Origin: a virus | Length of the DNA stretch: 57,273 bases | IMG/VR virus record: IMGVR_UViG_3300025127_000044 | Coordinates: 1-57,273 of that record | Strand: one strand, 5' to 3' | Part shown: positions 1 through 57,273 of the stretch, piece after piece | Layout of the letters: each line of letters opens with the position of its first letter | Numbering within the stretch: position 1 is the stretch's first letter | The notes under the pieces: generated by a model | The model's input: the letters and a program-made list of their open reading frames with translations, nothing else | Told to the model about the DNA's origin: nothing | Database searches by the model: none | Position numbers and translations under genes: made by a program

Positions 1-72
1 AGCTGGAGTCACTTCTGGTGGCTAGCTCCTTTAGGCATCGTAGGTGCATACATCGGCTATCGCTTTGACTGA
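1..72 (+). CDS. C-terminal end of a small membrane-like protein (5' truncated)
   Basis: An open frame enters from the left edge and stops at TGA 70-72. The visible 23 residues are rich in Trp, Leu, Ile and Gly (WWLAPLGIVGAYIGYRFD), which would suit a terminal membrane helix. A family hairpin follows 20 bases after the stop, as for many genes here. Function unknown. Confidence 0.45.
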   Translation, partial: SWSHFWWLAPLGIVGAYIGYRFD

Positions 73-91
73 ATTAACAGCCAACAGCCAC

Positions 92-109
92 GGGCGCTAA
101 CTCGCGCCC
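92..109 (+). repeat. Intergenic hairpin 1 of the family
   Basis: Perfect 6-bp stem GGGCGC/GCGCCC with loop TAACTC. Only 15 bases separate it from the next ATG, leaving no room for a promoter and leader, so it is unlikely to mark a separate transcription unit. Confidence 0.8.
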
Positions 110-124
110 TTATCAAGTTTGAAT

Positions 125-295
125 ATGAATAACAACATGGATCTGAACACAGTTCATCACCTGCAAGCCAAGCTGGCACACGCCGAAGAGCAGCTCATGC
201 TTTCGGACAGCATGTCACAACAGTGTTACTGGGGTGACAAGTGTGATCAGCTTGAAGCTGCAATCTACGATGCTGTCCATGACATGCATGCGTAG
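125..295 (+). CDS. Small hypothetical protein, 56 aa
   Basis: ATG to TAG between two family hairpins. The product begins MNNNMDLNTVHHLQAK, is helical and slightly acidic, and has two Cys residues in the middle. No family recognised. It belongs to the plus-strand run of tiny genes at the left end. Confidence 0.6.
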   Translation: MNNNMDLNTVHHLQAKLAHAEEQLMLSDSMSQQCYWGDKCDQLEAAIYDAVHDMHA

Positions 296-306
296 CTAAG
301 ACGTAG

Positions 307-324
307 GGTCGCTCACTCGCGACC
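307..324 (+). repeat. Intergenic hairpin 2 of the family
   Basis: Stem GGTCGC/GCGACC with loop TCACTC, then CTTACTTTC. The stem differs from hairpin 1 by compensatory changes. Confidence 0.8.
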
Positions 325-348
325 TTACTTTCACATGTTCTCTATCAC

Positions 349-531
349 ATGAACATGTCCGCTATCAAGAACAGCATCCACGATTCATACGATCTAGATG
401 ACTGCGATTACTTGGACGAATCAGAGTACAACGCATACGTTGATGAATGTGAAGCCAAGCGTCAAGCTGAGATTGCGAGACGGGAAGCCGCTCTTTGGCT
501 CTCTCAGACTGACATTGACATCCCATTCTGA
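349..531 (+). CDS. Small acidic protein with SSB-like C-terminal tip, 60 aa
   Basis: The product is strongly acidic in its first half (YDLDDCDYLDESEY), then helical with Arg/Ala, and ends TDIDIPF. Bacterial SSB proteins end in a conserved acidic tip, typically DDDIPF, which docks RecO, PriA, exonuclease I and other partners. A 60-residue protein with this ending but no OB fold could compete for SSB-binding proteins; that is inference from the last six residues. The start at 349 has an in-frame second ATG at 355. Terminator-like hairpin 3 follows. Confidence 0.6.
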   Translation: MNMSAIKNSIHDSYDLDDCDYLDESEYNAYVDECEAKRQAEIARREAALWLSQTDIDIPF

Positions 532-542
532 ACAACACTCAG

Positions 543-560
543 GCCTGCTCACTCGCAGGT
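543..560 (+). terminator. Intergenic hairpin 3 with T-tract
   Basis: Stem GCCTGC/GCAGGT (one G-T pair) and loop TCACTC, followed by CTGTTTTTTG. It fits an intrinsic terminator or attenuator 12 bases after the preceding stop. Confidence 0.7.
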
Positions 561-590
561 CTGTTTTTTGATGTTCTAATTACATCAGTC

Positions 591-743
591 ATGCAAATCG
601 ACGGTCTTTATTTCATCCCTGATGATATGACCTCAGCTCGTGACATCTACGAGTGGCTGGATGCTCACCTCACTTGTCTCCAAGACCCTGAGGATACCTC
701 AATGTCTACTTACGACGAGGAGGAGACCACCCCTCTGCTTTAA
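591..743 (+). CDS. Small acidic hypothetical protein, 50 aa
   Basis: ATG to TAA between hairpins 3 and 4. The product begins MQIDGLYFIPDDMTSARDIY and ends in an acidic stretch (YDEEETTPLL). No family recognised. A longer open frame at 640-867 covers this region but crosses hairpin 4 and has no good start, so it was rejected. Confidence 0.6.
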   Translation: MQIDGLYFIPDDMTSARDIYEWLDAHLTCLQDPEDTSMSTYDEEETTPLL

Positions 744-754
744 ACCTAAGGTTT

Positions 755-772
755 GGCCGCTCACTCGCGGCC
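755..772 (+). repeat. Intergenic hairpin 4 of the family
   Basis: Stem GGCCGC/GCGGCC with loop TCACTC, followed by TTACTTTC and then a second small dyad GCCCTAAGGGC (784-794). The two-dyad arrangement recurs at several other family sites. Confidence 0.8.
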
Positions 773-820
773 TTACTTTCTCTTGCCCTAAGGGCTACGT
801 TACATATAGGAGTATCACTC

Positions 821-1054
821 ATGCGTTTCAAGATTCCTGGTCGGAACACAAACGTTCGTCTGTTTGAGAAAGTAGAAACCACTGACCCCCAGTACCTCAT
901 CTTTGATGTAGGTGTGGAGTACGAAGATGGATCAATTGATTCCCTCGTCGTACCTGGCAGTGGTTCCTACGCAACTGCACGCCGCGTCATTAAAGACCTT
1001 AATGACAAAGCTGCAGAGAAGCAGACGGCAGAAACTGCTGTCGTTCCCTCCTAA
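821..1054 (+). CDS. Hypothetical protein, 77 aa
   Basis: One of the few genes here with a good ribosome binding site (AGGAG at 810-814), which supports ATG 821. The product begins MRFKIPGRNTNVRLFEKV, has a beta-rich first half and an Ala/Lys-rich helical C-terminus. No family recognised. A strong terminator-like hairpin follows. Confidence 0.7.
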   Translation: MRFKIPGRNTNVRLFEKVETTDPQYLIFDVGVEYEDGSIDSLVVPGSGSYATARRVIKDLNDKAAEKQTAETAVVPS

Positions 1055-1062
1055 TCGATACA

Positions 1063-1082
1063 GGGTCGGCTAACGCCGATCC
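1063..1082 (+). terminator. Intergenic hairpin 5, intrinsic terminator
   Basis: 8-bp stem GGGTCGGC/GCCGATCC with one G-T pair and loop TAAC, immediately followed by seven T residues. It ends the first plus-strand block before the minus-strand gene. Confidence 0.85.
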
Positions 1083-1252
1083 TTTTTTTCGTTTTCTTGT
1101 TCAACTGTCCATGATTCCAGAAATGCTTCGGACATATGGGGTGTAGATATGAAATTCTTAATTCCCATTCGTCCTGCGACTACAGCTGACCATGGTGCAT
1201 ACAATGGTCCTTGATAATCCCTTTTGCCTGAATATTTATCGGACATTCTTTA

Positions 1253-1762
1253 TCACACGATACGACGAGGATCAGGCTCTCGATGAGGCATATTGTCAAG
1301 GCCTTCCCACACACCGCCTGCTAACGCACCTACTGTCATTCCTGCTGCAAGACTCTGGTCAAACGGGAGCTGCCCTGGCTCTTGTCCGTCTGCCGGACCA
1401 CCGGTTGATTCCATGATTTGATTTGTAAGCCCTGCTAGGCCCTGTCCAGCAAGCGTTAAACCAGCTACAGGTGCTGCATACTTAGGGATCATATTTAAAG
1501 CAGGGATTGCCCCTGCCATGAATCTGCTTCCCATTGTTGATGTAGCACTTGTATCTTCCAGTGGTCCTTTAAATGAAGGTGTGCCCCCTCCAAATAATTG
1601 ACCGATACCCTTGACTGCACCGAAGTTACCATCTTCAGGCATACGGTCATACATATCTGCAATCTTGTTTGAGTAAGCCTCGTCAAAGTTTGCAACTTTC
1701 TTACCAAGACTAGCCAAAAACTCTCTTGCTTGCGCCATGCGAGTAGGATTCACTGTACGCAT
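1253..1762 (-). CDS. Gly/Ala-rich hypothetical protein, possibly virion-associated, 169 aa
   Basis: The product begins MRTVNPTRMAQAREFLASLG and has Gly/Ala/Pro-rich hydrophobic stretches (PKYAAPVAGLTLAGQGLAG; AAGMTVGALAGGVW) that could be membrane-interacting. It resembles in composition the N-terminal part of the muramidase at 38680-40155, which suggests a structural or internal virion protein; this is inference. It lies alone on the minus strand within a plus-strand region, as a separately expressed insertion would. Confidence 0.6.
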   Translation of the reverse strand: MRTVNPTRMAQAREFLASLGKKVANFDEAYSNKIADMYDRMPEDGNFGAVKGIGQLFGGGTPSFKGPLEDTSATSTMGSRFMAGAIPALNMIPKYAAPVAGLTLAGQGLAGLTNQIMESTGGPADGQEPGQLPFDQSLAAGMTVGALAGGVWEGLDNMPHREPDPRRIV

Positions 1763-1811
1763 AATCGTTTACATTACATGTATCTATTGTACTTATTAAT
1801 GAAAACTAACT

Positions 1812-1982
1812 ATGACCATAGTGTTGGCTATTTTTCTTATATTCATTGGGTATTCTTCTGAGCTTTGCCAAGAGATGTCTCAATCATTGGATATAGCTGT
1901 AATGAACGACCTCATAACAGAACAGCAGGCTGAATCATTTATGCGCAATTGTCTACGTAAAGCAGGTAAACAAGCCGGCTAA
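1812..1982 (+). CDS. Small protein with N-terminal membrane or signal segment, 56 aa
   Basis: ATG to TAA. The first 14 residues (MTIVLAIFLIFIGY) form a hydrophobic segment, followed by a polar helix with Cys at 19 and 47. Its stop codon TAA lies inside the loop of hairpin 6, so the hairpin overlaps the coding end. Function unknown. Confidence 0.6.
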   Translation: MTIVLAIFLIFIGYSSELCQEMSQSLDIAVMNDLITEQQAESFMRNCLRKAGKQAG

Positions 1983-1992
1983 TTCGCGGCTT
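1972..1992 (+). repeat. Intergenic hairpin 6, containing a stop codon
   Basis: Stem AAGCCG/CGGCTT around GCTAATTCG; the TAA in the loop is the stop of the upstream gene. Followed by TACTTTTTTATATT. Confidence 0.75.
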
Positions 1993-2006
1993 TACTTTTT
2001 TATATT

Positions 2007-2165
2007 ATGAACGAACACCAAATTTCACCGTTAGGCCAAATCAAGCGTCTTGACCCCCATAGGTCAAATAATCGCATTGATGTCTGTCGTCGTTATAACC
2101 CATCAAAGCGCTCACACTTCAGGGTTATTGAAGATGAGAGAGGTTGGACAGCCGATTTAGACTGA
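2007..2165 (+). CDS. Small basic hypothetical protein, 52 aa
   Basis: ATG to TGA. The product begins MNEHQISPLGQIKRLDPHRS, is Arg/His-rich and ends ERGWTADLD. No family recognised. It starts 15 bases after hairpin 6. Confidence 0.55.
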   Translation: MNEHQISPLGQIKRLDPHRSNNRIDVCRRYNPSKRSHFRVIEDERGWTADLD

Positions 2166-2172
2166 TTCAGCA

Positions 2173-2189
2173 CACTATTTACAATAGTG
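2173..2189 (+). repeat. Perfect AT-rich dyad CACTATT/AATAGTG
   Basis: 7-bp arms with a 3-nt loop, just after the stop of the preceding gene and followed by the palindrome GTCATATATGAC (2193-2204). It could be an operator or an RNA hairpin. Confidence 0.5.
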
Positions 2190-2223
2190 ATTGTCATATA
2201 TGACATTTCAACATCCATATTCT

Positions 2224-2240
2224 GCCGGGTTATCACCGGC
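2224..2240 (+). terminator. Intergenic hairpin 7 with T-tract
   Basis: Stem GCCGG/CCGGC, loop GTTATCA, followed by TGAATTTTTTT. Confidence 0.75.
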
Positions 2241-2269
2241 TGAATTTTTTTATCGTTCGATAATCATTT

Positions 2270-2431
2270 ATGATTAACAACAACACTTTCTCCAATAAAG
2301 ATTCACATCCTTTATCTCGTGAGAAAGCTATTGAGCTTCTTAGAAGTATGTCCAAAGACAAGCTTCTAGATCAGCTCCATATCGACCACTTCAATAACTC
2401 AGTCAATACCAATGGCCTTCAGACTCGATAA
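2270..2431 (+). CDS. Small hypothetical protein, 53 aa
   Basis: ATG to TAA, product beginning MINNNTFSNKDSHPLSREKA; helical and mixed-charge. It overlaps the next gene by 20 bases in another frame. Function unknown. Confidence 0.55.
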   Translation: MINNNTFSNKDSHPLSREKAIELLRSMSKDKLLDQLHIDHFNNSVNTNGLQTR

Positions 2432-2537
2432 TTCTAAACACGTCTCTAAGGCGAAGTTTAAGAAGACGCATCAAGGTAACTCTGTTAACTCTCGGCCTCG
2501 TAAAGGCAAGAAGTTAATGCGAGGTCAAGGTAAATAA
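2412..2537 (+). CDS. Very basic small protein, 41 aa
   Basis: The product begins MAFRLDNSKHVSKAKFKKTH and ends KKLMRGQGK; about a third of its residues are Lys or Arg. Such composition suggests nucleic-acid or ribosome binding, but no family is recognised. It overlaps the end of the upstream gene, implying translational coupling. Confidence 0.5.
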   Translation: MAFRLDNSKHVSKAKFKKTHQGNSVNSRPRKGKKLMRGQGK

Positions 2538-2545
2538 CACGCCCG

Positions 2546-2561
2546 GTCGCTAATTCGCGAC
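2546..2561 (+). repeat. Intergenic hairpin 8 of the family
   Basis: Stem GTCGC/GCGAC with loop TAATTC, followed by a T/C-rich leader TTGGCTTTTCTTGTTCTTC before the next ATG. Confidence 0.75.
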
Positions 2562-2592
2562 ATTGGCTTTTCTTGTTCTTCTCAGCTATATC

Positions 2593-2808
2593 ATGTCTGT
2601 GAATTTTGATTTTGAAATTGTTGATCGTTCTGGTGTAGCCGGTATTTCACTCATCATTGCTCGCAATGAAGATGCATTCCGCTACCTGACTGATGAAGCA
2701 GATATGACCATCATGGATGACGGTAGTGCTCCAGTTGCCACAGAATCTATCGGAGACTTCATCTCTGATGCTTCTTGGGCACATCTCTGCTGCGAATACG
2801 TCGGGTAA
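2593..2808 (+). CDS. Acidic hypothetical protein, 71 aa
   Basis: ATG 2593 is preferred over the upstream TTG at 2563, which lies against hairpin 8. The product begins MSVNFDFEIVDRSGVAGISL, is acidic, and ends AHLCCEYVG with adjacent cysteines. No family recognised. It is coupled to the next gene by a TAATG overlap. Confidence 0.65.
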   Translation: MSVNFDFEIVDRSGVAGISLIIARNEDAFRYLTDEADMTIMDDGSAPVATESIGDFISDASWAHLCCEYVG

Positions 2809-2930
2809 TGTCCAGCGTCCCTAACTGGATTCATCACTCCAGTAAGCAGCAGAAGAGGAAACTCAAACCTGCTGCGCTAAGAGCTCGCAAAGCTGCATTA
2901 AAAGCTTTAAAACGTAAATTGGCCGGGTAA
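2808..2930 (+). CDS. Very basic small protein, 40 aa
   Basis: Start overlaps the upstream stop (TAATG). Nearly all of the C-terminal half is Lys, Arg, Ala and Leu (RARKAALKALKRKLAG), a cationic amphipathic helix. Its stop codon sits in the loop of hairpin 9. Candidate nucleic-acid-binding or membrane-active peptide; function unknown. Confidence 0.5.
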   Translation: MSSVPNWIHHSSKQQKRKLKPAALRARKAALKALKRKLAG

Positions 2931-2938
2931 TTCCGGCC
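2921..2938 (+). terminator. Intergenic hairpin 9 with T-tract, containing a stop codon
   Basis: Stem GGCCGG/CCGGCC with loop GTAATT; the TAA is the stop of the upstream gene. Followed by TTATTTTTTT. Confidence 0.8.
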
Positions 2939-2968
2939 TTATTTTTTTATGTTCTTTAAACCATATTC

Positions 2969-3349
2969 ATGGAATTCCCAAACGGTATCTCTACTGCTGA
3001 TCTTGAAAGCTTGCTATCAGATGCACCTGATGAGAATACCTGCAACTGCTCTGACCCTGATCGACTTACGCAAGATCAGATCGAAGAGATTGCTTGTGAA
3101 GCCCTTGACTCTGTCATGGACGAATTGAATTCTGAAGATTGCACATTGGTTCACAAAGTAATTTGTCTAATGGCAATCAGTCGATTCAAGGTTTGGCATG
3201 AATCCACTGCCGAAAACATGATTGAGGACGGTGTTCCCTTCAAGCCTATGAGTGGATGGCTTCTTGACGCTGGCAAGCTTCAAGCTTGTGGACAGCTTTT
3301 GCAGTCCGTCAGCGTCACTAACGATGATTTCACTTGTGCTCATGCGTAA
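2969..3349 (+). CDS. Acidic hypothetical protein, 126 aa
   Basis: The product begins MEFPNGISTADLESLLSDAP, has a Cys pair (TCNCSD), a helical middle (EIACEALDSVMDEL) and ends DDFTCAHA. No family recognised. The stop overlaps the next start by 8 bases. Confidence 0.7.
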   Translation: MEFPNGISTADLESLLSDAPDENTCNCSDPDRLTQDQIEEIACEALDSVMDELNSEDCTLVHKVICLMAISRFKVWHESTAENMIEDGVPFKPMSGWLLDAGKLQACGQLLQSVSVTNDDFTCAHA

Positions 3350-3593
3350 AGTAGAAATCAGAATCAACGAGCCCCCTCTCACTCGTTTTGTGGTGTCTAT
3401 CTCAACTGATGAGGAGACACCTGAGTGGCTAGAAGCCTCTGCCTTCAACACTTCTAAGGAAGTTAAAGAGTGGCTTATGGTTCTTGGGATCTTTGATCCT
3501 GAAAAGCCTGGTGACCCAATGTGGCCAGGTGATCCAATCAGACGTGAATTTGTGCCGTTTGATCGAGATTTTGATCCCTTTTTTGACGACTGA
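3342..3593 (+). CDS. Hypothetical protein with acidic/aromatic C-terminus, 83 aa
   Basis: ATG 3342 overlaps the upstream stop; the longer frame from 3252 lies inside the previous gene and was not used. The product begins MRKVEIRINEPPLTRFVVSI and ends DRDFDPFFDD. Function unknown. Confidence 0.7.
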   Translation: MRKVEIRINEPPLTRFVVSISTDEETPEWLEASAFNTSKEVKEWLMVLGIFDPEKPGDPMWPGDPIRREFVPFDRDFDPFFDD

Positions 3594-3600
3594 GACAATG

Positions 3601-3614
3601 CCGGCTAACGCCGG
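3601..3614 (+). terminator. Intergenic hairpin 10 with T-tract
   Basis: Stem CCGGC/GCCGG with loop TAAC, followed by TTTTGTTTTTC. Confidence 0.75.
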
Positions 3615-3644
3615 TTTTGTTTTTCATTGGATTTAACCACACTA

Positions 3645-3965
3645 ATGTCAAGCATCAATCAAGAACTCGCAATTCAACTTGCTCAGAAAAATGCAAATGA
3701 GATGGAACTGCAACATGTCCGTAAATTGGTTGCAGAAAACATTTACGACAAACTGATTCAACAGTCCACTGATGAGCTTGTCAAACAAGCTACCGAAGCT
3801 GGAATTGAAATTGATCAGCAAGTAATTCTTAATACTGCTATTCAGTTGCTTCAACGCGTAGAGCACGGCATTTACCTCCAAACTGGAACACAAGGAAGAT
3901 GCCCTGAGAAAGACTACTACTTCTGGAAAAATACTGTACGGCAAGTAATTAACTTATTGTCCTGA
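3645..3965 (+). CDS. Helical hypothetical protein, 106 aa
   Basis: ATG 3645 chosen over an upstream TTG at 3627. The product begins MSSINQELAIQLAQKNANEM and is predicted mostly helical (Gln/Glu/Leu-rich). No family recognised. Confidence 0.65.
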   Translation: MSSINQELAIQLAQKNANEMELQHVRKLVAENIYDKLIQQSTDELVKQATEAGIEIDQQVILNTAIQLLQRVEHGIYLQTGTQGRCPEKDYYFWKNTVRQVINLLS

Positions 3966-3971
3966 TCATAT

Positions 3972-3987
3972 GCCGGCTAACGCCGGC
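3972..3987 (+). repeat. Intergenic hairpin 11 of the family
   Basis: Perfect GCCGGC/GCCGGC stem with TAAC loop, followed by TTTGATCTTTTGTG. Confidence 0.8.
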
Positions 3988-4021
3988 TTTGATCTTTTGT
4001 GTCCAACTTGAGTTTTCACTC

Positions 4022-4201
4022 ATGTCTACTTCTGAATTACGGGCTTTCCCCCCTGTCTCCGATCCTATTGACTTTGTCAAGAAGATCGATTGGCAGGATG
4101 TCCGTAATCGCGCTCGTAAGGGCGTAAATGTAACTGGAGTAGTTATCGCCGTCATTGGCGAGAAACTCCATGACTTCGGAACTTTTCTCGGCAATGTCTG
4201 A
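4022..4201 (+). CDS. Small hypothetical protein, 59 aa
   Basis: The product begins MSTSELRAFPPVSDPIDFVK; a basic stretch (RNRARKG) is followed by a hydrophobic segment (VNVTGVVIAVIG). A weak membrane association is possible. Overlaps the next gene by 8 bases. Confidence 0.6.
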   Translation: MSTSELRAFPPVSDPIDFVKKIDWQDVRNRARKGVNVTGVVIAVIGEKLHDFGTFLGNV

Positions 4202-4442
4202 TTACATCACACGTTTCTTTGACGAGAAAGACCTGGACGACCAGGTTTACGAAGTCGCGTCTCCAAATGGCACCGTTAATTACATCTCGACTGAGGATGT
4301 GATTTGGATGCTAAAGACGTCTGAAGGCAATGCTAGACGTTCCATTCAACGAGTTCTACATGAACTTGATCTCCGTAATGGTGACGTCCATCATTTCCTA
4401 AAACACATGGCGCAAGGTATGGCAATTTCCATACCTATGTGA
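4194..4442 (+). CDS. Hypothetical protein, 82 aa
   Basis: ATG 4194 overlaps the upstream stop; the extension to 4155 is rejected because it lies inside that gene. The product begins MSDYITRFFDEKDLDDQVYE with helical segments resembling a small helix-turn-helix arrangement (EDVIWMLKTSEGNARRSIQR). DNA binding is only a possibility. Confidence 0.65.
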   Translation: MSDYITRFFDEKDLDDQVYEVASPNGTVNYISTEDVIWMLKTSEGNARRSIQRVLHELDLRNGDVHHFLKHMAQGMAISIPM

Positions 4443-4448
4443 TCCTTC

Positions 4449-4468
4449 GGGTCGGTTAACACCGGCCC
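4449..4468 (+). repeat. Intergenic hairpin 12 of the family
   Basis: 7-bp stem GGGTCGG/CCGGCCC (one G-T pair) with loop TTAACA. A second dyad GGTCATTTGACC follows at 4480-4491. Confidence 0.8.
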
Positions 4469-4513
4469 TATTTCATTTTGGTCATTTGACCGTAAACGTA
4501 GCACGTATATACG

Positions 4514-4729
4514 ATGTACAACCACGCACAACGCTGTCCTGAAACCGGTCGTTGGTCTCGCCAACGTAATCAGTTTCATGACAACACAGCTGAGCAGCGA
4601 TATAACGCACGGCTTGGTACCGCTCGACTGGTACGCAAGATCATGCCCCGTAACGGGCACACCATCAAATTCTTGATGGATAATCGCCAAGAAGAACTCG
4701 ATACCCTTCGTGCTCTTCTGACTGCTTAA
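4514..4729 (+). CDS. Basic hypothetical protein, 71 aa
   Basis: The product begins MYNHAQRCPETGRWSRQRNQ, is Arg-rich over its first 45 residues, and has an acidic helical C-terminus (DNRQEELDTLRALLTA). Function unknown. Confidence 0.65.
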   Translation: MYNHAQRCPETGRWSRQRNQFHDNTAEQRYNARLGTARLVRKIMPRNGHTIKFLMDNRQEELDTLRALLTA

Positions 4730-4737
4730 ACAGCCTT

Positions 4738-4755
4738 GGCCGCTAATTCGCGGCC
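4738..4755 (+). repeat. Intergenic hairpin 13 of the family
   Basis: Stem GGCCGC/GCGGCC with loop TAATTC. The stem equals hairpin 4 while the loop belongs to the TAATTC subgroup. Confidence 0.8.
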
Positions 4756-4785
4756 TTGATTACTCGTGTTCACTCATATCAATTC

Positions 4786-5313
4786 ATGGACAACGGCTAC
4801 ACTCGCTACGGCAACTTTAACACCATTACTGTTGCCGGACGCATCAGCAACATCAAAGAGATGACCAACAATCGTGATGGCTCTAGCTATCTGGTTGTTA
4901 CGCTCATCACTACGTTGGATACTGACGGCCAAGACGCCACTATCACGTTCTTTGCCCCTGACACAAACTTCTACCGTAACGGCCACATGCCAAACGGTCG
5001 TGTTTGTACTGTCACTGGTCAACTCAAGTCTGCTAAAGAGACTTACGAGAAAGACGGGCAAACTGTCCTTAAGCAGCGTGTAGAGCTTGAGCTCAAAAAC
5101 GCCACCATTAATGACAATGGTTGGGGTGCCAAGCCTGGCGCAAAGACCAAGACAACCGTGGAACGGCCTGTCAAAGTAACTGTGCCGTCCAGTCCTGCTG
5201 CAGCAGCTCAGTTCGCTAAGGAAGCCCCTGTGGATTCTACTCCAGAGATCACACCTACATACATTGATGGTGTAATGGCCGCTGCAGTGCAATCTGCTGA
5301 CGATCAATACTGA
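4786..5313 (+). CDS. Single-stranded DNA-binding (SSB-like, OB-fold) protein, 175 aa
   Basis: Residues about 12-115 read as an OB fold: a beta strand TITVAGRISNIKEM, a basic/Gly turn (NNRDGSSYLVVTL), then GRVCTVTGQLKSAKETYEKDG typical of the L45 region of SSB proteins. A low-complexity linker (Ala/Pro/Thr-rich) follows and the protein ends SADDQY, an acidic-aromatic tip. It probably coats single-stranded phage DNA during replication or recombination. It is far from the other replication genes, and two further SSB-like proteins are encoded at 24161 and 24936. ATG 4786 chosen over a TTG against hairpin 13. Confidence 0.75.
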   Translation: MDNGYTRYGNFNTITVAGRISNIKEMTNNRDGSSYLVVTLITTLDTDGQDATITFFAPDTNFYRNGHMPNGRVCTVTGQLKSAKETYEKDGQTVLKQRVELELKNATINDNGWGAKPGAKTKTTVERPVKVTVPSSPAAAAQFAKEAPVDSTPEITPTYIDGVMAAAVQSADDQY

Positions 5314-5321
5314 TCTACCAC

Positions 5322-5341
5322 CCCTCGGCTAATGCCGGGGG
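5322..5341 (+). terminator. Intergenic hairpin 14, intrinsic terminator
   Basis: 8-bp stem CCCTCGGC/GCCGGGGG (one T-G pair), loop TAAT, followed by CTTTTTTC. Confidence 0.85.
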
Positions 5342-5383
5342 CTTTTTTCATTTCTTACAATACGGACAGCCGTGGATAATCAA

Positions 5384-5623
5384 ATGTATGAAGTAAACGA
5401 CAGCCCAGAGTGGATTAATTGCCCTCTTGAGCCTTATCGAATTGTCAAATCAAGATTTGGTCTATATACAAGCATTGATGCTAAAGGCGTCAGAATGAAT
5501 ACTGCAATGACTGAAGAAGCTTGCCGTCTCTGTACTGAAGATATTCATCTACCAGTTAGACATAAATGCTATGACGGCTGGATATCTAAAGGACGTTCTA
5601 GCACTGTAGATGGGAAGCTTTAA
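5384..5623 (+). CDS. Hypothetical protein, 79 aa
   Basis: The start could be ATG 5384 or GTG 5372. The product contains SPEWINCPLEPYRIVKSRFG and two Cys in ACRLCTED, then HKCYDG. Four cysteines spaced like a weak metal-binding site are present. It overlaps the end of the convergent minus-strand gene by 4 bases. Function unknown. Confidence 0.6.
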   Translation: MYEVNDSPEWINCPLEPYRIVKSRFGLYTSIDAKGVRMNTAMTEEACRLCTEDIHLPVRHKCYDGWISKGRSSTVDGKL

Positions 5624-6372
5624 CGCTTCTTTTGCCCATTCCCATTCCCATTCATGGCTTTTTCAATAAATGCTGGTGCACCTTGCGTGTTAACAATGAC
5701 TGTTTTAGTGTTGTCACTATCAATACGTGAATCATTACCAGATTCTTGACGGATTAATTTAATTAGTTTATCCACTTCTTCTGAAAGAAATGCATTAGCT
5801 GTATCAGATACACTCTCATTAGCTATCTTTTTTGATTTAGGCTGCAACGATCTTGCATAAGCTACCGTCTCCGGAGCCTCATTGTGGAAATCTCTGTAAC
5901 GCATGACATCAAATGAACTTTCATCAATACCTCTAATTATTGTATTAATGTACTCAGGGATAATTTCTTTACGTGCCTCGTAGGGTAAATCTCGAATTTT
6001 ATTCAAGAAAATTTTTGTCTGATTCCATCTAGGATCTGCTTCACGTACTTTTTTGGGACCAAACTCAATGCCTCTATTAATTAACTCTCTATGTATTGCT
6101 TTGTGCTCTCTTGGTGTAATAGCTGATAAATTATTTACATTATTGCCTGTAGGAACCCCCTGGTTTTCAAATTCCTGCATCATTTTATAGGCGTCATCAC
6201 GGCTTAATCCGAAGGTTAATGCAGCTAATAAATCAACACCATAATTGTGATGAATTTCATCACCTGGTTGATGACCCATGATTTTTTTCTTGCGAGGAGA
6301 ATTCCGCGTTTCTTTTTCAATTTGAGGATTAGCCGCAGTACGCTTCTCGTTTATTCGATGTCTATTGGGCAC
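5620..6372 (-). CDS. Putative His-Me-finger (HNH-like) nuclease-domain protein, 250 aa
   Basis: A basic N-terminus (residues 1-32, KKRKKK-like) precedes a segment with GDEIHHNYGVDLLAAL and, about 40 residues later, NLSAITPREHKAIHRE. The His-His plus Asn-Leu and His-xx-His spacing resembles HNH/LHH nuclease domains found in polymorphic toxins and phage nucleases. The C-terminal half is unassigned and ends basic (GNGNGQKKR). It is a lone minus-strand gene in a plus-strand block. The nuclease call is inference from spacing; it could instead be a virion protein. Confidence 0.5.
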   Translation of the reverse strand: MPNRHRINEKRTAANPQIEKETRNSPRKKKIMGHQPGDEIHHNYGVDLLAALTFGLSRDDAYKMMQEFENQGVPTGNNVNNLSAITPREHKAIHRELINRGIEFGPKKVREADPRWNQTKIFLNKIRDLPYEARKEIIPEYINTIIRGIDESSFDVMRYRDFHNEAPETVAYARSLQPKSKKIANESVSDTANAFLSEEVDKLIKLIRQESGNDSRIDSDNTKTVIVNTQGAPAFIEKAMNGNGNGQKKR

Positions 6373-6455
6373 ATATTGATACCTATTATCTACATGTAGG
6401 TATTACTTACTCTTACTTAATTGTATGATTTAGTTAAAACTAACTATCCGCACTA

Positions 6456-6626
6456 ATGTCTAATCAAGTCCATAATTCTGACTTTTTTAAAGACATGTCG
6501 GACGACCCAATGTCTACGGTTGGTCGGCAGCCAACTGAACTCTTGACATCTACTGATTGGACCAACTATTATTATTTAGAAGCAACAAGATACCAAGCTT
6601 TTATAAACCTCATTTCAAACAAATGA
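6456..6626 (+). CDS. Small hypothetical protein, 56 aa
   Basis: ATG to TGA, product beginning MSNQVHNSDFFKDMSDDPMS and with a Tyr run (NYYYLEATRYQ). It overlaps the next gene through ATGA. Function unknown. Confidence 0.55.
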   Translation: MSNQVHNSDFFKDMSDDPMSTVGRQPTELLTSTDWTNYYYLEATRYQAFINLISNK

Positions 6627-6853
6627 CCTGTAATAACTGTGATCACAACGAGCCCCCTGCATATGGAACTCGTCACTTCTATAAACACATGTTTTCTGAC
6701 CATCTCGCTGATATAGGCGACGGTCCTCACAACGCTGACAACCTTCTTCTAGGTCTGTTAGATGCAGCACATGAGTGGTTTGAATATCACGAAACTGCTT
6801 CTAACCGATTCAAAGGTTTTATTGCTAAAGCACAAGAGATTACTAGGGACTAA
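6623..6853 (+). CDS. Cys/His-containing hypothetical protein, 76 aa
   Basis: ATG 6623 overlaps the upstream TGA and is preferred to the extension at 6557. The product begins MTCNNCDHNEPPAYGTRHFY with CxxC and His residues that could bind zinc, followed by an acidic helical region. No family recognised. Confidence 0.65.
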   Translation: MTCNNCDHNEPPAYGTRHFYKHMFSDHLADIGDGPHNADNLLLGLLDAAHEWFEYHETASNRFKGFIAKAQEITRD

Positions 6854-6860
6854 GCCCTTT

Positions 6861-6876
6861 GCCGGTTAACACCGGC
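6861..6876 (+). repeat. Intergenic hairpin 15 of the family
   Basis: Stem GCCGG/CCGGC with loop TTAACA. A second perfect hairpin GCTCAC/GTGAGC with a 7-nt loop follows at 6889-6907, a clear example of the double-hairpin module. Confidence 0.8.
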
Positions 6877-6927
6877 TGTATCTCCTGTGCTCACACCAAT
6901 AGTGAGCTGTCCTATATCCATTGTTCT

Positions 6928-7146
6928 ATGGCACTTGTACACATTTCAGTCCCAATGACTGATGTCCTTGTCCAATCCTTGAGAAGATTATCTACTCTGG
7001 AATATCACTGTCCAACAGCACTTACCATGATTGCTGATGTACTCGAACGCAGTAAAGAAGACAGTATCCTATTAGATGAGTCCGTAGAAGAACAGCGTCA
7101 GGACTCCTCCCAGAAGGTTTCAAGTGTTTTTGCTGTTTCCGCTTGA
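6928..7146 (+). CDS. Hypothetical protein, 72 aa
   Basis: ATG 6928 lies after the second hairpin of the module, so the longer frame from 6859 is rejected. The product begins MALVHISVPMTDVLVQSLRR and has an acidic, Ser/Gln-rich C-terminus. Function unknown. Confidence 0.6.
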   Translation: MALVHISVPMTDVLVQSLRRLSTLEYHCPTALTMIADVLERSKEDSILLDESVEEQRQDSSQKVSSVFAVSA

Positions 7147-7190
7147 GTAATTATTGGGGTGCCAACTGGTGCCCCCTCCCTTTATATGAC

Positions 7191-7349
7191 ATGACTTATC
7201 AATCTTTACTTGATCAGTTACTCGATCTTTCTCCTGATCAACTTCAAAAACAAGTCATTGTTCATGATAATGAGATGGATACTTTTATCGAAGTCACCGC
7301 TGATCTCGGATATAGCTTTGTATTAAATCAACCCATTGTTTACCTATGA
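7191..7349 (+). CDS. Small acidic hypothetical protein, 52 aa
   Basis: ATG 7191 chosen; an in-frame TTG at 7143 would add 16 residues. The product begins MTYQSLLDQLLDLSPDQLQK. A similar short helical opening is common among small cyanophage proteins. Overlaps the next start via ATGA. Confidence 0.55.
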   Translation: MTYQSLLDQLLDLSPDQLQKQVIVHDNEMDTFIEVTADLGYSFVLNQPIVYL

Positions 7350-7621
7350 CTCCTAAACTTCCTAAAAAGACTGATCCCCTCACCCCTGAGGAAATGATCG
7401 AGGCCGCTGACATCTTTATGGAGCGGTACAACATTATTAAAGAGCGAATGAATGGTCTTGCAAAGCCTGAGGACATTCTCAAGGTTATGGAAAACGTTGC
7501 TAAGCTCGGTCACAAACTTCGTGCTGATAAAGCTGAAGAGAAGCGTCTTGAGCGCTTTGGCTTTGTTAAAAATGCCGAGCTAGATGCAATCGATAAAGCA
7601 CTGGACAAGATTTCAATTTGA
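7346..7621 (+). CDS. Helical hypothetical protein, 91 aa
   Basis: The product begins MTPKLPKKTDPLTPEEMIEA and is nearly all helix with alternating charge (KLRADKAEEKRLERF), suggesting a coiled coil. It overlaps the convergent gene at 7613-7894 by 9 bases. Function unknown. Confidence 0.65.
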   Translation: MTPKLPKKTDPLTPEEMIEAADIFMERYNIIKERMNGLAKPEDILKVMENVAKLGHKLRADKAEEKRLERFGFVKNAELDAIDKALDKISI

Positions 7622-7894
7622 TTTTTCAGACAACTGAAGAGCAATGTCAATGGCAATCTTGGCAGTAGCTCCCATGAGCCTGCCTTCAGATTGTTTTTTA
7701 GCCATTATATGTTCACGTACAAGAAAACCTAGTAATGGATCTTGTGGAGTGAGACTGCTTTCAGGACCCCATCCCACTGGTTGTATGAAAAACAATCCAG
7801 CATGAGCCACACATTTCCATCCGATATCAACAAATCCTAATTCACGAAGAGCACACTCAAGCTTTAATGAGTGACATGCTTCTTCTAAACACAT
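7613..7894 (-). CDS. Hypothetical protein, 93 aa
   Basis: The product begins MCLEEACHSLKLECALRELG, contains WKCVAHAGLFFIQPVGWGPE and ends in a helical, Ala/Ile-rich region. No family recognised. Lone minus-strand gene upstream of the transaldolase. Confidence 0.55.
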   Translation of the reverse strand: MCLEEACHSLKLECALRELGFVDIGWKCVAHAGLFFIQPVGWGPESSLTPQDPLLGFLVREHIMAKKQSEGRLMGATAKIAIDIALQLSEKSN

Positions 7895-7949
7895 ATCAAT
7901 TCATAGATAGCTATATTATTAATTGTAAAAAAGTATTGATACTATACTC

Positions 7950-8603
7950 GTGAAAATCTTCCTTGACAGCAGTGACATTAAAACTATTGAACGTCACTAT
8001 GACACTGGTTTAATCGACGGTGTTACTACTAATCCAACTCTTGTGAGGCAATCAGGCAAGGACCCAGAGTTTCTGTACTCTGAACTAGTTAACCTTGGCA
8101 TTCCTGACATCAGTATGGAAGTCAGTGGTACTACTGGCGAAATGATCGATGAAGGATTGCGACTGCAAGAACTCTTCGGTGACCCTGTGACTGTTAAAGT
8201 TCCCATGACCCCTCAGGGCCTGACGGCCTGCCGCGAACTTTCTGAAGAAAACATCCGGACAAACGTCACTTTAATCTTCACTCCTGCCCAAGCAATTCTT
8301 GCAGCCAAAGCTGGTGCTACATATGTTTCACCATTTGTGGGACGAGTGGACGACCAAGGTTTTGCTGGGCTAGAAGTTGTTCGAGCTATCGTTGATCTGT
8401 ACCGTAGGCACGGTGTGCAGACTGACGTTCTCTCAGCATCTATTAGAAGTGTTCACCGGGCTGTCCGTTCATTCTTCAATGGCGCTGACATTGTCACAAT
8501 GCCGCCCAAAGTATTTGAAGATATGTATAAGCACATGCTTACTGATAAAGGGTTAGAAATTTTTGAAAATGATTTGAAATCTATTGAATCATTGACTACT
8601 TAA
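7950..8603 (+). CDS. talC: Transaldolase (TalC/fructose-6-phosphate aldolase type)
   Basis: This 217-residue protein matches the short TalC/FSA family. It opens with MKIFLDSSDI, has the conserved TTNPTL at 26-31 and the Schiff-base lysine in TVKVPMT (K83), with later NVTLIFTPAQA and YVSPFVGRVDD motifs. It interconverts pentose-phosphate and glycolytic sugars (sedoheptulose-7-phosphate with glyceraldehyde-3-phosphate). In cyanophages this auxiliary metabolic gene is thought to drive the oxidative pentose phosphate pathway and supply NADPH and ribose for nucleotide synthesis, which agrees with the nrdAB and thyX genes here. It starts with GTG. Confidence 0.95.
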   Translation: MKIFLDSSDIKTIERHYDTGLIDGVTTNPTLVRQSGKDPEFLYSELVNLGIPDISMEVSGTTGEMIDEGLRLQELFGDPVTVKVPMTPQGLTACRELSEENIRTNVTLIFTPAQAILAAKAGATYVSPFVGRVDDQGFAGLEVVRAIVDLYRRHGVQTDVLSASIRSVHRAVRSFFNGADIVTMPPKVFEDMYKHMLTDKGLEIFENDLKSIESLTT

Positions 8604-8611
8604 CCAATGAA

Positions 8612-8809
8612 ATGTACTACAAACCTTATTCACAAGAATGGCATCGATTTAGAAATCTAAGAGAATCTCTTGAAGCTTACTTAGACGAAAAAATTGATCC
8701 ACAAGACATAGTTACTGATATTTTATATATCCTTGAAGAGAGATCTAGCGTAGCTTTTGCAAGTTACGAACAAGCTGAAGAACTTAAAAACTTTTTGACT
8801 GATCAATAA
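8612..8809 (+). CDS. Hypothetical protein, 65 aa
   Basis: Starts 9 bases after the transaldolase stop, so probably co-transcribed. The product begins MYYKPYSQEWHRFRNLRESL and is helical and acidic. Function unknown. Confidence 0.65.
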   Translation: MYYKPYSQEWHRFRNLRESLEAYLDEKIDPQDIVTDILYILEERSSVAFASYEQAEELKNFLTDQ

Positions 8810-8810
8810 G

Positions 8811-9119
8811 ATGCTGTCTACCAAATATCGACTGAAGCTCCAGTTTATTTGTAAGAAAATTGTCCAAGGTGAAGAAGTTCAACTTGAAGACATGATTTGG
8901 GCCGAAAAGCTTGCTAAAGCAAACAGCACAGCAGCAACTTGGCTAAGACAAGCCCGCAGGAAAGCTGAGAATCCCGATATGACTGACGGCGGAATGGATG
9001 ATTTTATGAATATGCTTGACCTTGGTAATAGAGAAGGACAAGGCCCTTTTACTGGCGCTGACGAGATTCTTGATTTCTTTAGGCAAGACAAACCTGATGA
9101 TTGGAGGCAACGTGATTAG
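8811..9119 (+). CDS. Hypothetical protein, 102 aa
   Basis: Begins one base after the preceding stop. The N-terminal half is basic and helical (STKYRLKLQFICKKIVQG; WLRQARRKAENPD) and the C-terminal half acidic, ending DDWRQRD. No family recognised. Confidence 0.65.
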   Translation: MLSTKYRLKLQFICKKIVQGEEVQLEDMIWAEKLAKANSTAATWLRQARRKAENPDMTDGGMDDFMNMLDLGNREGQGPFTGADEILDFFRQDKPDDWRQRD

Positions 9120-9154
9120 TGCCAAAATAGTACTAATGATATGCTTATAAACGG

Positions 9155-9367
9155 ATGTCTCCGTTAGTTTATTCAAGGGTAATAGGCAGCTTACTTATAG
9201 TGCTGGCTTATTTTGTAGTATTACATGTAGACGTAGTCAGTGGCGCAACAGTTCATTTAATTGGAACTCTTATGTCACTCCCATTTTTTATCACTACTAA
9301 ATCCTGGGACGTCGTACTGATGAGAACATTCCTGGTGTTCATAAGCATCAGCCGGTTCTTTACTTAA
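9155..9367 (+). CDS. Small integral membrane protein, 70 aa
   Basis: Two or three hydrophobic segments are visible: VIGSLLIVLAYFVVLHVDVV (10-29), VHLIGTLMSLPFF (33-45) and VVLMRTFLVFISISRF (53-68). It could be a holin-like or transporter-like small membrane protein; the sequence gives no more. It ends at the first base before tRNA-Asn. Confidence 0.55.
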   Translation: MSPLVYSRVIGSLLIVLAYFVVLHVDVVSGATVHLIGTLMSLPFFITTKSWDVVLMRTFLVFISISRFFT

Positions 9368-9440
9368 TGGCCTATAGCTCAGTTGGTAGAGCAGCTGACT
9401 GTTAATCAGCCTGTCCCAGGTTCGAGCCCTGGTGGGCCAG
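9368..9440 (+). tRNA. tRNA-Asn (anticodon GTT)
   Basis: Cloverleaf with acceptor TGGCCTA/TGGGCCA, anticodon stem GCTGA/TCAGC, loop CTGTTAA, and T-loop TTCGAGC. First of a four-tRNA group. CCA is not encoded in full. Confidence 0.95.
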
Positions 9441-9443
9441 TAT

Positions 9444-9517
9444 GACTTAGTAGCTCAGATGGTTAGAGCGCTGCCCTGTCACGGCAGAGGTCGAGGGTTC
9501 GAGCCCCTTCTAGGTCG
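9444..9517 (+). tRNA. tRNA-Asp (anticodon GTC)
   Basis: Acceptor GACTTAG/CTAGGTC, anticodon stem CTGCC/GGCAG with loop CTGTCAC, T-loop TTCGAGC. Only three bases separate it from tRNA-Asn, so the two are probably processed from one transcript. Confidence 0.95.
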
Positions 9518-9543
9518 TTTAACTAGTTATAGTTAATAGAAAT

Positions 9544-9617
9544 GCCCGCATAGCTCAGCTGGATAGAGCAGCTGTTTTGTAAACAGCAGGTCGTCCGTTC
9601 AAGTCGGACTGCGGGCT
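9544..9617 (+). tRNA. tRNA-Thr (anticodon TGT)
   Basis: Acceptor GCCCGCA/TGCGGGC, anticodon stem GCTGT/ACAGC with loop TTTGTAA, T-loop TTCAAGT. Its 3' end abuts the stop of the convergent gene at 9618. Confidence 0.95.
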
Positions 9618-9878
9618 TCAATCAGTCGAATCGTTAGGAGTGTTTAACTGTAAATTATTTTCTTCACGAAGCTCTTTTACTGTTTGCCTAAGAGATGTAG
9701 CAGTTTTTTCATAAGATTCAGCTCTTAATTCTAAAATTGCAATCTCTTTTTTTGCTTCTTCTTGCTTATATTTTTTATATTCAGAATCAGGAATAACATA
9801 CACATCTGATCCAAATGGGATTTCAGAATATCCTGTGATTTGGGGCTGAAGATGAAATGGAAGCCGATAGTATGACAT
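9618..9878 (-). CDS. Hypothetical coiled-coil protein, 86 aa
   Basis: The product begins MSYYRLPFHLQPQITGYSEI, then from residue about 33 has a long heptad-like helix (EEAKKEIAILELRAESYEK; LRQTVKELREENN). It is on the minus strand between tRNA-Thr and tRNA-Ala. The coiled coil suggests oligomerisation or a structural role; function unknown. Confidence 0.6.
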   Translation of the reverse strand: MSYYRLPFHLQPQITGYSEIPFGSDVYVIPDSEYKKYKQEEAKKEIAILELRAESYEKTATSLRQTVKELREENNLQLNTPNDSTD

Positions 9879-9964
9879 AGTTTGTATGCTGACTATAAAA
9901 AGTCTACGCTAATAGAGCAAGCAGTGTAGTTATTATGTGAGAGTAATTACCGAAGTAATTATTA

Positions 9965-10037
9965 GGGGAATTAGCTCAGTTGGTAGAGCACCTGCTTTGC
10001 AAGCAGGCTGTCAGCGGTTCGAGTCCGCTATTCTCCA
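9965..10037 (+). tRNA. tRNA-Ala (anticodon TGC)
   Basis: Acceptor GGGGAAT/ATTCTCC with one G-T pair, anticodon stem CCTGC/GCAGG with loop TTTGCAA, T-loop TTCGAGT. Confidence 0.95.
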
Positions 10038-10087
10038 TAGATATAATATCTATACGGGATAGATGATTTAAACTCTGGTTAGATCTG

Positions 10088-10321
10088 ATGTTTGATAAAG
10101 ACGCCATCGATCTTACATTCATTCATCCTTGGATGACACTGTCAGATGCACGGCTTCTATTTGAAGATGCTTATAACAGATTTAAAGACTACAAGAGATA
10201 TCACGGTATAAAAACTGTATATACATTAATGAATATGAGTTATGGGCACTGGCAAAGAGAATCTGAAGACCTTGTTCGTGCTCGACTAGATTTAATTAAA
10301 TCAAGATTGTCTGATAGCTAG
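10088..10321 (+). CDS. Hypothetical protein, 77 aa
   Basis: The product begins MFDKDAIDLTFIHPWMTLSD and is mixed charge and helical (EDAYNRFKDYKRYHG). Function unknown. It and the next gene lie between tRNA-Ala and the repeat cluster at 11.0 kb. Confidence 0.6.
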   Translation: MFDKDAIDLTFIHPWMTLSDARLLFEDAYNRFKDYKRYHGIKTVYTLMNMSYGHWQRESEDLVRARLDLIKSRLSDS

Positions 10322-10351
10322 ATATACTAAAGAAAGTATACCTATAATGTC

Positions 10352-11008
10352 ATGCTGGGCTTCGGTATTTTTGATGATCATAAAAACACGTCGCGAGATG
10401 ATGAATACAATTCATATGAAGATGAATATCAATCAAAAATGATTGGTGGAATTTCCGGCAAACCTATTGGTAAGGGGTTTAATTTTACTATTGATGGTAA
10501 AACATTAGGTTACCGTGACCCTCGTAATCATAACGCTAGTTCCACTGCTGCAAGAAAAGCCTCTGGCGGCCTTAGCGGTGCATCGAACCATGATCATAAT
10601 AAGCATTCATATAACATGACAAACAGCTTGTATAAATATGCTTATGGTGATATAGAAGCTGCTGGTAAAGCGCTTGGAATTAATAATGTAAATGAAAAAG
10701 AAGATGTTGACAAGCTGCACGAGTATTTAAGCCAACCTCGTGTTACTGAAGCAGCTACTGTTGAAGAAGTTCCCGATGAGCAATCCAAGGAAAAAAAATC
10801 TAAGCCTGAGCCCAATAAACCGTTTGTTATGAGTGATAGCATGGCTTCAAACCTTGCTTATTCAAAATCACGTCAGAAAAGACCTGACAAGGATGGTTAT
10901 GGTACAAGGGTCTATGAAACATATGTTTCTAAGTACAAAAAGCCTGGCAAAAACAACCTTAATAAACTACTGGGAAATAATAGTGAGAATTACTGGAGCG
11001 AGGCATAA
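10352..11008 (+). CDS. Hypothetical hydrophilic protein, 218 aa
   Basis: A Gly/Ser/Asn/Lys-rich, low-hydrophobicity protein beginning MLGFGIFDDHKNTSRDDEYN with ISGKPIGKGFNFTIDGKTLG and a Lys/Pro/Glu-rich linker (EQSKEKKSKPEPNKPF). No domain recognised. It could be a virion-internal or scaffold-like protein. Its stop codon overlaps the edge of the AACTACG repeat cluster. Confidence 0.6.
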   Translation: MLGFGIFDDHKNTSRDDEYNSYEDEYQSKMIGGISGKPIGKGFNFTIDGKTLGYRDPRNHNASSTAARKASGGLSGASNHDHNKHSYNMTNSLYKYAYGDIEAAGKALGINNVNEKEDVDKLHEYLSQPRVTEAATVEEVPDEQSKEKKSKPEPNKPFVMSDSMASNLAYSKSRQKRPDKDGYGTRVYETYVSKYKKPGKNNLNKLLGNNSENYWSEA

Positions 11009-11123
11009 CTACGAACTACGTTTAACTACGTAGTTTTCTATATAACCTATTTTTAATCCCTCTCTTATCCAACTATGTTTAAAAAAGGATAATATAAGGA
11101 ACGCGAACGTAGTTAACGTAGTT
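11007..11123. promoter_or_regulatory. AACTACG repeat cluster with symmetric arms
   Basis: AACTACG occurs at 11007, 11014 and 11024, and its reverse complement CGTAGTT at 11029, 11108 and 11117, with AACTACGTAGTT at 11024-11035 a perfect palindrome. The two arms flank an AT-rich core of about 70 bases with TTATCC/GGATAA (11065-11070, 11088-11093) and TATAAT-like boxes. This looks like a multi-operator control region, or possibly a large foldback; no protein match can be made from the sequence. Confidence 0.6.
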
Positions 11124-11161
11124 ATTTTGTGAGATCAATTCCAGCGCAATGAGTTTCAGTG

Positions 11162-11371
11162 CTACGTATATTCTGTAGTTTCTTCAGGTATATCAATATT
11201 TTTTAATTCCTGCTCTAACAATGGAGAGTTGCTGAATTCGGTTTGATTATTTAAATACATCACAATTGATCTATTTATCAATTCATTTACAGTTATGTCA
11301 TTATATGTAGCAAACAGCTTCACACACTTGTGCATATTATCCGATACACCGATATGCAAGCGTTTCATCAT
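11162..11371 (-). CDS. Putative ribbon-helix-helix regulator, 69 aa
   Basis: The first 40 residues fit an RHH (Arc/CopG-like) fold: a short beta strand (KRLHIGV), then helices with HKCVKLFATYN and DITVNELINRSIVMYL. The C-terminus is acidic (IDIPEETTEYT). It is related in sequence to the divergent gene at 11546, with DI-xx-NELI/SELI at the same place. Likely a DNA-binding regulator of the shared intergenic region. RHH assignment is from pattern only. Confidence 0.55.
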   Translation of the reverse strand: MMKRLHIGVSDNMHKCVKLFATYNDITVNELINRSIVMYLNNQTEFSNSPLLEQELKNIDIPEETTEYT

Positions 11372-11410
11372 CTACTGCAGGTTCTGGACACTGTAACGGT
11401 CACCAAGTAC

Positions 11411-11441
11411 CAAATGTGGTGAAACCACAAATACACATTTG
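11411..11441. promoter_or_regulatory. Nested palindromic operator between divergent regulators
   Basis: CAAATGTG (11411-11418) and CACATTTG (11434-11441) form 8-bp arms that enclose a second dyad TGTGGT/ACCACA (11415-11429). The site lies between two divergently transcribed RHH-like genes, a classical place for repressor binding. Confidence 0.6.
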
Positions 11442-11452
11442 CGGTTCTGTGA

Positions 11453-11520
11453 AACTGTGGGTTTCAACCTGTATAGATAGGTAACCTTGCTGATACCGTT
11501 TTTTCTGTAACTGTGGGTTT
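11453..11520. promoter_or_regulatory. Two direct copies of AACTGTGGGTTT
   Basis: A perfect 12-bp direct repeat at 11453-11464 and 11509-11520, each preceded by TTCTG. The second copy ends 26 bases before the plus-strand regulator start. Likely operator sites. Confidence 0.6.
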
Positions 11521-11545
11521 TGATATTGGTCCCTACGACAAGCAA

Positions 11546-11926
11546 ATGGCCCAGAAAAAAATCATGATTGTTATGGATGATAAGCTCCATAAACTCATAA
11601 AATCTTTATCGTACGTCTACGATGTATCAATTAGTGAACTAATTACAGATTTAGTCACTCCTGGCATTCACAGATTTGGTCTTCGCTGCTCTTTAGCTGC
11701 AGAAATCTTTTCTGAATATAATGTTCGACTAGATAATCGTGTAAATAAATGGTGTTGGGGATTTAATTGTATTGATTGCAAACATCTTAAAAACTGTAAA
11801 GACAATCTTTATAAGGGATCTTATATATCTCAGGACAGCTCTAAATGCCTTCCTGTTATTGGTGACCAATCTGATGGTGTTCCAGAGTATGTACACCATG
11901 ATTTTATATCCATTGATAATTCTTAA
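11546..11926 (+). CDS. Putative ribbon-helix-helix regulator with Cys-rich tail, 126 aa
   Basis: ATG 11546 gives MAQKKIMIVMDDKLHKLIKS, a beta strand and helix as in RHH proteins, then DVSISELITDLV. After residue about 75 comes a Cys-rich stretch (WCWGFNCIDCKHLKNC) that could bind zinc. Sequence similarity to the minus-strand gene at 11162 suggests duplication. Position beside palindromic operators, with an integrase in the same genome, suggests a lysis-lysogeny or early-late switch; that is inference. Confidence 0.55.
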   Translation: MAQKKIMIVMDDKLHKLIKSLSYVYDVSISELITDLVTPGIHRFGLRCSLAAEIFSEYNVRLDNRVNKWCWGFNCIDCKHLKNCKDNLYKGSYISQDSSKCLPVIGDQSDGVPEYVHHDFISIDNS

Positions 11927-11994
11927 TAAATCTTTGTATATATGCTTAATAGCAAATAAAGGGCCGCAAGAATTTTTTTCATCAAAATAAGTTC

Positions 11995-12010
11995 GCCGGT
12001 TAACACCGGC
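11995..12010 (+). repeat. Intergenic hairpin 16 of the family
   Basis: Stem GCCGG/CCGGC with loop TTAACA, followed at 12034-12048 by a second dyad AACAC/GTGTT, again the double-hairpin module. Confidence 0.8.
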
Positions 12011-12068
12011 TTTAACCATTCGTGCTCGTCATAAACACGGCGAGTGTTGTATATATGAGATCTAATTC

Positions 12069-13025
12069 ATGCCCGCAAATTTCACATCTGGCTGGCTCGG
12101 CAACGGAGAACGTGCATGGCACGGTCAAGGCATCGTTACGGAAGGTACGTTGCCGGCGCGAGAGGCGTTTGAAACTGCAGACGCACTTTTTACTGTCGAG
12201 AAGCGAGAGCTTCTTTACCCCGCATACGTCGAAAACGACGGCGAACTTGAATACGATACCAAACGTGCTGGCGTCTTCGGAGTTATCCGTACAGACACCC
12301 AAGCCCTCCTCGGCATCGTCACCAAGCAATACGAGTTGGTGCAGAACGAAGCCCTCTTACGCATGGCAGAGTTCATCCGTGAAGAGGTCGACATGGACGC
12401 CGTCGTCGTACTTGCGAACGGGGCCAAAGTCTGCTTTACCGCCACACTCCGTGGTGCGGAGACGGACATCGTCCCTGGTGACACAGTAAAACGTCGCATT
12501 GTCGGCTACCTAGGACACGACGGCAAGACTGGTTGTGGTGCCAAGTTCACCAATATCCGTGTTGTTTGTCAAAACACATTGACTGCAGCGCTTGGTGAAT
12601 CAGGTGCTCACAGCAGCATTACTCACAAGAATGGAGCCAACAACAACTTCGATGCTCTCATCAGCAGTATCGATGTAGCACGTCAGGACTTTGTCACTGA
12701 ATGCGACCTGATGCGTGAGTTCTCACGTGTGTCTATGGGTGTTGATGCCTTCAACGAGTTTGTTGATGAGGTCTACAACATTGACGACAGTCAAGTGTTC
12801 CGTAAGCGCCGTCATCTTGAAACAGCTTTCCGAGTTGGTTATGGTCAAGAATATGCACCTTTCTCTTTGTGGACTGGCGTTAACGCCATCACTCAAGTAG
12901 AAACAAGCACTCGTGGCGCTACTGCATCCAAAGGTCGCAGTCAGTTTGCACGTGGTACATTTGGTGCTGGTGCTCAAATCAGTAAGCGTGCCTTCGCTGT
13001 TGCCAGTCAACTGGTAGGTGTGTGA
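12069..13025 (+). CDS. DUF932 family protein, 318 aa
   Basis: The opening (GNGERAWHGQGI, residues 11-22), the central TKQYELVQNEALL and the segment TNIRVVCQNTLTAALG match the DUF932 phage/plasmid-like family. Its biochemical role is not known; members occur on phages and plasmids. The first half of the gene (to about 12550) is visibly more GC-rich than the second half and the neighbouring genes, which points to a mosaic or recently acquired origin. The next gene starts inside its stop codon region. Confidence 0.8.
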   Translation: MPANFTSGWLGNGERAWHGQGIVTEGTLPAREAFETADALFTVEKRELLYPAYVENDGELEYDTKRAGVFGVIRTDTQALLGIVTKQYELVQNEALLRMAEFIREEVDMDAVVVLANGAKVCFTATLRGAETDIVPGDTVKRRIVGYLGHDGKTGCGAKFTNIRVVCQNTLTAALGESGAHSSITHKNGANNNFDALISSIDVARQDFVTECDLMREFSRVSMGVDAFNEFVDEVYNIDDSQVFRKRRHLETAFRVGYGQEYAPFSLWTGVNAITQVETSTRGATASKGRSQFARGTFGAGAQISKRAFAVASQLVGV

Positions 13026-13174
13026 TGGCAGTATATATCGATTTTGAGGATGCTGAAGCTATTGCTCAAAGCATAGAAGAGCATCTGCAATACGACACTG
13101 ATAGTGATCATAAGTTTTGGGAAGCAATTCTCATACGATTGAAAATTGCTATTAGACATTCCTCAGATCTCTAG
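13025..13174 (+). CDS. Small acidic hypothetical protein, 49 aa
   Basis: ATG overlaps the last base of the DUF932 stop codon, so translation is probably coupled. The product begins MAVYIDFEDAEAIAQSIEEH. Function unknown. Confidence 0.6.
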   Translation: MAVYIDFEDAEAIAQSIEEHLQYDTDSDHKFWEAILIRLKIAIRHSSDL

Positions 13175-13198
13175 CAAAATGATTTAGGTTAAACAAAA

Positions 13199-13212
13199 GG
13201 GGCTTCGGCCCC
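13199..13212 (+). repeat. UUCG-type hairpin before tRNA-Leu
   Basis: Stem GGGGC/GCCCC closed by TTCG. There is no T-tract. It lies 3 bases upstream of tRNA-Leu, so it may guide tRNA processing or stop upstream transcripts. Confidence 0.55.
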
Positions 13213-13215
13213 CTC

Positions 13216-13301
13216 GGGGGCGTGGCGGAATTGGTAGACGCACCAGACTTAAAATCTGTTGACTAGCAATAGTCGTGGGGGTTCAAGTCCCCCTGCCCCC
13301 A
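13216..13301 (+). tRNA. tRNA-Leu (anticodon TAA)
   Basis: Class II tRNA of 86 nt: acceptor GGGGGCG/TGCCCCC, anticodon CTTAAAA with TAA, long variable arm (TTGACTAGCAATAGTCG) and T-loop TTCAAGT. Confidence 0.95.
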
Positions 13302-13368
13302 TAAGCTTGAGTCCTAACTCTCGCTTTATATCTGCAAACGATAACATTAAGGTAGTCGCATATTAAAT

Positions 13369-13578
13369 ATGTCACGTACACATCGCAAAGAGCCCAAAGG
13401 TAGCGCAAGTATTCGTCACCCCAAAACACTTTCAGAACGTAGACAACTTGAATGCTTAATTAACGACCTCCCTAATTACGATTACAAAATCTCAAAAACA
13501 AATCGAATGAATCGTCATATTCCTCACTCATTTGACGATTTAAAGGCTAGCTCTTATAATCAAAACCACCATCAATAA
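13369..13578 (+). CDS. Basic hypothetical protein, 69 aa
   Basis: A hydrophilic Arg/Lys/His/Asn-rich product beginning MSRTHRKEPKGSASIRHPKT and ending SYNQNHHQ. No family recognised. Confidence 0.6.
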   Translation: MSRTHRKEPKGSASIRHPKTLSERRQLECLINDLPNYDYKISKTNRMNRHIPHSFDDLKASSYNQNHHQ

Positions 13579-13610
13579 GTATTAGACTGATTGAGAATTA
13601 AAAATATAAT

Positions 13611-15215
13611 ATGGCAATTAATGTTGAAGAATATGCCGTTGCAAATTCAATTTCTACACCCACTCGCCACGGCATAAGAGACTTTACAGAAGTCTTTGAG
13701 CATATCGCTGCTAACAATAATGGTAATCCTGTTATTGAACTCAATTCTGGTAGAGCATACGGTTATTCAAAAACTTTAATCTTTGGACGGAGACATCCTC
13801 GGCAATCTCGTGTGACTTTCCAAAGCACAAATCCTGGCGGCTACGCCGCTAATGCGGCAATGATTGCTATTCCCAACGCTGATGGCGAATGGGATCATGG
13901 CATGAAAGATGTTGTACTTCCTGGTAACCCTGATTTAGGGATGCCTGCTTTTGACAAAAGCTCTAATAATGGTCGTATTCCTTTTTTACCTGATCACGCA
14001 AAAGCAGGGATTTGGACAACTAGTGGTGGAATAGTTGCGGTCAATATACATTTTGATGTTTTCGAACACGCTTTCAATGATGGTCTTGAAGATCCTTTTA
14101 TTCATCTTTGGTTAGTTCACTACCATAGCGATGGCAATAGAGAAGATACTGATCCACATGTGCTGGGATGTAGTTTTGGTAAATCAGGTGGTAAACGAAA
14201 TGATCCTTGGTCAACTGCTATTTACCATGAAGGCCGTGGACTTAAGGTTCGAAACAGCTTTTTCAATAACAAGCGCATCGGTGTAACTCAGTCATACCCT
14301 GACGAAATCTATGATGAGGCTAGAGATGGAACAGAAGATGGTCAACATTTTAATGCAGGTAATCGGAAGTTTGCTTTAAGAAATAATCAAGCACATGGTC
14401 TGCAAAGTACTTTGGTAGCTTTCACTGGTGATAGTGCAGTAAATAGAGGAGCGATCATTACTAATAATCAATTGGACCTTGGAGGACGATTAATTACTGC
14501 AAGAGGTAGTGGAATTACGAATGCTGTCATTTCTAATAACGTCAATGGTGCTTCAAATTATCATGCAGTCTATGACATAGATACAGATGTATTTTCTAAC
14601 AATGTATTGACGAACAATACTGTTATGGGTGCGTATGACTATTTTGAATTAACAGACCAACGTAGGCCGAACAATGCTTTTAAGATTAAAGCTAAAAAAG
14701 CTAAAGGAAACATCATTTCTAATAATGCTATAGCTAATACTGAAAACCACGGAATACTTATTAAATCACCAGCAAAAGGCACTTCCATTATTGGAAATAC
14801 TTCTACTGGTGGATCTCCATTCCTTAAAGCTCATAAAAAAGCTACTGGCATGGTTGCAAATAATGCAACTGATGGAGATCTATTGATTAACGGAGGTCGT
14901 ATGACCACTGCAAATAATTTTGTCTATAGTGACGATCAGGACTCCGTAAATATAATCTCAGCTCAAGATCTTTCTATTGATCAATATGATAAAGCTATTA
15001 ACTCAATCAATGTAGTAGCGAATTTTGCTCGTAATGGTAAACGTATGATTATTAGCCATCAGCCTAAGGGGCTACATCTTCAAAAATATCGGGAGATGAA
15101 TGATGGCATATCAGCAATTCGTTCTGGCAAATATATTGAAGACGATATATATCGATTTGAGACCATTACTGGCATAGATTTAAATAATGATACTTTAATT
15201 GGCGCATGGTATTAA
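13611..15215 (+). CDS. Right-handed beta-helix (parallel beta-helix) protein, 534 aa
   Basis: Repeated short strands with Asn ladders (NAVISNNVNGASN; FSNNVLTNNTVM; GNIISNNAIANTENHG; SIIGNTSTGG) over residues about 240-430 are typical of parallel beta-helix folds seen in pectate lyases and phage tail spikes. The N-terminus (residues 14-60) reads like the entrance of a beta-helix. It may be an exopolysaccharide depolymerase or receptor-binding spike; no catalytic motif can be assigned. It stands alone beside psbA, away from the tail-fibre genes at 47-56 kb. Confidence 0.65.
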   Translation: MAINVEEYAVANSISTPTRHGIRDFTEVFEHIAANNNGNPVIELNSGRAYGYSKTLIFGRRHPRQSRVTFQSTNPGGYAANAAMIAIPNADGEWDHGMKDVVLPGNPDLGMPAFDKSSNNGRIPFLPDHAKAGIWTTSGGIVAVNIHFDVFEHAFNDGLEDPFIHLWLVHYHSDGNREDTDPHVLGCSFGKSGGKRNDPWSTAIYHEGRGLKVRNSFFNNKRIGVTQSYPDEIYDEARDGTEDGQHFNAGNRKFALRNNQAHGLQSTLVAFTGDSAVNRGAIITNNQLDLGGRLITARGSGITNAVISNNVNGASNYHAVYDIDTDVFSNNVLTNNTVMGAYDYFELTDQRRPNNAFKIKAKKAKGNIISNNAIANTENHGILIKSPAKGTSIIGNTSTGGSPFLKAHKKATGMVANNATDGDLLINGGRMTTANNFVYSDDQDSVNIISAQDLSIDQYDKAINSINVVANFARNGKRMIISHQPKGLHLQKYREMNDGISAIRSGKYIEDDIYRFETITGIDLNNDTLIGAWY

Positions 15216-15243
15216 GTATTAATTCTCATTTAGTATATTTTGT

Positions 15244-15272
15244 TTGCATTTTCACATAAAGATATGTAAACT
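15244..15272 (+). promoter_or_regulatory. Candidate psbA promoter
   Basis: TTGCAT (15244-15249) and TAAACT (15267-15272) are separated by 17 bases in the 114-base gap before psbA. The boxes match the consensus only partly, so this is a weak call. Confidence 0.3.
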
Positions 15273-15329
15273 AAGTGTGTAGGCTAACTGCCGAGTACAT
15301 AACTCAAAAAATAACTCGCATTTATTTAA

Positions 15330-16415
15330 ATGACTACAATCTCTCAACCTAAATCCCAATTATTGGGTGATAGTTGGAGCGAGTTTTGTCAGTGGGTCAC
15401 AAGTGTCAATAACCGACTTTATGTCGGTTGGTTTGGAACATTAATGATCCCCTGCCTGCTCGCCGCAACTATTTGCTTCATTATTGCATTCGTAGCAGCA
15501 CCACCAGTAGATATCGATGGCATTAGAGAACCAGTCGCAGGATCCCTCCTGTACGGAAACAACATCATCTCAGGAGCCGTTGTCCCCAGCAGCAACGCCA
15601 TCGGACTGCACTTCTATCCCATCTGGGAAGCAGTCAGCCTTGATGAATGGCTCTACAACGGTGGACCATATCAACTTGTCGTCTTTCACTTCCTTATCGG
15701 TGTCTTCGCTTATATGGGACGCGAATGGGAACTTAGTTATCGACTCGGAATGAGGCCCTGGATCTGTGTTGCTTACTCCGCTCCCGTCGCTGCCGCCTCG
15801 GCTGTCTTCCTTGTGTACCCGTTTGGCCAAGGCTCGTTCTCGGATGGTATGCCATTGGGCATCTCTGGCACGTTTAACTATATGTTGGTGTTCCAAGCTG
15901 AGCACAATATTCTTATGCACCCTTTCCACATGCTTGGAGTTGCTGGTGTATTTGGTGGAGCTCTTTTTAGTGCTATGCACGGTTCTCTTGTCACGAGTTC
16001 CCTTGTTAGAGAAACAACAGAAAAAGAAAGCCTAAACAACGGTTATAAGTTTGGACAAGAAGAAGAGACTTATAATATTGTTGCAGCCCATGGTTATTTT
16101 GGGCGCTTGATATTTCAATATGCCTCCTTTAATAACTCTAGGTCCCTTCACTTTTTCTTGGCTGCTTGGCCTGTGGTTGGTATTTGGTTTACTAGCCTTG
16201 GCGTTAGCACTATGGCTTTCAACCTTAACGGATTTAACTTTAATCAATCCATTGTCGATTCTCAGTCTCGTGTCATTAATACTTGGGCCGATATTCTCAA
16301 TCGTCAGGGATTAGGTATGGAAGTGATGCATGAGCGTAACGCTCACAACTTCCCCCTCGACCTGGCCGCTGCTTCTACAACTGAAGTGGCACTTGTTGCC
16401 CCATCTGTTGGATGA
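15330..16415 (+). CDS. psbA: Photosystem II D1 protein
   Basis: 361-residue D1, nearly identical in layout to cyanobacterial Psb[16 protein letters not shown] in the first transmembrane helix, [35 protein letters not shown] and the C-terminal manganese-ligand region [14 protein letters not shown] followed by the processing site. The residue at the position that distinguishes low-light (Gln) and high-light (Glu) D1 forms is Glu (E132 in this numbering, E130 in the standard one). D1 turns over quickly in light; phage copies keep photosynthetic electron flow going during infection. The gene is uninterrupted. GC content is higher in the 5' third, as in recombined psbA genes. Confidence 0.99.
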
Positions 16416-16439
16416 TCTAATTGCATCTTCGACTTGAGC

Positions 16440-16461
16440 GCCCTGGCAGCAATGCTGGGGC
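16440..16461 (+). terminator. Terminator-like hairpin after psbA
   Basis: 9-bp stem GCCCTGGCA/TGCTGGGGC with two wobble pairs and loop GCAA, followed by TTTCTTGT. It would cut psbA mRNA from the downstream genes. Confidence 0.7.
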
Positions 16462-16506
16462 TTTCTTGTAATTGTTATTCTTGAAATACAGATATATAAT
16501 TTACCC

Positions 16507-16659
16507 ATGCGTATTCTTGGAATCGCCGCATTAGCATTAGTAGTGTCTTCTTGTATGCCCAAGATTACTGACATTATTGAATCTCAACTGCCAGACGTAG
16601 AAGACATTAAAACAGAAATTCCCTCTGATATAAAAAAATCCCTACCGTCTTTTAAATAA
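16507..16659 (+). CDS. Small putative lipoprotein, 50 aa
   Basis: A signal peptide (MRILGIAALALVVSSC) ends in a lipobox-like VSSC with Cys16, followed by a short acidic and basic mature peptide. It could be a small outer- or inner-membrane lipoprotein such as an o-spanin-like component, but there is no partner evidence. The next gene starts at its stop. Confidence 0.55.
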   Translation: MRILGIAALALVVSSCMPKITDIIESQLPDVEDIKTEIPSDIKKSLPSFK

Positions 16660-16818
16660 ATGTCTGATTTAACTACTTCAGAACAGCTTCTGCTAAAAAA
16701 GATTCTTGTATTTTATATGCACCATCATATGTCATTGAAGAATCCTCAATACAATGATGTGAATCGCATTTTAGATAAAATTAGAGTAAAGGATTCAGAG
16801 TCACCAGTCGATGCTTGA
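16660..16818 (+). CDS. Small hypothetical protein, 52 aa
   Basis: Starts immediately after the lipoprotein stop. The product begins MSDLTTSEQLLLKKILVFYM with a His/Met patch (MHHHMS) and a basic C-terminal half. Function unknown. Confidence 0.55.
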   Translation: MSDLTTSEQLLLKKILVFYMHHHMSLKNPQYNDVNRILDKIRVKDSESPVDA

Positions 16819-17047
16819 GGCTAGCGTTACTTTAGCCATTGCCGCTATAGCTGGCTTGGCAACCATTACATCAAGGCTTCATGGGAGGATCCATGAAGTA
16901 GATCGTCGTTTAGATCAAGTTGAGCTCAGAGTAGCTGAACGTTATGTATCAAAAAAAGATCTAAATGAAATGCTTTCTCGAATGGAAGATCATATGGTTC
17001 GAATTGAAGAAAAACTTGATCGTATTACTTTAAGAAATCACGTTTAA
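16811..17047 (+). CDS. Small membrane protein with coiled coil, 78 aa
   Basis: An N-terminal hydrophobic helix (SVTLAIAAIAGLATITSRL, residues 5-23) is followed by a long heptad-like coiled coil (EVDRRLDQVELRVAERYVSK; LNEMLSRMEDHMVRIEEKL). This shape fits a small membrane-anchored coiled-coil protein; I recall similar proteins in cyanophages. Possible i-spanin-like or holin-associated role is not proven. It overlaps the preceding gene by 8 bases. Confidence 0.65.
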   Translation: MLEASVTLAIAAIAGLATITSRLHGRIHEVDRRLDQVELRVAERYVSKKDLNEMLSRMEDHMVRIEEKLDRITLRNHV

Positions 17048-17090
17048 ACCTAAGTCTTGTTATATTTGTTAATATATCTCAACATATAAA

Positions 17091-17282
17091 ATGACTGTAA
17101 TTACAGAAGACGGTGGACGGACAAATATTTACGCCAAGGAACCACCAGTTCAAGTTATGGAAGTCTCCGTAACTCACAATGAAAAAGCTGAAATGTTGAA
17201 TGGACGACTCGCCATGCTTGGCATTATTGCTGCGTTTGGCTCGTATGCAGTTACTGGTCAAATTATTCCTGGTATTTGGTGA
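17091..17282 (+). CDS. hli: High-light-inducible protein (Hli/HLIP)
   Basis: 63 residues with a single chlorophyll a/b-binding-like helix: AEMLNGRLAMLGIIAAFGSY, carrying the ExxNGR signature and a following Met-Leu-Gly. Hli proteins bind chlorophyll and carotenoid and protect photosystem II during light stress and D1 repair. It follows psbA in the same orientation, a frequent cyanophage arrangement. The last bases of its stop overlap the next start. Confidence 0.97.
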   Translation: MTVITEDGGRTNIYAKEPPVQVMEVSVTHNEKAEMLNGRLAMLGIIAAFGSYAVTGQIIPGIW

Positions 17283-17473
17283 TGGAGCATTCTATAACTG
17301 AGCTTCTCCTGGGATATCTATTTGCAGGAGCGCTCCTTCTAGGAGCACCTGGTGTGTTCTTTTTTATTGTCTTCATGCCTGCCTTGCAAAACACAAAAGG
17401 CAGGCTTGTGGGCTATAAAGATCACAAGATTTATGGAGATTCTTCCATTTATAACTTAAGTAGAAATACATAA
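17282..17473 (+). CDS. Small membrane protein downstream of hli, 63 aa
   Basis: ATG 17282 overlaps the hli stop, so it should be translated with hli. One strong transmembrane segment (ELLLGYLFAGALLLGAPGVF) is followed by FFIVFMPALQNTKGRLVGYK and a polar C-terminus. Not recognised as a known photosystem subunit, though its coupling to hli suggests a photosynthetic membrane role. Confidence 0.65.
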   Translation: MEHSITELLLGYLFAGALLLGAPGVFFFIVFMPALQNTKGRLVGYKDHKIYGDSSIYNLSRNT

Positions 17474-17488
17474 TAAAAAACCACCTAT

Positions 17489-17504
17489 GCCGGCTACCAC
17501 CGGC
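17489..17504 (+). repeat. Intergenic hairpin 17 of the family
   Basis: Stem GCCGG/CCGGC with loop CTACCA; a short second dyad GCCC/GGGC follows at 17519-17533. Confidence 0.8.
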
Positions 17505-17555
17505 TATATTTATGTGGTGCCCGGCGATTGGGCCTGCTATATATCCCATGGATAA

Positions 17556-17729
17556 ATGAACATATCAAGAGAAGAGCTTACAGAGCTGACAGAAATTATT
17601 GAAGACACTGTTCAATATTTCTGCGATAAACACCAAGCCTCTGGCCAGCTTGCCTGGACTTGCGTTCAGGGCCTTGCCACTGCAAAAATTGCAGAACTCA
17701 ATGGAGAGCTTGCTACCATCATTAGTTGA
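17556..17729 (+). CDS. Small helical hypothetical protein, 57 aa
   Basis: ATG to TGA, product beginning MNISREELTELTEIIEDTVQ. Helical and acidic with Cys at 23 and 36. Function unknown. The upstream ATG at 17548 gives only three codons. Confidence 0.6.
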   Translation: MNISREELTELTEIIEDTVQYFCDKHQASGQLAWTCVQGLATAKIAELNGELATIIS

Positions 17730-17731
17730 CA

Positions 17732-17986
17732 ATGACATTAGATACTGATAAAGTAAGGATGCACTGGACAAACCTTGCGCAATATCTTAGATATCAACTT
17801 CCAAATTTAATAGACGACGAAATCAAATATTGGGTCTACGAGACCTCCGCTTCGGGCAATTGCCCCGATCAAGACGAAGACGCACTATATGAAATTCTCT
17901 CAGATATGGCTGAGTGGAAGATCCTTGTGTCTTACGACGTCAATCCTACATATGGTGATAATCCAGATCATCTGTGTGATATTTAA
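17732..17986 (+). CDS. Acidic hypothetical protein, 84 aa
   Basis: Starts 2 bases after the preceding stop at ATG 17732 (an upstream TTG is possible). The product begins MTLDTDKVRMHWTNLAQYLR and ends DNPDHLCDI. Function unknown. Confidence 0.65.
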   Translation: MTLDTDKVRMHWTNLAQYLRYQLPNLIDDEIKYWVYETSASGNCPDQDEDALYEILSDMAEWKILVSYDVNPTYGDNPDHLCDI

Positions 17987-17993
17987 AACTCTT

Positions 17994-18012
17994 GGCCGAG
18001 CTACCGCCGGCC
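17994..18012 (+). repeat. Intergenic hairpin 18 of the family
   Basis: Stem GGCCG/CGGCC with loop AGCTACCGC, followed by the palindrome GCCTTAAGGC (18024-18033), so again two hairpins. Confidence 0.75.
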
Positions 18013-18054
18013 ATATCCACTGTGCCTTAAGGCAATATCAACTCTCAATCAACT

Positions 18055-18690
18055 ATGACTATTATTTCAACTTCATCTAACGCTCTTCTTTCTGAACTTT
18101 CTGGCGGTGTTGCACCCCAGGTTGATTACATGTTTGGCATTGGTCTAGTCAAGGAAAGCGATGCTGTTTATTTCCAGTACTTGGGTGATGACAGTAAAGA
18201 AGCTTTTGTTTACCAAAATGGTAAGCCTGTCACTCGTTTTCCAAATGTACGCATCACAGGCCTGAGCATTGGTGAAGACATTGGTGAATTCAATCAAACT
18301 AAACTCAATGTATTCATTGAGACGCAACAAGGTAGTTCTATCATGCTCACCTCTGGCCTGACCACACTTTGGTCAAAATGCATTATTACTGGCCTGATGG
18401 GCTTGTTTGTGCAAGATTCCCTTGACTCCATCATCAACATTGATACTTGGAAAGGTACTTCTAAACTCAAGCCTTGTTTTGCTGCTATTCGTAACAACGG
18501 TATCAAGGTTGTTAATGAAGAAATCAAAGAGCAACTCAATGAAGCAGACAAAGCTGAAAAAGAACAGATCATCCGTGATTGTGTAGCGCTCATCTCTGAA
18601 GCTGTTACAGGCCTCCCTGTTGTCGCTACTGCTGTAGAAGATGCTCCCGTCACCAACAGCCAGCTTGCTGCAGCTGCAGGGGATTTCTGA
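18055..18690 (+). CDS. Hypothetical protein, 211 aa
   Basis: The product begins MTIISTSSNALLSELSGGVA, with a beta-rich first half and a helical Lys/Glu-rich second half (KEQLNEADKAEKEQIIRD), and ends AAAGDF. No family can be named. It heads a run of overlapping small genes to 19.7 kb. Confidence 0.65.
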   Translation: MTIISTSSNALLSELSGGVAPQVDYMFGIGLVKESDAVYFQYLGDDSKEAFVYQNGKPVTRFPNVRITGLSIGEDIGEFNQTKLNVFIETQQGSSIMLTSGLTTLWSKCIITGLMGLFVQDSLDSIINIDTWKGTSKLKPCFAAIRNNGIKVVNEEIKEQLNEADKAEKEQIIRDCVALISEAVTGLPVVATAVEDAPVTNSQLAAAAGDF

Positions 18691-18917
18691 TGGCCACTCA
18701 TGGCCAACCTGCACGTAAACTTACTGTTGATATCAATCAGTATTTGATTGATAGTTTTCCTACACTCAACCTTCGTTCCCGTAATGCTATCGGGGCGTTG
18801 GTTGAGAAAGCAAACATTAACTTAAGTTCTGTGCATAAACAGATTGACAAAATTGCCAAAGATTATGTCTCATCCATTGATCAAGGAACTGACAATGCTG
18901 AGGAGGATGCGGCTTGA
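18690..18917 (+). CDS. Hypothetical protein, 75 aa
   Basis: Start overlaps the preceding stop. The product begins MATHGQPARKLTVDINQYLI and ends acidic (GTDNAEEDAA). Function unknown. Confidence 0.65.
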   Translation: MATHGQPARKLTVDINQYLIDSFPTLNLRSRNAIGALVEKANINLSSVHKQIDKIAKDYVSSIDQGTDNAEEDAA

Positions 18918-19074
18918 TGTTGCATGGCTCCAAAATCTAGTAGACATTGAAGACGAACACACAATTGGGTCTCTCAAAGCTCTGCTTGAGCGGCTCAAAA
19001 AACCAGACATTTTAGAACAGGTAATGAGCGATGGATATCAACATTCAAGATTACGATTTACAAGAAGCAATTAA
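18907..19074 (+). CDS. Small hypothetical protein, 55 aa
   Basis: ATG 18907 or 18892 could begin it (AGGAGG sits just before 18907 and between the two). The product contains LVDIEDEHTIGSLKALLERL. It overlaps both neighbours in other frames, so confidence is moderate. Confidence 0.5.
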   Translation: MRLDVAWLQNLVDIEDEHTIGSLKALLERLKKPDILEQVMSDGYQHSRLRFTRSN

Positions 19075-19246
19075 TCTTTGCTACGCAGCTAATCAGCAAG
19101 ATGCGCCTCAAACTTGTGAGTTCTATTTAAATCAAGTTCTTAATATCCTTTATGGATATTTGCCACCAGATGGACGAGAGAAGCTTGATGTGTATCTAGC
19201 TGAAAAGCAATACATTCCACCAGTCACCATTGAACTTGCTAAATGA
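19031..19246 (+). CDS. Hypothetical protein, 71 aa
   Basis: The product begins MDINIQDYDLQEAINLCYAA and is acidic and helical. It overlaps the preceding gene by 44 bases and the next by 4. Function unknown. Confidence 0.65.
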   Translation: MDINIQDYDLQEAINLCYAANQQDAPQTCEFYLNQVLNILYGYLPPDGREKLDVYLAEKQYIPPVTIELAK

Positions 19247-19425
19247 CACCTGAACAACGGGACAAACTTCAAGATGCCTATTGCCAACAGATTGTTGACG
19301 ATATGGATCTAAAAACATTGTGTGCTTTTGTTTATGACAGCATCGACTGCACTCTCGATGATTATACAAACGAAGAGTTTATTACTGAAGTTAAACAGTA
19401 TTACCCTCACCTTCTTGAAGAATGA
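19243..19425 (+). CDS. Small conserved-type cyanophage protein, 60 aa
   Basis: Starts with ATGA overlap. The product begins MTPEQRDKLQDAYCQQIVDD; the segment LDDYTNEEFITEVKQYYPHLLEE resembles short proteins I recall from other cyanophages, whose function is unknown. Confidence 0.65.
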   Translation: MTPEQRDKLQDAYCQQIVDDMDLKTLCAFVYDSIDCTLDDYTNEEFITEVKQYYPHLLEE

Positions 19426-19709
19426 AAAAGCCACCTCAGCCGATGAAAGCCGTGGTTGTTTCTGAACCACGCATTTGCGACATCAACGACATGGAAGCTT
19501 TCGCTTACGAAGCTGAAATGGAATATGTACGTAAAGATCCAGAGGTAAAGTACATCCTGTGCACTCCTTTGGACGACGTACAAATTGGTGATCGAGTTGA
19601 TTTAGTTTATAACTTAGCCAAACGTGCGTATCAACACAAATACGCATGCAAATCAAATGAATACAACACTCATGGGGGTTTTTATTACACTAATGGTAGA
19701 CCTGCGTAA
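19422..19709 (+). CDS. Hypothetical protein, 95 aa
   Basis: The start overlaps the preceding stop. The product begins MKKPPQPMKAVVVSEPRICD and contains acidic and Tyr-rich segments, ending GGFYYTNGRPA. Function unknown. Confidence 0.65.
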   Translation: MKKPPQPMKAVVVSEPRICDINDMEAFAYEAEMEYVRKDPEVKYILCTPLDDVQIGDRVDLVYNLAKRAYQHKYACKSNEYNTHGGFYYTNGRPA

Positions 19710-19719
19710 TAATATATAA

Positions 19720-19881
19720 ATGGTCAACAAAGAATACAAAGCCATCTATTTGGATGGTGATGGTAAGGAATTTACAGTTTTTGTGGCATCAACCACAACT
19801 CGCAATGCAATCGACACTGTACTTGAGCATTATAAAAATGCATACCGTGTGATCAAGTGTTGCCCATATACCACTGCATAA
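19720..19881 (+). CDS. Small hypothetical protein, 53 aa
   Basis: ATG to TAA, preceded by ATATATAA rather than a Shine-Dalgarno site. The product begins MVNKEYKAIYLDGDGKEFTV and ends CCPYTTA with paired cysteines. Function unknown. Confidence 0.6.
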   Translation: MVNKEYKAIYLDGDGKEFTVFVASTTTRNAIDTVLEHYKNAYRVIKCCPYTTA

Positions 19882-19888
19882 ATAGATG

Positions 19889-20236
19889 ATGAAATTGTAT
19901 CAGCTATATGTCTTTACTCAGGACTCCTGCCCACCATGTACACGTCTTAAGGACTACATCAATACTCTTTCGGAGACTGAGAAAGCAGAGCTCAAAATGG
20001 TCCCTTTTAAGGCACCCAGTGGCTCTCTTACGGCGCTTGCGGAGGACTTTGAGGTGGCGTCTACGCCAACATTAGTTGTCTGCCACGAAGACCTCGTTTG
20101 CGCCATCGACGATGATGGAGATGAATGGTGTGACGGTAAGGAATCCATTGTCGAAAAAATTGTAGGAGCTACCAAGATTATTGAGGCTCTTCCATCAACT
20201 TTAGATGCATATACATATGCTCATCCCGCAGAATAG
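19889..20236 (+). CDS. Thioredoxin/glutaredoxin-like protein, 115 aa
   Basis: The CPPC motif at residues 14-17 (DSCPPCTRL) after a beta strand (YQLYVFTQ) and the cis-Pro region (ASTPTLVVC) fit a thioredoxin fold. The length of about 115 residues is right. It likely donates electrons to the phage ribonucleotide reductase at 21157-23382, whose C-terminal CSTC would be the acceptor. An ATG three bases upstream (19886) is equally possible. Confidence 0.8.
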   Translation: MKLYQLYVFTQDSCPPCTRLKDYINTLSETEKAELKMVPFKAPSGSLTALAEDFEVASTPTLVVCHEDLVCAIDDDGDEWCDGKESIVEKIVGATKIIEALPSTLDAYTYAHPAE

Positions 20237-20247
20237 AAAAAATATCC

Positions 20248-20448
20248 ATGGCTCTTTCAAAATCAGTTACAGACTCACTAGAAGCAGCAGAAGGACAAAT
20301 TAGAAATGCATTAGCTTTTGCTGCGCGACAGGAGCGACCTGTTACATGTGCAGCTATTGCTGACTTGCTTCAACGATTAGAAGCTGTGTCATCTGTAGAT
20401 GACATGATTGACAAAATAGAAAATCATCTTCCTGACTTCGAACTTTGA
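20248..20448 (+). CDS. Hypothetical protein, 66 aa
   Basis: The product begins MALSKSVTDSLEAAEGQIRN and is helical and mildly acidic (EAVSSVDDMIDKIENHLPDF). Function unknown. Confidence 0.65.
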   Translation: MALSKSVTDSLEAAEGQIRNALAFAARQERPVTCAAIADLLQRLEAVSSVDDMIDKIENHLPDFEL

Positions 20449-20483
20449 ATACTCATATAAATAGCAAAAGATCTCTTAAAGAA

Positions 20484-20714
20484 ATGTCAAATAATAAAGC
20501 AAACGTTGTTGAAGCGCAGGGAGTTATTTATAAGGAAAGCGGTAATGGCTATTTCAATGTTGAATTGAATGAACCTGAAGGGCACCAATGCCTCTGCCGT
20601 GCTTCAGGTAAGTTGATCACTAGAAAAATCCAACTTCTTGTTGGAGATAATGTCACTGTTGAATTATCTCCTTTTGACCTTTCCCGAGGTCGCATTACCT
20701 TTCGGGATAAATGA
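20484..20714 (+). CDS. infA: Translation initiation factor IF-1 homologue, 76 aa
   Basis: The product is a small single OB-fold protein matching the IF-1 layout throughout: VVEAQGVIYKESGNGYFNVE aligns with the first strands of IF-1, ASGKLITRKIQLLVGDNVTV with its middle, and ELSPFDLSRGRITFRDK with the IF-1 ending (E-L-x-P-Y-D-L-x-K-G-R-I-x-x-R). Cellular IF-1 binds the 30S A site during start-codon selection. A phage copy could favour phage mRNAs. The longer frame from 20445 adds 13 residues that do not look like IF-1, so ATG 20484 was chosen. Confidence 0.9.
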   Translation: MSNNKANVVEAQGVIYKESGNGYFNVELNEPEGHQCLCRASGKLITRKIQLLVGDNVTVELSPFDLSRGRITFRDK

Positions 20715-20756
20715 TTCAACCTATAATTAGACTGTTTTACAACAACAAATATATTC

Positions 20757-21155
20757 ATGGATCCAAGCGAACAAGCTATTGAATTTAGAAAGGCTTTTAA
20801 TGTAATAAACTCAAGTCATAAAGGTGACTTCCAATTCACATTGATTGAAGAAGAGTTTCGCGAATTTACCGAAGCTCATCTTAAACTGGGAACGTATGAA
20901 GGATCAGAGCCTGATGCTCTTAAAGAGCTAGCGGATCTGGTGTATGTAATATTTCAATACTCTGAAAATCTTGAATGGGATTTACTAGAAGCGCTTAGAC
21001 GTGTTCATAAAAGTAACATGTCAAAACTAGACGATGAAGGTAAACCTATCTATCGCGAAGACGGAAAAGTACTGAAAGGGCCTAATTACAAACCGCCATT
21101 TCTCGACGATCTTTTTAGCAACGGTCCTTTTTCATCACAATTTGGATTTCACTGA
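20757..21155 (+). CDS. MazG-like nucleotide pyrophosphohydrolase, 132 aa
   Basis: The helical core contains the acidic metal-binding pattern LIEEEFREFTEA (about residues 29-40) and KELADLVYVIFQYSENLEWD (about 58-77), as in all-alpha NTP pyrophosphohydrolases (MazG/PRA-PH). The C-terminal NMSKLDDEGKPIYREDGKVL is typical of phage members of the family. It may hydrolyse unwanted nucleotides or act on (p)ppGpp-related pools. The next gene starts just after its stop. Confidence 0.8.
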   Translation: MDPSEQAIEFRKAFNVINSSHKGDFQFTLIEEEFREFTEAHLKLGTYEGSEPDALKELADLVYVIFQYSENLEWDLLEALRRVHKSNMSKLDDEGKPIYREDGKVLKGPNYKPPFLDDLFSNGPFSSQFGFH

Positions 21156-21156
21156 T

Positions 21157-22566
21157 ATGAATAACTCAAAAATTGCCCGCACTGGGCGTGTTCAAAACTG
21201 GATGGATAATCCCGAGAGCCGACTCCCTGTTAGCTGTACGGTTTTTGTTGTAGACGACTCAATGGAGGGACCTAATGGAATCGAAGCAAGCTGGAAATTT
21301 GTGTCGCACGCTCTACGATATGGAGCTGGAGTTGCTGTACATCTTTCAAACATCCGACCTAGAGGAAGTGAGAATGGCCGTGGGCTCGTTGCGAGCGGCC
21401 CGTGTTCGTTTGCAAAATTCTATAACGTCCAAAATTCCGAACTCCGAAGGGGCGGTTATTACAAAAACGGAGCAGTCGTCCTCCATTTAGACCTTGATCA
21501 TCCTGATATTATTGAGTTTTGCAATCTTCCAAGGCAACAATACGACTGGGTAAAGCGGTGCGTAAACCTTGACAAGGAAATGTGGATGCATTCTTCTCAA
21601 GATGTAAAACAAGAAATTATTGATGGTATTGCACGTGGTGATCTTTGGCTTGCGAAAATTCGCCATGATCAGCAAGGTCAACGAATTTATGCCAACGTTT
21701 GCCTTGAAGTGTTCCTCCGTAGTCGTGGTACCTGTTTGTTAGAGCACATTAATCTTGGAGCTTGTTCCCCAGAAGAAATTTCTGATGCCTTTAAAGAAGG
21801 AATGACAGAGCTCATTAATCTGCACTCTCAAACAGGTGTAGAAAATACTGGAGAGTATCTTTCACAAGAAGAAGATCGACAAGTGGGCTTAGGAATGCTA
21901 GGCCTTGCTAATCTGCTAGCTCTTGAAGGTGTTCTTTATTCTGAGTTTGCTGATGCTATTGAATATCATCTTGGTTATTCTCACCAATCAACGGTGACTC
22001 CTAAAGCACTTAATATTGTAAGAGCACTACGACAAGGCATTGAAGATGCTGCAGACATAGCTAAAGCCGCCAACATGGATCGTGCTTTTGCTATCGCTCC
22101 AACAGCTTCATGTTCTTATAGATATACAGATCGAGCAGGCTATACCACCGCCCCCGAGTTGGCTCCACCAATTGGGCGCGTTACGGATAGGGACAGCTCA
22201 ACCTTCGGTGTCGAGCAAGTTAATTACGGAAACGTAGAAACGGCTGAAGAAGTTGGCTGGCGTGATTACACACGTGTAGTTGATGGAATCATGTATATGC
22301 TTAATCAAACAGGTCTAGCTCATGGTTATAGCTTCAATTCATGGAGCGACGTATGTATTTATGACGAGCTGTTCATTAAGCAGTGGTTAGATTCTCCGCA
22401 AACAAGTCTTTACTACAGTCTTCAAGTTATGCAGAATACGCAAGCTAAAGACGATGCTATGGCTGCCCTGGATGAAACATACGATTTCACCTTTAGCGAT
22501 CTTGACCCCGACGATAACGATACACCCATTACCTTGGACAATTTTTGTTCAACTTGCGCTGAATAA
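21157..22566 (+). CDS. nrdA: Class I ribonucleotide reductase large subunit (cyanophage type)
   Basis: 469 residues, shorter than cellular NrdA and without an N-terminal ATP-cone. Substrate-cysteine region PVSCTVFV (C27), catalytic NVCLE (N180, C182, E184), Cys193, the P-loop-like APTASCSYRYT, and a C-terminal CSTC pair (464-467) are present. It reduces ribonucleotides to deoxyribonucleotides with the NrdB partner directly downstream. Cyanophage RNRs of this short type were earlier mistaken for class II; the adjacent NrdB supports class I. ATG 21157 is preferred over the TTG at 21142 inside the preceding gene. Confidence 0.93.
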   Translation: MNNSKIARTGRVQNWMDNPESRLPVSCTVFVVDDSMEGPNGIEASWKFVSHALRYGAGVAVHLSNIRPRGSENGRGLVASGPCSFAKFYNVQNSELRRGGYYKNGAVVLHLDLDHPDIIEFCNLPRQQYDWVKRCVNLDKEMWMHSSQDVKQEIIDGIARGDLWLAKIRHDQQGQRIYANVCLEVFLRSRGTCLLEHINLGACSPEEISDAFKEGMTELINLHSQTGVENTGEYLSQEEDRQVGLGMLGLANLLALEGVLYSEFADAIEYHLGYSHQSTVTPKALNIVRALRQGIEDAADIAKAANMDRAFAIAPTASCSYRYTDRAGYTTAPELAPPIGRVTDRDSSTFGVEQVNYGNVETAEEVGWRDYTRVVDGIMYMLNQTGLAHGYSFNSWSDVCIYDELFIKQWLDSPQTSLYYSLQVMQNTQAKDDAMAALDETYDFTFSDLDPDDNDTPITLDNFCSTCAE

Positions 22567-22578
22567 TCTTTTATTGAA

Positions 22579-23382
22579 ATGACCTACAAAGTATCTAAGC
22601 AAGAACTTGCTGTACTCGGCAGCCCTGAAGAACAGGTCCGTGCTGGGATTACTAGCCCACGATCAGCCTATGAAAAACTGATCGCTCGTAAACGTACATG
22701 GACCCCTGTTGCCGTATCTGCTGGCAAGTTACTTGAGGGTGGTGAAGACGTTGTTCTTCGTGGTCTGGCTTTGCGTTGTCTAGAAATCCCTGTAGGCGAC
22801 TTTATTACTGAAGCAATGAAAGGAGACTTGCCCGAAGAAATCGGATGCATGGAGCTCCTTAAGTCCAACGTACAAGACGAGGAAAAGCATGATATCGCAT
22901 TGGATTTTGCTGCCCAAGCTCATGGGATACCCTCCCGTTATGAAGCTGAAGCTGAGAGAATTAAAAAGGCTTGGCTTGAGCTTGATCGACACCCTGTCCT
23001 CAAAGCTGTGGTCCTTGAAAGATCCGTGTTCTTCGTGCTCTTGCCAATATTCCGCTATCTCGGAGACACAGGACTTAGAACTACTTCAGCCGATATCAGC
23101 CGAGACGAGCAGACCCACGTATGCGCGAACACACTCGTTTGCCAATCACTCGGTCTCGGATCGGATAAACGACTGAACAACCTTCGCAAAGCTACTGTTG
23201 ACTGGTTTTTACAATCATTAGATGCTGAAAACGAAAATAAGTATCTATCTGCCAACTTCTGGATGAATCAATCAAACAGTCTTTATGAGCGAGGAAAAGC
23301 GGCTGGACTTACCGATACAAGAGCAAGCCGCATGCCTGCTTTCTTCGAGACAAATAATATTAACCTCCCACAATACGCTTAA
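22579..23382 (+). CDS. nrdB: Class I ribonucleotide reductase small subunit (ferritin-like)
   Basis: 267 residues of helical ferritin-like protein. Metal-site patterns are visible: DEEKH (E101, H104), E147 in VLERSVFF and RDEQTH (E177, H180). It houses the radical or metal cofactor for NrdA. It follows nrdA by 12 bases. The sequence is short and divergent from cellular NrdB, as for the cyanophage clade. Confidence 0.88.
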   Translation: MTYKVSKQELAVLGSPEEQVRAGITSPRSAYEKLIARKRTWTPVAVSAGKLLEGGEDVVLRGLALRCLEIPVGDFITEAMKGDLPEEIGCMELLKSNVQDEEKHDIALDFAAQAHGIPSRYEAEAERIKKAWLELDRHPVLKAVVLERSVFFVLLPIFRYLGDTGLRTTSADISRDEQTHVCANTLVCQSLGLGSDKRLNNLRKATVDWFLQSLDAENENKYLSANFWMNQSNSLYERGKAAGLTDTRASRMPAFFETNNINLPQYA

Positions 23383-23489
23383 TGGTAAAAACTTTTATTA
23401 TCTTCTTGCTTGCTCTTGCTTGTTTTATCGAAGGCTATCATATTTACTGGCATGAGCACTGCCCTAAATGCGAGATTTGTGATTATTAA
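23382..23489 (+). CDS. Membrane-anchored Cys-rich micropeptide, 35 aa
   Basis: The ATG overlaps the last base of the nrdB stop. A hydrophobic helix (TFIIFLLALACFIEGYHIYW) is followed by HCPKCEICDY, a CxxCxxC pattern that could bind metal or take part in thiol chemistry. Located between nrdB and thyX. Function unknown. Confidence 0.55.
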   Translation: MVKTFIIFLLALACFIEGYHIYWHEHCPKCEICDY

Positions 23490-23491
23490 TT

Positions 23492-24127
23492 ATGCATAAT
23501 GCACAACTAATATGGGTTACTCCAGACGCGGAGTCACTCATAGGTAAGATTGCCAGAGTATCTAATCCCAAGAATGAAGATAACCCCGAAGTTGAAAAAC
23601 TTTTAAGGTATCTCATTAAGCACAAACATTGGAGTCCCTTTGAAATGGTTTCTATGTGCTGTGAAATACACACAACACGTGCCATTTCTCCTCAAATCTT
23701 ACGACACCGTTCCTTCTCATTTCAGGAATTTAGTCAGAGATACGCCATTCCTACAGATACTTTTGCGACAGTAAACCCTGACTTACGAAGACAAGATGCC
23801 AGTAATCGGCAAAACTCTATAGACGATCTTGAATCAGAAAGAACTGAATACTACCAAAAAAGAATTGATGATCACTTCCGTGAAGCAGTCAATCTTTACG
23901 AATCACTCCTCCACTCAGGAGTTGCAAAGGAATGTGCACGATCAGTACTACCAATCAATACTGTTACTCGTCTGTATATGTCTGGGACTTTGCGTAGTTG
24001 GCTCCATTACTGTGACTTACGTTGCGGTAACGGCACTCAAGCTGAGCATCGTCTAATTGCTGAATCTATTAAAGAAATTATAACTACCAATTTTCCCACT
24101 GTAGCCCACGCTATGTGGGACATCTGA
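23492..24127 (+). CDS. thyX: FAD-dependent thymidylate synthase
   Basis: 211 residues with the ThyX signature RHRSFSFQEFSQR at 71-83 (RHRxxSxxExSxR). It makes dTMP from dUMP using methylenetetrahydrofolate, FAD and NADPH. It follows nrdAB in a deoxynucleotide-synthesis cluster. Length and motif agree with the family. Confidence 0.97.
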   Translation: MHNAQLIWVTPDAESLIGKIARVSNPKNEDNPEVEKLLRYLIKHKHWSPFEMVSMCCEIHTTRAISPQILRHRSFSFQEFSQRYAIPTDTFATVNPDLRRQDASNRQNSIDDLESERTEYYQKRIDDHFREAVNLYESLLHSGVAKECARSVLPINTVTRLYMSGTLRSWLHYCDLRCGNGTQAEHRLIAESIKEIITTNFPTVAHAMWDI

Positions 24128-24160
24128 TTAAACTTAAGACTGAAAAGATATTCAGTCAAT

Positions 24161-24820
24161 ATGAATTTTATAGCTGCAACTGTTGAACTCACCGGATCTG
24201 CTACCGATACAGTCGATGCTTATGGGCTGTCTTATATCAGCGCTAGTGCTGTTGTGCCCTCTAGTAGTTCTAATGGAGAGGTCCGACTCCGGCTGCTCTG
24301 CTTTAACAGAGAAGGACCAAAACTCACAGCTTTCACGAGTTGGGTACCTGGTACACGTGCTTTAATTACTGGTAATCTTGTTTTTTCAGATGATACTAGT
24401 CAACCGCTAGATCTCATTGTCTCAACACTTGAAACCAGCATTCCTAGTGATATGTACTGCAATCAGGTTGTTTTGGGTAATGCATTTTTCGGAAGTAGTG
24501 AAATCAAAGAGAGAAAAAATGGACAGATTGCAACCAAAATTGGATCAACACTTGATAACTCGGACATCACAACTTGGCTATTCCTTGAGGCACATGAAAG
24601 CCGCAAAGCCAAATTACAAGATCGAATCCGCAAAGGACGTCCCATCTGCGTTCAAGGTTACTTGCGCGAATATCGTAAAGACGATAGTGATTCTCCCTAC
24701 CGTGCCATTGTTGCGAGTGATTTTTCTACTCGTAAGGATCGCCCAAGAAGCGGACAGAATCCAGCGACGAGTAATTCAGCAGCGGGCTACGCAGAAGTTG
24801 ACCCAACTCCGGATTATTGA
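24161..24820 (+). CDS. Putative OB-fold single-stranded DNA-binding protein, 219 aa
   Basis: Two OB-like stretches are suggested: residues about 1-85 (FIAATVELTGSATDTVDAYG then strands ending TRALITGNLVF) and about 100-185 (NQVVLGNAFFGSSEIKERKN, with RKGRPICVQGYLREYR). The C-terminus is Ser/Pro/Asn-rich and ends DPTPDY. The first gene of the replication block after thyX. SSB function is inferred from fold pattern, tail and location. Confidence 0.55.
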   Translation: MNFIAATVELTGSATDTVDAYGLSYISASAVVPSSSSNGEVRLRLLCFNREGPKLTAFTSWVPGTRALITGNLVFSDDTSQPLDLIVSTLETSIPSDMYCNQVVLGNAFFGSSEIKERKNGQIATKIGSTLDNSDITTWLFLEAHESRKAKLQDRIRKGRPICVQGYLREYRKDDSDSPYRAIVASDFSTRKDRPRSGQNPATSNSAAGYAEVDPTPDY

Positions 24821-24893
24821 AAGAGCTTGGCATAACCATTTAAATCGCCCTGGATGGGATGCCCCAATCTATGATGTAGAACCTCACACATAA
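24798..24893 (+). CDS. Possible micropeptide, 31 aa (TTG start)
   Basis: A short frame ending HNHLNRPGWDAPIYDVEPHT looks protein-like and lies just after the stop of the preceding gene. The only start in range is TTG 24798. Low confidence. Confidence 0.3.
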   Translation: MTQLRIIERAWHNHLNRPGWDAPIYDVEPHT

Positions 24894-24935
24894 TTGCTCT
24901 AGTTCTTATAGTTGGAGTGTCTAGTAAATATATAA

Positions 24936-25676
24936 ATGACACTCCAAGTATTACCTCCAGAACTAACAAAAAAACAAGACAAAATTGAAACAAAAGAACC
25001 CCAACCTTATTGGAAACCAAGCTCTCTAAGTGATGGTGAATCAGAAGAGTTCAGGCTCCTTGGCTGCTACGAAACAGGTCACGCTATCGTCGGATGGCAA
25101 TATGCCTCTGAAAAAGCTGACCAAAAGACAGGGGAGTTGCGTTTCAACGGATATGTTGTTACTCGTAGCTATCCTGATAATCCCTCTGATCTTGCTCGTG
25201 AAACTGATTGGAGCAAACCCGATCGTCCCAAAATTGATGGCTCCTACGTCAAACCACGTAGGTTTTTAGCTTGGGTTGCTACCTCAGCAGCACGAGGACG
25301 ACTTGAAGTTCTATTTATTGAACAGAAGTCACTTCGAGATCAGTTAACTGAAATCTTGATGGAAATCGAAGATTACACATGGACGGAGGAAGGTCTTGCA
25401 AACTTCTCGATTAAAATCAGCCGTAAGGGTACTGGCTTGGAAACTACATATAGTATTCTCCCAAAGGTACGTCCTGTTCCGGAGAAGATTAAAAAACAGT
25501 GGACTAAAGAGAAAGAATCAATTTGGCTTCCTAACTTCTTTGAAGGTAAAGATCCTTTTGACGGCAAACAAACTGACCTTAAAGGTTTACCGGCTGGCGG
25601 CACCGACAAAAGTGGCTCGACAGTTTTACCCACCAAACCCCAGACAGTAAAGGCTGATTTAAACGACGAATTTTAA
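24936..25676 (+). CDS. Putative single-stranded DNA-binding/replication protein, 246 aa
   Basis: A Glu/Lys-rich N-terminus (residues 1-35) precedes a beta-rich core (FRLLGCYETGHAIVGWQYAS to about 160), then a basic linker and an acidic tail ending KADLNDEF. The acidic C-terminal tail with a terminal Phe resembles T7 gp2.5, T4 gp32 and SSB proteins, which use it to dock polymerase and helicase. No exact family can be named. Confidence 0.5.
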   Translation: MTLQVLPPELTKKQDKIETKEPQPYWKPSSLSDGESEEFRLLGCYETGHAIVGWQYASEKADQKTGELRFNGYVVTRSYPDNPSDLARETDWSKPDRPKIDGSYVKPRRFLAWVATSAARGRLEVLFIEQKSLRDQLTEILMEIEDYTWTEEGLANFSIKISRKGTGLETTYSILPKVRPVPEKIKKQWTKEKESIWLPNFFEGKDPFDGKQTDLKGLPAGGTDKSGSTVLPTKPQTVKADLNDEF

Positions 25677-25684
25677 ATATTATT

Positions 25685-26134
25685 ATGACTAACTCACTAC
25701 AAAATTTACCGCCTGAACTACAAGCTCGTCTTGCTGCAGTAATGGCTGGAAAGCAACAAGCAGATCCTGGTCTACAGGCTGCTGCTCAAGCTGCTGCTCA
25801 AATGCAAACGAGCGATCTACCAGCCGCTCAAGTACAGCCACCTCTTCAGATGCAACAGGGTGCCCCTGCTGTACCAGTACAAGCGCCTCAGACTGCTCCA
25901 AAACCTACATTGGTTGATATTCTCACTTTGTTGCGCCAAGAAATCGGTGCTCTACGTAATGAAGTTTCTGAAGTAAGGCAACAAGTCATTGCATCATCTC
26001 AGGTCAATGAAGCTGTAGGTCATGCAGTAGGAAGGATGTATCAGATGTTTCAACCAACCGAACAGGCAGCTGCAGCTCCAACGTATAGCCAGAACTTTCA
26101 AAGCCAAGCGGTAGACGAAGACAGTGACTACTGA
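25685..26134 (+). CDS. Ala/Gln/Pro-rich protein with coiled coil, 149 aa
   Basis: Residues 1-75 are low-complexity (Ala, Gln, Pro), then a coiled-coil segment (ILTLLRQEIGALRNEVSEVR) and an acidic end DEDSDY. Between the SSB-like protein and the exonuclease, it may be a replication accessory or scaffold. Function unknown. Confidence 0.6.
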   Translation: MTNSLQNLPPELQARLAAVMAGKQQADPGLQAAAQAAAQMQTSDLPAAQVQPPLQMQQGAPAVPVQAPQTAPKPTLVDILTLLRQEIGALRNEVSEVRQQVIASSQVNEAVGHAVGRMYQMFQPTEQAAAAPTYSQNFQSQAVDEDSDY

Positions 26135-26897
26135 GAAGCCGTATAGAATTCAAACTCCTAGCGGCTATCGTAAATATCTGTGTTCCGGGATGTATCTCCC
26201 GTCAGTGACGACAGTTTTGTCGGCCACTGAATCCGAAAAATCAAAGGCTGGTTTACGTACTTGGCAACTGAATAACCCTGGCGCTCTTGAAGCTGCTAGT
26301 ACTCGTGGTTCAGCAATACACAAATGTTGTGAAGACCACATTCGAGGAATTCCTGTGGATTGCGCGGATGAATATCAAGGCTTTTGGAATGGAATGTCCC
26401 AATACCTTGATTGGTTTGATATAATTCACTGGTCAGAGCGGCCTCTTCGTCAGGATTGGTATCACTTGCGCTCTGATGACAAAGAGGTATCTTTTGTTTG
26501 GAGTACTGAACACAGATATGCTGGCTGCCCAGATCTAATAGGCGAAATAGGAGGTGTAAAAGTCATTGCTGATTTTAAAACCAGTAATAGTCCATATATG
26601 AATACGTTTCCTGATAAAGGTGATCGTATGGGTTTTGGTGGCTTCCGTAAATACCAAAAATGCGCTCAACAAATGGCTGCTTATAGGTATGCACTAAATG
26701 AACGCACTGGTTTTTTATGTGATGTTGCCTTAGTTATTGTTTCTACTGATGAAACTACCCAAGGTATCTTTATTGACGGCGATCAGCTTAAATTACATGA
26801 ATCTCGTTTCTTGAAGCGAGCTCAACAGTTCCACGAAAAAGAAGACAATAATGAAACTTCAGATTGCAGTCAACAAGAACTGCAAGAACAAAACTAA
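26124..26897 (+). CDS. PD-(D/E)XK exonuclease (RecB/Cas4-like), 257 aa
   Basis: A GTG start at 26124 overlaps the preceding gene by 11 bases. The nuclease signature is visible as PDLIGEIGGVKVIADFKTS (P-D, then D-F-K) near residues 136-154, with an upstream STRGSAIHKCCEDH block and downstream CAQQMAAYRYALN, as in Cas4/RecB-family exonucleases. It probably resects DNA for phage recombination or degrades host DNA. It precedes the primase-helicase, as in several podovirus-like replication clusters. Confidence 0.8.
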   Translation: MTTEKPYRIQTPSGYRKYLCSGMYLPSVTTVLSATESEKSKAGLRTWQLNNPGALEAASTRGSAIHKCCEDHIRGIPVDCADEYQGFWNGMSQYLDWFDIIHWSERPLRQDWYHLRSDDKEVSFVWSTEHRYAGCPDLIGEIGGVKVIADFKTSNSPYMNTFPDKGDRMGFGGFRKYQKCAQQMAAYRYALNERTGFLCDVALVIVSTDETTQGIFIDGDQLKLHESRFLKRAQQFHEKEDNNETSDCSQQELQEQN

Positions 26898-29094
26898 TCC
26901 ACATAAGGTTGCAGTAGGTTGGCTAAACATCAACGAAGATATCCAGTGGTTAGAAGGATGGGTTCGTGCTGGCTTTGGTTGGTGCGCAACTCATTTTGCT
27001 AATAGATATCGAAAAGGCGAGAATGCTAGAGGAAGCAATCTAATTGTTGTTGATATTGATGGAGACGTCTCTTTGGATCAGTTCTGGGAGACTGATACAG
27101 CAAAAAACTGGTGTAAATGTACATATACATCAGCTAGTCATACAGAAGATGAGCACCGTTTTCGCGCCCTTTTTCCTCTCGAAATCTCATTAGACAATAC
27201 TTCGCAGCACAAAGGAGCTTATTGGCTAGTTGTCGATCGCCTAATAGCTGAGTTAGGGCTTGATGCTCTTAAAGATAACTGTGGCCAAAAGCCTGAAAGA
27301 CTGTGGTACGGCAATACTGCTGCTGAGTTTAGATGGAACATTCCTCAGATTGAACGTCCTATAGAAGTACCAGCATTCTTGCTTGAGGATATTAGTTATC
27401 AAGAGCCAGTTAGCTTTGCTCATTCTGATGTCACGTCACTTGACGTAGAGCGCTGCTCGTGGCTTTTACGTGAGTTCTTGAGACCATCAGACGATAACGA
27501 ATATGAGTCTTATTACGTACCTGTCATGGCCGCCTGCGCTGGCATTGGCACAGAAATATTTGATGCTTGGGTAGCGTGGGTATTACGTGGCCATCATGGC
27601 CAAAAAGAAGACAATATCAGACCTTACAAATGGAAAGGTCTCGGTAATTACGCTGGCCATACTACACTGTATTCGCTTGCAAAAAAGCAAGATTCGAACT
27701 GGACAAGTTATCTACCTTCACATCTATCTTTTCAATCATTTTGCTCTGCTGTTGGATATGAAGGAGATGAGCCGTTACCAGATTTAGACTCTTTGATTAC
27801 TGAGCTGCCAAAAATGAATCAAAATAATTTACCAGATCCAGAACCACTTCCCGATACAGCCGTTACTCCAAAAAAACGTGGTCGCCCTAAAAAAGGTAAC
27901 GATGATCTAGCTAAAGAGCGGCAAGAAGATAGACGTAAATTAAAAGAGGTTTTTCCATTTATACGTAAGAACCTCCTTACCAGTCAAATACATGTCACTG
28001 ATTGCTTTGGTACTTCGTCAACTCTTGAAGGAAATGACATTGACATTATGACCACGAAGCTTGCCATTGAACATGGTCGATTTATTCCTGAACAAAGGAT
28101 GAAAGTCGCTGTTCAGTATGAAGCATCCATCAACCAATTCTGCCCTATTAATGAGTATCTTGATAGCTGTGTAAAAGGTGCACTGCCTCATCCTGATTGG
28201 GATCGTTTAGGAGAAGTGTTTCTAGGCAATCCGCATAGGCTTGCAACACTTGCCATGCAACGAATGATGATCGGTGCAGTGGCTCGTGCGAGGAACCCAG
28301 GCTGCTCCATGTCCTGGTTACCTATTTTGGTAGGAGCACAAGGAGTAGGGAAATCACAATTTAGCCGGAGCCTTGTACCTGACAAATTGTTTGCTGAAAT
28401 AACAACTCCTATTGAGACGTTGATCAAAGAACAATATCGCTTGCATGTTGCCTGGATTCTGGAGCTTCCAGAAATTGATCATTTTTTCAATCCAAAAAAT
28501 ATTGAAAATTTCAAAAACCTGATAACTACTAGATGTGATGAAACACGTAGGCCTTACGCAAGTCATCCAGAACGGCTTCAACGTCGGTTCGTAACTATTG
28601 GAACAACCAATAGAAATCAGTTTCTTGTCGATAGTACAGGTAACAGGAGATTTGTACCGCTTGAAATCGGCACAGGTTTTTTAATTCCTTGGCAGCGTAT
28701 TGTTAATGAAAGAGACCATTTATGGTTTTCTGCAATACAAGCCTATGAGCGTGGTGATGCTTATGAATATACCAGTGGTGAAATTGCTGATATATCAGAA
28801 TACATTCAGGAGTTTGGTGATCCAGATCCCTGGATGGAAAAGATTGTTTCCTATGTCAACTTGAGAACTGATGTAACCCCATCACAGGTATTAACTCAAG
28901 CCCTCGATTTAGATCCGCGTCAACAAAGTCGACGTGAATCACGACGAGTAGCTGATGTACTTCAATCAATGGGCTGGCGTCGCCAAGTGACGTCTCGAAA
29001 AGATCCAGTAACTGGTCGCCAGAAATCAATACGCTTGTGGATTCGACCAGCAAACGATCCTTTGCCTGAAGATCACATTTTACAAGACTTTTAA
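26851..29094 (+). CDS. Primase-helicase with VapE-type ATPase domain, 747 aa
   Basis: The N-terminal part has a DxD motif (VVDIDGD, about residues 67-73) followed by HRFRALFPLE, as in archaeo-eukaryotic-type primase (PrimPol) domains. Around residue 494 a P-loop GAQGVGKS begins a superfamily 3-like VapE ATPase (Walker B ILELPEID; sensor region GTTNRN then STGNRRFVPLEIG). The central linker is basic (KKRGRPKKG). It should prime and unwind DNA at the phage fork. It overlaps the exonuclease gene by 47 bases. Confidence 0.85.
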   Translation: MKLQIAVNKNCKNKTNPHKVAVGWLNINEDIQWLEGWVRAGFGWCATHFANRYRKGENARGSNLIVVDIDGDVSLDQFWETDTAKNWCKCTYTSASHTEDEHRFRALFPLEISLDNTSQHKGAYWLVVDRLIAELGLDALKDNCGQKPERLWYGNTAAEFRWNIPQIERPIEVPAFLLEDISYQEPVSFAHSDVTSLDVERCSWLLREFLRPSDDNEYESYYVPVMAACAGIGTEIFDAWVAWVLRGHHGQKEDNIRPYKWKGLGNYAGHTTLYSLAKKQDSNWTSYLPSHLSFQSFCSAVGYEGDEPLPDLDSLITELPKMNQNNLPDPEPLPDTAVTPKKRGRPKKGNDDLAKERQEDRRKLKEVFPFIRKNLLTSQIHVTDCFGTSSTLEGNDIDIMTTKLAIEHGRFIPEQRMKVAVQYEASINQFCPINEYLDSCVKGALPHPDWDRLGEVFLGNPHRLATLAMQRMMIGAVARARNPGCSMSWLPILVGAQGVGKSQFSRSLVPDKLFAEITTPIETLIKEQYRLHVAWILELPEIDHFFNPKNIENFKNLITTRCDETRRPYASHPERLQRRFVTIGTTNRNQFLVDSTGNRRFVPLEIGTGFLIPWQRIVNERDHLWFSAIQAYERGDAYEYTSGEIADISEYIQEFGDPDPWMEKIVSYVNLRTDVTPSQVLTQALDLDPRQQSRRESRRVADVLQSMGWRRQVTSRKDPVTGRQKSIRLWIRPANDPLPEDHILQDF

Positions 29095-29122
29095 TTACAC
29101 TTTAAAAAGATCAGAAGATATC

Positions 29123-29359
29123 ATGCTTACAAAAGATATTAAAATAGGACTGCGAGTAAAAGTAGCATCAAATGGTCTCAATGCAATTGTTGTTGGGACT
29201 CCAGAATACTATACCCCTAAAGCAAAATTAGTACGTATTAAATACGAAAATAGTACTCGCTACGAATATATGATTTCAAAACAACTTTCTGCTCTATCTC
29301 TCGAAGATCAATATCCTGCCCTTGGCGGAAGTTTTGCCAAGCCAGAGGGGCATTTCTAA
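29123..29359 (+). CDS. Small basic beta-rich protein, 78 aa
   Basis: The product begins MLTKDIKIGLRVKVASNGLN and reads like an SH3-type barrel. Between the primase and the HNH protein, and ending at the next start. Function unknown. Confidence 0.6.
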   Translation: MLTKDIKIGLRVKVASNGLNAIVVGTPEYYTPKAKLVRIKYENSTRYEYMISKQLSALSLEDQYPALGGSFAKPEGHF

Positions 29360-30171
29360 TGGGTGAAGCTAAGCCTAAACATAAAGGTGGACATGCTTAC
29401 GGCAGACGACATGCACAGATGTCCAATACGTCTGTAGAGGGCGAGCTTTGCATTTACGCGGGTCACGGACTGGGGCGCTTTTCTAATCGCTCTATGCGAT
29501 ACGACAGCCATCAAGCATGTACGCGTTGCGTTGCTGCTGCACGTGAGGGTAGAATTTCATTTGATATTGAATCACTGCTTAAAAAACACCGCAATCGCGC
29601 TCTCAAATTCTGGAGCCAAGTTGACATTGGTAATCCAGATGAATGTTGGAATTGGAACGGCTGTATTAATAAAAGAACTAAACAGCCACAATTCTCTTGG
29701 CGCAGACCAGAAATTAGTACATCCACACAGCATCATCCTCAAAGAGTTGCTATGTGGTTTACTTGGGGAGATTTAGGTTACACAGGAGTAAAAACAACTT
29801 GTGGCAATAAATACTGCTGTAATCCTTTTCATTTAATACCACAGAACGTTGGTGTATTTGTTGATGATGAAAGTTATATTGAAAGCTTTGAACTTGCTTG
29901 CCAAGTCCATACTCTCAAACAGCAAGTTCAAGAATACATGGTTGAGCAGGCTTTCATTGAAGAGGAGAAGCAAGCAAAACTAGATCAAAGCGATCTGATT
30001 AGTGATCACAATGATTTATTTTTAAATAAAGATTCTAGTTTTGAAAAACGAGTTCAAGCTGTCATGTCCGACATTATGGAAGGTAGGCACATCACTCAAA
30101 TTGAACCACATCATCCGGGCTTATACAGCAAACCAGATGATGATCAATTCAACCCCACGGACGACTATTAA
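29359..30171 (+). CDS. HNH/His-Me finger-like zinc protein, 270 aa
   Basis: A CxxC pair near residue 54 (ACTRC) is followed by CWNWNGCINKRTKQPQFSWR and then TTCGNKYCCNPFHLIP, matching the C-x-x-C...N-P-x-H-L ending of phage HNH-type endonucleases. The C-terminus is helical and acidic and ends NPTDDY. It may cleave branched or packaged DNA. The nuclease assignment rests on motif spacing. Confidence 0.6.
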   Translation: MGEAKPKHKGGHAYGRRHAQMSNTSVEGELCIYAGHGLGRFSNRSMRYDSHQACTRCVAAAREGRISFDIESLLKKHRNRALKFWSQVDIGNPDECWNWNGCINKRTKQPQFSWRRPEISTSTQHHPQRVAMWFTWGDLGYTGVKTTCGNKYCCNPFHLIPQNVGVFVDDESYIESFELACQVHTLKQQVQEYMVEQAFIEEEKQAKLDQSDLISDHNDLFLNKDSSFEKRVQAVMSDIMEGRHITQIEPHHPGLYSKPDDDQFNPTDDY

Positions 30172-30203
30172 TTTCTCTATCCTTATTAAAGAGTCATAAT
30201 ATT

Positions 30204-30626
30204 ATGTCACGTCGTACCGACCTTTTAAATCAACTTGTTAGTTCAGATAAATTTGGACAAGAGAAAGAGCAAGAGCAGAAATTCCTTCTCGCTACTGCTG
30301 AATTAATCTTGTCTGATTTAATTAACATTGCATTGAATGGCATCGAATCGCGTGGCGCAGGTACTCTAGTCATTAATTTAATCAATGACTCGACTGTCTT
30401 TATGTCAGGAGCTGATATTGAATCTGATTTAATTGTTGCTGAAATGGAAGGTGACGATGATGTTAGTGCGTTTTTGAAACCCCTGATAGATAAAGTTAAT
30501 ACTAATGATTGGCAAAATCATGTTTTAATTACCCTAATTAGTGATGCAGGAACAAGAACATTTGCTGTGGAAGCAGGAGGGAGCCAAGAAAGCCTCCGAG
30601 CGTTCGCATCAGAATTTACAGGATAA
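30204..30626 (+). CDS. Hypothetical acidic protein, 140 aa
   Basis: The product begins MSRRTDLLNQLVSSDKFGQE, is acidic and has strand-rich blocks. No family recognised. The start of the next gene lies 83 bases inside it. Confidence 0.65.
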   Translation: MSRRTDLLNQLVSSDKFGQEKEQEQKFLLATAELILSDLINIALNGIESRGAGTLVINLINDSTVFMSGADIESDLIVAEMEGDDDVSAFLKPLIDKVNTNDWQNHVLITLISDAGTRTFAVEAGGSQESLRAFASEFTG

Positions 30627-31212
30627 ACTTAAAGCACAAGGATTAAAGCTACCTCTCTATCCGACTCCTCAGATCATTGAGAGAGCACGATCTGTAATGG
30701 GCAGTATTGATTTTGATCCTACGTCTGACCCTGTACAGCAAGTGCTTGTTGACGCTGTTTCAGTACCTACTCTTGAGGTTAATCCTCTGCAAGAGCACTG
30801 GCATGGCAATGTTTTTGTAGCGCCAAAAGGTGCAGTTAAAAATAGTCGCTTATGGTTCAATAAAACTCTTAGCGAATATCGTAATAACTATATCGATAGT
30901 TTTGTTTTCTTTACAAGCGCTTCTGAGTTACTTAGAGCAGCGCCAGCTATTTATGATTATCCTTTTTGCATTCCGTTCAAGCGGGTCCGTCAATTACGAG
31001 CGACTGCAGCTGGCTTTGAACATGTTTCACCTTCTACTTGGAATGTAATTGTTTATGGCCCCCCACTAGACTTAACAATTTCAGACATTGACAAATACTC
31101 ATTATTTTACGATACATTCCGTGATATAGGACGAGTATGTTTCAACGAATACGCTGGAGACAATTGGTCAAAAGACCTCGAATTTTATGAAGAAAAGCGA
31201 GGCAATGTTTAA
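30544..31212 (+). CDS. Dam-like protein with altered catalytic motif, 222 aa
   Basis: The segment PTPQIIERARSVMGSIDFDP followed by FFTSASELLRAAP and YDYPFCIPFKRVRQLR follows the layout of phage N-6-adenine methyltransferases (Dam, Pfam Dam-type), which usually carry NPPY at the catalytic loop. Here the equivalent place reads WHGNVFVAPKGAV, so the NPPY is missing. It may be inactive, bind DNA or be a paralogue with a changed substrate. ATG 30544 overlaps the preceding gene. Confidence 0.5.
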   Translation: MQEQEHLLWKQEGAKKASERSHQNLQDKLKAQGLKLPLYPTPQIIERARSVMGSIDFDPTSDPVQQVLVDAVSVPTLEVNPLQEHWHGNVFVAPKGAVKNSRLWFNKTLSEYRNNYIDSFVFFTSASELLRAAPAIYDYPFCIPFKRVRQLRATAAGFEHVSPSTWNVIVYGPPLDLTISDIDKYSLFYDTFRDIGRVCFNEYAGDNWSKDLEFYEEKRGNV

Positions 31213-31625
31213 TGCAGAAAAATATCGCTAATGATTATTTGTATTGCCTCCCGTCAGGGTTACGAGTCCATCCTTGTAGACTAATTGTCAAGGATGGATC
31301 TATCATGTGGAAACACGCATTGCTTTATAAGGATAAATATCTCTGCATTCCTGAAAGCGCTGCCCACGAATCTCATATCATTAAAACCGCAATAAGGTTA
31401 GAGGAGTTAAACTCTTGGTTATCTTCTGATTTAGAACCATGGGAAGCCCTCGTACCTGATTATTGGTATGTGCCTGATATCCCAGAATTATCAGAAGGGA
31501 TTTCTGTTTATATGCATCATGTCGTTCATCCAGTTGACTTTGTTTATAAGGAATTGTCTAAACATATCTTAGATCATGAAGTGCTTGAGAATAGAGGCTC
31601 TTATTTATATTTCAAACGTTGTTGA
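31212..31625 (+). CDS. Hypothetical protein, 137 aa
   Basis: The ATG overlaps the preceding stop (TAATG). The product begins MQKNIANDYLYCLPSGLRVH with many aromatic residues (DYWYVPDIPELSEG; YMHHVVHPVDFVYKEL). No family recognised. Confidence 0.65.
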   Translation: MQKNIANDYLYCLPSGLRVHPCRLIVKDGSIMWKHALLYKDKYLCIPESAAHESHIIKTAIRLEELNSWLSSDLEPWEALVPDYWYVPDIPELSEGISVYMHHVVHPVDFVYKELSKHILDHEVLENRGSYLYFKRC

Positions 31626-32025
31626 AATGTTCGATTAATATACTGTTTGGTATAAACCAATAAGAAACAGATTGCCAATCCTTGCCTAGCAAATAAGCTT
31701 TGTAGAATTCTTTGATATTTTTGAAATCATTTTTATATGCTTTTGGATAAATTGTCATACTCATTATGCAAAAGATTATGACATGGAAAAAAGAACCAGC
31801 TGGATGATGCCCTAACTGAAATCCCAGCAGTTTAGCTTCATCACTTACATTAAATCCTAGCCTGAAATGCATGTGCAATTGGTCATGTAAATCTGTACTT
31901 TCACCGATTCCAGGAATCCAATTCTCTAAGAACTGTATGTATGGATCAACTTCAATAGACTCTGTTAGTGATTGCCGGTTACCACCGGCTTTATTGTTTT
32001 GTGCCACAAAACGACTCTTATTCAT
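31612..32025 (-). CDS. Hypothetical protein on opposite strand, 137 aa
   Basis: The product begins MNKSRFVAQNNKAGGNRQSL and has a long aromatic-rich region (HHPAGSFFHVIIFCIMSM; EFYKAYLLGKDWQSVSYWF). Its N-terminal coding region is read antisense through hairpin 19, so the true start may be downstream. Function unknown. Confidence 0.5.
   Translation of the reverse strand: MNKSRFVAQNNKAGGNRQSLTESIEVDPYIQFLENWIPGIGESTDLHDQLHMHFRLGFNVSDEAKLLGFQLGHHPAGSFFHVIIFCIMSMTIYPKAYKNDFKNIKEFYKAYLLGKDWQSVSYWFIPNSILIEHFNNV
31974..31989 (+). repeat. Intergenic hairpin 19 of the family
   Basis: Stem GCCGG/CCGGC with loop TTACCA, followed at 31997-32011 by the perfect dyad TTTTGTG/CACAAAA. This far outlier of the family precedes the plus-strand gene at 32060. 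Confidence 0.75.
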
Positions 32026-32059
32026 TTAATATATGTAGTATATAGCAAAAGATCACTAC

Positions 32060-32395
32060 ATGATGAACTCTGACTTTCTAGAATTTGATAAGTCTAACAA
32101 GGTTGATTTGGACATATTTGATGATCTGGAGTTTACAAAACTCTCCTACGGAGGAACCTCCAACGATGACGAAAATGTAGATAATTCAATTAATCATCCT
32201 TCTCACTACACTAGTGGTGGGCAAGAGGCAATTGACACTATTGAAGATGCTGTAATAGATGCTCCTAACGCAGTTATTGGAGGCCTTCAATGGAATACTC
32301 TTAAGTACTTGTTAAGACTTTGGCTAAAAGAAAATCCCAAGCAAGACGCACTCAAAGCTCGCTGGTACCTTGACCGTTTAATTGATAAACTATGA
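32060..32395 (+). CDS. DUF3310 family protein, 111 aa
   Basis: The C-terminal half carries the DUF3310 signature: INHPSHYTSGGQEAIDTIED and LQWNTLKYLLRLWLKE with KARWYLDRLIDKL. Members are widespread in phages, with proposed nucleotide or nuclease-related roles. Between it and the next gene is a 4-base overlap. Start ATG 32060 or 32063. Confidence 0.85.
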   Translation: MMNSDFLEFDKSNKVDLDIFDDLEFTKLSYGGTSNDDENVDNSINHPSHYTSGGQEAIDTIEDAVIDAPNAVIGGLQWNTLKYLLRLWLKENPKQDALKARWYLDRLIDKL

Positions 32396-32979
32396 CTGTT
32401 GTAAAAGGTGACCCATCATATTTGAAAGATAAAGATCAATATTTCATGAACATCGCAAAGGCAGTTGAAAGTGGATCTAACCATCCTCTAGCTCCAGGTG
32501 GATGTGTAATTGTTAGAGATCGCGAAATTATTGGTGATGGGAGAACATGTCTCGCACACTGCAGAGTTGAATTCGATTGTGTCTCTTATGCCATAGCTGT
32601 GGCTTCAAAAAGAGGCACACCATTAGCTGGAGCAACTGTGTATACCACCCGGTATCCTTTTAGTGCTTCTGTAGCACAGTTACATTTAATGGGAATTAAA
32701 AAAGTTGTATATCTTTCTCGTGGTGAATGGGAGGCTCATTACAAACAAGAATATCATCGGGCAGGACGCTTAGCTAGTGAACTTTTAGTCAATATGATTC
32801 CTTATTATGAAGATCCAGATCCAAGATTTGCAAATCAAAAATCAACAGAGCAATATCAACAAAATAAAAAATCCAAGAAGCAGACGTATTCCTCGCCAAA
32901 TCCGATTGAATCAGACAATTTCAACATTGAAGAATATACAGAAGAAGACTATGAATCAATCTCTACTATTCGACCTTGA
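32392..32979 (+). CDS. Cytidine/dCMP deaminase-like protein lacking catalytic residues, 195 aa
   Basis: The fold is that of phage dCMP deaminases: GCVIVRDREIIGDGRT, then VSYAIAVASKRGTPLAGATV, then YTTRYPF and a following LHLMGIKKVVYLSR. In active enzymes the middle has HAE and the later loop PCxxC, holding zinc and the catalytic glutamate. Here they read FDC (61-63) and PFSAS (89-93). Zinc binding and deamination look lost. It may be a regulatory subunit or nucleotide-binding relic. It overlaps the exonuclease gene by 29 bases. Confidence 0.6.
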   Translation: MTVVKGDPSYLKDKDQYFMNIAKAVESGSNHPLAPGGCVIVRDREIIGDGRTCLAHCRVEFDCVSYAIAVASKRGTPLAGATVYTTRYPFSASVAQLHLMGIKKVVYLSRGEWEAHYKQEYHRAGRLASELLVNMIPYYEDPDPRFANQKSTEQYQQNKKSKKQTYSSPNPIESDNFNIEEYTEEDYESISTIRP

Positions 32980-33475
32980 ATCTACTGGATTACTTAGACA
33001 AGGTTCTAATATTCATTGCATTGTCGCAAGGGATTTAAATGATACTGATGAACCACTTATTTATGACTGTCGAAAAACCCAGACAATTGATATGGGTATT
33101 GAGCGACTTCGCCGTGCAGACGTACTAATAGGACATAATATTATTGGTTATGATATTCCACTTATAAAAGAACAATATGACTTCGACTTCGAAGGAGAAC
33201 TTATTGATACTCTTGTGCTGTCTCGTTTGTTTTACCCCCATATTCTTGACCGTGATTATGAAAGGCGTCCTACAGGCATGCCTCAAAAATTGTACGGAAG
33301 ACATTCACTCGAAGCTTGGGGTTATAGATTAAAGTGTTTTAAAGGTGATTTTGCTAAACACGAAGCAGCTTGGGATGTATATACACCTGAGATGTTGGAT
33401 TACTGCATTCAAGATACTTCAGTTACTTTAAAACTCTACGAATTAATGATGAGGAGGATGGAAGACTATGCTTGA
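32951..33475 (+). CDS. DNA polymerase family A, 3'-5' exonuclease domain as separate gene, 174 aa
   Basis: ATG 32951 gives MNQSLLFDLESTGLL, whose D8 and E10 form the DEDD ExoI motif; IGHNIIGYD is ExoII and DYCIQDTS is ExoIII (Y-x-x-x-D). It corresponds to the first part of T7-type DNA polymerase. The stop TGA at 33473 is followed in another frame by the polymerase gene starting at 33468, with an 8-base overlap. The separate start and strong Shine-Dalgarno indicate two chains, though a frameshift product cannot be excluded. Proofreading is its expected role. Confidence 0.85.
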   Translation: MNQSLLFDLESTGLLRQGSNIHCIVARDLNDTDEPLIYDCRKTQTIDMGIERLRRADVLIGHNIIGYDIPLIKEQYDFDFEGELIDTLVLSRLFYPHILDRDYERRPTGMPQKLYGRHSLEAWGYRLKCFKGDFAKHEAAWDVYTPEMLDYCIQDTSVTLKLYELMMRRMEDYA

Positions 33476-34769
33476 TTGTGCAGAACTTGAAATGCGTATG
33501 GCTAATATCATGGCCATGCAAGAAGCTTCTGGGTTTCGTTTTGATTTAGATAATGCAGATAAAGTCCGAGATCAACTCAAGGCTGAATCTGACGGCATTG
33601 AACAAAAAATAGCTAAACGTTATCGTTATGTTCCAGGTAAAGTATTTACACCAAAACGTAGGGACAAGAAAAACGGCTACCACTCAGGTGCACCCATGAC
33701 TCGTTTAGAGTCTTTCAACCCAACAAGCCGCCAGCATATCGCCTGGGCACTTGAGACACACCGTGGAGCACGGTTCATTAAGCGCACGGATACAGGGAAA
33801 CCTAAAGTTGACGAAGCGACTCTTTCTGAAATACGTGACATCGCGCTTCAACAAAAAAATCCGGCGCTACATCAAGAGTGTGAGTGGTTTATTCGCCTAC
33901 TGACATTACAGAAATGGCTTGGCCAGCTTTCAGAAGGATCTAACTCATGGTTTAACACCATTGAACCGGATGGTTGCATACATCACAGCTGTACGCTTGC
34001 TACACAAACTGGGCGAAACGCTCACCGGGGTCCCAACCTCGGGCAGGTTGTGAGTGCACCTTGGGCACGTGAGCTTTTTGTTCCACACCATGGTATGACC
34101 ATGGTAGGCAGTGACTTAGAAGGCCTGGAACTTAGATGCTTAGGGCACTACCTCCATAGGTTCGACCAGGGCTCCTTTGCTCGTGTTGTCCTCGAAGGGG
34201 ATATCCACCAGCAAAACGCTGACCGTGTGGGCTGCAGCCGGTCTGAGGTTAAGACCCTGATTTACGCCTTTATCTATGGCGCTGGCGACCTCAAGTTAGG
34301 CCATAGTCTGCATCCGGAGCTTTCTGATGCACAGAAAAAATCCTTAGGAGCTGAACTCAGACGTAAGTTTCTCGACGCCGTTCCTGGCCTAGAGCCTCTT
34401 GTGGAGGCTGTTAAGCAAAAGGTTCGCAGCTCTGGCCGCCTCAAAGGGCTTGACGGTCGTCCAATCTTTTGTCGCGCAGAACATAGCTCGCTTAATTTCT
34501 TGCTTCAGTCAGCCGGCGCGATTTTGAGCAAAAGGTGGGTTGTATGTACTCAAGATATGATCGATGCTGCAGGACTTACGTACAACGTTGACTATACTCG
34601 TTGTGCTTATGTTCATGATGAACAACAGTTTTCTGTTGTTCCATCAGAAGCACTTCAAATGGTAGGCATCTGTATAGCTGCAGCTCCTAAAGCCGGAGAG
34701 TATTACAACTTTAAGGTCCCCATTGCCGCCGCTGCTACAACTGGTGAAAACTGGGCCAAAACTCATTGA
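33468..34769 (+). CDS. DNA polymerase family A, polymerase domain as separate gene, 433 aa
   Basis: Motif A reads GSDLEGLELRCLGHYL near residues 213-228 (catalytic Asp), motif B SRSEVKTLIYAFIYGAG follows, and motif C is VHDEQQF near residue 383. The N-terminal LDCAELEMRMANIMAMQEAS matches the stretch just after the exonuclease domain in T7 polymerase. GAGGAGG 12 bases before the ATG supports independent initiation. It should be the replicative polymerase, working with the exonuclease chain. Confidence 0.88.
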   Translation: MLDCAELEMRMANIMAMQEASGFRFDLDNADKVRDQLKAESDGIEQKIAKRYRYVPGKVFTPKRRDKKNGYHSGAPMTRLESFNPTSRQHIAWALETHRGARFIKRTDTGKPKVDEATLSEIRDIALQQKNPALHQECEWFIRLLTLQKWLGQLSEGSNSWFNTIEPDGCIHHSCTLATQTGRNAHRGPNLGQVVSAPWARELFVPHHGMTMVGSDLEGLELRCLGHYLHRFDQGSFARVVLEGDIHQQNADRVGCSRSEVKTLIYAFIYGAGDLKLGHSLHPELSDAQKKSLGAELRRKFLDAVPGLEPLVEAVKQKVRSSGRLKGLDGRPIFCRAEHSSLNFLLQSAGAILSKRWVVCTQDMIDAAGLTYNVDYTRCAYVHDEQQFSVVPSEALQMVGICIAAAPKAGEYYNFKVPIAAAATTGENWAKTH

Positions 34770-34773
34770 TATA

Positions 34774-34971
34774 ATGAACATGAAGCCTGATGCATTAGTT
34801 TTAGAAGCCAACAAATTGGTCATAGCACTTGATAATCTTTTGTGGGATTTATCAATGAGTGGTAACGCTGACTTATTTGAACGTGTGAACTCTATTCATT
34901 GGAAAGCATTGGAGAGATACGAACGTAGGTACAAAAAATGGAAATCACTCCCAGAGAATCGTATGTTATAG
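34774..34971 (+). CDS. Hypothetical protein, 65 aa
   Basis: Starts 4 bases after the polymerase stop; the longer frame from 34723 is rejected because it lies in the polymerase gene. The product begins MNMKPDALVLEANKLVIALD with a basic C-terminal helix (ERYERRYKKWKSLPENRML). Overlaps the next gene by 34 bases. Confidence 0.65.
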   Translation: MNMKPDALVLEANKLVIALDNLLWDLSMSGNADLFERVNSIHWKALERYERRYKKWKSLPENRML

Positions 34972-35768
34972 ATCCTGGAAAGGCTAGAGCCGATTTACAG
35001 AGACTTATTGCACCCCAATCTCCTTTACAAGAAAGTATGGGAAATCTAAGTCTTCAAGCGTTTGATTTATATCAAAAAATCAATGAAGAAAGAATTCGAA
35101 GAGGAGAACTTCCCCGCTCTATTGGGGTTCAGCTATCTCCTGATGTTTTTTATAAACGTCAATGGAAAGCAAACTTGGGTGATGGCCCTTCACGCGGCAA
35201 CGAAGTTGAATTTATGAGCCTTAAAAATGTACCTATGAATGATTGGGATACACCTGATCCAAGGTTTCATCCTGATTCATCGGTTACTGTTCGGCACTTA
35301 GGTGACGTAGAAGAGAATATAAGAGACTATCAAAAGCTGTTTCCAGAATCCTTGATGCGGCTTTATCAAACCCCTGGTGGGTACAGAGCCTTTGAACTAG
35401 GAATGCAATCTGATCCTCTCTCATATGCAGCTGATGCTAAGCGTATGAATGTTGATCCTAATTACTGGAAAATTAATCGACTTGAAATGCAAGCAGATAA
35501 TCTTGCAAATGACCCTGTAGCTTTTAGATCTCGAATTTCACATAAACCCGGAAGAATTGACTGGGTTGCTCAACCAATAGCTACATTTGGAAGTGGAATG
35601 CCAATTGCTAATTCAGAGAAGCTTGTCAAAATTATGCACAACCTTCCTATTCAACGTGCTTATTTAAGTAAAGGTGGAACTAGCCAAGCAATGGATTTAC
35701 TAAAAGCGAACTTGCCGACAGCTTCTCAAGCACTGCAATCTGAACTCAAACGAAGATTAAGATTATGA
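34938..35768 (+). CDS. Hypothetical protein, 276 aa
   Basis: The product begins MEITPRESYVIDPGKARADL and is soluble, with charged and helical regions (FRSRISHKPGRIDWVAQPIA; basic end SELKRRLRL). No family recognised. It may be a virion-internal or regulatory protein. It overlaps both neighbours. Confidence 0.6.
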   Translation: MEITPRESYVIDPGKARADLQRLIAPQSPLQESMGNLSLQAFDLYQKINEERIRRGELPRSIGVQLSPDVFYKRQWKANLGDGPSRGNEVEFMSLKNVPMNDWDTPDPRFHPDSSVTVRHLGDVEENIRDYQKLFPESLMRLYQTPGGYRAFELGMQSDPLSYAADAKRMNVDPNYWKINRLEMQADNLANDPVAFRSRISHKPGRIDWVAQPIATFGSGMPIANSEKLVKIMHNLPIQRAYLSKGGTSQAMDLLKANLPTASQALQSELKRRLRL

Positions 35769-35950
35769 CCAAAGAAGAAGTACAGGAGATGATTGATGAT
35801 GCAATACGCAAACATAATCGTAACGCTGGAATTATTAGTATGTGTGTTGGCTGGGTTGTTCTTGCACTTTTTGCTGAGGGCCTTCTTCGACTTATTGGAG
35901 TAATTCCACCACTTTTCCCTTGGCTTGATATTAGCTTAAAATTACAATAG
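35765..35950 (+). CDS. Small membrane protein, 61 aa
   Basis: Start overlaps the preceding stop (ATGA). A polar N-terminal helix (MTKEEVQEMIDDAIRKHNRN) is followed by a transmembrane segment (ISMCVGWVVLALFAEGLLRL). Possibly a holin- or spanin-like accessory; not proven. Confidence 0.6.
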   Translation: MTKEEVQEMIDDAIRKHNRNAGIISMCVGWVVLALFAEGLLRLIGVIPPLFPWLDISLKLQ

Positions 35951-35967
35951 TCACTCGCTATATATTT

Positions 35968-36150
35968 ATGGAAGACGAACCATTGATGCTGGCGTTACAA
36001 ATTAATGAAGCTGCGGCACGGCTTCTGCTTAAATCTGTTGATTTTCATCTTGACAAGTGGCCTGGTGGAGAGCCAGCAGAGCAAGAAGGATTACATGCTT
36101 TACAGACAAGACTAAGAGGTGCAGTTCTTGAATATCAAATGCGAAAATAA
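35968..36150 (+). CDS. Small helical protein, 60 aa
   Basis: The product begins MEDEPLMLALQINEAAARLL and includes VDFHLDKWPGGEPAEQEGLH, resembling short cyanophage proteins of unknown function. Confidence 0.6.
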   Translation: MEDEPLMLALQINEAAARLLLKSVDFHLDKWPGGEPAEQEGLHALQTRLRGAVLEYQMRK

Positions 36151-36184
36151 ATAGTTAAAGTAAGTAAAAGATAGATATAAATTA

Positions 36185-36847
36185 ATGAAAAAAATACTTG
36201 CAGCTTTGCTGTGCTTTTGTGCGCCTGTTTATGCACAAGATCCTAAAGTTGAATTTTTTACTCCTGAAGCAACCGGATGCATGATCTTGCGAGAATGCAC
36301 AGAAGACGTTGTTCAGATTACAAAAGGAGATCAGCTGCATGAAATAGTCACAGGGTCAGAAGCTGAGACTATTAAGGAAGAGTTTGTCCAGCTAACAAAT
36401 GCAATTATTGATCTAGGAATTAACATTTATGTTGCACCAGCAAGATATTTTCAACCACAAGATCAAGGTATATACCATACTAAATACAACGCTATATTTT
36501 TAAATTTAAAATATATGCGTGATTCAAAGCATCTTATTGGAACGTTAAGGCACGAAGGCTGGCATTTAGCTCAAGACTGTATGGCAGGCACATTAGATAA
36601 TTCATTTGTTGCTGTCATTATGGATGATAATGAAATCCCTGAAATACATAAATACCTAACAAAAATTGTGTATGCAGCTAACCCTAAAGCAATACCTTGG
36701 GAGCAAGAAGCTAAATGGGCTGAAGCTACTAAAGGCATGACTGTAGACGCATTAAAAGCATGTAAAACAGGTGCTATGTGGGAAATCTATAAACCTACAC
36801 CACTGACAAAAAAGTACTTATTAGATTACGGCTTTATGCAGGATTAG
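36185..36847 (+). CDS. Secreted HEXXH metallopeptidase-like protein, 220 aa
   Basis: A signal peptide (MKKILAALLCFCAPVYA) is followed by a soluble domain with LRHEGWHLAQDC, an HExxH motif at H123-H127 that is a classical zinc-binding site of metallopeptidases. Four cysteines could form disulfides in the periplasm. It may act on host envelope proteins during lysis or entry. No exact family can be named. Confidence 0.6.
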   Translation: MKKILAALLCFCAPVYAQDPKVEFFTPEATGCMILRECTEDVVQITKGDQLHEIVTGSEAETIKEEFVQLTNAIIDLGINIYVAPARYFQPQDQGIYHTKYNAIFLNLKYMRDSKHLIGTLRHEGWHLAQDCMAGTLDNSFVAVIMDDNEIPEIHKYLTKIVYAANPKAIPWEQEAKWAEATKGMTVDALKACKTGAMWEIYKPTPLTKKYLLDYGFMQD

Positions 36848-36891
36848 CATTAGATAAAATAAAATATATCGGTAATGAAATAAATTTAACA

Positions 36892-37479
36892 ATGGAACGG
36901 GAATATCAGAAACTTTATGGTCTGTTGTTTGGACCTGTTGTTGAAGGAACGAGATGGGCAGGTACTAAACTACAAAAATTGCTCATGAATTCAGCATCTT
37001 CTCCCGCGAAACCGAAACCGACTGTTTCTACAGCTCCTACCAAGCCTTCGATTGACCATCTTGAAGGTTTAACTCCTGAAGACCAGAAGTGGATTGCATA
37101 CGGCGTCAGCGGGGAAGCTGCTCGCGGTACTGATGATGAGTTTGGAGTAGCAGCATCAATGATTAATAGGATGAGAAGTCCTGACTTCCCTAATACTGCT
37201 AAAGAAGTAGTCTTTCAAAGAGATCCATGGCAATACGAGGCAGTTGAGTTAGGGAAAGCAACTCATGACCCTGCGTTACAAAAGCGTCTATTTTCAGGAG
37301 ATGGTCCTGATGGTCTTGCAAAAGCTCTCAAGATACTAAATGGTCGTCAATACTTTAAAGGTCAAAGTGAATTGTCCAACAGATCTAACGTAGGTAACGA
37401 ATTGGGAGATAATGGTTTGCCAATTATGGACCCTATGTTCCATCCGAAAGGTAACTTTTATCATTACGGTCACCAATAG
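36892..37479 (+). CDS. Cell-wall hydrolase of the SleB (hydrolase_2) family, 195 aa
   Basis: After a linker of about 60 residues, KWIAYGVSGEAARGTDDEFG and VAASMINRMRSPDFPNTAKE match the SleB/CwlJ-type hydrolase fold (A-x-x-E then N-R-x-R-S-P-x-F-P-N-T). The domain closes with YFKGQSELS and FYHYGHQ. It probably cleaves peptidoglycan in lysis. A second peptidoglycan enzyme (GH104) is encoded nearby on the other strand. Confidence 0.8.
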   Translation: MEREYQKLYGLLFGPVVEGTRWAGTKLQKLLMNSASSPAKPKPTVSTAPTKPSIDHLEGLTPEDQKWIAYGVSGEAARGTDDEFGVAASMINRMRSPDFPNTAKEVVFQRDPWQYEAVELGKATHDPALQKRLFSGDGPDGLAKALKILNGRQYFKGQSELSNRSNVGNELGDNGLPIMDPMFHPKGNFYHYGHQ

Positions 37480-37504
37480 TTCACCATAAACTAGTAACAA
37501 TAGC

Positions 37505-37510
37505 TACAAT
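37505..37510 (+). promoter_or_regulatory. Candidate -10 box before the riboswitch
   Basis: TACAAT at 37505-37510 would place the transcription start around 37517, just before the riboswitch stem begins at 37520. No clear -35 box was found. Confidence 0.4.
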
Positions 37511-37519
37511 ACAGATATA

Positions 37520-37592
37520 CGTTGATCCTCAGAGAGGACGCAAGTACCACCAACCAGTGGGAAGCAACGGGAAATATAAACCCCTACTGGAG
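37520..37592 (+). ncRNA. Glutamine riboswitch (glnA/Downstream-peptide class) with expression platform
   Basis: A three-way junction folds directly: P1 CGTTG/CAACG (37520-37524 with 37565-37569), P2 TCCTC/GAGGA (37526-37530 with 37534-37538), P3 CCAC/GTGG (37547-37550 with 37557-37560). The junction carries the conserved CGCAAGTA (37539-37546) and GAAG (37561-37564) of the glnA and Downstream-peptide RNAs, known glutamine riboswitches in cyanobacteria and cyanophages. CCAGT (37554-37558) can pair with ACTGG (37586-37590), which covers the GGAG site at 37589-37592. When P3 is held by ligand, this site should be free, suggesting an ON switch. Confidence 0.85.
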
Positions 37593-37599
37593 AATTCAA

Positions 37600-37785
37600 A
37601 TGACTGAACTGCAAGCTCGTGCAATTGTGAATGCACGTAATAACTTTGAGCGTGCCCGTAAAGAGCTTAATCAAATCAAGCTGAGTGAGACTCGTTATCG
37701 TGGTAATTTGTACACCACTGACTCACGTCATCCTCAGAATGTACATGGCACTTTCACTTATCGTGGTCAGACCTACGTAAAGTGA
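37600..37785 (+). CDS. Riboswitch-controlled small protein with YRG motifs, 61 aa
   Basis: ATG 37600 lies 7 bases after GGAG within the expression platform, so it is the gene controlled by the glutamine riboswitch. The product begins MTELQARAIVNARNNFERAR and has two YRG repeats (TRYRGNLYT; FTYRGQTYVK), like DUF4278-type small cyanobacterial proteins. In cyanobacteria, the same RNA class controls glutamine-synthetase inactivating factor. A role in nitrogen control during infection is inference. The longer frame from 37522 runs through the riboswitch and is rejected. Confidence 0.8.
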   Translation: MTELQARAIVNARNNFERARKELNQIKLSETRYRGNLYTTDSRHPQNVHGTFTYRGQTYVK

Positions 37786-37830
37786 ACTTAAGGACAATAG
37801 AATATAGAAAAATAAAATTGCTTATGAATA

Positions 37831-38019
37831 ATGGATCTCTACGTACCAAGGATAAATTGCAATCGCAAGAAACGTCGTCCTGTTGAACCTGAAATGACGT
37901 TTGCTCATCTCTGTTATCGTGGAGTCCATTACTCAAAATGGGTCTGTACAAATTCCCTGGAACTTAGGTATCAGAAAATTCACGGTGACCCAATAACTGA
38001 TTGGAAACTTGATTGGTAA
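37831..38019 (+). CDS. Small basic protein with YRG motif, 62 aa
   Basis: The product begins MDLYVPRINCNRKKRRPVEP and contains FAHLCYRGVHYSKWVC, resembling the YRG segments of the upstream gene. Probably co-transcribed with it. A terminator follows. Confidence 0.65.
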   Translation: MDLYVPRINCNRKKRRPVEPEMTFAHLCYRGVHYSKWVCTNSLELRYQKIHGDPITDWKLDW

Positions 38020-38024
38020 GTTTT

Positions 38025-38042
38025 GGCCCACTAACGTGGGTC
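38025..38042 (+). terminator. Intergenic hairpin 20, intrinsic terminator
   Basis: Stem GGCCCAC/GTGGGTC with loop TAAC (one G-T pair), followed by ATTTTTTTATTTTC. It ends the riboswitch operon. Confidence 0.85.
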
Positions 38043-38059
38043 ATTTTTTTATTTTCTAC

Positions 38060-38155
38060 TTGTACAAATTAGACAGATATTATACTGTCTTTAACCATTT
38101 AATTCATAATTAGTTTATAGTTATTTAAGTGACATTAGTTCACTGATTATAAATA
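38060..38155 (+). promoter_or_regulatory. Promoter/operator region before the secreted protein
   Basis: The 150-base gap has TTGTAC (38060-38065), the dyad AGACAG/CTGTCT (38071-38090) around TATTATACT, a second dyad AGTGA/TCACT (38128-38144) and a TATAAATA box at 38148-38155. These look like regulated promoter elements; none is proven. Confidence 0.45.
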
Positions 38156-38169
38156 CCTAGATTAATTAC

Positions 38170-38553
38170 ATGTCTTTTATTACTTCTGCATCTATTGTTG
38201 GTGTTGCTGTGGCTCTTACCACTGCTCCCGCAATTGCTGGTGGTTTTGTCAACGTTGAAAGCAATACCGCTTCTCTCGGTCTTAAGGAGCGCGTTGGTAC
38301 CGTTACCGAGACGCATGTCGGCTATGAAGGCCCTCTGGGCAGCGTCCTGACCTACTCCGTTCAAGCGGGTCCTGCATTCGTCAACGTTCCAAACGATGGT
38401 ACTGATGCTGAGCTTTCCGGCAAGGCCGTTCTGTCAGCTGACCTTTCTGAAAAACTGAACGTTTACGGTGAAGTATCCTTTCTAACGGAAGAGCGTGAAT
38501 TTGATGAGTATCTGCCTCTTGGCTTTAAAGCCGGGGCTACTTACTCATTTTGA
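38170..38553 (+). CDS. Secreted beta-rich (porin-like) protein, 127 aa
   Basis: A signal peptide (FITSASIVGVAVALTTAPAIAG) is followed by alternating short strands ending in LPLGFKAGATYSF, with a final aromatic as in outer-membrane beta-barrels. I recall similar small secreted proteins in other cyanophages. It may modify the host outer membrane. Overlaps the convergent minus gene by 9 bases. Confidence 0.65.
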   Translation: MSFITSASIVGVAVALTTAPAIAGGFVNVESNTASLGLKERVGTVTETHVGYEGPLGSVLTYSVQAGPAFVNVPNDGTDAELSGKAVLSADLSEKLNVYGEVSFLTEEREFDEYLPLGFKAGATYSF

Positions 38554-38679
38554 TTCATTTAACTTACGGGTAGCTTTGGCTGCCCTTTTTAATATTTTCT
38601 GAGCTTCTTTACGGGTAAGGCACTTTCTAGCCTCATCCTTTAGAAGCTCTAATTTTTTAAGTTGCTTAATGCGGCTCAT
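38545..38679 (-). CDS. Very basic small protein, 44 aa
   Basis: The product is Lys/Arg/Leu-rich throughout (MSRIKQLKKLELLKDEARKC; QKILKRAAKATRKLNESK). It sits immediately downstream of the muramidase gene on the same strand. Function unknown. Confidence 0.55.
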   Translation of the reverse strand: MSRIKQLKKLELLKDEARKCLTRKEAQKILKRAAKATRKLNESK

Positions 38680-40155
38680 TTACATAATGCCAAGGTACTT
38701 TGCAATGTCTTCTACTTTTTTACCACCTTGTCCCCAGTAAGAACTACCTCTTCCGTACTTACCATCGTGACCAGGATATGAAACAGGCAGGCCCGCCCAT
38801 GTAGGTCCAAGTGCATCGGCTACACGCACAATATCATCTATGGTATTGATTTTCATATAGGGATCAATTCCTTTGCTTTTGATCAGGTTTACAGCGGCGG
38901 CAACTTGAGATTCGGGAGAAAAGTCTTTAAGACCTAACTTTGCTGCCTGTTCATCCCATGTTGGTTTCATAAATTGAAATGCTCCCGCTGCTTCTGATTG
39001 TGTTCCCCAAGGAGTTTTCATTGGATTATTGGGATGCTTGCTCATGTCATCAAACATACGATGACCATACATTGTTCTATATCCATCAGGCCCTTCTGTA
39101 CCTTCAGCAAATCGAATCATTCTAAGTACAGGTGACATCTGAGGTAAGCCATCAGCTGAAGATGCTTGTTGAAGCCTTCTCTGAGCATTTCTCAGACTTT
39201 GTTGCCGCTTACGATTATCTTCAGACGTAGGCAAGCCCCTTACTGGCTCTTTATCTCTGTCAAAGCTGTTGCTTCCACGCATATTGTTTTGTAATGGTCC
39301 AGAGTAGTTGGGATGCTTGTCATGAGCAGATTCAAGAATACCTAATCGTCCACTTTTTACACCACTACCCCGAGCTGGAATAATTGATGTAGAAGACGAT
39401 GACGTAGGAGTGCTCAATTGACGTAAGCGTCCACCACCAGGCCCGAAGAACGCTTCATGCATTTTCAGCCCTTCTTCTACGGCTTTCTTCTGTCCTGCCT
39501 CATCTACTAAAAACTTGCTTGGATTGTATGTACTATCAAATGGATCACCCTGACCCTTTTTCATATAGTCACGTGCTTTATCAAAGTTGTCTCCATATCT
39601 CAGGCGATCATAAGCGTCTTTGATCTCTTGCTCACTCATGCCTGCATATATATTACTTCCTCCTGTCTGCGTACCTGTTTGCGGTACATCAGGGTTTAAA
39701 GACGGAGGTGGAGAACTTCTGAAGCTTCCCAAGTTTCCACCGCCTACTGGTGGCAGAGTTACGCTTTCGTCGTACGCACCTAAATTAGTATTTACTGTAC
39801 TTGGAAGGTTTCCCAAACTTGATTTAGTTTCTTTTCCCATTCCAAATCTTTGCGCTGCAGAATCAAAAAAATCTTGACCTGCTCTGTTGCCTTGATCGTA
39901 AGCAGCGGCTATTACAGGCCAGCCAAAACCAGTTGGCTCTGCTGCCAAAACAGAAGCACCAGCAGCAGCCATTGAACCGCTAATAGCACCAGTAACATTA
40001 CGGCCTGCAGATATATATGGATTTGCACCAGAGCTGACATCGCTGATAGTTTGAATTACTGGATAAGCTCCAGGTGCAGCTTTTCCCAACGCACCTTTAA
40101 CTGCCAACTTTGTAGGCATTGGATAGTCCTTTCTAAACATGCTTGAAAAATCCAT
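38680..40155 (-). CDS. GH104-like muramidase with long N-terminal extension, 491 aa
   Basis: Residues about 345-480 match lambda endolysin (R, GH104): FAEGTEGPDGYRTMYG with the catalytic Glu (E351), AAGAFQFMKPTWDEQAAKLG, LKDFSPESQ and WAGLPVSYPG. The first 340 residues are Gly/Ser/Pro/Asn-rich and include a hydrophobic patch (NVTGAISGSMAAAGASVLAA) and low-complexity spacers, so it is probably a virion-associated peptidoglycan enzyme used at entry rather than a free endolysin. Length far exceeds the family (about 160). Minus-strand late block. Confidence 0.82.
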   Translation of the reverse strand: MDFSSMFRKDYPMPTKLAVKGALGKAAPGAYPVIQTISDVSSGANPYISAGRNVTGAISGSMAAAGASVLAAEPTGFGWPVIAAAYDQGNRAGQDFFDSAAQRFGMGKETKSSLGNLPSTVNTNLGAYDESVTLPPVGGGNLGSFRSSPPPSLNPDVPQTGTQTGGSNIYAGMSEQEIKDAYDRLRYGDNFDKARDYMKKGQGDPFDSTYNPSKFLVDEAGQKKAVEEGLKMHEAFFGPGGGRLRQLSTPTSSSSTSIIPARGSGVKSGRLGILESAHDKHPNYSGPLQNNMRGSNSFDRDKEPVRGLPTSEDNRKRQQSLRNAQRRLQQASSADGLPQMSPVLRMIRFAEGTEGPDGYRTMYGHRMFDDMSKHPNNPMKTPWGTQSEAAGAFQFMKPTWDEQAAKLGLKDFSPESQVAAAVNLIKSKGIDPYMKINTIDDIVRVADALGPTWAGLPVSYPGHDGKYGRGSSYWGQGGKKVEDIAKYLGIM

Positions 40156-40207
40156 ATCTTTTGTGCCAGCTAACTTTATTGCATTTGTTTATATCTATTC
40201 TATATAA

Positions 40208-40462
40208 TTAGCTAGCCAGGGCCTTCATTCTGGCAAGCTCCTGTCCACGTTGCATCTGTGCATGAGCTGTAGGAGAATAGTTATTAAACAGCTGATCTCC
40301 GCCCATTTGAGAGGCCTTTAGTGTGGTTTTCTTAGGTCTATTTTCTTCGTATGCGAGCCAGCCCAAACGGGTGGCGGCTCGCGATCTTGCGTTAGACCAC
40401 AGGCCTCTTTCATCGGCTTTTAGTCGACGGCGATCAACTGAGTTGTCACGTGTGATTTTCAC
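40208..40462 (-). CDS. Hypothetical basic protein, 84 aa
   Basis: The product begins MKITRDNSVDRRRLKADERG with Arg-rich content and a C-terminal NNYSPTAHAQMQRGQELARM. It overlaps the next upstream gene by 4 bases. Function unknown. Confidence 0.6.
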   Translation of the reverse strand: MKITRDNSVDRRRLKADERGLWSNARSRAATRLGWLAYEENRPKKTTLKASQMGGDQLFNNYSPTAHAQMQRGQELARMKALAS

Positions 40463-40872
40463 TTTGCGTTCCTTGCTGATTTACCAGCAGCTTTTGCTGC
40501 CTTTGTGTTTGCTGTCACCCCTTCGCCTCGTCGGGAAGCGTTTCGTTTTTTACGATCAGTTGCAGCCTTTTCTTTGTCCGAAAGTTTGCTCCAGGCTTTT
40601 TTGGGTAAATATCGTTTTGTAGAACCATCTGACTGCTTGGCTTTATCTCCTGGACCATCCTTTGTTTGCCATTTTTCTTTAGTCCATTTGCGCATTTTAT
40701 TTTTCTTTGCACTAGGCTTCTTACCTTCGTATTTACCACCTGCATCTTTATAGTACTTTGTTGCAAGCTGCATAGCTCGTGCAGAGTGTTTTCCGCCCAT
40801 CCTTGCTTTGGCTTTAGCTTTTGCTGCTGCCCATTTTTTAGGATCTTTCTTTTTTGCAATGCCTTCGGCCAT
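40459..40872 (-). CDS. Lys/Ala-rich basic protein, 137 aa
   Basis: About 40% Lys, Arg and Ala (KKWAAAKAKAKARMGGKHSA; KYLPKKAWSKLSDKEKAATD-like segments), resembling small DNA-binding or virion-internal proteins seen in marine phages. It may condense or accompany packaged DNA. Function not established. Confidence 0.6.
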   Translation of the reverse strand: MAEGIAKKKDPKKWAAAKAKAKARMGGKHSARAMQLATKYYKDAGGKYEGKKPSAKKNKMRKWTKEKWQTKDGPGDKAKQSDGSTKRYLPKKAWSKLSDKEKAATDRKKRNASRRGEGVTANTKAAKAAGKSARNAK

Positions 40873-40874
40873 AA

Positions 40875-41021
40875 CTACTTGTTCTTTTTCTCAAAGTGCT
40901 TACGAAGACCTTCAGGCATTTTGCTAGTGTCGATCTTGTCGTCACTCTTTTTGCCTTTCATTTTTGATTTTGTTTCTGCCTTTTTCTTTTCGAAAAATTC
41001 TTGTGCTTTGTGTTTAGACAT
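40875..41021 (-). CDS. Very basic small protein, 48 aa
   Basis: ATG overlaps the stop of the upstream gene (ATGA). The product is Lys-rich (MSKHKAQEFFEKKKAETKSK; KMKGKKSDDK). Part of a basic-protein cluster, possibly virion DNA-associated. Confidence 0.55.
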   Translation of the reverse strand: MSKHKAQEFFEKKKAETKSKMKGKKSDDKIDTSKMPEGLRKHFEKKNK

Positions 41022-41311
41022 CACCATTTCACCTTATCGGCCCAATAAGCTGCGGACATTTTGCCTTTGGCAATATTTTTACCATGTCTAGCTTTAAAGC
41101 TGGCACGTTTTTTAGTCATGCGCTCGCTTTCACCTTCTTTAGGCTTACCTGCTGTACTGGCTCCTTGTTCTCCAAAACGAATGAGCTTTTCCTTGCCACC
41201 AGACTTAGCCAGCACTACATGCGACTTTGTAGGATGGTTTGGCGTTCTTTTAGGTTTATTAGGTGTCAAACTATCTTTAAGTTTTTGACCCGCCATTCGT
41301 TGTTTTGCCAT
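41021..41311 (-). CDS. Basic marine-phage-type hypothetical protein, 96 aa
   Basis: The product begins MAKQRMAGQKLKDSLTPNKP and includes KRASFKARHGKNIAKGKMSA with an ending AAYWADKVKW. I recall this kind of short basic protein from other marine phages; its role is unknown. Coupled by overlap to both neighbours. Confidence 0.65.
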   Translation of the reverse strand: MAKQRMAGQKLKDSLTPNKPKRTPNHPTKSHVVLAKSGGKEKLIRFGEQGASTAGKPKEGESERMTKKRASFKARHGKNIAKGKMSAAYWADKVKW

Positions 41312-41501
41312 TATTTATTAATCTATCTCCTACTATTTTAGTGTATGCCCATTCGCTTTCTGCAGCTTCAAATATACTTACCCAATCGCTATTTTCATCA
41401 AGCAATTCGTCAGGCATTGCTCGCATAAGCTCATTTATTGCTGCTCGATGATGATTTAAGTCTCCGTTGTATTGCTCAAAAAAATGTATAAGATCAATCA
41501 C
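41277..41501 (-). CDS. Hypothetical protein, 74 aa
   Basis: The product begins MIDLIHFFEQYNGDLNHHRA and is helical and acidic. It overlaps both neighbours. Function unknown. Confidence 0.6.
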   Translation of the reverse strand: MIDLIHFFEQYNGDLNHHRAAINELMRAMPDELLDENSDWVSIFEAAESEWAYTKIVGDRLINNGKTTNGGSKT

Positions 41502-41779
41502 TTTAATCCTACGAATGCTTGAATTTCCTTAATGGCATCTGATGCAGGTTTTAGAGTAGTGACCATTTTGGCCAACGTTTGCTTATCAATCACGTCCACA
41601 GTATTTTCAATGGCTTGGATTTTAGAATTTAATTCAATCAGCTGCTCTTCGACAAACTCTACCTTTGCGAGACATTCATCGACTGATACTTTTACATCTG
41701 CCTTTATTTTCCTTCCAGTCAACAGTGAAATATTTAATCCCAATACTGTTGCAATAACAGGACCAATAACGTATTCCAT
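41498..41779 (-). CDS. Membrane-anchored coiled-coil protein, 93 aa
   Basis: An N-terminal hydrophobic helix (YVIGPVIATVLGLNISLLTG) precedes a coiled-coil region (ECLAKVEFVEEQLIELNSKI). It could be a spanin-like or membrane-associated structural protein. No family named. Confidence 0.6.
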   Translation of the reverse strand: MEYVIGPVIATVLGLNISLLTGRKIKADVKVSVDECLAKVEFVEEQLIELNSKIQAIENTVDVIDKQTLAKMVTTLKPASDAIKEIQAFVGLK

Positions 41780-41815
41780 ACCTTGTAATTATCTAGAATC
41801 AGTCTAGCTCAATCA

Positions 41816-42148
41816 CTACTCAAGCATGAGATCGTCTTGATCTAAATCCTCATCTTCCCAACCCATGTCTTCAATATCTGTTGACATCTCATCTTCGCTA
41901 TTAAGTGTTAAAAGGTCACAAAATGTCTCTTCTGAAATAATCTCAGGTAGTCCGCTGCCTTGATTTTCCTCGATTTTGAATAGAATACCATTTCCTTGCA
42001 ACATATTTTGTACGCCGTTTTTCATTTCCATTCTTGAGCGAAGTAAACGCAAAGCCACTTTCTCAAGAGCTGGGCGGCTCATTCGAACAACTTCGTAACG
42101 TGCTCGACTAAGTATAAATCTCTGTTCTATGTTCAATTCGTTCATCAC
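41816..42148 (-). CDS. Acidic hypothetical protein, 110 aa
   Basis: The product begins MMNELNIEQRFILSRARYEV and has a long acidic end (DIEDMGWEDEDLDQDDLMLE). It overlaps the HNH gene by 41 bases. Function unknown. Confidence 0.6.
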   Translation of the reverse strand: MMNELNIEQRFILSRARYEVVRMSRPALEKVALRLLRSRMEMKNGVQNMLQGNGILFKIEENQGSGLPEIISEETFCDLLTLNSEDEMSTDIEDMGWEDEDLDQDDLMLE

Positions 42149-42488
42149 CCATTCGCTCCAGTTGTTTGTTTTCTATCCATTCTTCAATAAGCTCTTTTGC
42201 TACAGAATTATAAAAGGACTGATTACTGTACCAATTTAGCCAGTCTTCACTTCCCTTGGAGTGATTACATTCTAAACAAGATGGTAACAAATTAGACCTT
42301 AGACTACTTCCACCACGACACTTAGGTTTTAAGTGATCGAGCGTCGTAGCTCGTCGACATCGGCAATAAGCACATAAGCCGCCAAAAGCGTATCGAATTG
42401 AATTTCGAAATTGTCTTTTGGCTGTGCTGCTTTTAAGGCAATGGAGCTCATCGTACATAAGCTCACTCCAGTTTTCGACAATACGCAT
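42108..42488 (-). CDS. HNH endonuclease (McrA-like), 126 aa
   Basis: Zinc cysteines CAYCRCRR are followed by TTLDHLKPKCRGGSSLRSNL and CLECNHSKGS, the D-H...N-L...C-x-x-C-N-x-x-K pattern of HNH nucleases. Probably cuts DNA in packaging or as a homing/defence factor. Single catalytic His is in place. Confidence 0.85.
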   Translation of the reverse strand: MRIVENWSELMYDELHCLKSSTAKRQFRNSIRYAFGGLCAYCRCRRATTLDHLKPKCRGGSSLRSNLLPSCLECNHSKGSEDWLNWYSNQSFYNSVAKELIEEWIENKQLERMGDERIEHRTEIYT

Positions 42489-42541
42489 GTAGTTGCTTGT
42501 TACAACTTACGCTTAATATAACTACTTAAAGAATCAAAATC

Positions 42542-42700
42542 TTAGATGTCTTTACCAATGAACGGTGGATCATCATCTTCATTATCGTCCAAGGGCTTAA
42601 GCATTTGGTGCTTTTCAATATCTATTCTGAGCTGTTTAATCCGCTCTTTTAACTGCTTATAAAATTCTCGTTCTTTATTTATATCGTCCTGCCTACCCAT
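42542..42700 (-). CDS. Acidic/basic small protein, 52 aa
   Basis: ATG overlaps the upstream stop. The first half is helical and basic (QDDINKEREFYKQLKERIKQ), the second acidic (LDDNEDDDPPFIGKDI). Function unknown. Confidence 0.6.
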   Translation of the reverse strand: MGRQDDINKEREFYKQLKERIKQLRIDIEKHQMLKPLDDNEDDDPPFIGKDI

Positions 42701-42900
42701 CACGCCATAGTGTCGTAGCATTCGCCTTCTACTTTGCTGCGAAAGTAATTAATAAGAAACTTTTTATTGTAAGCATCCAGGTGCTCGTCTCGAAGTATCT
42801 CTATTTTTTTCTCCATCCAGCGTTCACAGCTCATGTGCCAGTCGTAGGGACCATCACCATGAGATGCAAACATTAATGATGCGATAACTAAGGAAATCAT
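42700..42900 (-). CDS. Small secreted/membrane protein, 66 aa
   Basis: A short hydrophobic start (MISLVIASLMFASHG) suggests a signal peptide; the rest is charged (CERWMEKKIEILRDEHLDAY), with two cysteines that could be paired. Overlaps neighbours by 4 bases or less. Function unknown. Confidence 0.55.
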   Translation of the reverse strand: MISLVIASLMFASHGDGPYDWHMSCERWMEKKIEILRDEHLDAYNKKFLINYFRSKVEGECYDTMA

Positions 42901-43058
42901 GCTTCAGGAAGCAGAGCGTCCTTAACTGCTTTGACAGCAATGTCATCAAGTGTATTTTCTGTTTTCTTAGCTAAGGCCTCAAGAAGCTCCACGATCAATT
43001 TCTTGACTCGTGTAGATGTAAGAAAGCTAAACAAAATAGGGCGAATAATAGCAATCAT
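42897..43058 (-). CDS. Small membrane-helix protein, 53 aa
   Basis: A hydrophobic segment (MIAIIRPILFSFLTSTRVKK) is followed by an Ala/Leu/Lys helix. It overlaps the next gene via ATGA. Function unknown. Confidence 0.55.
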   Translation of the reverse strand: MIAIIRPILFSFLTSTRVKKLIVELLEALAKKTENTLDDIAVKAVKDALLPEA

Positions 43059-43121
43059 TTTATTGACTTAATCTTCTACATATTCTAGCTAAATGTTGGT
43101 AAAGGTTCGTAGAATGATTCT

Positions 43122-43208
43122 GGAGAGGTGGTCGAGTGGTTTATGGCTCCAGTCTTGAAAACTGGCGTGTCTTCACGGGCACCAGGGGTTCGAATCCCCT
43201 CCTCTCCG
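43122..43208 (+). tRNA. tRNA-Ser (anticodon TGA)
   Basis: Class II tRNA of 87 nt: acceptor GGAGAGG/CCTCTCC, anticodon stem CCAGT/ACTGG with loop CTTGAAA, long variable arm and T-loop TTCGAAT. It lies opposite the minus-strand HNH gene, whose last codons overlap its 3' half. Confidence 0.95.
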
Positions 43209-43604
43209 TCCATAAATTTTTTTTTCAAGACGCTGAAGACGCTTTATTGCGCGTTGTATTTGAAATAGGCTAGTTTTTCTTTTGCCATTTTCTAAGCAAT
43301 CAATGGCGTTATTAACAAAATCACCAACTTCCAAGTTAGCCATAATATTGTTATCGTGGTTCGAATCGAGATGACAAGTCTGTTCCCAGTCTTCAAGCTC
43401 TCTCCTTAGCTTTGCTGACAAGATCACTCTGTGAGCAGTCTCTGTTTTTCTTTTTTTGTTTTTTCTGGACAGGCCGACACTCAACCTGCGGCGCCTCACC
43501 GATTGTTTTAATACTTTTCTTTGTCCCCGCTTGTACGAAATAATATCTCCGCTTTCTGTTGCAAAGTATCCTTCATAACCGGGAACAGGATATTCCCGTT
43601 CCAT
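43173..43604 (-). CDS. NUMOD4/HNH homing-type endonuclease, 143 aa
   Basis: The N-terminal VPGYEGYFATESGDIISYKR fits the NUMOD4 module; AHRVILSAKLRRELEDWEQ and CHLDSNHDNNIMANLEVG fit an HNH domain with H...D...N. The last 12 residues are read from the antisense of tRNA-Ser (the GGDSNP-type tail common when frames run into tRNAs). The gene is directly beside tRNA-Ser, a frequent homing target. Activity is inferred. Confidence 0.75.
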   Translation of the reverse strand: MEREYPVPGYEGYFATESGDIISYKRGQRKVLKQSVRRRRLSVGLSRKNKKRKTETAHRVILSAKLRRELEDWEQTCHLDSNHDNNIMANLEVGDFVNNAIDCLENGKRKTSLFQIQRAIKRLQRLEKKIYGRRGGDSNPWCP

Positions 43605-43665
43605 ATATATTTAGCATTTCAATTACTTTAGCTAAATAACATTTACCATGTGAGGCTATTAAAAA

Positions 43666-43686
43666 AGCCCGACACATGGCCGGGCT
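43666..43686 (-). terminator. Intrinsic terminator of the integrase gene
   Basis: On the minus strand the stem AGCCCG/CGGGCT is followed by a run of T residues, 18 bases beyond the integrase stop codon. Confidence 0.8.
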
Positions 43687-43703
43687 GAAGTGTGATTTTG
43701 TGA

Positions 43704-44522
43704 TTACCGTCTGATTTTTTTGATAGCTTCAAATTTATCTTCCAGCGGCCAAGTGCCATAACGTGCGGTCATGCCGAACACTCGATGACCCACCAACTTA
43801 GAAATCATGGAATCCTGACCGGGTAAGGCAGTACGGGCACGAGTGATGAAATTATGACGGAGGCTATGGGCCGCTTCTCCTTTAGGAAGATCACAGACTT
43901 CATGTAATTTTTCTGACCAGTTCTTGCCTGGATACCGCGTTGTATCCGTTTCGAGCCTTCCGACCCATGGATAGAACTCCGGATGGATCGGCACTTGACG
44001 ACGAGCACCCCGCTTGATCAGTCGGTTGCTGTTGTCTTGAACTTGAAAATATGGAATTTTATTGTCAAATCGTATTTCGTTGCTCAGCATGCCGGCAATT
44101 TCTCCGACGCGGAAACCGTGATACCAGATGGCTAAAAACAGCGGGTCATCGTGGAATTCTTTATAAAATTCAAATGGCCTAACTGGATACTCTTTTCCGT
44201 AGCGTTCTGCAGATTCATCGCGATCAGTTTTAATTTTGCGACTTGCTCGATACCACACATTAATTTCTGTGTCTATGAGCTCCTCTTCAATGGCCATTGC
44301 CCAAATGCCCGAAAGCAGACTCAAGCGACGACGTACTGTTTCAGCAGAACAATTACCAATTGGAGTCAGTTGAGATCTCCAGTAGCGGTTGACTAAAGTC
44401 TTATCCACGTCAGCGACTGAAATATTTTCAATCGGCTTTGCGGCTGTTCGCCAGCATTTGAACGTACTGTCGCGGACATGGGTCGTCTCACGAACAGCAT
44501 CAAGCAGGTGTTGAACTTTCAT
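43704..44522 (-). CDS. int: Tyrosine integrase (site-specific recombinase), 272 aa
   Basis: The catalytic residues are visible: R138 in GFRVGEIAGM, H219-x-x-R222 in HSLRHNFITR, H246 in LVGHRVF and nucleophile Y255 in MTARYG. An N-terminal SAM-like domain spans residues about 1-90. It would recombine attP with a host tRNA-Ser attB. The true start is ATG 44522; the extension to 44567 runs into a terminator-like hairpin. A tRNA-Ser-like segment lies 83 bases upstream. No excisionase was found nearby. Confidence 0.92.
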   Translation of the reverse strand: MKVQHLLDAVRETTHVRDSTFKCWRTAAKPIENISVADVDKTLVNRYWRSQLTPIGNCSAETVRRRLSLLSGIWAMAIEEELIDTEINVWYRASRKIKTDRDESAERYGKEYPVRPFEFYKEFHDDPLFLAIWYHGFRVGEIAGMLSNEIRFDNKIPYFQVQDNSNRLIKRGARRQVPIHPEFYPWVGRLETDTTRYPGKNWSEKLHEVCDLPKGEAAHSLRHNFITRARTALPGQDSMISKLVGHRVFGMTARYGTWPLEDKFEAIKKIRR

Positions 44523-44572
44523 AGGGCTGTGTTTGGGATATAAGCAACGCCAATCAATGTCTAACAAAAAAA

Positions 44573-44589
44573 CCCCACGTTATGTGGGG
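44573..44589 (-). terminator. Terminator-like hairpin in the attP region
   Basis: Stem CCCCAC/GTGGGG with loop GTTAT; on the minus strand it is followed by seven T residues. It lies just downstream of the tRNA-Ser-like 3' end, as the natural terminator of a host tRNA gene would. It stops minus-strand transcription before the integrase gene. Confidence 0.75.
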
Positions 44590-44599
44590 CTTTGGGTTA

Positions 44600-44640
44600 G
44601 GTGACGGAGAGCGAGGGATTCGATCTCTCGGAATTGACGT
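44600..44640 (-). other. Putative attP: tRNA-Ser 3'-end segment
   Basis: Minus-strand bases complementary to 44605-44631 read like the 3' end of a tRNA-Ser: T-arm and acceptor (CGAATCCCTCGCTCTCCG over the last 18). The T-stem half further from the 3' end differs from standard tRNA, so the true core identity with the host gene may be about 18-25 bp. The position directly upstream of int fits an attP core. Confidence 0.7.
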
Positions 44641-44829
44641 GGCTAAAAGAACAATAGCATGGAACTATCGGAAAAAACATAAGGCTAACTAATCAGTTAA
44701 TGGTTATTTTTTCCACAGTCGTAAGCCTCGTATCGGAATCTCGTCGCTGATAAAATAAAGTATATCTTCATTCACAAATAACATGAGAATGGCAGGTAGT
44801 CCGCAGGCTTTAAAAATACTTGTAAATAC

Positions 44830-44834
44830 AGGAG
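44830..44834 (+). promoter_or_regulatory. Strong Shine-Dalgarno site for a GTG start
   Basis: AGGAG is 6 bases before GTG 44841 and decides that start; there is no in-frame ATG before residue 13. Confidence 0.75.
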
Positions 44835-44840
44835 AAGGTT

Positions 44841-45224
44841 GTGCCACAAAACCCAAGCAATACCCCGCTAAGCCCAATGGGGGCTTCAGCCACGGCCCGC
44901 CGCTCAAAAGAAGTTACGCATGAGTACATGATTGAATTTACACCCGAAGAGCTGAAAAAATCAAAAATTCATGTAGTCGCCAGAGGAGTAGATAAAAACT
45001 CGTTTGACGATAAAGGGCTTCCAAGTGATATACACCTTGTTCAATATAAAGTAGCCGGCCAAATATACACTGATGTAGTACGCGCTTATACTAAAGTAAA
45101 CATTTTTGATGAATACTATCAAAAAGTAAAAGATATAAATGGAGAGTTTGTATCAATTGAAAATGGATATGGAAATGTTAGGCCTAACCTTTATGGAAAA
45201 ATTGGTAAGACAAAAGAAAGTTAG
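44841..45224 (+). CDS. Hypothetical protein, 127 aa (GTG start)
   Basis: After a Ser/Ala-rich opening, HEYMIEFTPEELKKSKIHVV and ARGVDKNSFDDKGLPSDIHL are followed by YEYYQKVKDINGEFVSIENG-like strands. A strong AGGAG supports GTG 44841. It resembles cyanophage proteins of unknown function and overlaps the convergent membrane-protein gene by 4 bases. Confidence 0.7.
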   Translation: MPQNPSNTPLSPMGASATARRSKEVTHEYMIEFTPEELKKSKIHVVARGVDKNSFDDKGLPSDIHLVQYKVAGQIYTDVVRAYTKVNIFDEYYQKVKDINGEFVSIENGYGNVRPNLYGKIGKTKES

Positions 45225-45463
45225 AAGTCATCATTTTCATCACATTTGCAGTTAGTTTTTTTCTTATCCTTACCCGCTTCTACACGAGATATTCCGTAAC
45301 TGGCCAAAACAGTAGTAACGAGTGAACTAATAAAAGCTGCATCTACATTTTTTGCCATATTAAAATAGCTTGCTGTTAGAACACTCAAGGCCCAAATAAG
45401 CACACCTGCTGGTACAAAATTGACTAGAATATTTCTGACCCAGCTGTTTTCGTTATTCGGCAT
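45221..45463 (-). CDS. Small two-helix membrane protein, possible holin, 80 aa
   Basis: Two hydrophobic segments (NILVNFVPAGVLIWALSVLT; AAFISSLVTTVLASYGISRV) are followed by a polar, Lys/Cys-rich, acidic tail ending CDENDDF. The two-transmembrane small-protein shape fits a class II holin, but this is inference. Confidence 0.5.
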   Translation of the reverse strand: MPNNENSWVRNILVNFVPAGVLIWALSVLTASYFNMAKNVDAAFISSLVTTVLASYGISRVEAGKDKKKTNCKCDENDDF

Positions 45464-45481
45464 TTTTAACCTTTAGAATAT

Positions 45482-45880
45482 ATGAATAGAGTTAATTTAT
45501 GCCCAATGAGCACGTTTAAAACCCTATTCTTATTATTGCTGATTGGCTCACCAGTTTATGCCCAAGGTGCTCCTCAGTTTTCAACAGGCAGCATGACGCA
45601 AACTGTGACGACAACCCAGACTATTGAAGAAGTCTCTAATGTTGAAAGGTTTGGCGCATCTGTTGGTACATGGAGCGGCGACAACGTAACGACAGTCGAT
45701 TCAACTGCTACTGATATTGATATTGAGGTTGAAGGCGTCAGCTTCCAAATTATTGACGATAGTAAGCCATGGCAATTAGAAGTAATTTCAAGAGAAGCCG
45801 GCTTGATCGAAACGATCGATACAGAGCGCACAATTACAACCGATTCAGTTACAAATACCTTGTCGGTCTTCTCTCAATAA
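45482..45880 (+). CDS. Secreted cyanophage-type protein, 132 aa
   Basis: A signal peptide (MSTFKTLFLLLLIGSPVYAQ, from the internal ATG 45506, which may be the real start) leads into a Thr/Val-rich beta protein (TGSMTQTVTTTQTIEEVSNV). I recall close relatives in T4-like cyanophages. It overlaps the next gene by 112 bases in another frame. Function unknown. Confidence 0.65.
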   Translation: MNRVNLCPMSTFKTLFLLLLIGSPVYAQGAPQFSTGSMTQTVTTTQTIEEVSNVERFGASVGTWSGDNVTTVDSTATDIDIEVEGVSFQIIDDSKPWQLEVISREAGLIETIDTERTITTDSVTNTLSVFSQ

Positions 45881-46428
45881 TTCTCTGCGGATTACCTGTC
45901 AAGGCTGATATTCAACAAGCAGACGATACAAATGTCAGTGCAACGCCACAAGCCGCTATAACGGGCTCAGTGGCCAACCAGGCGGTACAAATTAATCAAG
46001 GAAGTCTTAGTACGCAATCCTTTAAACAGGGGCATTTTTGCAATGGTCCTGTGCTGAGTTTTGCTCCTTATATTATGCAGACAGAAAACCCTGGTTCGTT
46101 GTCGCGTAATATTGGCGGGCAAATGAGCATTTCTGTGCCACTTGATGGTAGTTCAGTCGAGCTTTGCAAAGAGCTAGGGCGAATTAGTATTCAGAAATCT
46201 AGACTTGATTACGAATTAGTGAGAATAAAAGAGTGCATTAATATCTATCAAGAAGGATTCAGGATCAGGCCTGGTACGCCTTTTTACGAGATCTGCTCCG
46301 ACGTTGTGCCGCTCGCTGCCGCGCCCAAGAAAGTGGTTGCTCCTTCCCGCGAGCCTTCGCCAACTTCTTCAGAACAAAAGTTATCACCGGCTTCGCAACC
46401 TGAGTCAAGCGTTGAAAAATCGCAGTAG
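45769..46428 (+). CDS. Secreted Cys-containing protein overlapping two neighbours, 219 aa
   Basis: The signal segment YLVGLLSIILCGLPVKADIQ is read within the end of the upstream gene in a different frame. The mature part has GSVANQAVQINQGSLSTQSF and Cys-rich later blocks, ending with a Pro/Ser/Lys-rich tail. It converges with the minus gene at 46265, overlapping by 164 bases. It resembles proteins I recall near tail genes of cyanophages; function unknown. Confidence 0.6.
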   Translation: MAIRSNFKRSRLDRNDRYRAHNYNRFSYKYLVGLLSIILCGLPVKADIQQADDTNVSATPQAAITGSVANQAVQINQGSLSTQSFKQGHFCNGPVLSFAPYIMQTENPGSLSRNIGGQMSISVPLDGSSVELCKELGRISIQKSRLDYELVRIKECINIYQEGFRIRPGTPFYEICSDVVPLAAAPKKVVAPSREPSPTSSEQKLSPASQPESSVEKSQ

Positions 46429-46855
46429 CTGCTAATGTCCCGCCTACCGATGCAACAGAAGCAATTGTTGCTGTTGTTGCTGCCGTTACGATAATTTCGG
46501 GTTTAGGGACAGGGACTTCAACATTAATGATAGGGATATCAACTGTCTGGACTTCTTTAAATTCAGATGTTGGTGGTGTTAAAGGTGCTGGAGCGGTTGG
46601 CTCTGGCATCTTATTGCTCTCACTTGTATTGTTAGAAGTGTTCTTTTTCTCTGTTACTGGCTTTGTTTCGGATTTTGTTTCTGATGAAGTTTCTGAACTT
46701 GTCTTAAGTTTTTGAGGGACATCCTCGCGATAAATAATTATGGGTTCCCACAGAGGTTCAATGTACTCAGGAGCCTCGTACTCGAAACTTGGCAGTGGTA
46801 CTGCTTTAGGCAGTTCTGCAGCTGGTGGAATTGGTGTGAGTGGCCAGGTTTTCAA
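46265..46855 (-). CDS. Pro/Ser/Glu-rich protein with C-terminal hydrophobic region, 196 aa
   Basis: The N-terminal 100 residues are Pro/Ser/Thr/Glu-rich and low-complexity (LKTSSETSSETKSETKPVTE), then a hydrophobic segment (VTAATTATIASVASVGGTLA) and a basic end (RQRAAQRRSRSRKKAYQA). It may be a virion-associated membrane protein. Antisense overlap with the plus-strand secreted gene. Confidence 0.6.
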   Translation of the reverse strand: MKTWPLTPIPPAAELPKAVPLPSFEYEAPEYIEPLWEPIIIYREDVPQKLKTSSETSSETKSETKPVTEKKNTSNNTSESNKMPEPTAPAPLTPPTSEFKEVQTVDIPIINVEVPVPKPEIIVTAATTATIASVASVGGTLAATAIFQRLTQVAKPVITFVLKKLAKARGKEQPLSWARQRAAQRRSRSRKKAYQA

Positions 46856-47010
46856 GATTGATCATCCGCCTTAACTGTTGGAATGTCGAGAGGATCTTTT
46901 TCACCTCCAATGATTGCTGCCGCTCTTTTGTAATAGAAAGAATCAGTTTTTCCTGCTTCCTCCAGGGCCTCTTTAATTTTTTTCCAATTGTCTAATGTGT
47001 TTTTATCCAT
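46852..47010 (-). CDS. Small helical protein, 52 aa
   Basis: ATG 47010 is preferred; the longer frame adds residues inside the upstream gene. The product begins MDKNTLDNWKKIKEALEEAG and has FYYKRAAAIIGGEKDPL, typical of short cyanophage proteins. Function unknown. Confidence 0.65.
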   Translation of the reverse strand: MDKNTLDNWKKIKEALEEAGKTDSFYYKRAAAIIGGEKDPLDIPTVKADDQS

Positions 47011-47278
47011 TGGGATTAGCGATAAGGTGATCCATTTCAGCTGATATTTGATCACTGAGTGCGCTCACTTGTGCACATGCCCCCAGAATTAAACCACGCT
47101 GATTAGGAGTTAAATCTGCATCAACAGCATCTTCTGAAAGTACCTCAGAGATCTCACCGAGTGTCATAATGATCTCAGGAAGCCCCCATTTTTCAATTAG
47201 TGAATTAAGCACTGATAATAGAGGCCTATCGCCACTTTCAACTAACTCCCAAAACAGTCGTCGGCTTTCTGAATCCAT
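47003..47278 (-). CDS. Hypothetical protein, 91 aa
   Basis: The product begins MDSESRRLFWELVESGDRPL and is helical and acidic. It overlaps the next gene by 8 bases. Function unknown. Confidence 0.65.
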   Translation of the reverse strand: MDSESRRLFWELVESGDRPLLSVLNSLIEKWGLPEIIMTLGEISEVLSEDAVDADLTPNQRGLILGACAQVSALSDQISAEMDHLIANPNG

Positions 47279-47311
47279 ATGAGAATATACCCAGTAACTA
47301 TATTTTAATCA

Positions 47312-47548
47312 CTACATGGCAACTTTCTTACGAGGACGTTTCAGTTTTGGTTTTTCAGGCGCTTCCTTTACCTCTGATTTAACTTCTGGTGTTTCATCTA
47401 CTGCTTCATCTTCTGGTTCAAACTCAAGAGTATCAAGCAGTTGGAATACCACTGAAGCAGCAAAATTTAACAATGTTTTGTCGTCAGAAATACGAGCTGC
47501 GGAAAAAGTATTGATTGCTGAAATCAATTCAGAACGTTTACAAGCCAT
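47312..47548 (-). CDS. Hypothetical protein with acidic-basic tail, 78 aa
   Basis: The product begins MACKRSELISAINTFSAARI; an acidic stretch (FEPEDEAVDETPEVKSEVKE) is followed by a basic end (KLKRPRKKVAM). Function unknown. Confidence 0.65.
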   Translation of the reverse strand: MACKRSELISAINTFSAARISDDKTLLNFAASVVFQLLDTLEFEPEDEAVDETPEVKSEVKEAPEKPKLKRPRKKVAM

Positions 47549-47583
47549 GTTTATTATGGAATTCCTTACTAATCTAACTAATA

Positions 47584-49485
47584 TTATTTATTTTCGAGCT
47601 GTTTTACCTTTGCTTCTAGACTTTCAATTCTTTCCATTGCTTCTTGCAAAGCGCCAAGAGCCTTTAAATGCAAAACTGAATATTTTACGCTTTGCGTCTG
47701 AGTGCCTGTCTTTTGAATAACCTGGGTAGTCTTTTGATTTCCTAACTCATCAAATACAGGTAAACCATGCTCATCAAATTCTGGAGTTGTAATTTTTTGA
47801 ACATCATCTTTGACTTCTACAAGTGATGGGCAGTTGGCGCGTAAATCTTGAGCGATGACACCGAGATATTTACTATCTCCAAATCCGTACGACGGTTTAA
47901 AGTTATAGTTCACTAAATTAATATTTTTAATATCTTTCCATTGTGATGATGCTTCTACAATATTAGTTTTAAACTTTTTATCTGAAATTGCTCCATATGA
48001 GTTATTGATATTCACTATATCTCCATTGGCGTTAATTGCCATCTTATTGGCTGCAAATACAGCTTCTCCATTGCCTGCTATTGATGCATTCACAGAGCCT
48101 CCCTGTGAAATCTTTAATCCAAAATCGTTAGCCAAAGCAACTGAGGCATTAACACTATCTGTGCTATTAATCCCATCGCAGCTCACATTATTTGTAAATG
48201 TACCTGAACCTTGCACAACAGCATCTGAATTGCTTGTAATTAATCCGACTGTGCAATCGCCACTAATAGATGCAGATCCGGCTGTAATACTTTGCGTGAC
48301 GCTAGCGGCATCAGCATTTACGGCTCCAGTAAAAGTGGCTGTACTTCCAGATACGGCACCGTAATCAGATGCAGTGACGTTACCGCTAAAGTTAGCCGAA
48401 CTTCCTGAAACTGCTCCAGTCGCACTAACTGCTCCAGTTACGCTAATGTCACTTCCGAATGTAGCACCATGAGAGCTTGTAATGTTACCACTCAAATCTA
48501 ATGATTGCCCCGTAATTGAGCCTAAGTCCGCTGACGTAGTAGATACTGAATTGCAAGTCAAATCACCAACAGTTGTTGTGCCAGCTTGGTTAATACCATA
48601 GCTGCTGATTTTAAGGTCTCCTCCAATTAGCACATCACCAGAACTATTAAATTTAGTGGCAGAGACTTCGTTAGAGTAATTTGCGGTTCCATCCTGCCCT
48701 AATGAAATAGCAGGTGCAGGAACTGCTGCAGTCAACGATCCACCAATATAAACAGTACCGTTTGTTGCTACTCCAAAATTCAAAACATCTGATTCATCTT
48801 TAACTCGAATTGGAAACATCGAATTGGGAATGCCAGCATATGAAGCTAAGGAGCCTCCGCCTGCACTAATAAATGGAGCCGCAAGCTCACCGTCATTCAG
48901 TTCTATATTGTTAAATTGTGCATTACCAGCCCCGGTAATGTTGGAGGTAACTACACCACTAGCACTATAGCCCTCATAAACATTATTGTCATTACTACCT
49001 ATTTGTTTTGCATATAGTTTGCCTCCTTTCAATCCACCGCCATTTTTTGTTGATGCATCTGCTGTCGGATCATCTATATCAAATGTACCTACTTGTAAAT
49101 CACCGGCAAGGGATACATCACCTGATTGATGATTTAAATCTATGCGCGGATTTCCTAAATTGTCCTCTAGAGTTATTGATCCGTTAAAGGAATCACCAGT
49201 ACGTTTGATATAAGGACCCATCCATTCTGAAAGTGCGTTTCCCCGGATAAGTCTGCCATTTTCATCAACACCTAGGATAGCTTCGCCCAAGCCAGATAAG
49301 CCGGTGAGTGTAAGATCACCAGACATAATATCGCCAGATGTATTGATGTAGGCGTCATCAACTACATTCTGTGAATTTGCTTTCCAAAAGCCAGAAGGTG
49401 GATTTCCTGAGTATTGATATAGAACACCATCCTTATCAAAAATCTCTCCATTTGCTTGTGGTTCTGGAAAATTAATCTGAGCCAT
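47584..49485 (-). CDS. Tail fibre protein with S74 chaperone/peptidase domain, 633 aa
   Basis: The long beta-rich, Gly/Ser/Asn-rich body (residues 1-510) has repeated short strands such as ATGAVSATGAVSGSSANFSG. From about residue 525, AISDKKFKTNIVEASSQWKD and YLGVIAQDLRANCPSLVEVK match the peptidase S74 intramolecular chaperone, which trimerises the fibre and cuts itself off. The C-terminus is a coiled coil (LGALQEAMERIESLEAKVKQ). Receptor binding is its expected role. Confidence 0.9.
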   Translation of the reverse strand: MAQINFPEPQANGEIFDKDGVLYQYSGNPPSGFWKANSQNVVDDAYINTSGDIMSGDLTLTGLSGLGEAILGVDENGRLIRGNALSEWMGPYIKRTGDSFNGSITLEDNLGNPRIDLNHQSGDVSLAGDLQVGTFDIDDPTADASTKNGGGLKGGKLYAKQIGSNDNNVYEGYSASGVVTSNITGAGNAQFNNIELNDGELAAPFISAGGGSLASYAGIPNSMFPIRVKDESDVLNFGVATNGTVYIGGSLTAAVPAPAISLGQDGTANYSNEVSATKFNSSGDVLIGGDLKISSYGINQAGTTTVGDLTCNSVSTTSADLGSITGQSLDLSGNITSSHGATFGSDISVTGAVSATGAVSGSSANFSGNVTASDYGAVSGSTATFTGAVNADAASVTQSITAGSASISGDCTVGLITSNSDAVVQGSGTFTNNVSCDGINSTDSVNASVALANDFGLKISQGGSVNASIAGNGEAVFAANKMAINANGDIVNINNSYGAISDKKFKTNIVEASSQWKDIKNINLVNYNFKPSYGFGDSKYLGVIAQDLRANCPSLVEVKDDVQKITTPEFDEHGLPVFDELGNQKTTQVIQKTGTQTQSVKYSVLHLKALGALQEAMERIESLEAKVKQLENK

Positions 49486-49615
49486 CTAGCTGCCACATTT
49501 TACTACTTTAATTTTATCTAATATCTGACTTCAATTTATTTGCCGGATGCCCTATAGGATAAGTACTCGCAGGTACTCTGGGCAACTCAGACACTTTGAT
49601 GTACATAATAAAAAA

Positions 49616-49637
49616 AGCTCGCCATTGCTGACGAGCT
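49616..49637 (-). terminator. Intrinsic terminator on the minus strand
   Basis: Stem AGCTCG/CGAGCT with a 10-nt loop, followed on the minus strand by six T residues. It ends the tail-fibre transcript that runs through 49659. Confidence 0.8.
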
Positions 49638-49658
49638 GTGTAGGGTTAATTGGGTTAA

Positions 49659-49841
49659 TCAGACTGATTTGATCGGTGTGTATTTACCGTCAGCCGCCAG
49701 CATAAATCCGACGGGCTCAAAATCAGGCTGTGACGTCAGTTCGTAGATATCAAGGCCAGCAACAGGTGTTTCTGATCCATATTTACGAATCAACTCTTCC
49801 GTTGTAATCATTTTGTTTTCAGGTTGGAAGTAGTACTTCAT
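49659..49841 (-). CDS. Small protein downstream of the large fibre gene, 60 aa
   Basis: The product begins MKYYFQPENKMITTEELIRK and contains TPVAGLDIYELTSQPDFEPV. The start overlaps the end of the fibre gene. It may be a fibre-assembly chaperone by position; nothing more can be said. Confidence 0.6.
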   Translation of the reverse strand: MKYYFQPENKMITTEELIRKYGSETPVAGLDIYELTSQPDFEPVGFMLAADGKYTPIKSV

Positions 49842-52800
49842 CAGGCATCTCCAGTTTTAAAGGTGTTGTATACAGATTCGACTGATGGTGCATTAGTTGA
49901 ATCGTATTGAACTTTGATTCTATAGAACGTATTGGGCTGAAGTGTGGGCTTGTTCTCTGTCCACGGCGTTGCACCTGTTTGTGTGCTGAGAACACCGTAG
50001 TCGGCATAGGTGTCAATAAGCGTCCAAGGACCAGTTGCCGTTGTACCAGACTCCAGAGTCCAGGTACGACTTGCAAGAGTTGCATCCACACCACTGAATG
50101 CAGGTGTTCCCTGATTCTGAGAGGTGAAGGTGATTTCACTTGGCCCTGGAGGTGCAGCATTAATTTGTGAACCTTCGATAGAGAGTCCTGTACGCCAGGG
50201 ACCTGTTGCACCGTTGAGGTACATCGTTGTCCCATCTGTTTCAACAATCTCTGTTGCAGCTGCCACGAGTGCATCGAGTGCGACTTGTGTGTCACCATTG
50301 GCATCGGCTTCAGGTGTCGTGTTTAGTGGATTTCCAGCAATGGCCATGTATATATAAGTCTCACCATTTCCGTTGCTTTGAGTGTGGCTACCTCTTAGTT
50401 TAAATCCATTAGACAACACATCAATTATATTTGCTGTGCCAGTATCCTCCGCACCAGAAGTGTTTGCATACAACCTCTCAACTGCCGGATTACCATCTGA
50501 ACGTTCAGTGTCATAAATGGCCCAATTACCGGCATTGCTGATCTTCTTAATCAGAACCCAGGCTGGTTTAAAGTTGGTGTAAACAAACGGCCCATCAGTA
50601 GAACCGTTGCCGCTGTATTTGCCCATAGCTGAAAATTGAGATACTGGGCTGAAACAGTAGCTGATCATTTCATCGCCGCTAGTGTGGTTTACCGCTGTGC
50701 CCGCATCACCAACAGTAAACACGCTCGATGTTGGTAATGCACCCCACCACGTTGAACTTCCGCCACTGTAATCAGCAACAGCACCTGCACCATTCAAATA
50801 AAAGACTTTTTGGGTTGTAGTTGTCGCATCTTTATGATAGACCGTCCAATTAGTTGCTCGATCAAGATTTTTGAAAATCATGAATGCTGGGGTGGTTCCG
50901 AGGCCGTGCCCAATAGATTGATCTTCCGATCCATTACATGTCCACTTCACGATCGAGAACCCAGCCGCCGGATTGGCGCGGACTTGTGATGCCATTGATG
51001 GGACGGCATCAACACTGACGCCGGGGTCAACTAACATCTTGCCATCAACTTCTATTCCATAGAGATACAAACCTGCGGCACTCGCACTTGTCCTCTCTAT
51101 AGTAATACTACTTAATGAGCCAGAAAAACTCGTAGAGCTTGCAGGTATCGGAAGCGACGGGGGGTGACTAAGATCATTGTAAAGTGCAGTTGTTGCTTCG
51201 TTGTTAACGTTCCACGTTGCAGAACTCGCAGCACCACCAATTACTCCATATAAAGTAACTGTGTTTGATACTGTTAAAGCTGGGCTAAAAGTAATGGTTA
51301 CTTCGACATCGCTAGCGTTGGCGTTGGCGTGTGCATAAGTTGACAGATCACCATTAAACAGGTTGGTCACATTTAACCAGTTGCCACTATTACCCGTTGT
51401 AACAGCATTATTTGACCAAGTCTGACTTTGATCGTAAATAGAACTCGTCAGATCACCAGCAGCAATTGTTTCTGTGGTGTCACCAGCATTCCATGCCCAG
51501 GCTACATACGGGGAGTTATTAGTGTTTATGCCAATACCTGCGCCAAGAGTAAAGCCATCAGAATCAAAAGAAGCTAAATTGTCGTTGCTATTGGGTTGAG
51601 ATGTTTCAGCATCAGTTGTGTTTGAATAAAGCAAGCCGCCAGTGCCACGAACGGTATCAAAGAACCTATGGTTATAGGCTAGACTTCTTGGTTTTATCCA
51701 GAGAAGGTCTGGGCTGAAATTGAGACCGCTGATTGCTTGTGTACCACCATTTCCGGTGTATTCAACAATCCCAAAATGATCTGTGCTGTCTTTGATTGCT
51801 GCCTCGGGGAAGTTAGCCAGGGTGAGAGCTTCGAAATCACTTACTGGGTACGCAAACGTAAGTTGGCCGAAGTTTACTTTTTGTGCACCTGCGTCAAATA
51901 CTCCAAATACAGGAATGTATTCATCATAAAGCCCAGTAAATGCTACGCCTTGAGACACGCCATTGATGTAAAATGTGAGGGTTCCAGCATCAGCGTCAAA
52001 AGCAAGGCCAATAATATCACCACTTGTTATTGGAGAACCATAGCCGATAGAAACATTACCAGGTCCTCGGTACTTATTACCATCTGCTGCATATACTCCC
52101 CAAAAATTCAAGAGGTGGCTTGGATAAGTGTATGCACTGGCAATGTGGTTATCTGAAGCAAGGCAAATGCCTGGGTGTGTATTACCTCCGCCCGCTTGAA
52201 CCTCCCAATACCATTTACCTGATGTTGGAAGTTTAAATCCTCCATAAGCACAGTTCCAAGAATTTGCACCGGTAATTTCTAGATTACCATTTGCAATGGT
52301 AGTGCTAGAACCCTTAAGCAATTGATTCAAGGTCGCATGATTGGAAGTTGGTGAGTCTGCAACGCTGGCGTTAGTTAGGTTATTAACAGTCCAGTCGTTA
52401 CTGCCCGCTGCATCATATCCCAATGCGGCATCACTGCTTGAATCGCTGAAATTCAAGTTGAAGCCATTTGTGCCATAACTAGAAATATCTGCTTCCTTAG
52501 CTTGCCAGACCCCATTGCTGTCAAAATCACCAAATGCAGTCGGAGCAAGTGCTTGGCCGTCGATGAAGTGTACGTCGGCTAAATACATGTCAGATAAAGA
52601 CCAAGCAGCGTAACTGTTTATTGCTCCCATCGACATCCTATAGGACGAATTGATCCCAAGATCTGCATTTTCAGATGGGTAGTTAGTGTAACTATAGGTT
52701 ACTTCAGTTCCATTGACGTAGATTTTTACTCTTTCCGCAGGAGTTGATTGTGTAGTGTCAACCGCAACAACTATATGATACCAAGCATTTGGGTCTCTAA

Positions 52801-54736
52801 ATGCATTCGCGGCCGTTCCAACATGGATTCCGTACCCATAAAAGAAACTAAGCCCGTCAGCGCCAGTTCCCGTGCCAGTGCCACCAGAAAAAGTGAGGTA
52901 GTAATTGGCACCTGGAGACGCTGATCCTGAGAAGAGAACACACTCTTCGCCGAAATTAACTCTTTTTACCCACCCGCTCCAAGTCCATGTCTTTTGGTTA
53001 CCTGCAGACGAAGGCGTCCAGTGCATGTAAGACGAATCGGCTGAGTTAAATCTCAAGGACTTAGAAATTTCATAGGTACTACCTGATCCATCAGCACCCA
53101 GCCAACTACCACCATCAACAGTGATGCTGGGAGCAGCTGCGTCTACAGAAACAACCTGAACGCCAGTCTGAACTTCATCGCCAGGCTGGAAGTATGCAAG
53201 GTTAGTGTCTCCCTGAAGAGTCAGAACATTACCGCTGACGCTCGCAATGGTGTCACTGACAGGAGTGACGACATCACCGTTTGCATCCGTCATCTCAAGA
53301 GGTCCAACCATGTTGGCTAGCTGAGTGCTGTCAGTGAAGGTCAGGGACTTTTCGTAGCTAATCTGACTGGTCAAACGATCACTGGTTGTCCATGTGCCGC
53401 CATCTACCGTGACAGTCGGCGGTGTTGCGGCAGCGTCAATGGCTGTGATTTCTACTGCTGCCTCAATCGATCCACCAACAGGCATTTCAAGTGTATAAGG
53501 AGGATTCCAATTGCTTATGAATGAAGGTTGAAGTGTATATTGTGCCCAATCAGAGAAGGGGTATCCTGGAGTTTGAGCGCCAATTAGGAAATACTTGGCA
53601 TTAGGGTTATTTGAACTAAGTGTCCGCGCCATCGCTGCGCCTCCACTATGTGTAGTCCCTTGTACCCAGTTGACACCATCAACAGAAGAATGTGTAACCC
53701 ATCCAGATCCCCCCATGTTTACTTCAACATCACTTGTTGGATCACTTAAATAGAAACACAAAGATTTATATTTAGTTGCGTGATCAAAAGTAGAAGGGGT
53801 TTGAGAGCTGGTACTTGTTACATTGACTGATTCAAAATTTTCGATAACGAAGTCTGTTCCGCCCGCTGAATGTGTTGCAATCATTACAGGCGATTCTACT
53901 GTTCCACCTTGCACCACATCACCAACCGACAGTCCACTGAAGTTTGTGTTGGTGGGGAATGAAAGAACTTTTTTAACACTACTACCAATAATGAAGTGTT
54001 CAGCACCATCTTGATCTAACAGTGAAACTCTTCCGCCTACGCTCAACACTTTCAGTTTTGCAACTGTGCCCAGAGGGTAGGGTTGGAATAGGCAGGTATA
54101 TGTAGTGGTTCCTTGGCATTGATTGTATCCTCCACCATTAAAGAAAGACACCCAACCATAACTGTTGTTATAAGGGGTTCCGTTGTATGAAATGAGAGAT
54201 ACCTGCGCGGCAGCCACCAAGTCGACATTGTTGAGAGTAAAACCACTTAGGTTAGAGGTGTATGGATATCCAGAAACATTATCTAAGTAAAGGTTTATTC
54301 CAGTGATAGCAGTGACACCTCTTGCCGCAAGTTCCGTTGCAAAATTGATGTCGGTATTGGCAAATGAAGGAGAAGAACCATCTGCGATATTCCAAGAAGC
54401 AATAGGAGCTTCAACAGCAACACTTAGAATTTCATCAGTATCTTTGGCAATCGTGCCGTTTTCTCCCACTGCAGTGATGGCACTTGAGACAGGCTCATAG
54501 GTAGTAAACTCAGTGATACCTGCACCGTTGACTGGCGTAAGAACTTCAACAGGGGGGATAATTAAACCATTGGCACCTGTTGAGACGTGTTGCGCTTCTA
54601 CCTTGTATTGGACTCCGCCACGTTCTACGAGCAGGAGATCGTCGTCGTTTAGTGTACTCATTTGATCGTATGTGATTTGGTATTGGACTCCGTTGCGTTC
54701 AACGAGTAATAGATCTGTATCATTTATTGTGCTCAT
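49841..54736 (-). CDS. Giant tail fibre/adhesin with LamG and SPRY domains, 1631 aa
   Basis: It opens with a duplicated motif (NDTDLLLVERNGVQYQI and NDDDLLLVERGGVQYKV). The middle has LamG/concanavalin-like segments (KSLRFNSADSSYMHWTPS; TWSGWVKRVNFG), followed by a SPRY-like region (GKWYWEVQAGGGNTHPG; IGLAFDADAGTLTFYING) and later repeats (HFGIVEYTGNGGTQAISGLN; VEYTGNG-type) resembling those of other cyanophage fibres. The C-terminus has an Ig-like fold. It is probably a host-adhesion protein. Overlaps neighbours by 1-4 bases. Confidence 0.88.
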   Translation of the reverse strand: MSTINDTDLLLVERNGVQYQITYDQMSTLNDDDLLLVERGGVQYKVEAQHVSTGANGLIIPPVEVLTPVNGAGITEFTTYEPVSSAITAVGENGTIAKDTDEILSVAVEAPIASWNIADGSSPSFANTDINFATELAARGVTAITGINLYLDNVSGYPYTSNLSGFTLNNVDLVAAAQVSLISYNGTPYNNSYGWVSFFNGGGYNQCQGTTTYTCLFQPYPLGTVAKLKVLSVGGRVSLLDQDGAEHFIIGSSVKKVLSFPTNTNFSGLSVGDVVQGGTVESPVMIATHSAGGTDFVIENFESVNVTSTSSQTPSTFDHATKYKSLCFYLSDPTSDVEVNMGGSGWVTHSSVDGVNWVQGTTHSGGAAMARTLSSNNPNAKYFLIGAQTPGYPFSDWAQYTLQPSFISNWNPPYTLEMPVGGSIEAAVEITAIDAAATPPTVTVDGGTWTTSDRLTSQISYEKSLTFTDSTQLANMVGPLEMTDANGDVVTPVSDTIASVSGNVLTLQGDTNLAYFQPGDEVQTGVQVVSVDAAAPSITVDGGSWLGADGSGSTYEISKSLRFNSADSSYMHWTPSSAGNQKTWTWSGWVKRVNFGEECVLFSGSASPGANYYLTFSGGTGTGTGADGLSFFYGYGIHVGTAANAFRDPNAWYHIVVAVDTTQSTPAERVKIYVNGTEVTYSYTNYPSENADLGINSSYRMSMGAINSYAAWSLSDMYLADVHFIDGQALAPTAFGDFDSNGVWQAKEADISSYGTNGFNLNFSDSSSDAALGYDAAGSNDWTVNNLTNASVADSPTSNHATLNQLLKGSSTTIANGNLEITGANSWNCAYGGFKLPTSGKWYWEVQAGGGNTHPGICLASDNHIASAYTYPSHLLNFWGVYAADGNKYRGPGNVSIGYGSPITSGDIIGLAFDADAGTLTFYINGVSQGVAFTGLYDEYIPVFGVFDAGAQKVNFGQLTFAYPVSDFEALTLANFPEAAIKDSTDHFGIVEYTGNGGTQAISGLNFSPDLLWIKPRSLAYNHRFFDTVRGTGGLLYSNTTDAETSQPNSNDNLASFDSDGFTLGAGIGINTNNSPYVAWAWNAGDTTETIAAGDLTSSIYDQSQTWSNNAVTTGNSGNWLNVTNLFNGDLSTYAHANANASDVEVTITFSPALTVSNTVTLYGVIGGAASSATWNVNNEATTALYNDLSHPPSLPIPASSTSFSGSLSSITIERTSASAAGLYLYGIEVDGKMLVDPGVSVDAVPSMASQVRANPAAGFSIVKWTCNGSEDQSIGHGLGTTPAFMIFKNLDRATNWTVYHKDATTTTQKVFYLNGAGAVADYSGGSSTWWGALPTSSVFTVGDAGTAVNHTSGDEMISYCFSPVSQFSAMGKYSGNGSTDGPFVYTNFKPAWVLIKKISNAGNWAIYDTERSDGNPAVERLYANTSGAEDTGTANIIDVLSNGFKLRGSHTQSNGNGETYIYMAIAGNPLNTTPEADANGDTQVALDALVAAATEIVETDGTTMYLNGATGPWRTGLSIEGSQINAAPPGPSEITFTSQNQGTPAFSGVDATLASRTWTLESGTTATGPWTLIDTYADYGVLSTQTGATPWTENKPTLQPNTFYRIKVQYDSTNAPSVESVYNTFKTGDA

Positions 54737-56055
54737 GGGAGTGCCGGGAGTGAGGACAGACTTAGTGCTGCAGATGTAATCTTTGCATCTACCTCTGTAG
54801 ATGTATCATAATTAGTTAAATCAGCCGTTGCAGTAGGCGTACTCCAAGTCAGCGAACCGGTGCCATCAGTTGTAAGAATTTGGCCTGAATTTCCAGTGTT
54901 AGTGGGCAGAGTTAATGTATAGTTTGCTCCTGCTGAATGAGCAGGCCCCTTAATCATAACGCCGTGAGAATTATTTTCGCAGTTTAATTGAATCGTACCT
55001 GAAGCACCACTGCCGCCTTTGACAGTAACTTTTTCACCAACCTCTATATTACTAACAAACGTGGCGCTGCCTCCTTCGTTAAAGGTAATGTCTGCTGTAC
55101 CACTTTCATTAAAGTGAAACTGCGTTTTAGCGTTTGTGCCTATTGATGAATTTGAGTATAATCTCAAACTTTTTGTAGGATCATCATAGCCCAACTGTCC
55201 ACCATTGGTCAGTGAAGCCAGCTGGTTAATGTGTAAGCCATTAGACGTAACAGTTCCATCAAAAGAGACATTGCCTGAATAGTTTGCCAGATCAGGTGTG
55301 TTAGCGGCAATCTTTGCATCAACTTCGGTCGATGTATCGTATGCAGACAGGTCGGTAGCTGGGATAGCAGCAATCTTTGCGTCAACTTGTGCTGATGTGT
55401 CGTAGCTGGAAAGGTCCGTGGGAGGAATAGATGCAATTGCTGCGGTAGCAAAGTTTTGAGCAGCTGTCTGAGCAGCTGTTGCTTGACTATCGACGTATTG
55501 CTTGGGTGAAGCCGCCAGTGCAGTGGCTGGGTTACCAGCTAGCTGCAGAATGCCAGTCATAATGCCACCGGCTTTACCGATGAAACGTGCGTCGGCTTCA
55601 TTTTTATCGTAATAGCCAGCGCCAAGTGTGAAGCTATCCGGGCTTGCATCAACCCACTGTGTAGTTACACCATCGTTGTAATAAATATATAAACGACCAT
55701 CGTTATTATTCCACCACAGCTCACCATCTTCAGCAGAAGCAGGGGCAACAGCTGCCATCCGTGCAACACCACCAATAAAGCTAGGGGCTGAAAGATTCCC
55801 TGTAAGGGTGTCACCTGTATTTAAAATATAACGCCCGTCTAGTGTTCCAGACTGCTCGGTGCTGACATCCAGGTCAGGCAGAATGCCGAGCTGCATTTTA
55901 CGAATGACATTTGTACTGTCTTTCAGAAATAAACTTGGATCTGAAGATACATAGTTAACAGCAATTTCGCCATATTCCATCTGATCTACAGATGGTGCTT
56001 GAGCTAATGTACTGTTTGTAATTGTTTTCAGACTTCTCTTAAGCTGAAGTTTCAT
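54733..56055 (-). CDS. Tail fibre protein with coiled repeat stalk, 440 aa
   Basis: A conserved fibre opening (LKRSLKTITNSTLAQAPSVD; EYGEIAVNYVSSDPSLFLKD) precedes a stalk with repeats of SYDTSAQVDAKIAAIPATDL type (repeated two or three times) and a beta-rich middle. It ends with the same repeat unit (NYDTSTEVDAKITSAALSL). Probably a long-fibre connector or proximal fibre. It overlaps the giant fibre gene by 4 bases. Confidence 0.82.
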   Translation of the reverse strand: MKLQLKRSLKTITNSTLAQAPSVDQMEYGEIAVNYVSSDPSLFLKDSTNVIRKMQLGILPDLDVSTEQSGTLDGRYILNTGDTLTGNLSAPSFIGGVARMAAVAPASAEDGELWWNNNDGRLYIYYNDGVTTQWVDASPDSFTLGAGYYDKNEADARFIGKAGGIMTGILQLAGNPATALAASPKQYVDSQATAAQTAAQNFATAAIASIPPTDLSSYDTSAQVDAKIAAIPATDLSAYDTSTEVDAKIAANTPDLANYSGNVSFDGTVTSNGLHINQLASLTNGGQLGYDDPTKSLRLYSNSSIGTNAKTQFHFNESGTADITFNEGGSATFVSNIEVGEKVTVKGGSGASGTIQLNCENNSHGVMIKGPAHSAGANYTLTLPTNTGNSGQILTTDGTGSLTWSTPTATADLTNYDTSTEVDAKITSAALSLSSLPALP

Positions 56056-56118
56056 TGCTAAAAAGCTCCATAGGAAATAGGAATCTCATTAACAATATTA
56101 ACGACTTATTGAATCTGT

Positions 56119-56682
56119 TTATGCTGCGTAAACACCACCGTCAAAGTCACTTGCTGCTGGTTCAATATCAATCGCCATATAGTTGTAATTTACAGCTGTT
56201 CCGCACTGAATCACTAAATAGCCAGATGTATTGGTATCTGGCACTGTTGTCCAAAATCCAGGGTTAATTGAACTCAGATAGTAAGGCTTGCCGACTTCGA
56301 GTGTTGCTGCTCCCTCATCAGTTATTGAACTACTGTTAAACATATCCATTACTGTGTTTTGTGTGAATTCGGTTATTTGTCCTACATTTGCAGACTCCAT
56401 TGCCACACCCACAATTCTTGAGGTTTCTACAGACGCAGCACTTGCTGGAACTGCCTCTCCTGCTGAATTCAAGCAAATCAACATTCCACGTGTAATAGGA
56501 CCGTGAATTGAAACCACAGCTTGACCATACACTGGCATTGAAGAAGATTCATTAGTATTGTTTTCGCTACCATTTTCATCATCATCTGATAAAAGCCATG
56601 TGCCAGGCCCGAGTGTTTGATTTGGATTGACATATACGTATGTCCGTCCAAATACTGTTTTTACATCACCTATGGCTGGCAT
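56119..56682 (-). CDS. Virion structural-type protein, 187 aa
   Basis: A beta-rich protein (MPAIGDVKTVFGRTYVYVNP; VYGQAVVSIHGPITRGMLIC) with a Gly/Ala-rich middle, reminiscent of small head-decoration or fibre-associated proteins. Family not certain. Confidence 0.6.
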   Translation of the reverse strand: MPAIGDVKTVFGRTYVYVNPNQTLGPGTWLLSDDDENGSENNTNESSSMPVYGQAVVSIHGPITRGMLICLNSAGEAVPASAASVETSRIVGVAMESANVGQITEFTQNTVMDMFNSSSITDEGAATLEVGKPYYLSSINPGFWTTVPDTNTSGYLVIQCGTAVNYNYMAIDIEPAASDFDGGVYAA

Positions 56683-56709
56683 GAGTTAATTGGTATCAGT
56701 ATTCTAATT

Positions 56710-56952
56710 TTAACCTTTCTTTTCGTTGTGCTTTCTGTTTACTTCTTCTACCCAATCTACCATTTCTTTTGCAATAATATCCTTTGCCAACTTTGCAAAT
56801 AAGTTCTGGTAAAACATTATAAGCCTTGTCGTTTCTTTAAGGCTTTTTTTTAATACATCAATATCATTGGCACTATCAATTTCATCTTTAATTACTCGTA
56901 GGCGCAGCTCTGCTTCAAGTGGTAATTCAAAGTCTTCTTTATTAAACATCAT
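56710..56952 (-). CDS. Helical hypothetical protein, 80 aa
   Basis: The product begins MMFNKEDFELPLEAELRLRV and is helical with alternating charge. Function unknown. Confidence 0.6.
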   Translation of the reverse strand: MMFNKEDFELPLEAELRLRVIKDEIDSANDIDVLKKSLKETTRLIMFYQNLFAKLAKDIIAKEMVDWVEEVNRKHNEKKG

Positions 56953-56987
56953 ATATCTGCTATTTCTTTCAGTATAGTCAATAAAAA

Positions 56988-57009
56988 AGGAGCCGCGTAC
57001 GCAGCTCCT
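56988..57009 (-). terminator. Intrinsic terminator on the minus strand
   Basis: Stem AGGAGC/GCTCCT with an inner palindrome GCGTACGC, followed on the minus strand by TTTTTTATT. It ends the gene that leaves the window on the right. Confidence 0.8.
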
Positions 57010-57027
57010 GTCTTCTCATGGTTTGAG

Positions 57028-57273
57028 TTACGGAATAACAACTCCAGTTTCAGGAATTGTATAGTTGTTTGATTCACCAGGTTTGATCTGGATGTCAACA
57101 ACTGTGTTTCCTGTACCAGCGGCAGCAACAAAATTACTAAGTGCTTGACCGTTTGAAGCGCCCATACCGATGTCCACCCAAGAATACTCGATGTGGATAT
57201 CCATGTCGACGCCATGGTATTCGTTAACAAACAACGTGTCGGCTGTTTCATCAACAACGGCTTGTTCGTAATC
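57028..57273 (-). CDS. Virion-type protein, C-terminal part (5' truncated by the window)
   Basis: The frame is open to the right edge. Visible segments are beta-rich (DMDIHIEYSWVDIGMGASNG; DIQIKPGESNNYTIPETGVV). An internal ATG at 57234 could also serve. Likely a structural protein of the late minus-strand block. Confidence 0.6.
   Translation of the reverse strand, partial: DYEQAVVDETADTLFVNEYHGVDMDIHIEYSWVDIGMGASNGQALSNFVAAAGTGNTVVDIQIKPGESNNYTIPETGVVIP

Follow-up and report, generated by a model that had tools for sequence, protein, structure and literature searches.

A marine virus contig from IMG/VR carries, in front of two small YRG-motif genes, the aptamer of a type-1 glutamine riboswitch, and the promoter region of the same leader contains an NtcA-type box. 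We consider it quite likely that the leader combines a glutamine-responsive ON switch with an NtcA-repressed promoter, an arrangement by which the YRG proteins would be made when nitrogen is plentiful. Put in terms of the infection, the virus probably makes the 61-aa protein when the infected cell has surplus nitrogen. The stretch analysed is the whole contig of 57,273 bases, called here the window, and all positions are counted on it (Table 1).

Table 1. Features of the riboswitch unit in the window
Feature	Position	Strand	Basis or remark
Dyad of the GTTC-N5-GAAC type (here GTTCACCATAAAC), -35 position	37479-37491	+	consensus GTTCGCCGTGAAC in relatives
GTA-N8-TAC (GTAACAATAGCTAC), NtcA-type box over the -10 hexamer	37494-37507	+	motif and conservation
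Probable -10 hexamer TACAAT	37505-37510	+	sequence and position; conserved in relatives
Aptamer (P1, P2, P3, CGCAAGTA, GAAG)	37518-37573	+	RF01739, 39.1 bits; covariation in relatives
P1, CGTTG / CAACG	37520-37524 / 37565-37569	+	aptamer stem
P2, TCCTC / GAGGA	37526-37530 / 37534-37538	+	aptamer stem
Junction CGCAAGTA	37539-37546	+	aptamer junction
P3, CCAC / GTGG	37547-37550 / 37557-37560	+	aptamer stem
Anti-SD strand CCAGTGGG (P3 loop, P3 3' strand, first base of GAAG)	37554-37561	+	pairs with 37583-37590
Junction GAAG	37561-37564	+	aptamer junction
SD-side strand CCTACTGG of the alternative helix	37583-37590	+	predicted duplex, -14.6 kcal/mol
Shine-Dalgarno (SD) GGAG	37589-37592	+	7 nt before ATG
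61-aa YRG..YRG protein, DUF4278-like	37600-37785	+	PF14105, 19.3 bits; family alignment; AlphaFold
62-aa second YRG protein, one YRG	37831-38019	+	kept after the first gene in L003-L005
Intrinsic-terminator-like hairpin with T run	38024-38043	+	8 pairs, 5 of them G-C; tail TTTTTTTATT

Origin of the contig

The window codes for psbA (photosystem II D1), transaldolase (talC), the large subunit of ribonucleotide reductase, ThyX and a dCMP deaminase-like protein, and its PolA, which is T7-podovirus-like, is 46% identical to the PolA of Synechococcus phages, S-CBP42 and Syn5 among them. The genes psbA, talC and ThyX, together with this PolA, identify the record as a cyanophage, which agrees with the phage origin assumed earlier; judged by these genes, the source lies outside the well-described T4-like isolates. 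A search for terminase found none in the window contig or in five related records, and among phage records the sole DNA-level match to the window was one of 177 nt in AG-345-D19. Directly after the riboswitch unit, at 38170-38553, there is a gene for a cyanophage outer-membrane-like beta-barrel (Phage_OMP, E 4.5e-26). Further downstream a weakly matching tyrosine-integrase-like ORF (43704-44567, minus strand; PHROGs integrase match) is found about 500 bases from a tRNA gene (43122-43208, plus strand), a layout known from phage attachment sites.

The aptamer and its relatives

In an Rfam covariance search of the whole window the leader matched RF01739, the type-1 glutamine riboswitch (glnA), above the gathering score of 35 bits (E 5.2e-5 across all 4227 families and 1.3e-8 for RF01739 alone). 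The preliminary description had predicted such a match, naming glnA and Downstream-peptide together as the riboswitch class; the glnA assignment stood, whereas membership in the Downstream-peptide type (type 2, RF01704) was rejected, with no match in the window at the gathering score of 33 bits. The three stems and the two junction sequences lie where they had been placed before, and P1, P2 and P3 form the three-way junction with the CGCAAGTA-type and GAAG junctions expected of type 1. At the level of sequence the leader is thus confirmed as a type-1 glutamine riboswitch aptamer, which would bind L-glutamine.

Four IMG/VR contigs encode copies of the 61-aa protein with 93-97% identity, and all four have the aptamer. 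When IMG/VR was scanned with the pattern GGACGCAAGTA-N6-36-GAAGNAACG, 77 stretches were obtained; the set of leaders, drawn from the scan stretches, the contigs with related loci and the window, comprises 76, of which 61 are distinct. Nearly all of these distinct viral leaders with the same aptamer are followed by proteins of 45-66 aa containing one or two YRG motifs, and all of the large related contigs (8/8, 40-106 kb) have exactly one copy of the aptamer, each above threshold. P3 is paired to 98.9% in the relatives, as against a shuffle mean of 50.4% and maximum of 59.4%, with compensatory changes at three of the three pairs tested, and in the fifth pair of P1 the window group and L050/L078 have G-C in place of C-G. 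One could view the element as a decayed or decoy host leader which the phage acquired and which has no regulatory role, and its shortness, as well as the score of its protein under the Pfam cut-off, would fit such an origin. This explanation is contradicted by the conservation over many virus contigs of the stems, with their compensatory changes, of the reading frame and of the promoter box, and we regard it as highly improbable.

The exact viral aptamer pattern had 24 matches in 257 Gb of bacterial genomes, none cyanobacterial by title; the pattern is a strict one, and hosts may still have type-1 aptamers. Type-1 aptamers of the GGACGGAAGTA variety are present in other marine virus contigs (L118-L121, L123, L124), and most of them are followed by CACTTT..GGAGTGTG, whose helix could reach into the 3' strand of P1. 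The GenBank record AG-345-D19 (L246) has a glutamine aptamer of 35.9 bits at 5722-5770, followed by an ORF ending in ..DAEVD and a YRG gene, and also contains a strong manA RNA (164 bits) at 12605-12805.

Expression platform

An internal pairing of CCAGT with ACTGG over the SD had been proposed for this leader. The predicted helix is longer than that, with CCAGTGGG and CCTACTGG forming 8 bp, including one G-U pair, and it reaches into the SD; an equally good duplex was found in 14 of 5000 shuffles. It uses bases 37557-37560, which also belong to P3, thus the two helices are mutually exclusive. By folding prediction the free RNA has an ensemble energy of -29.5 kcal/mol as against -25.9 kcal/mol when the aptamer is forced, a cost of about 3.6 kcal/mol, so the SD-closed state appears to be favoured without ligand. 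Forcing the aptamer lowers the predicted energy of opening the ribosome site from 4.95 to 3.78 kcal/mol, a small gain of about 1.2 kcal/mol. The fold stability of the leader as a whole is not unusual (z -1.26). In the window group the variants CCACCAACCAGTGG, CCACCACCAGTGG and CCACAGCCAGTGG differ in the first bases of the loop while CCA is constant, and UGG is likewise fixed while the bases after it differ. This constancy would fit a constraint on the alternative helix, the variants being few and not amounting to a covariation test; the anti-SD helix itself is invariant across the group, hence covariation cannot test it.

Most relatives have a different arrangement around the SD. In 52 of them (e.g. 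L029, L073, L080) the SD belongs to a hairpin, P4, whose first base directly follows P1 and whose last lies just short of the start codon. P4 covaries (98.9% paired, shuffle maximum 94.5%) and is predicted to be closed both with and without the aptamer, a prediction that does not bear out an ON mechanism common to all. A hairpin which abuts P1, covaries and stays closed with the aptamer forced is what one would expect if the aptamer bound glutamine and acted as an OFF switch or by coaxial stacking, the ligand-stabilised P1 stacking on the adjoining SD hairpin and lowering translation. However, the window group has no P4, it has the P3-excluding helix instead, and glutamine acts as an activator in the host representatives characterised for either type (PMC6316151). 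We think that OFF switching is improbable, and that the window leader is likely to be an ON switch as modelled here. The simple ON-switch of the preliminary description is therefore retained in part: the SD-covering helix that excludes P3 makes translational activation plausible, whereas the direction is less firm, given the small predicted gain and the different SD hairpin of most relatives.

For the window leader the ON mechanism would work as follows. Without glutamine, CCAGUGGG, consisting of the P3 loop, the P3 3' strand and the first GAAG base (37554-37561), would pair with CCUACUGG (37583-37590) and occlude the SD. Glutamine would stabilise the P1/P2/P3 three-way junction and free the SD, so that the 61-aa YRG protein would be translated, and with it the 62-aa YRG protein encoded downstream on the same transcript.

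Promoter, terminator and transcription unit

The dyad with the consensus GTTCGCCGTGAAC occurs once per locus in 19 related loci, always upstream of the riboswitch (e.g. L004, L026, L038), and among the loci scanned it is restricted to these upstream regions. GTA-N8-TAC occupies a constant position in 33 of the 62 related upstream regions (shuffle mean 0.62), while other GTA/TAC spacings have 0-3 occurrences in the same regions. A consensus promoter scan of the window did not call the TACAAT -10 box, from whose position transcription would start near 37517. GTA-N8-TAC is the NtcA motif that Sullivan et al. 2010 applied to marine cyanobacteria and cyanophages (PMC3037559), and repression by NtcA was reported for gifA and gifB (PMC6316151). 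By this analogy, the overlap of an NtcA-type site with the -10 box points to repression. From the motif we infer binding of NtcA at 37494-37507; under nitrogen starvation the host NtcA would repress the promoter through this overlap. The two inputs, riboswitch and NtcA, would then agree, with the YRG proteins made at plentiful nitrogen, as are the products of the host gif genes and PMM1846.

The riboswitch, the two YRG genes and the terminator-like hairpin follow each other in this order, and look like a self-contained two-gene unit whose genes are probably co-transcribed.

The YRG proteins

Both YRG genes reported earlier were found behind the riboswitch, the second product resembling that of the third small gene of phage Syn30. 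Against PF14105 (DUF4278) the 61-aa and 62-aa proteins scored 19.3 and 14.5 bits; as both scores miss the curated cut-off of 25.3, we call the two proteins DUF4278-like only. Twenty of 27 relatives match PF14105 at E <= 0.1 (best 7.9e-5), and both YRG motifs, which make up a repeat of the YRGxxY type characteristic of DUF4278, are invariant in the 27-member alignment. The AlphaFold model of the 61-aa protein, made with 27 relatives, has a long N-terminal helix (3-29) and a C-terminal strand pair (pLDDT 82, pTM 0.40). A PDB sequence search and a fold search with the protein gave nothing meaningful.

The glnA aptamers have been linked to DUF4278 genes, and DUF4278 corresponds to the N-terminal part of IF17, a half that is dispensable for inhibition (PMC6316151). 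A plasmid search for cyanobacterial DUF4278 or IF17 sequences returned none. Among possible targets of the YRG protein, a host nitrogen-metabolism protein would be the most likely. Control of glutamine synthetase (GS), which the preliminary description gave as an example, is for us a lead only: the DUF4278-like part corresponds to the dispensable half of IF17, and neither the window protein nor its relatives matched the NCBIfam IF7 model NF052599, on which ground membership of the 61-aa protein in the IF7 family was rejected.

A stronger version of this idea would make the phage protein a GS inactivating factor, whose N-terminal helix mimics IF7, binds the host glutamine synthetase and stops ammonium assimilation late in infection. 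The comparison used what we take to be the IF7 sequence, which scores 123.5 bits to the IF7 family. The N-terminal profile scored against it was beaten by one of 3000 shuffled copies and tied by one more, hhalign gave P 0.019 over QARA, and the basic residues 7, 18, 20 and 27 are in register with R8, K19, R21 and R28 of IF7, of which R8, R21 and R28 are the critical ones. The regulation is also similar to that of the gif genes. Three arginines of IF7 are essential for GS binding (PMC6316151), yet roughly half of the relatives have Q, A, S or N at position 20. The hhalign probability, moreover, is just 2.4%. With these figures, and with the IF7 model unmatched, we consider IF7 mimicry unlikely.

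ORF-interrupted aptamers of T4-like cyanophages

In the Kyanoviridae (T4-like cyanophages) the leader of a homologous YRG gene contains the same aptamer in interrupted form. P2, CGCAAGTA and the P3 5' strand (AGTCG) stand before an ORF, and the P3 3' strand (CGACT), GAAG/AAAG and GAACG follow it, so that P3 encloses a complete ORF of 51-66 codons with its stop codon inside the 3' half (L012-L017, L249, L252, and IMG/VR loci e.g. L145, L194, L233). All five pairs of this P3 were kept in 96 of 96 distinct loci, as compared with a mean of 88.2 and a maximum of 92 in whole-strand shuffles. Six of the 96 loci have compensatory changes (variants AGTCA/TGACT, AATCG/CGATT, AATCT/AGATT and AGACT/AGTCT) and in none is P3 unpaired. 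The nested ORF ends exactly in the P3 3' half at 95/96 loci, and otherwise dissimilar products share the C-terminus DAND/DAHD, which is dictated by the RNA; in one variant the protein end is altered to DAQV with the pairing preserved. The loci of this type stay below the Rfam threshold because of the insert. An ORF-less short-loop form, with 40-45 bits to RF01739, is present in L007, L010 and L011.

The same leader can contain a second ORF of about 65 codons in the P2 loop, whose ATG and stop codon fall inside the P2 strands or next to them (L247 (Syn9), L251 (S-TIM54), L006, L201, L204 and others). The first five P2 pairs were all formed in 14 of 30 such loci (shuffle mean 6.9, maximum 11), which gives moderate confidence that P2 may enclose this ORF. 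For unit B of the T4-like leaders the same interpretation was rejected, as covariation gave no support.

Discussion

Glutamine riboswitches have already been annotated in cyanophages, in S-CREM1 and others cited (PMC9602691, PMC9964418), thus the window adds a member to a known kind, not a new class. S-CREM1 scores 44.0 bits with RF01739; it and the other annotated phages have the same Rfam family as the window, but they are T4-like myoviruses, whereas the window has a T7-podovirus-like PolA and a simple aptamer with no nested ORF. Phage glutamine riboswitches were also described in methylophage Melnitz, pelagiphage Mosig and Prochlorococcus phage AG-345-P14 (PMC9004378). Their hosts differ, and the Melnitz riboswitch is reported to control tmRNA (PMC9004378), while that of the window precedes a YRG protein. 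New in the window is a glutamine riboswitch in a cyanophage lineage that is not T4-like, with an NtcA-type box and with the predicted anti-SD helix built into P3.

The closest cellular counterparts are found in cyanobacteria. Members of the glnA motif, including Synechocystis gifB, share with the window the P1/P2/P3 junction, CGCAAGTA and GAAG, an above-threshold score and the location in the leader of a small DUF4278-like gene. The window aptamer differs from them in being viral and in having the anti-SD strand in the loop and 3' strand of P3, and its ligand binding is something that we infer. PMM1846 of Prochlorococcus MED4 is a small DUF4278 protein with an NtcA motif and a glutamine riboswitch that raises expression in nitrogen excess (PMC6316151). 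To go by its description, it resembles the window locus in three layers: NtcA-type motif, glutamine riboswitch and small Arg-rich DUF4278-type protein. The PMM1846 aptamer is, however, of type 2, as described for picocyanobacterial DUF4278 genes, and that of the window of type 1.

We found no description of an ORF-enclosing glutamine aptamer in the literature searched. The ORF-interrupted aptamer of the T4-like phages would be an unusual riboswitch design, and the ORF-enclosing P3 is more novel than the window riboswitch itself. A wider reading, speculative and in our opinion rather doubtful, is that cyanophages have a host-type nitrogen-surplus circuit of their own (NtcA-type operator, glutamine riboswitch and small Arg-rich protein), the product of which would be an inactivating-factor-like regulator of host GS or of another nitrogen enzyme. 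The module would be widespread in cyanomyoviruses, where P3 wrapped around a translated ORF would couple translation mechanically to glutamine sensing.

Judging by the literature searched, metabolite-sensing RNAs have rarely been reported in phages and are essentially untested during infection. A homologous small 'hypothetical protein' is present in about 285 published cyanophage records, and the leader gives a concrete handle on it. That a viral leader with both a nitrogen-regulator box and a glutamine aptamer is conserved suggests that sensing of the cell's nitrogen state is found in many marine cyanophages.
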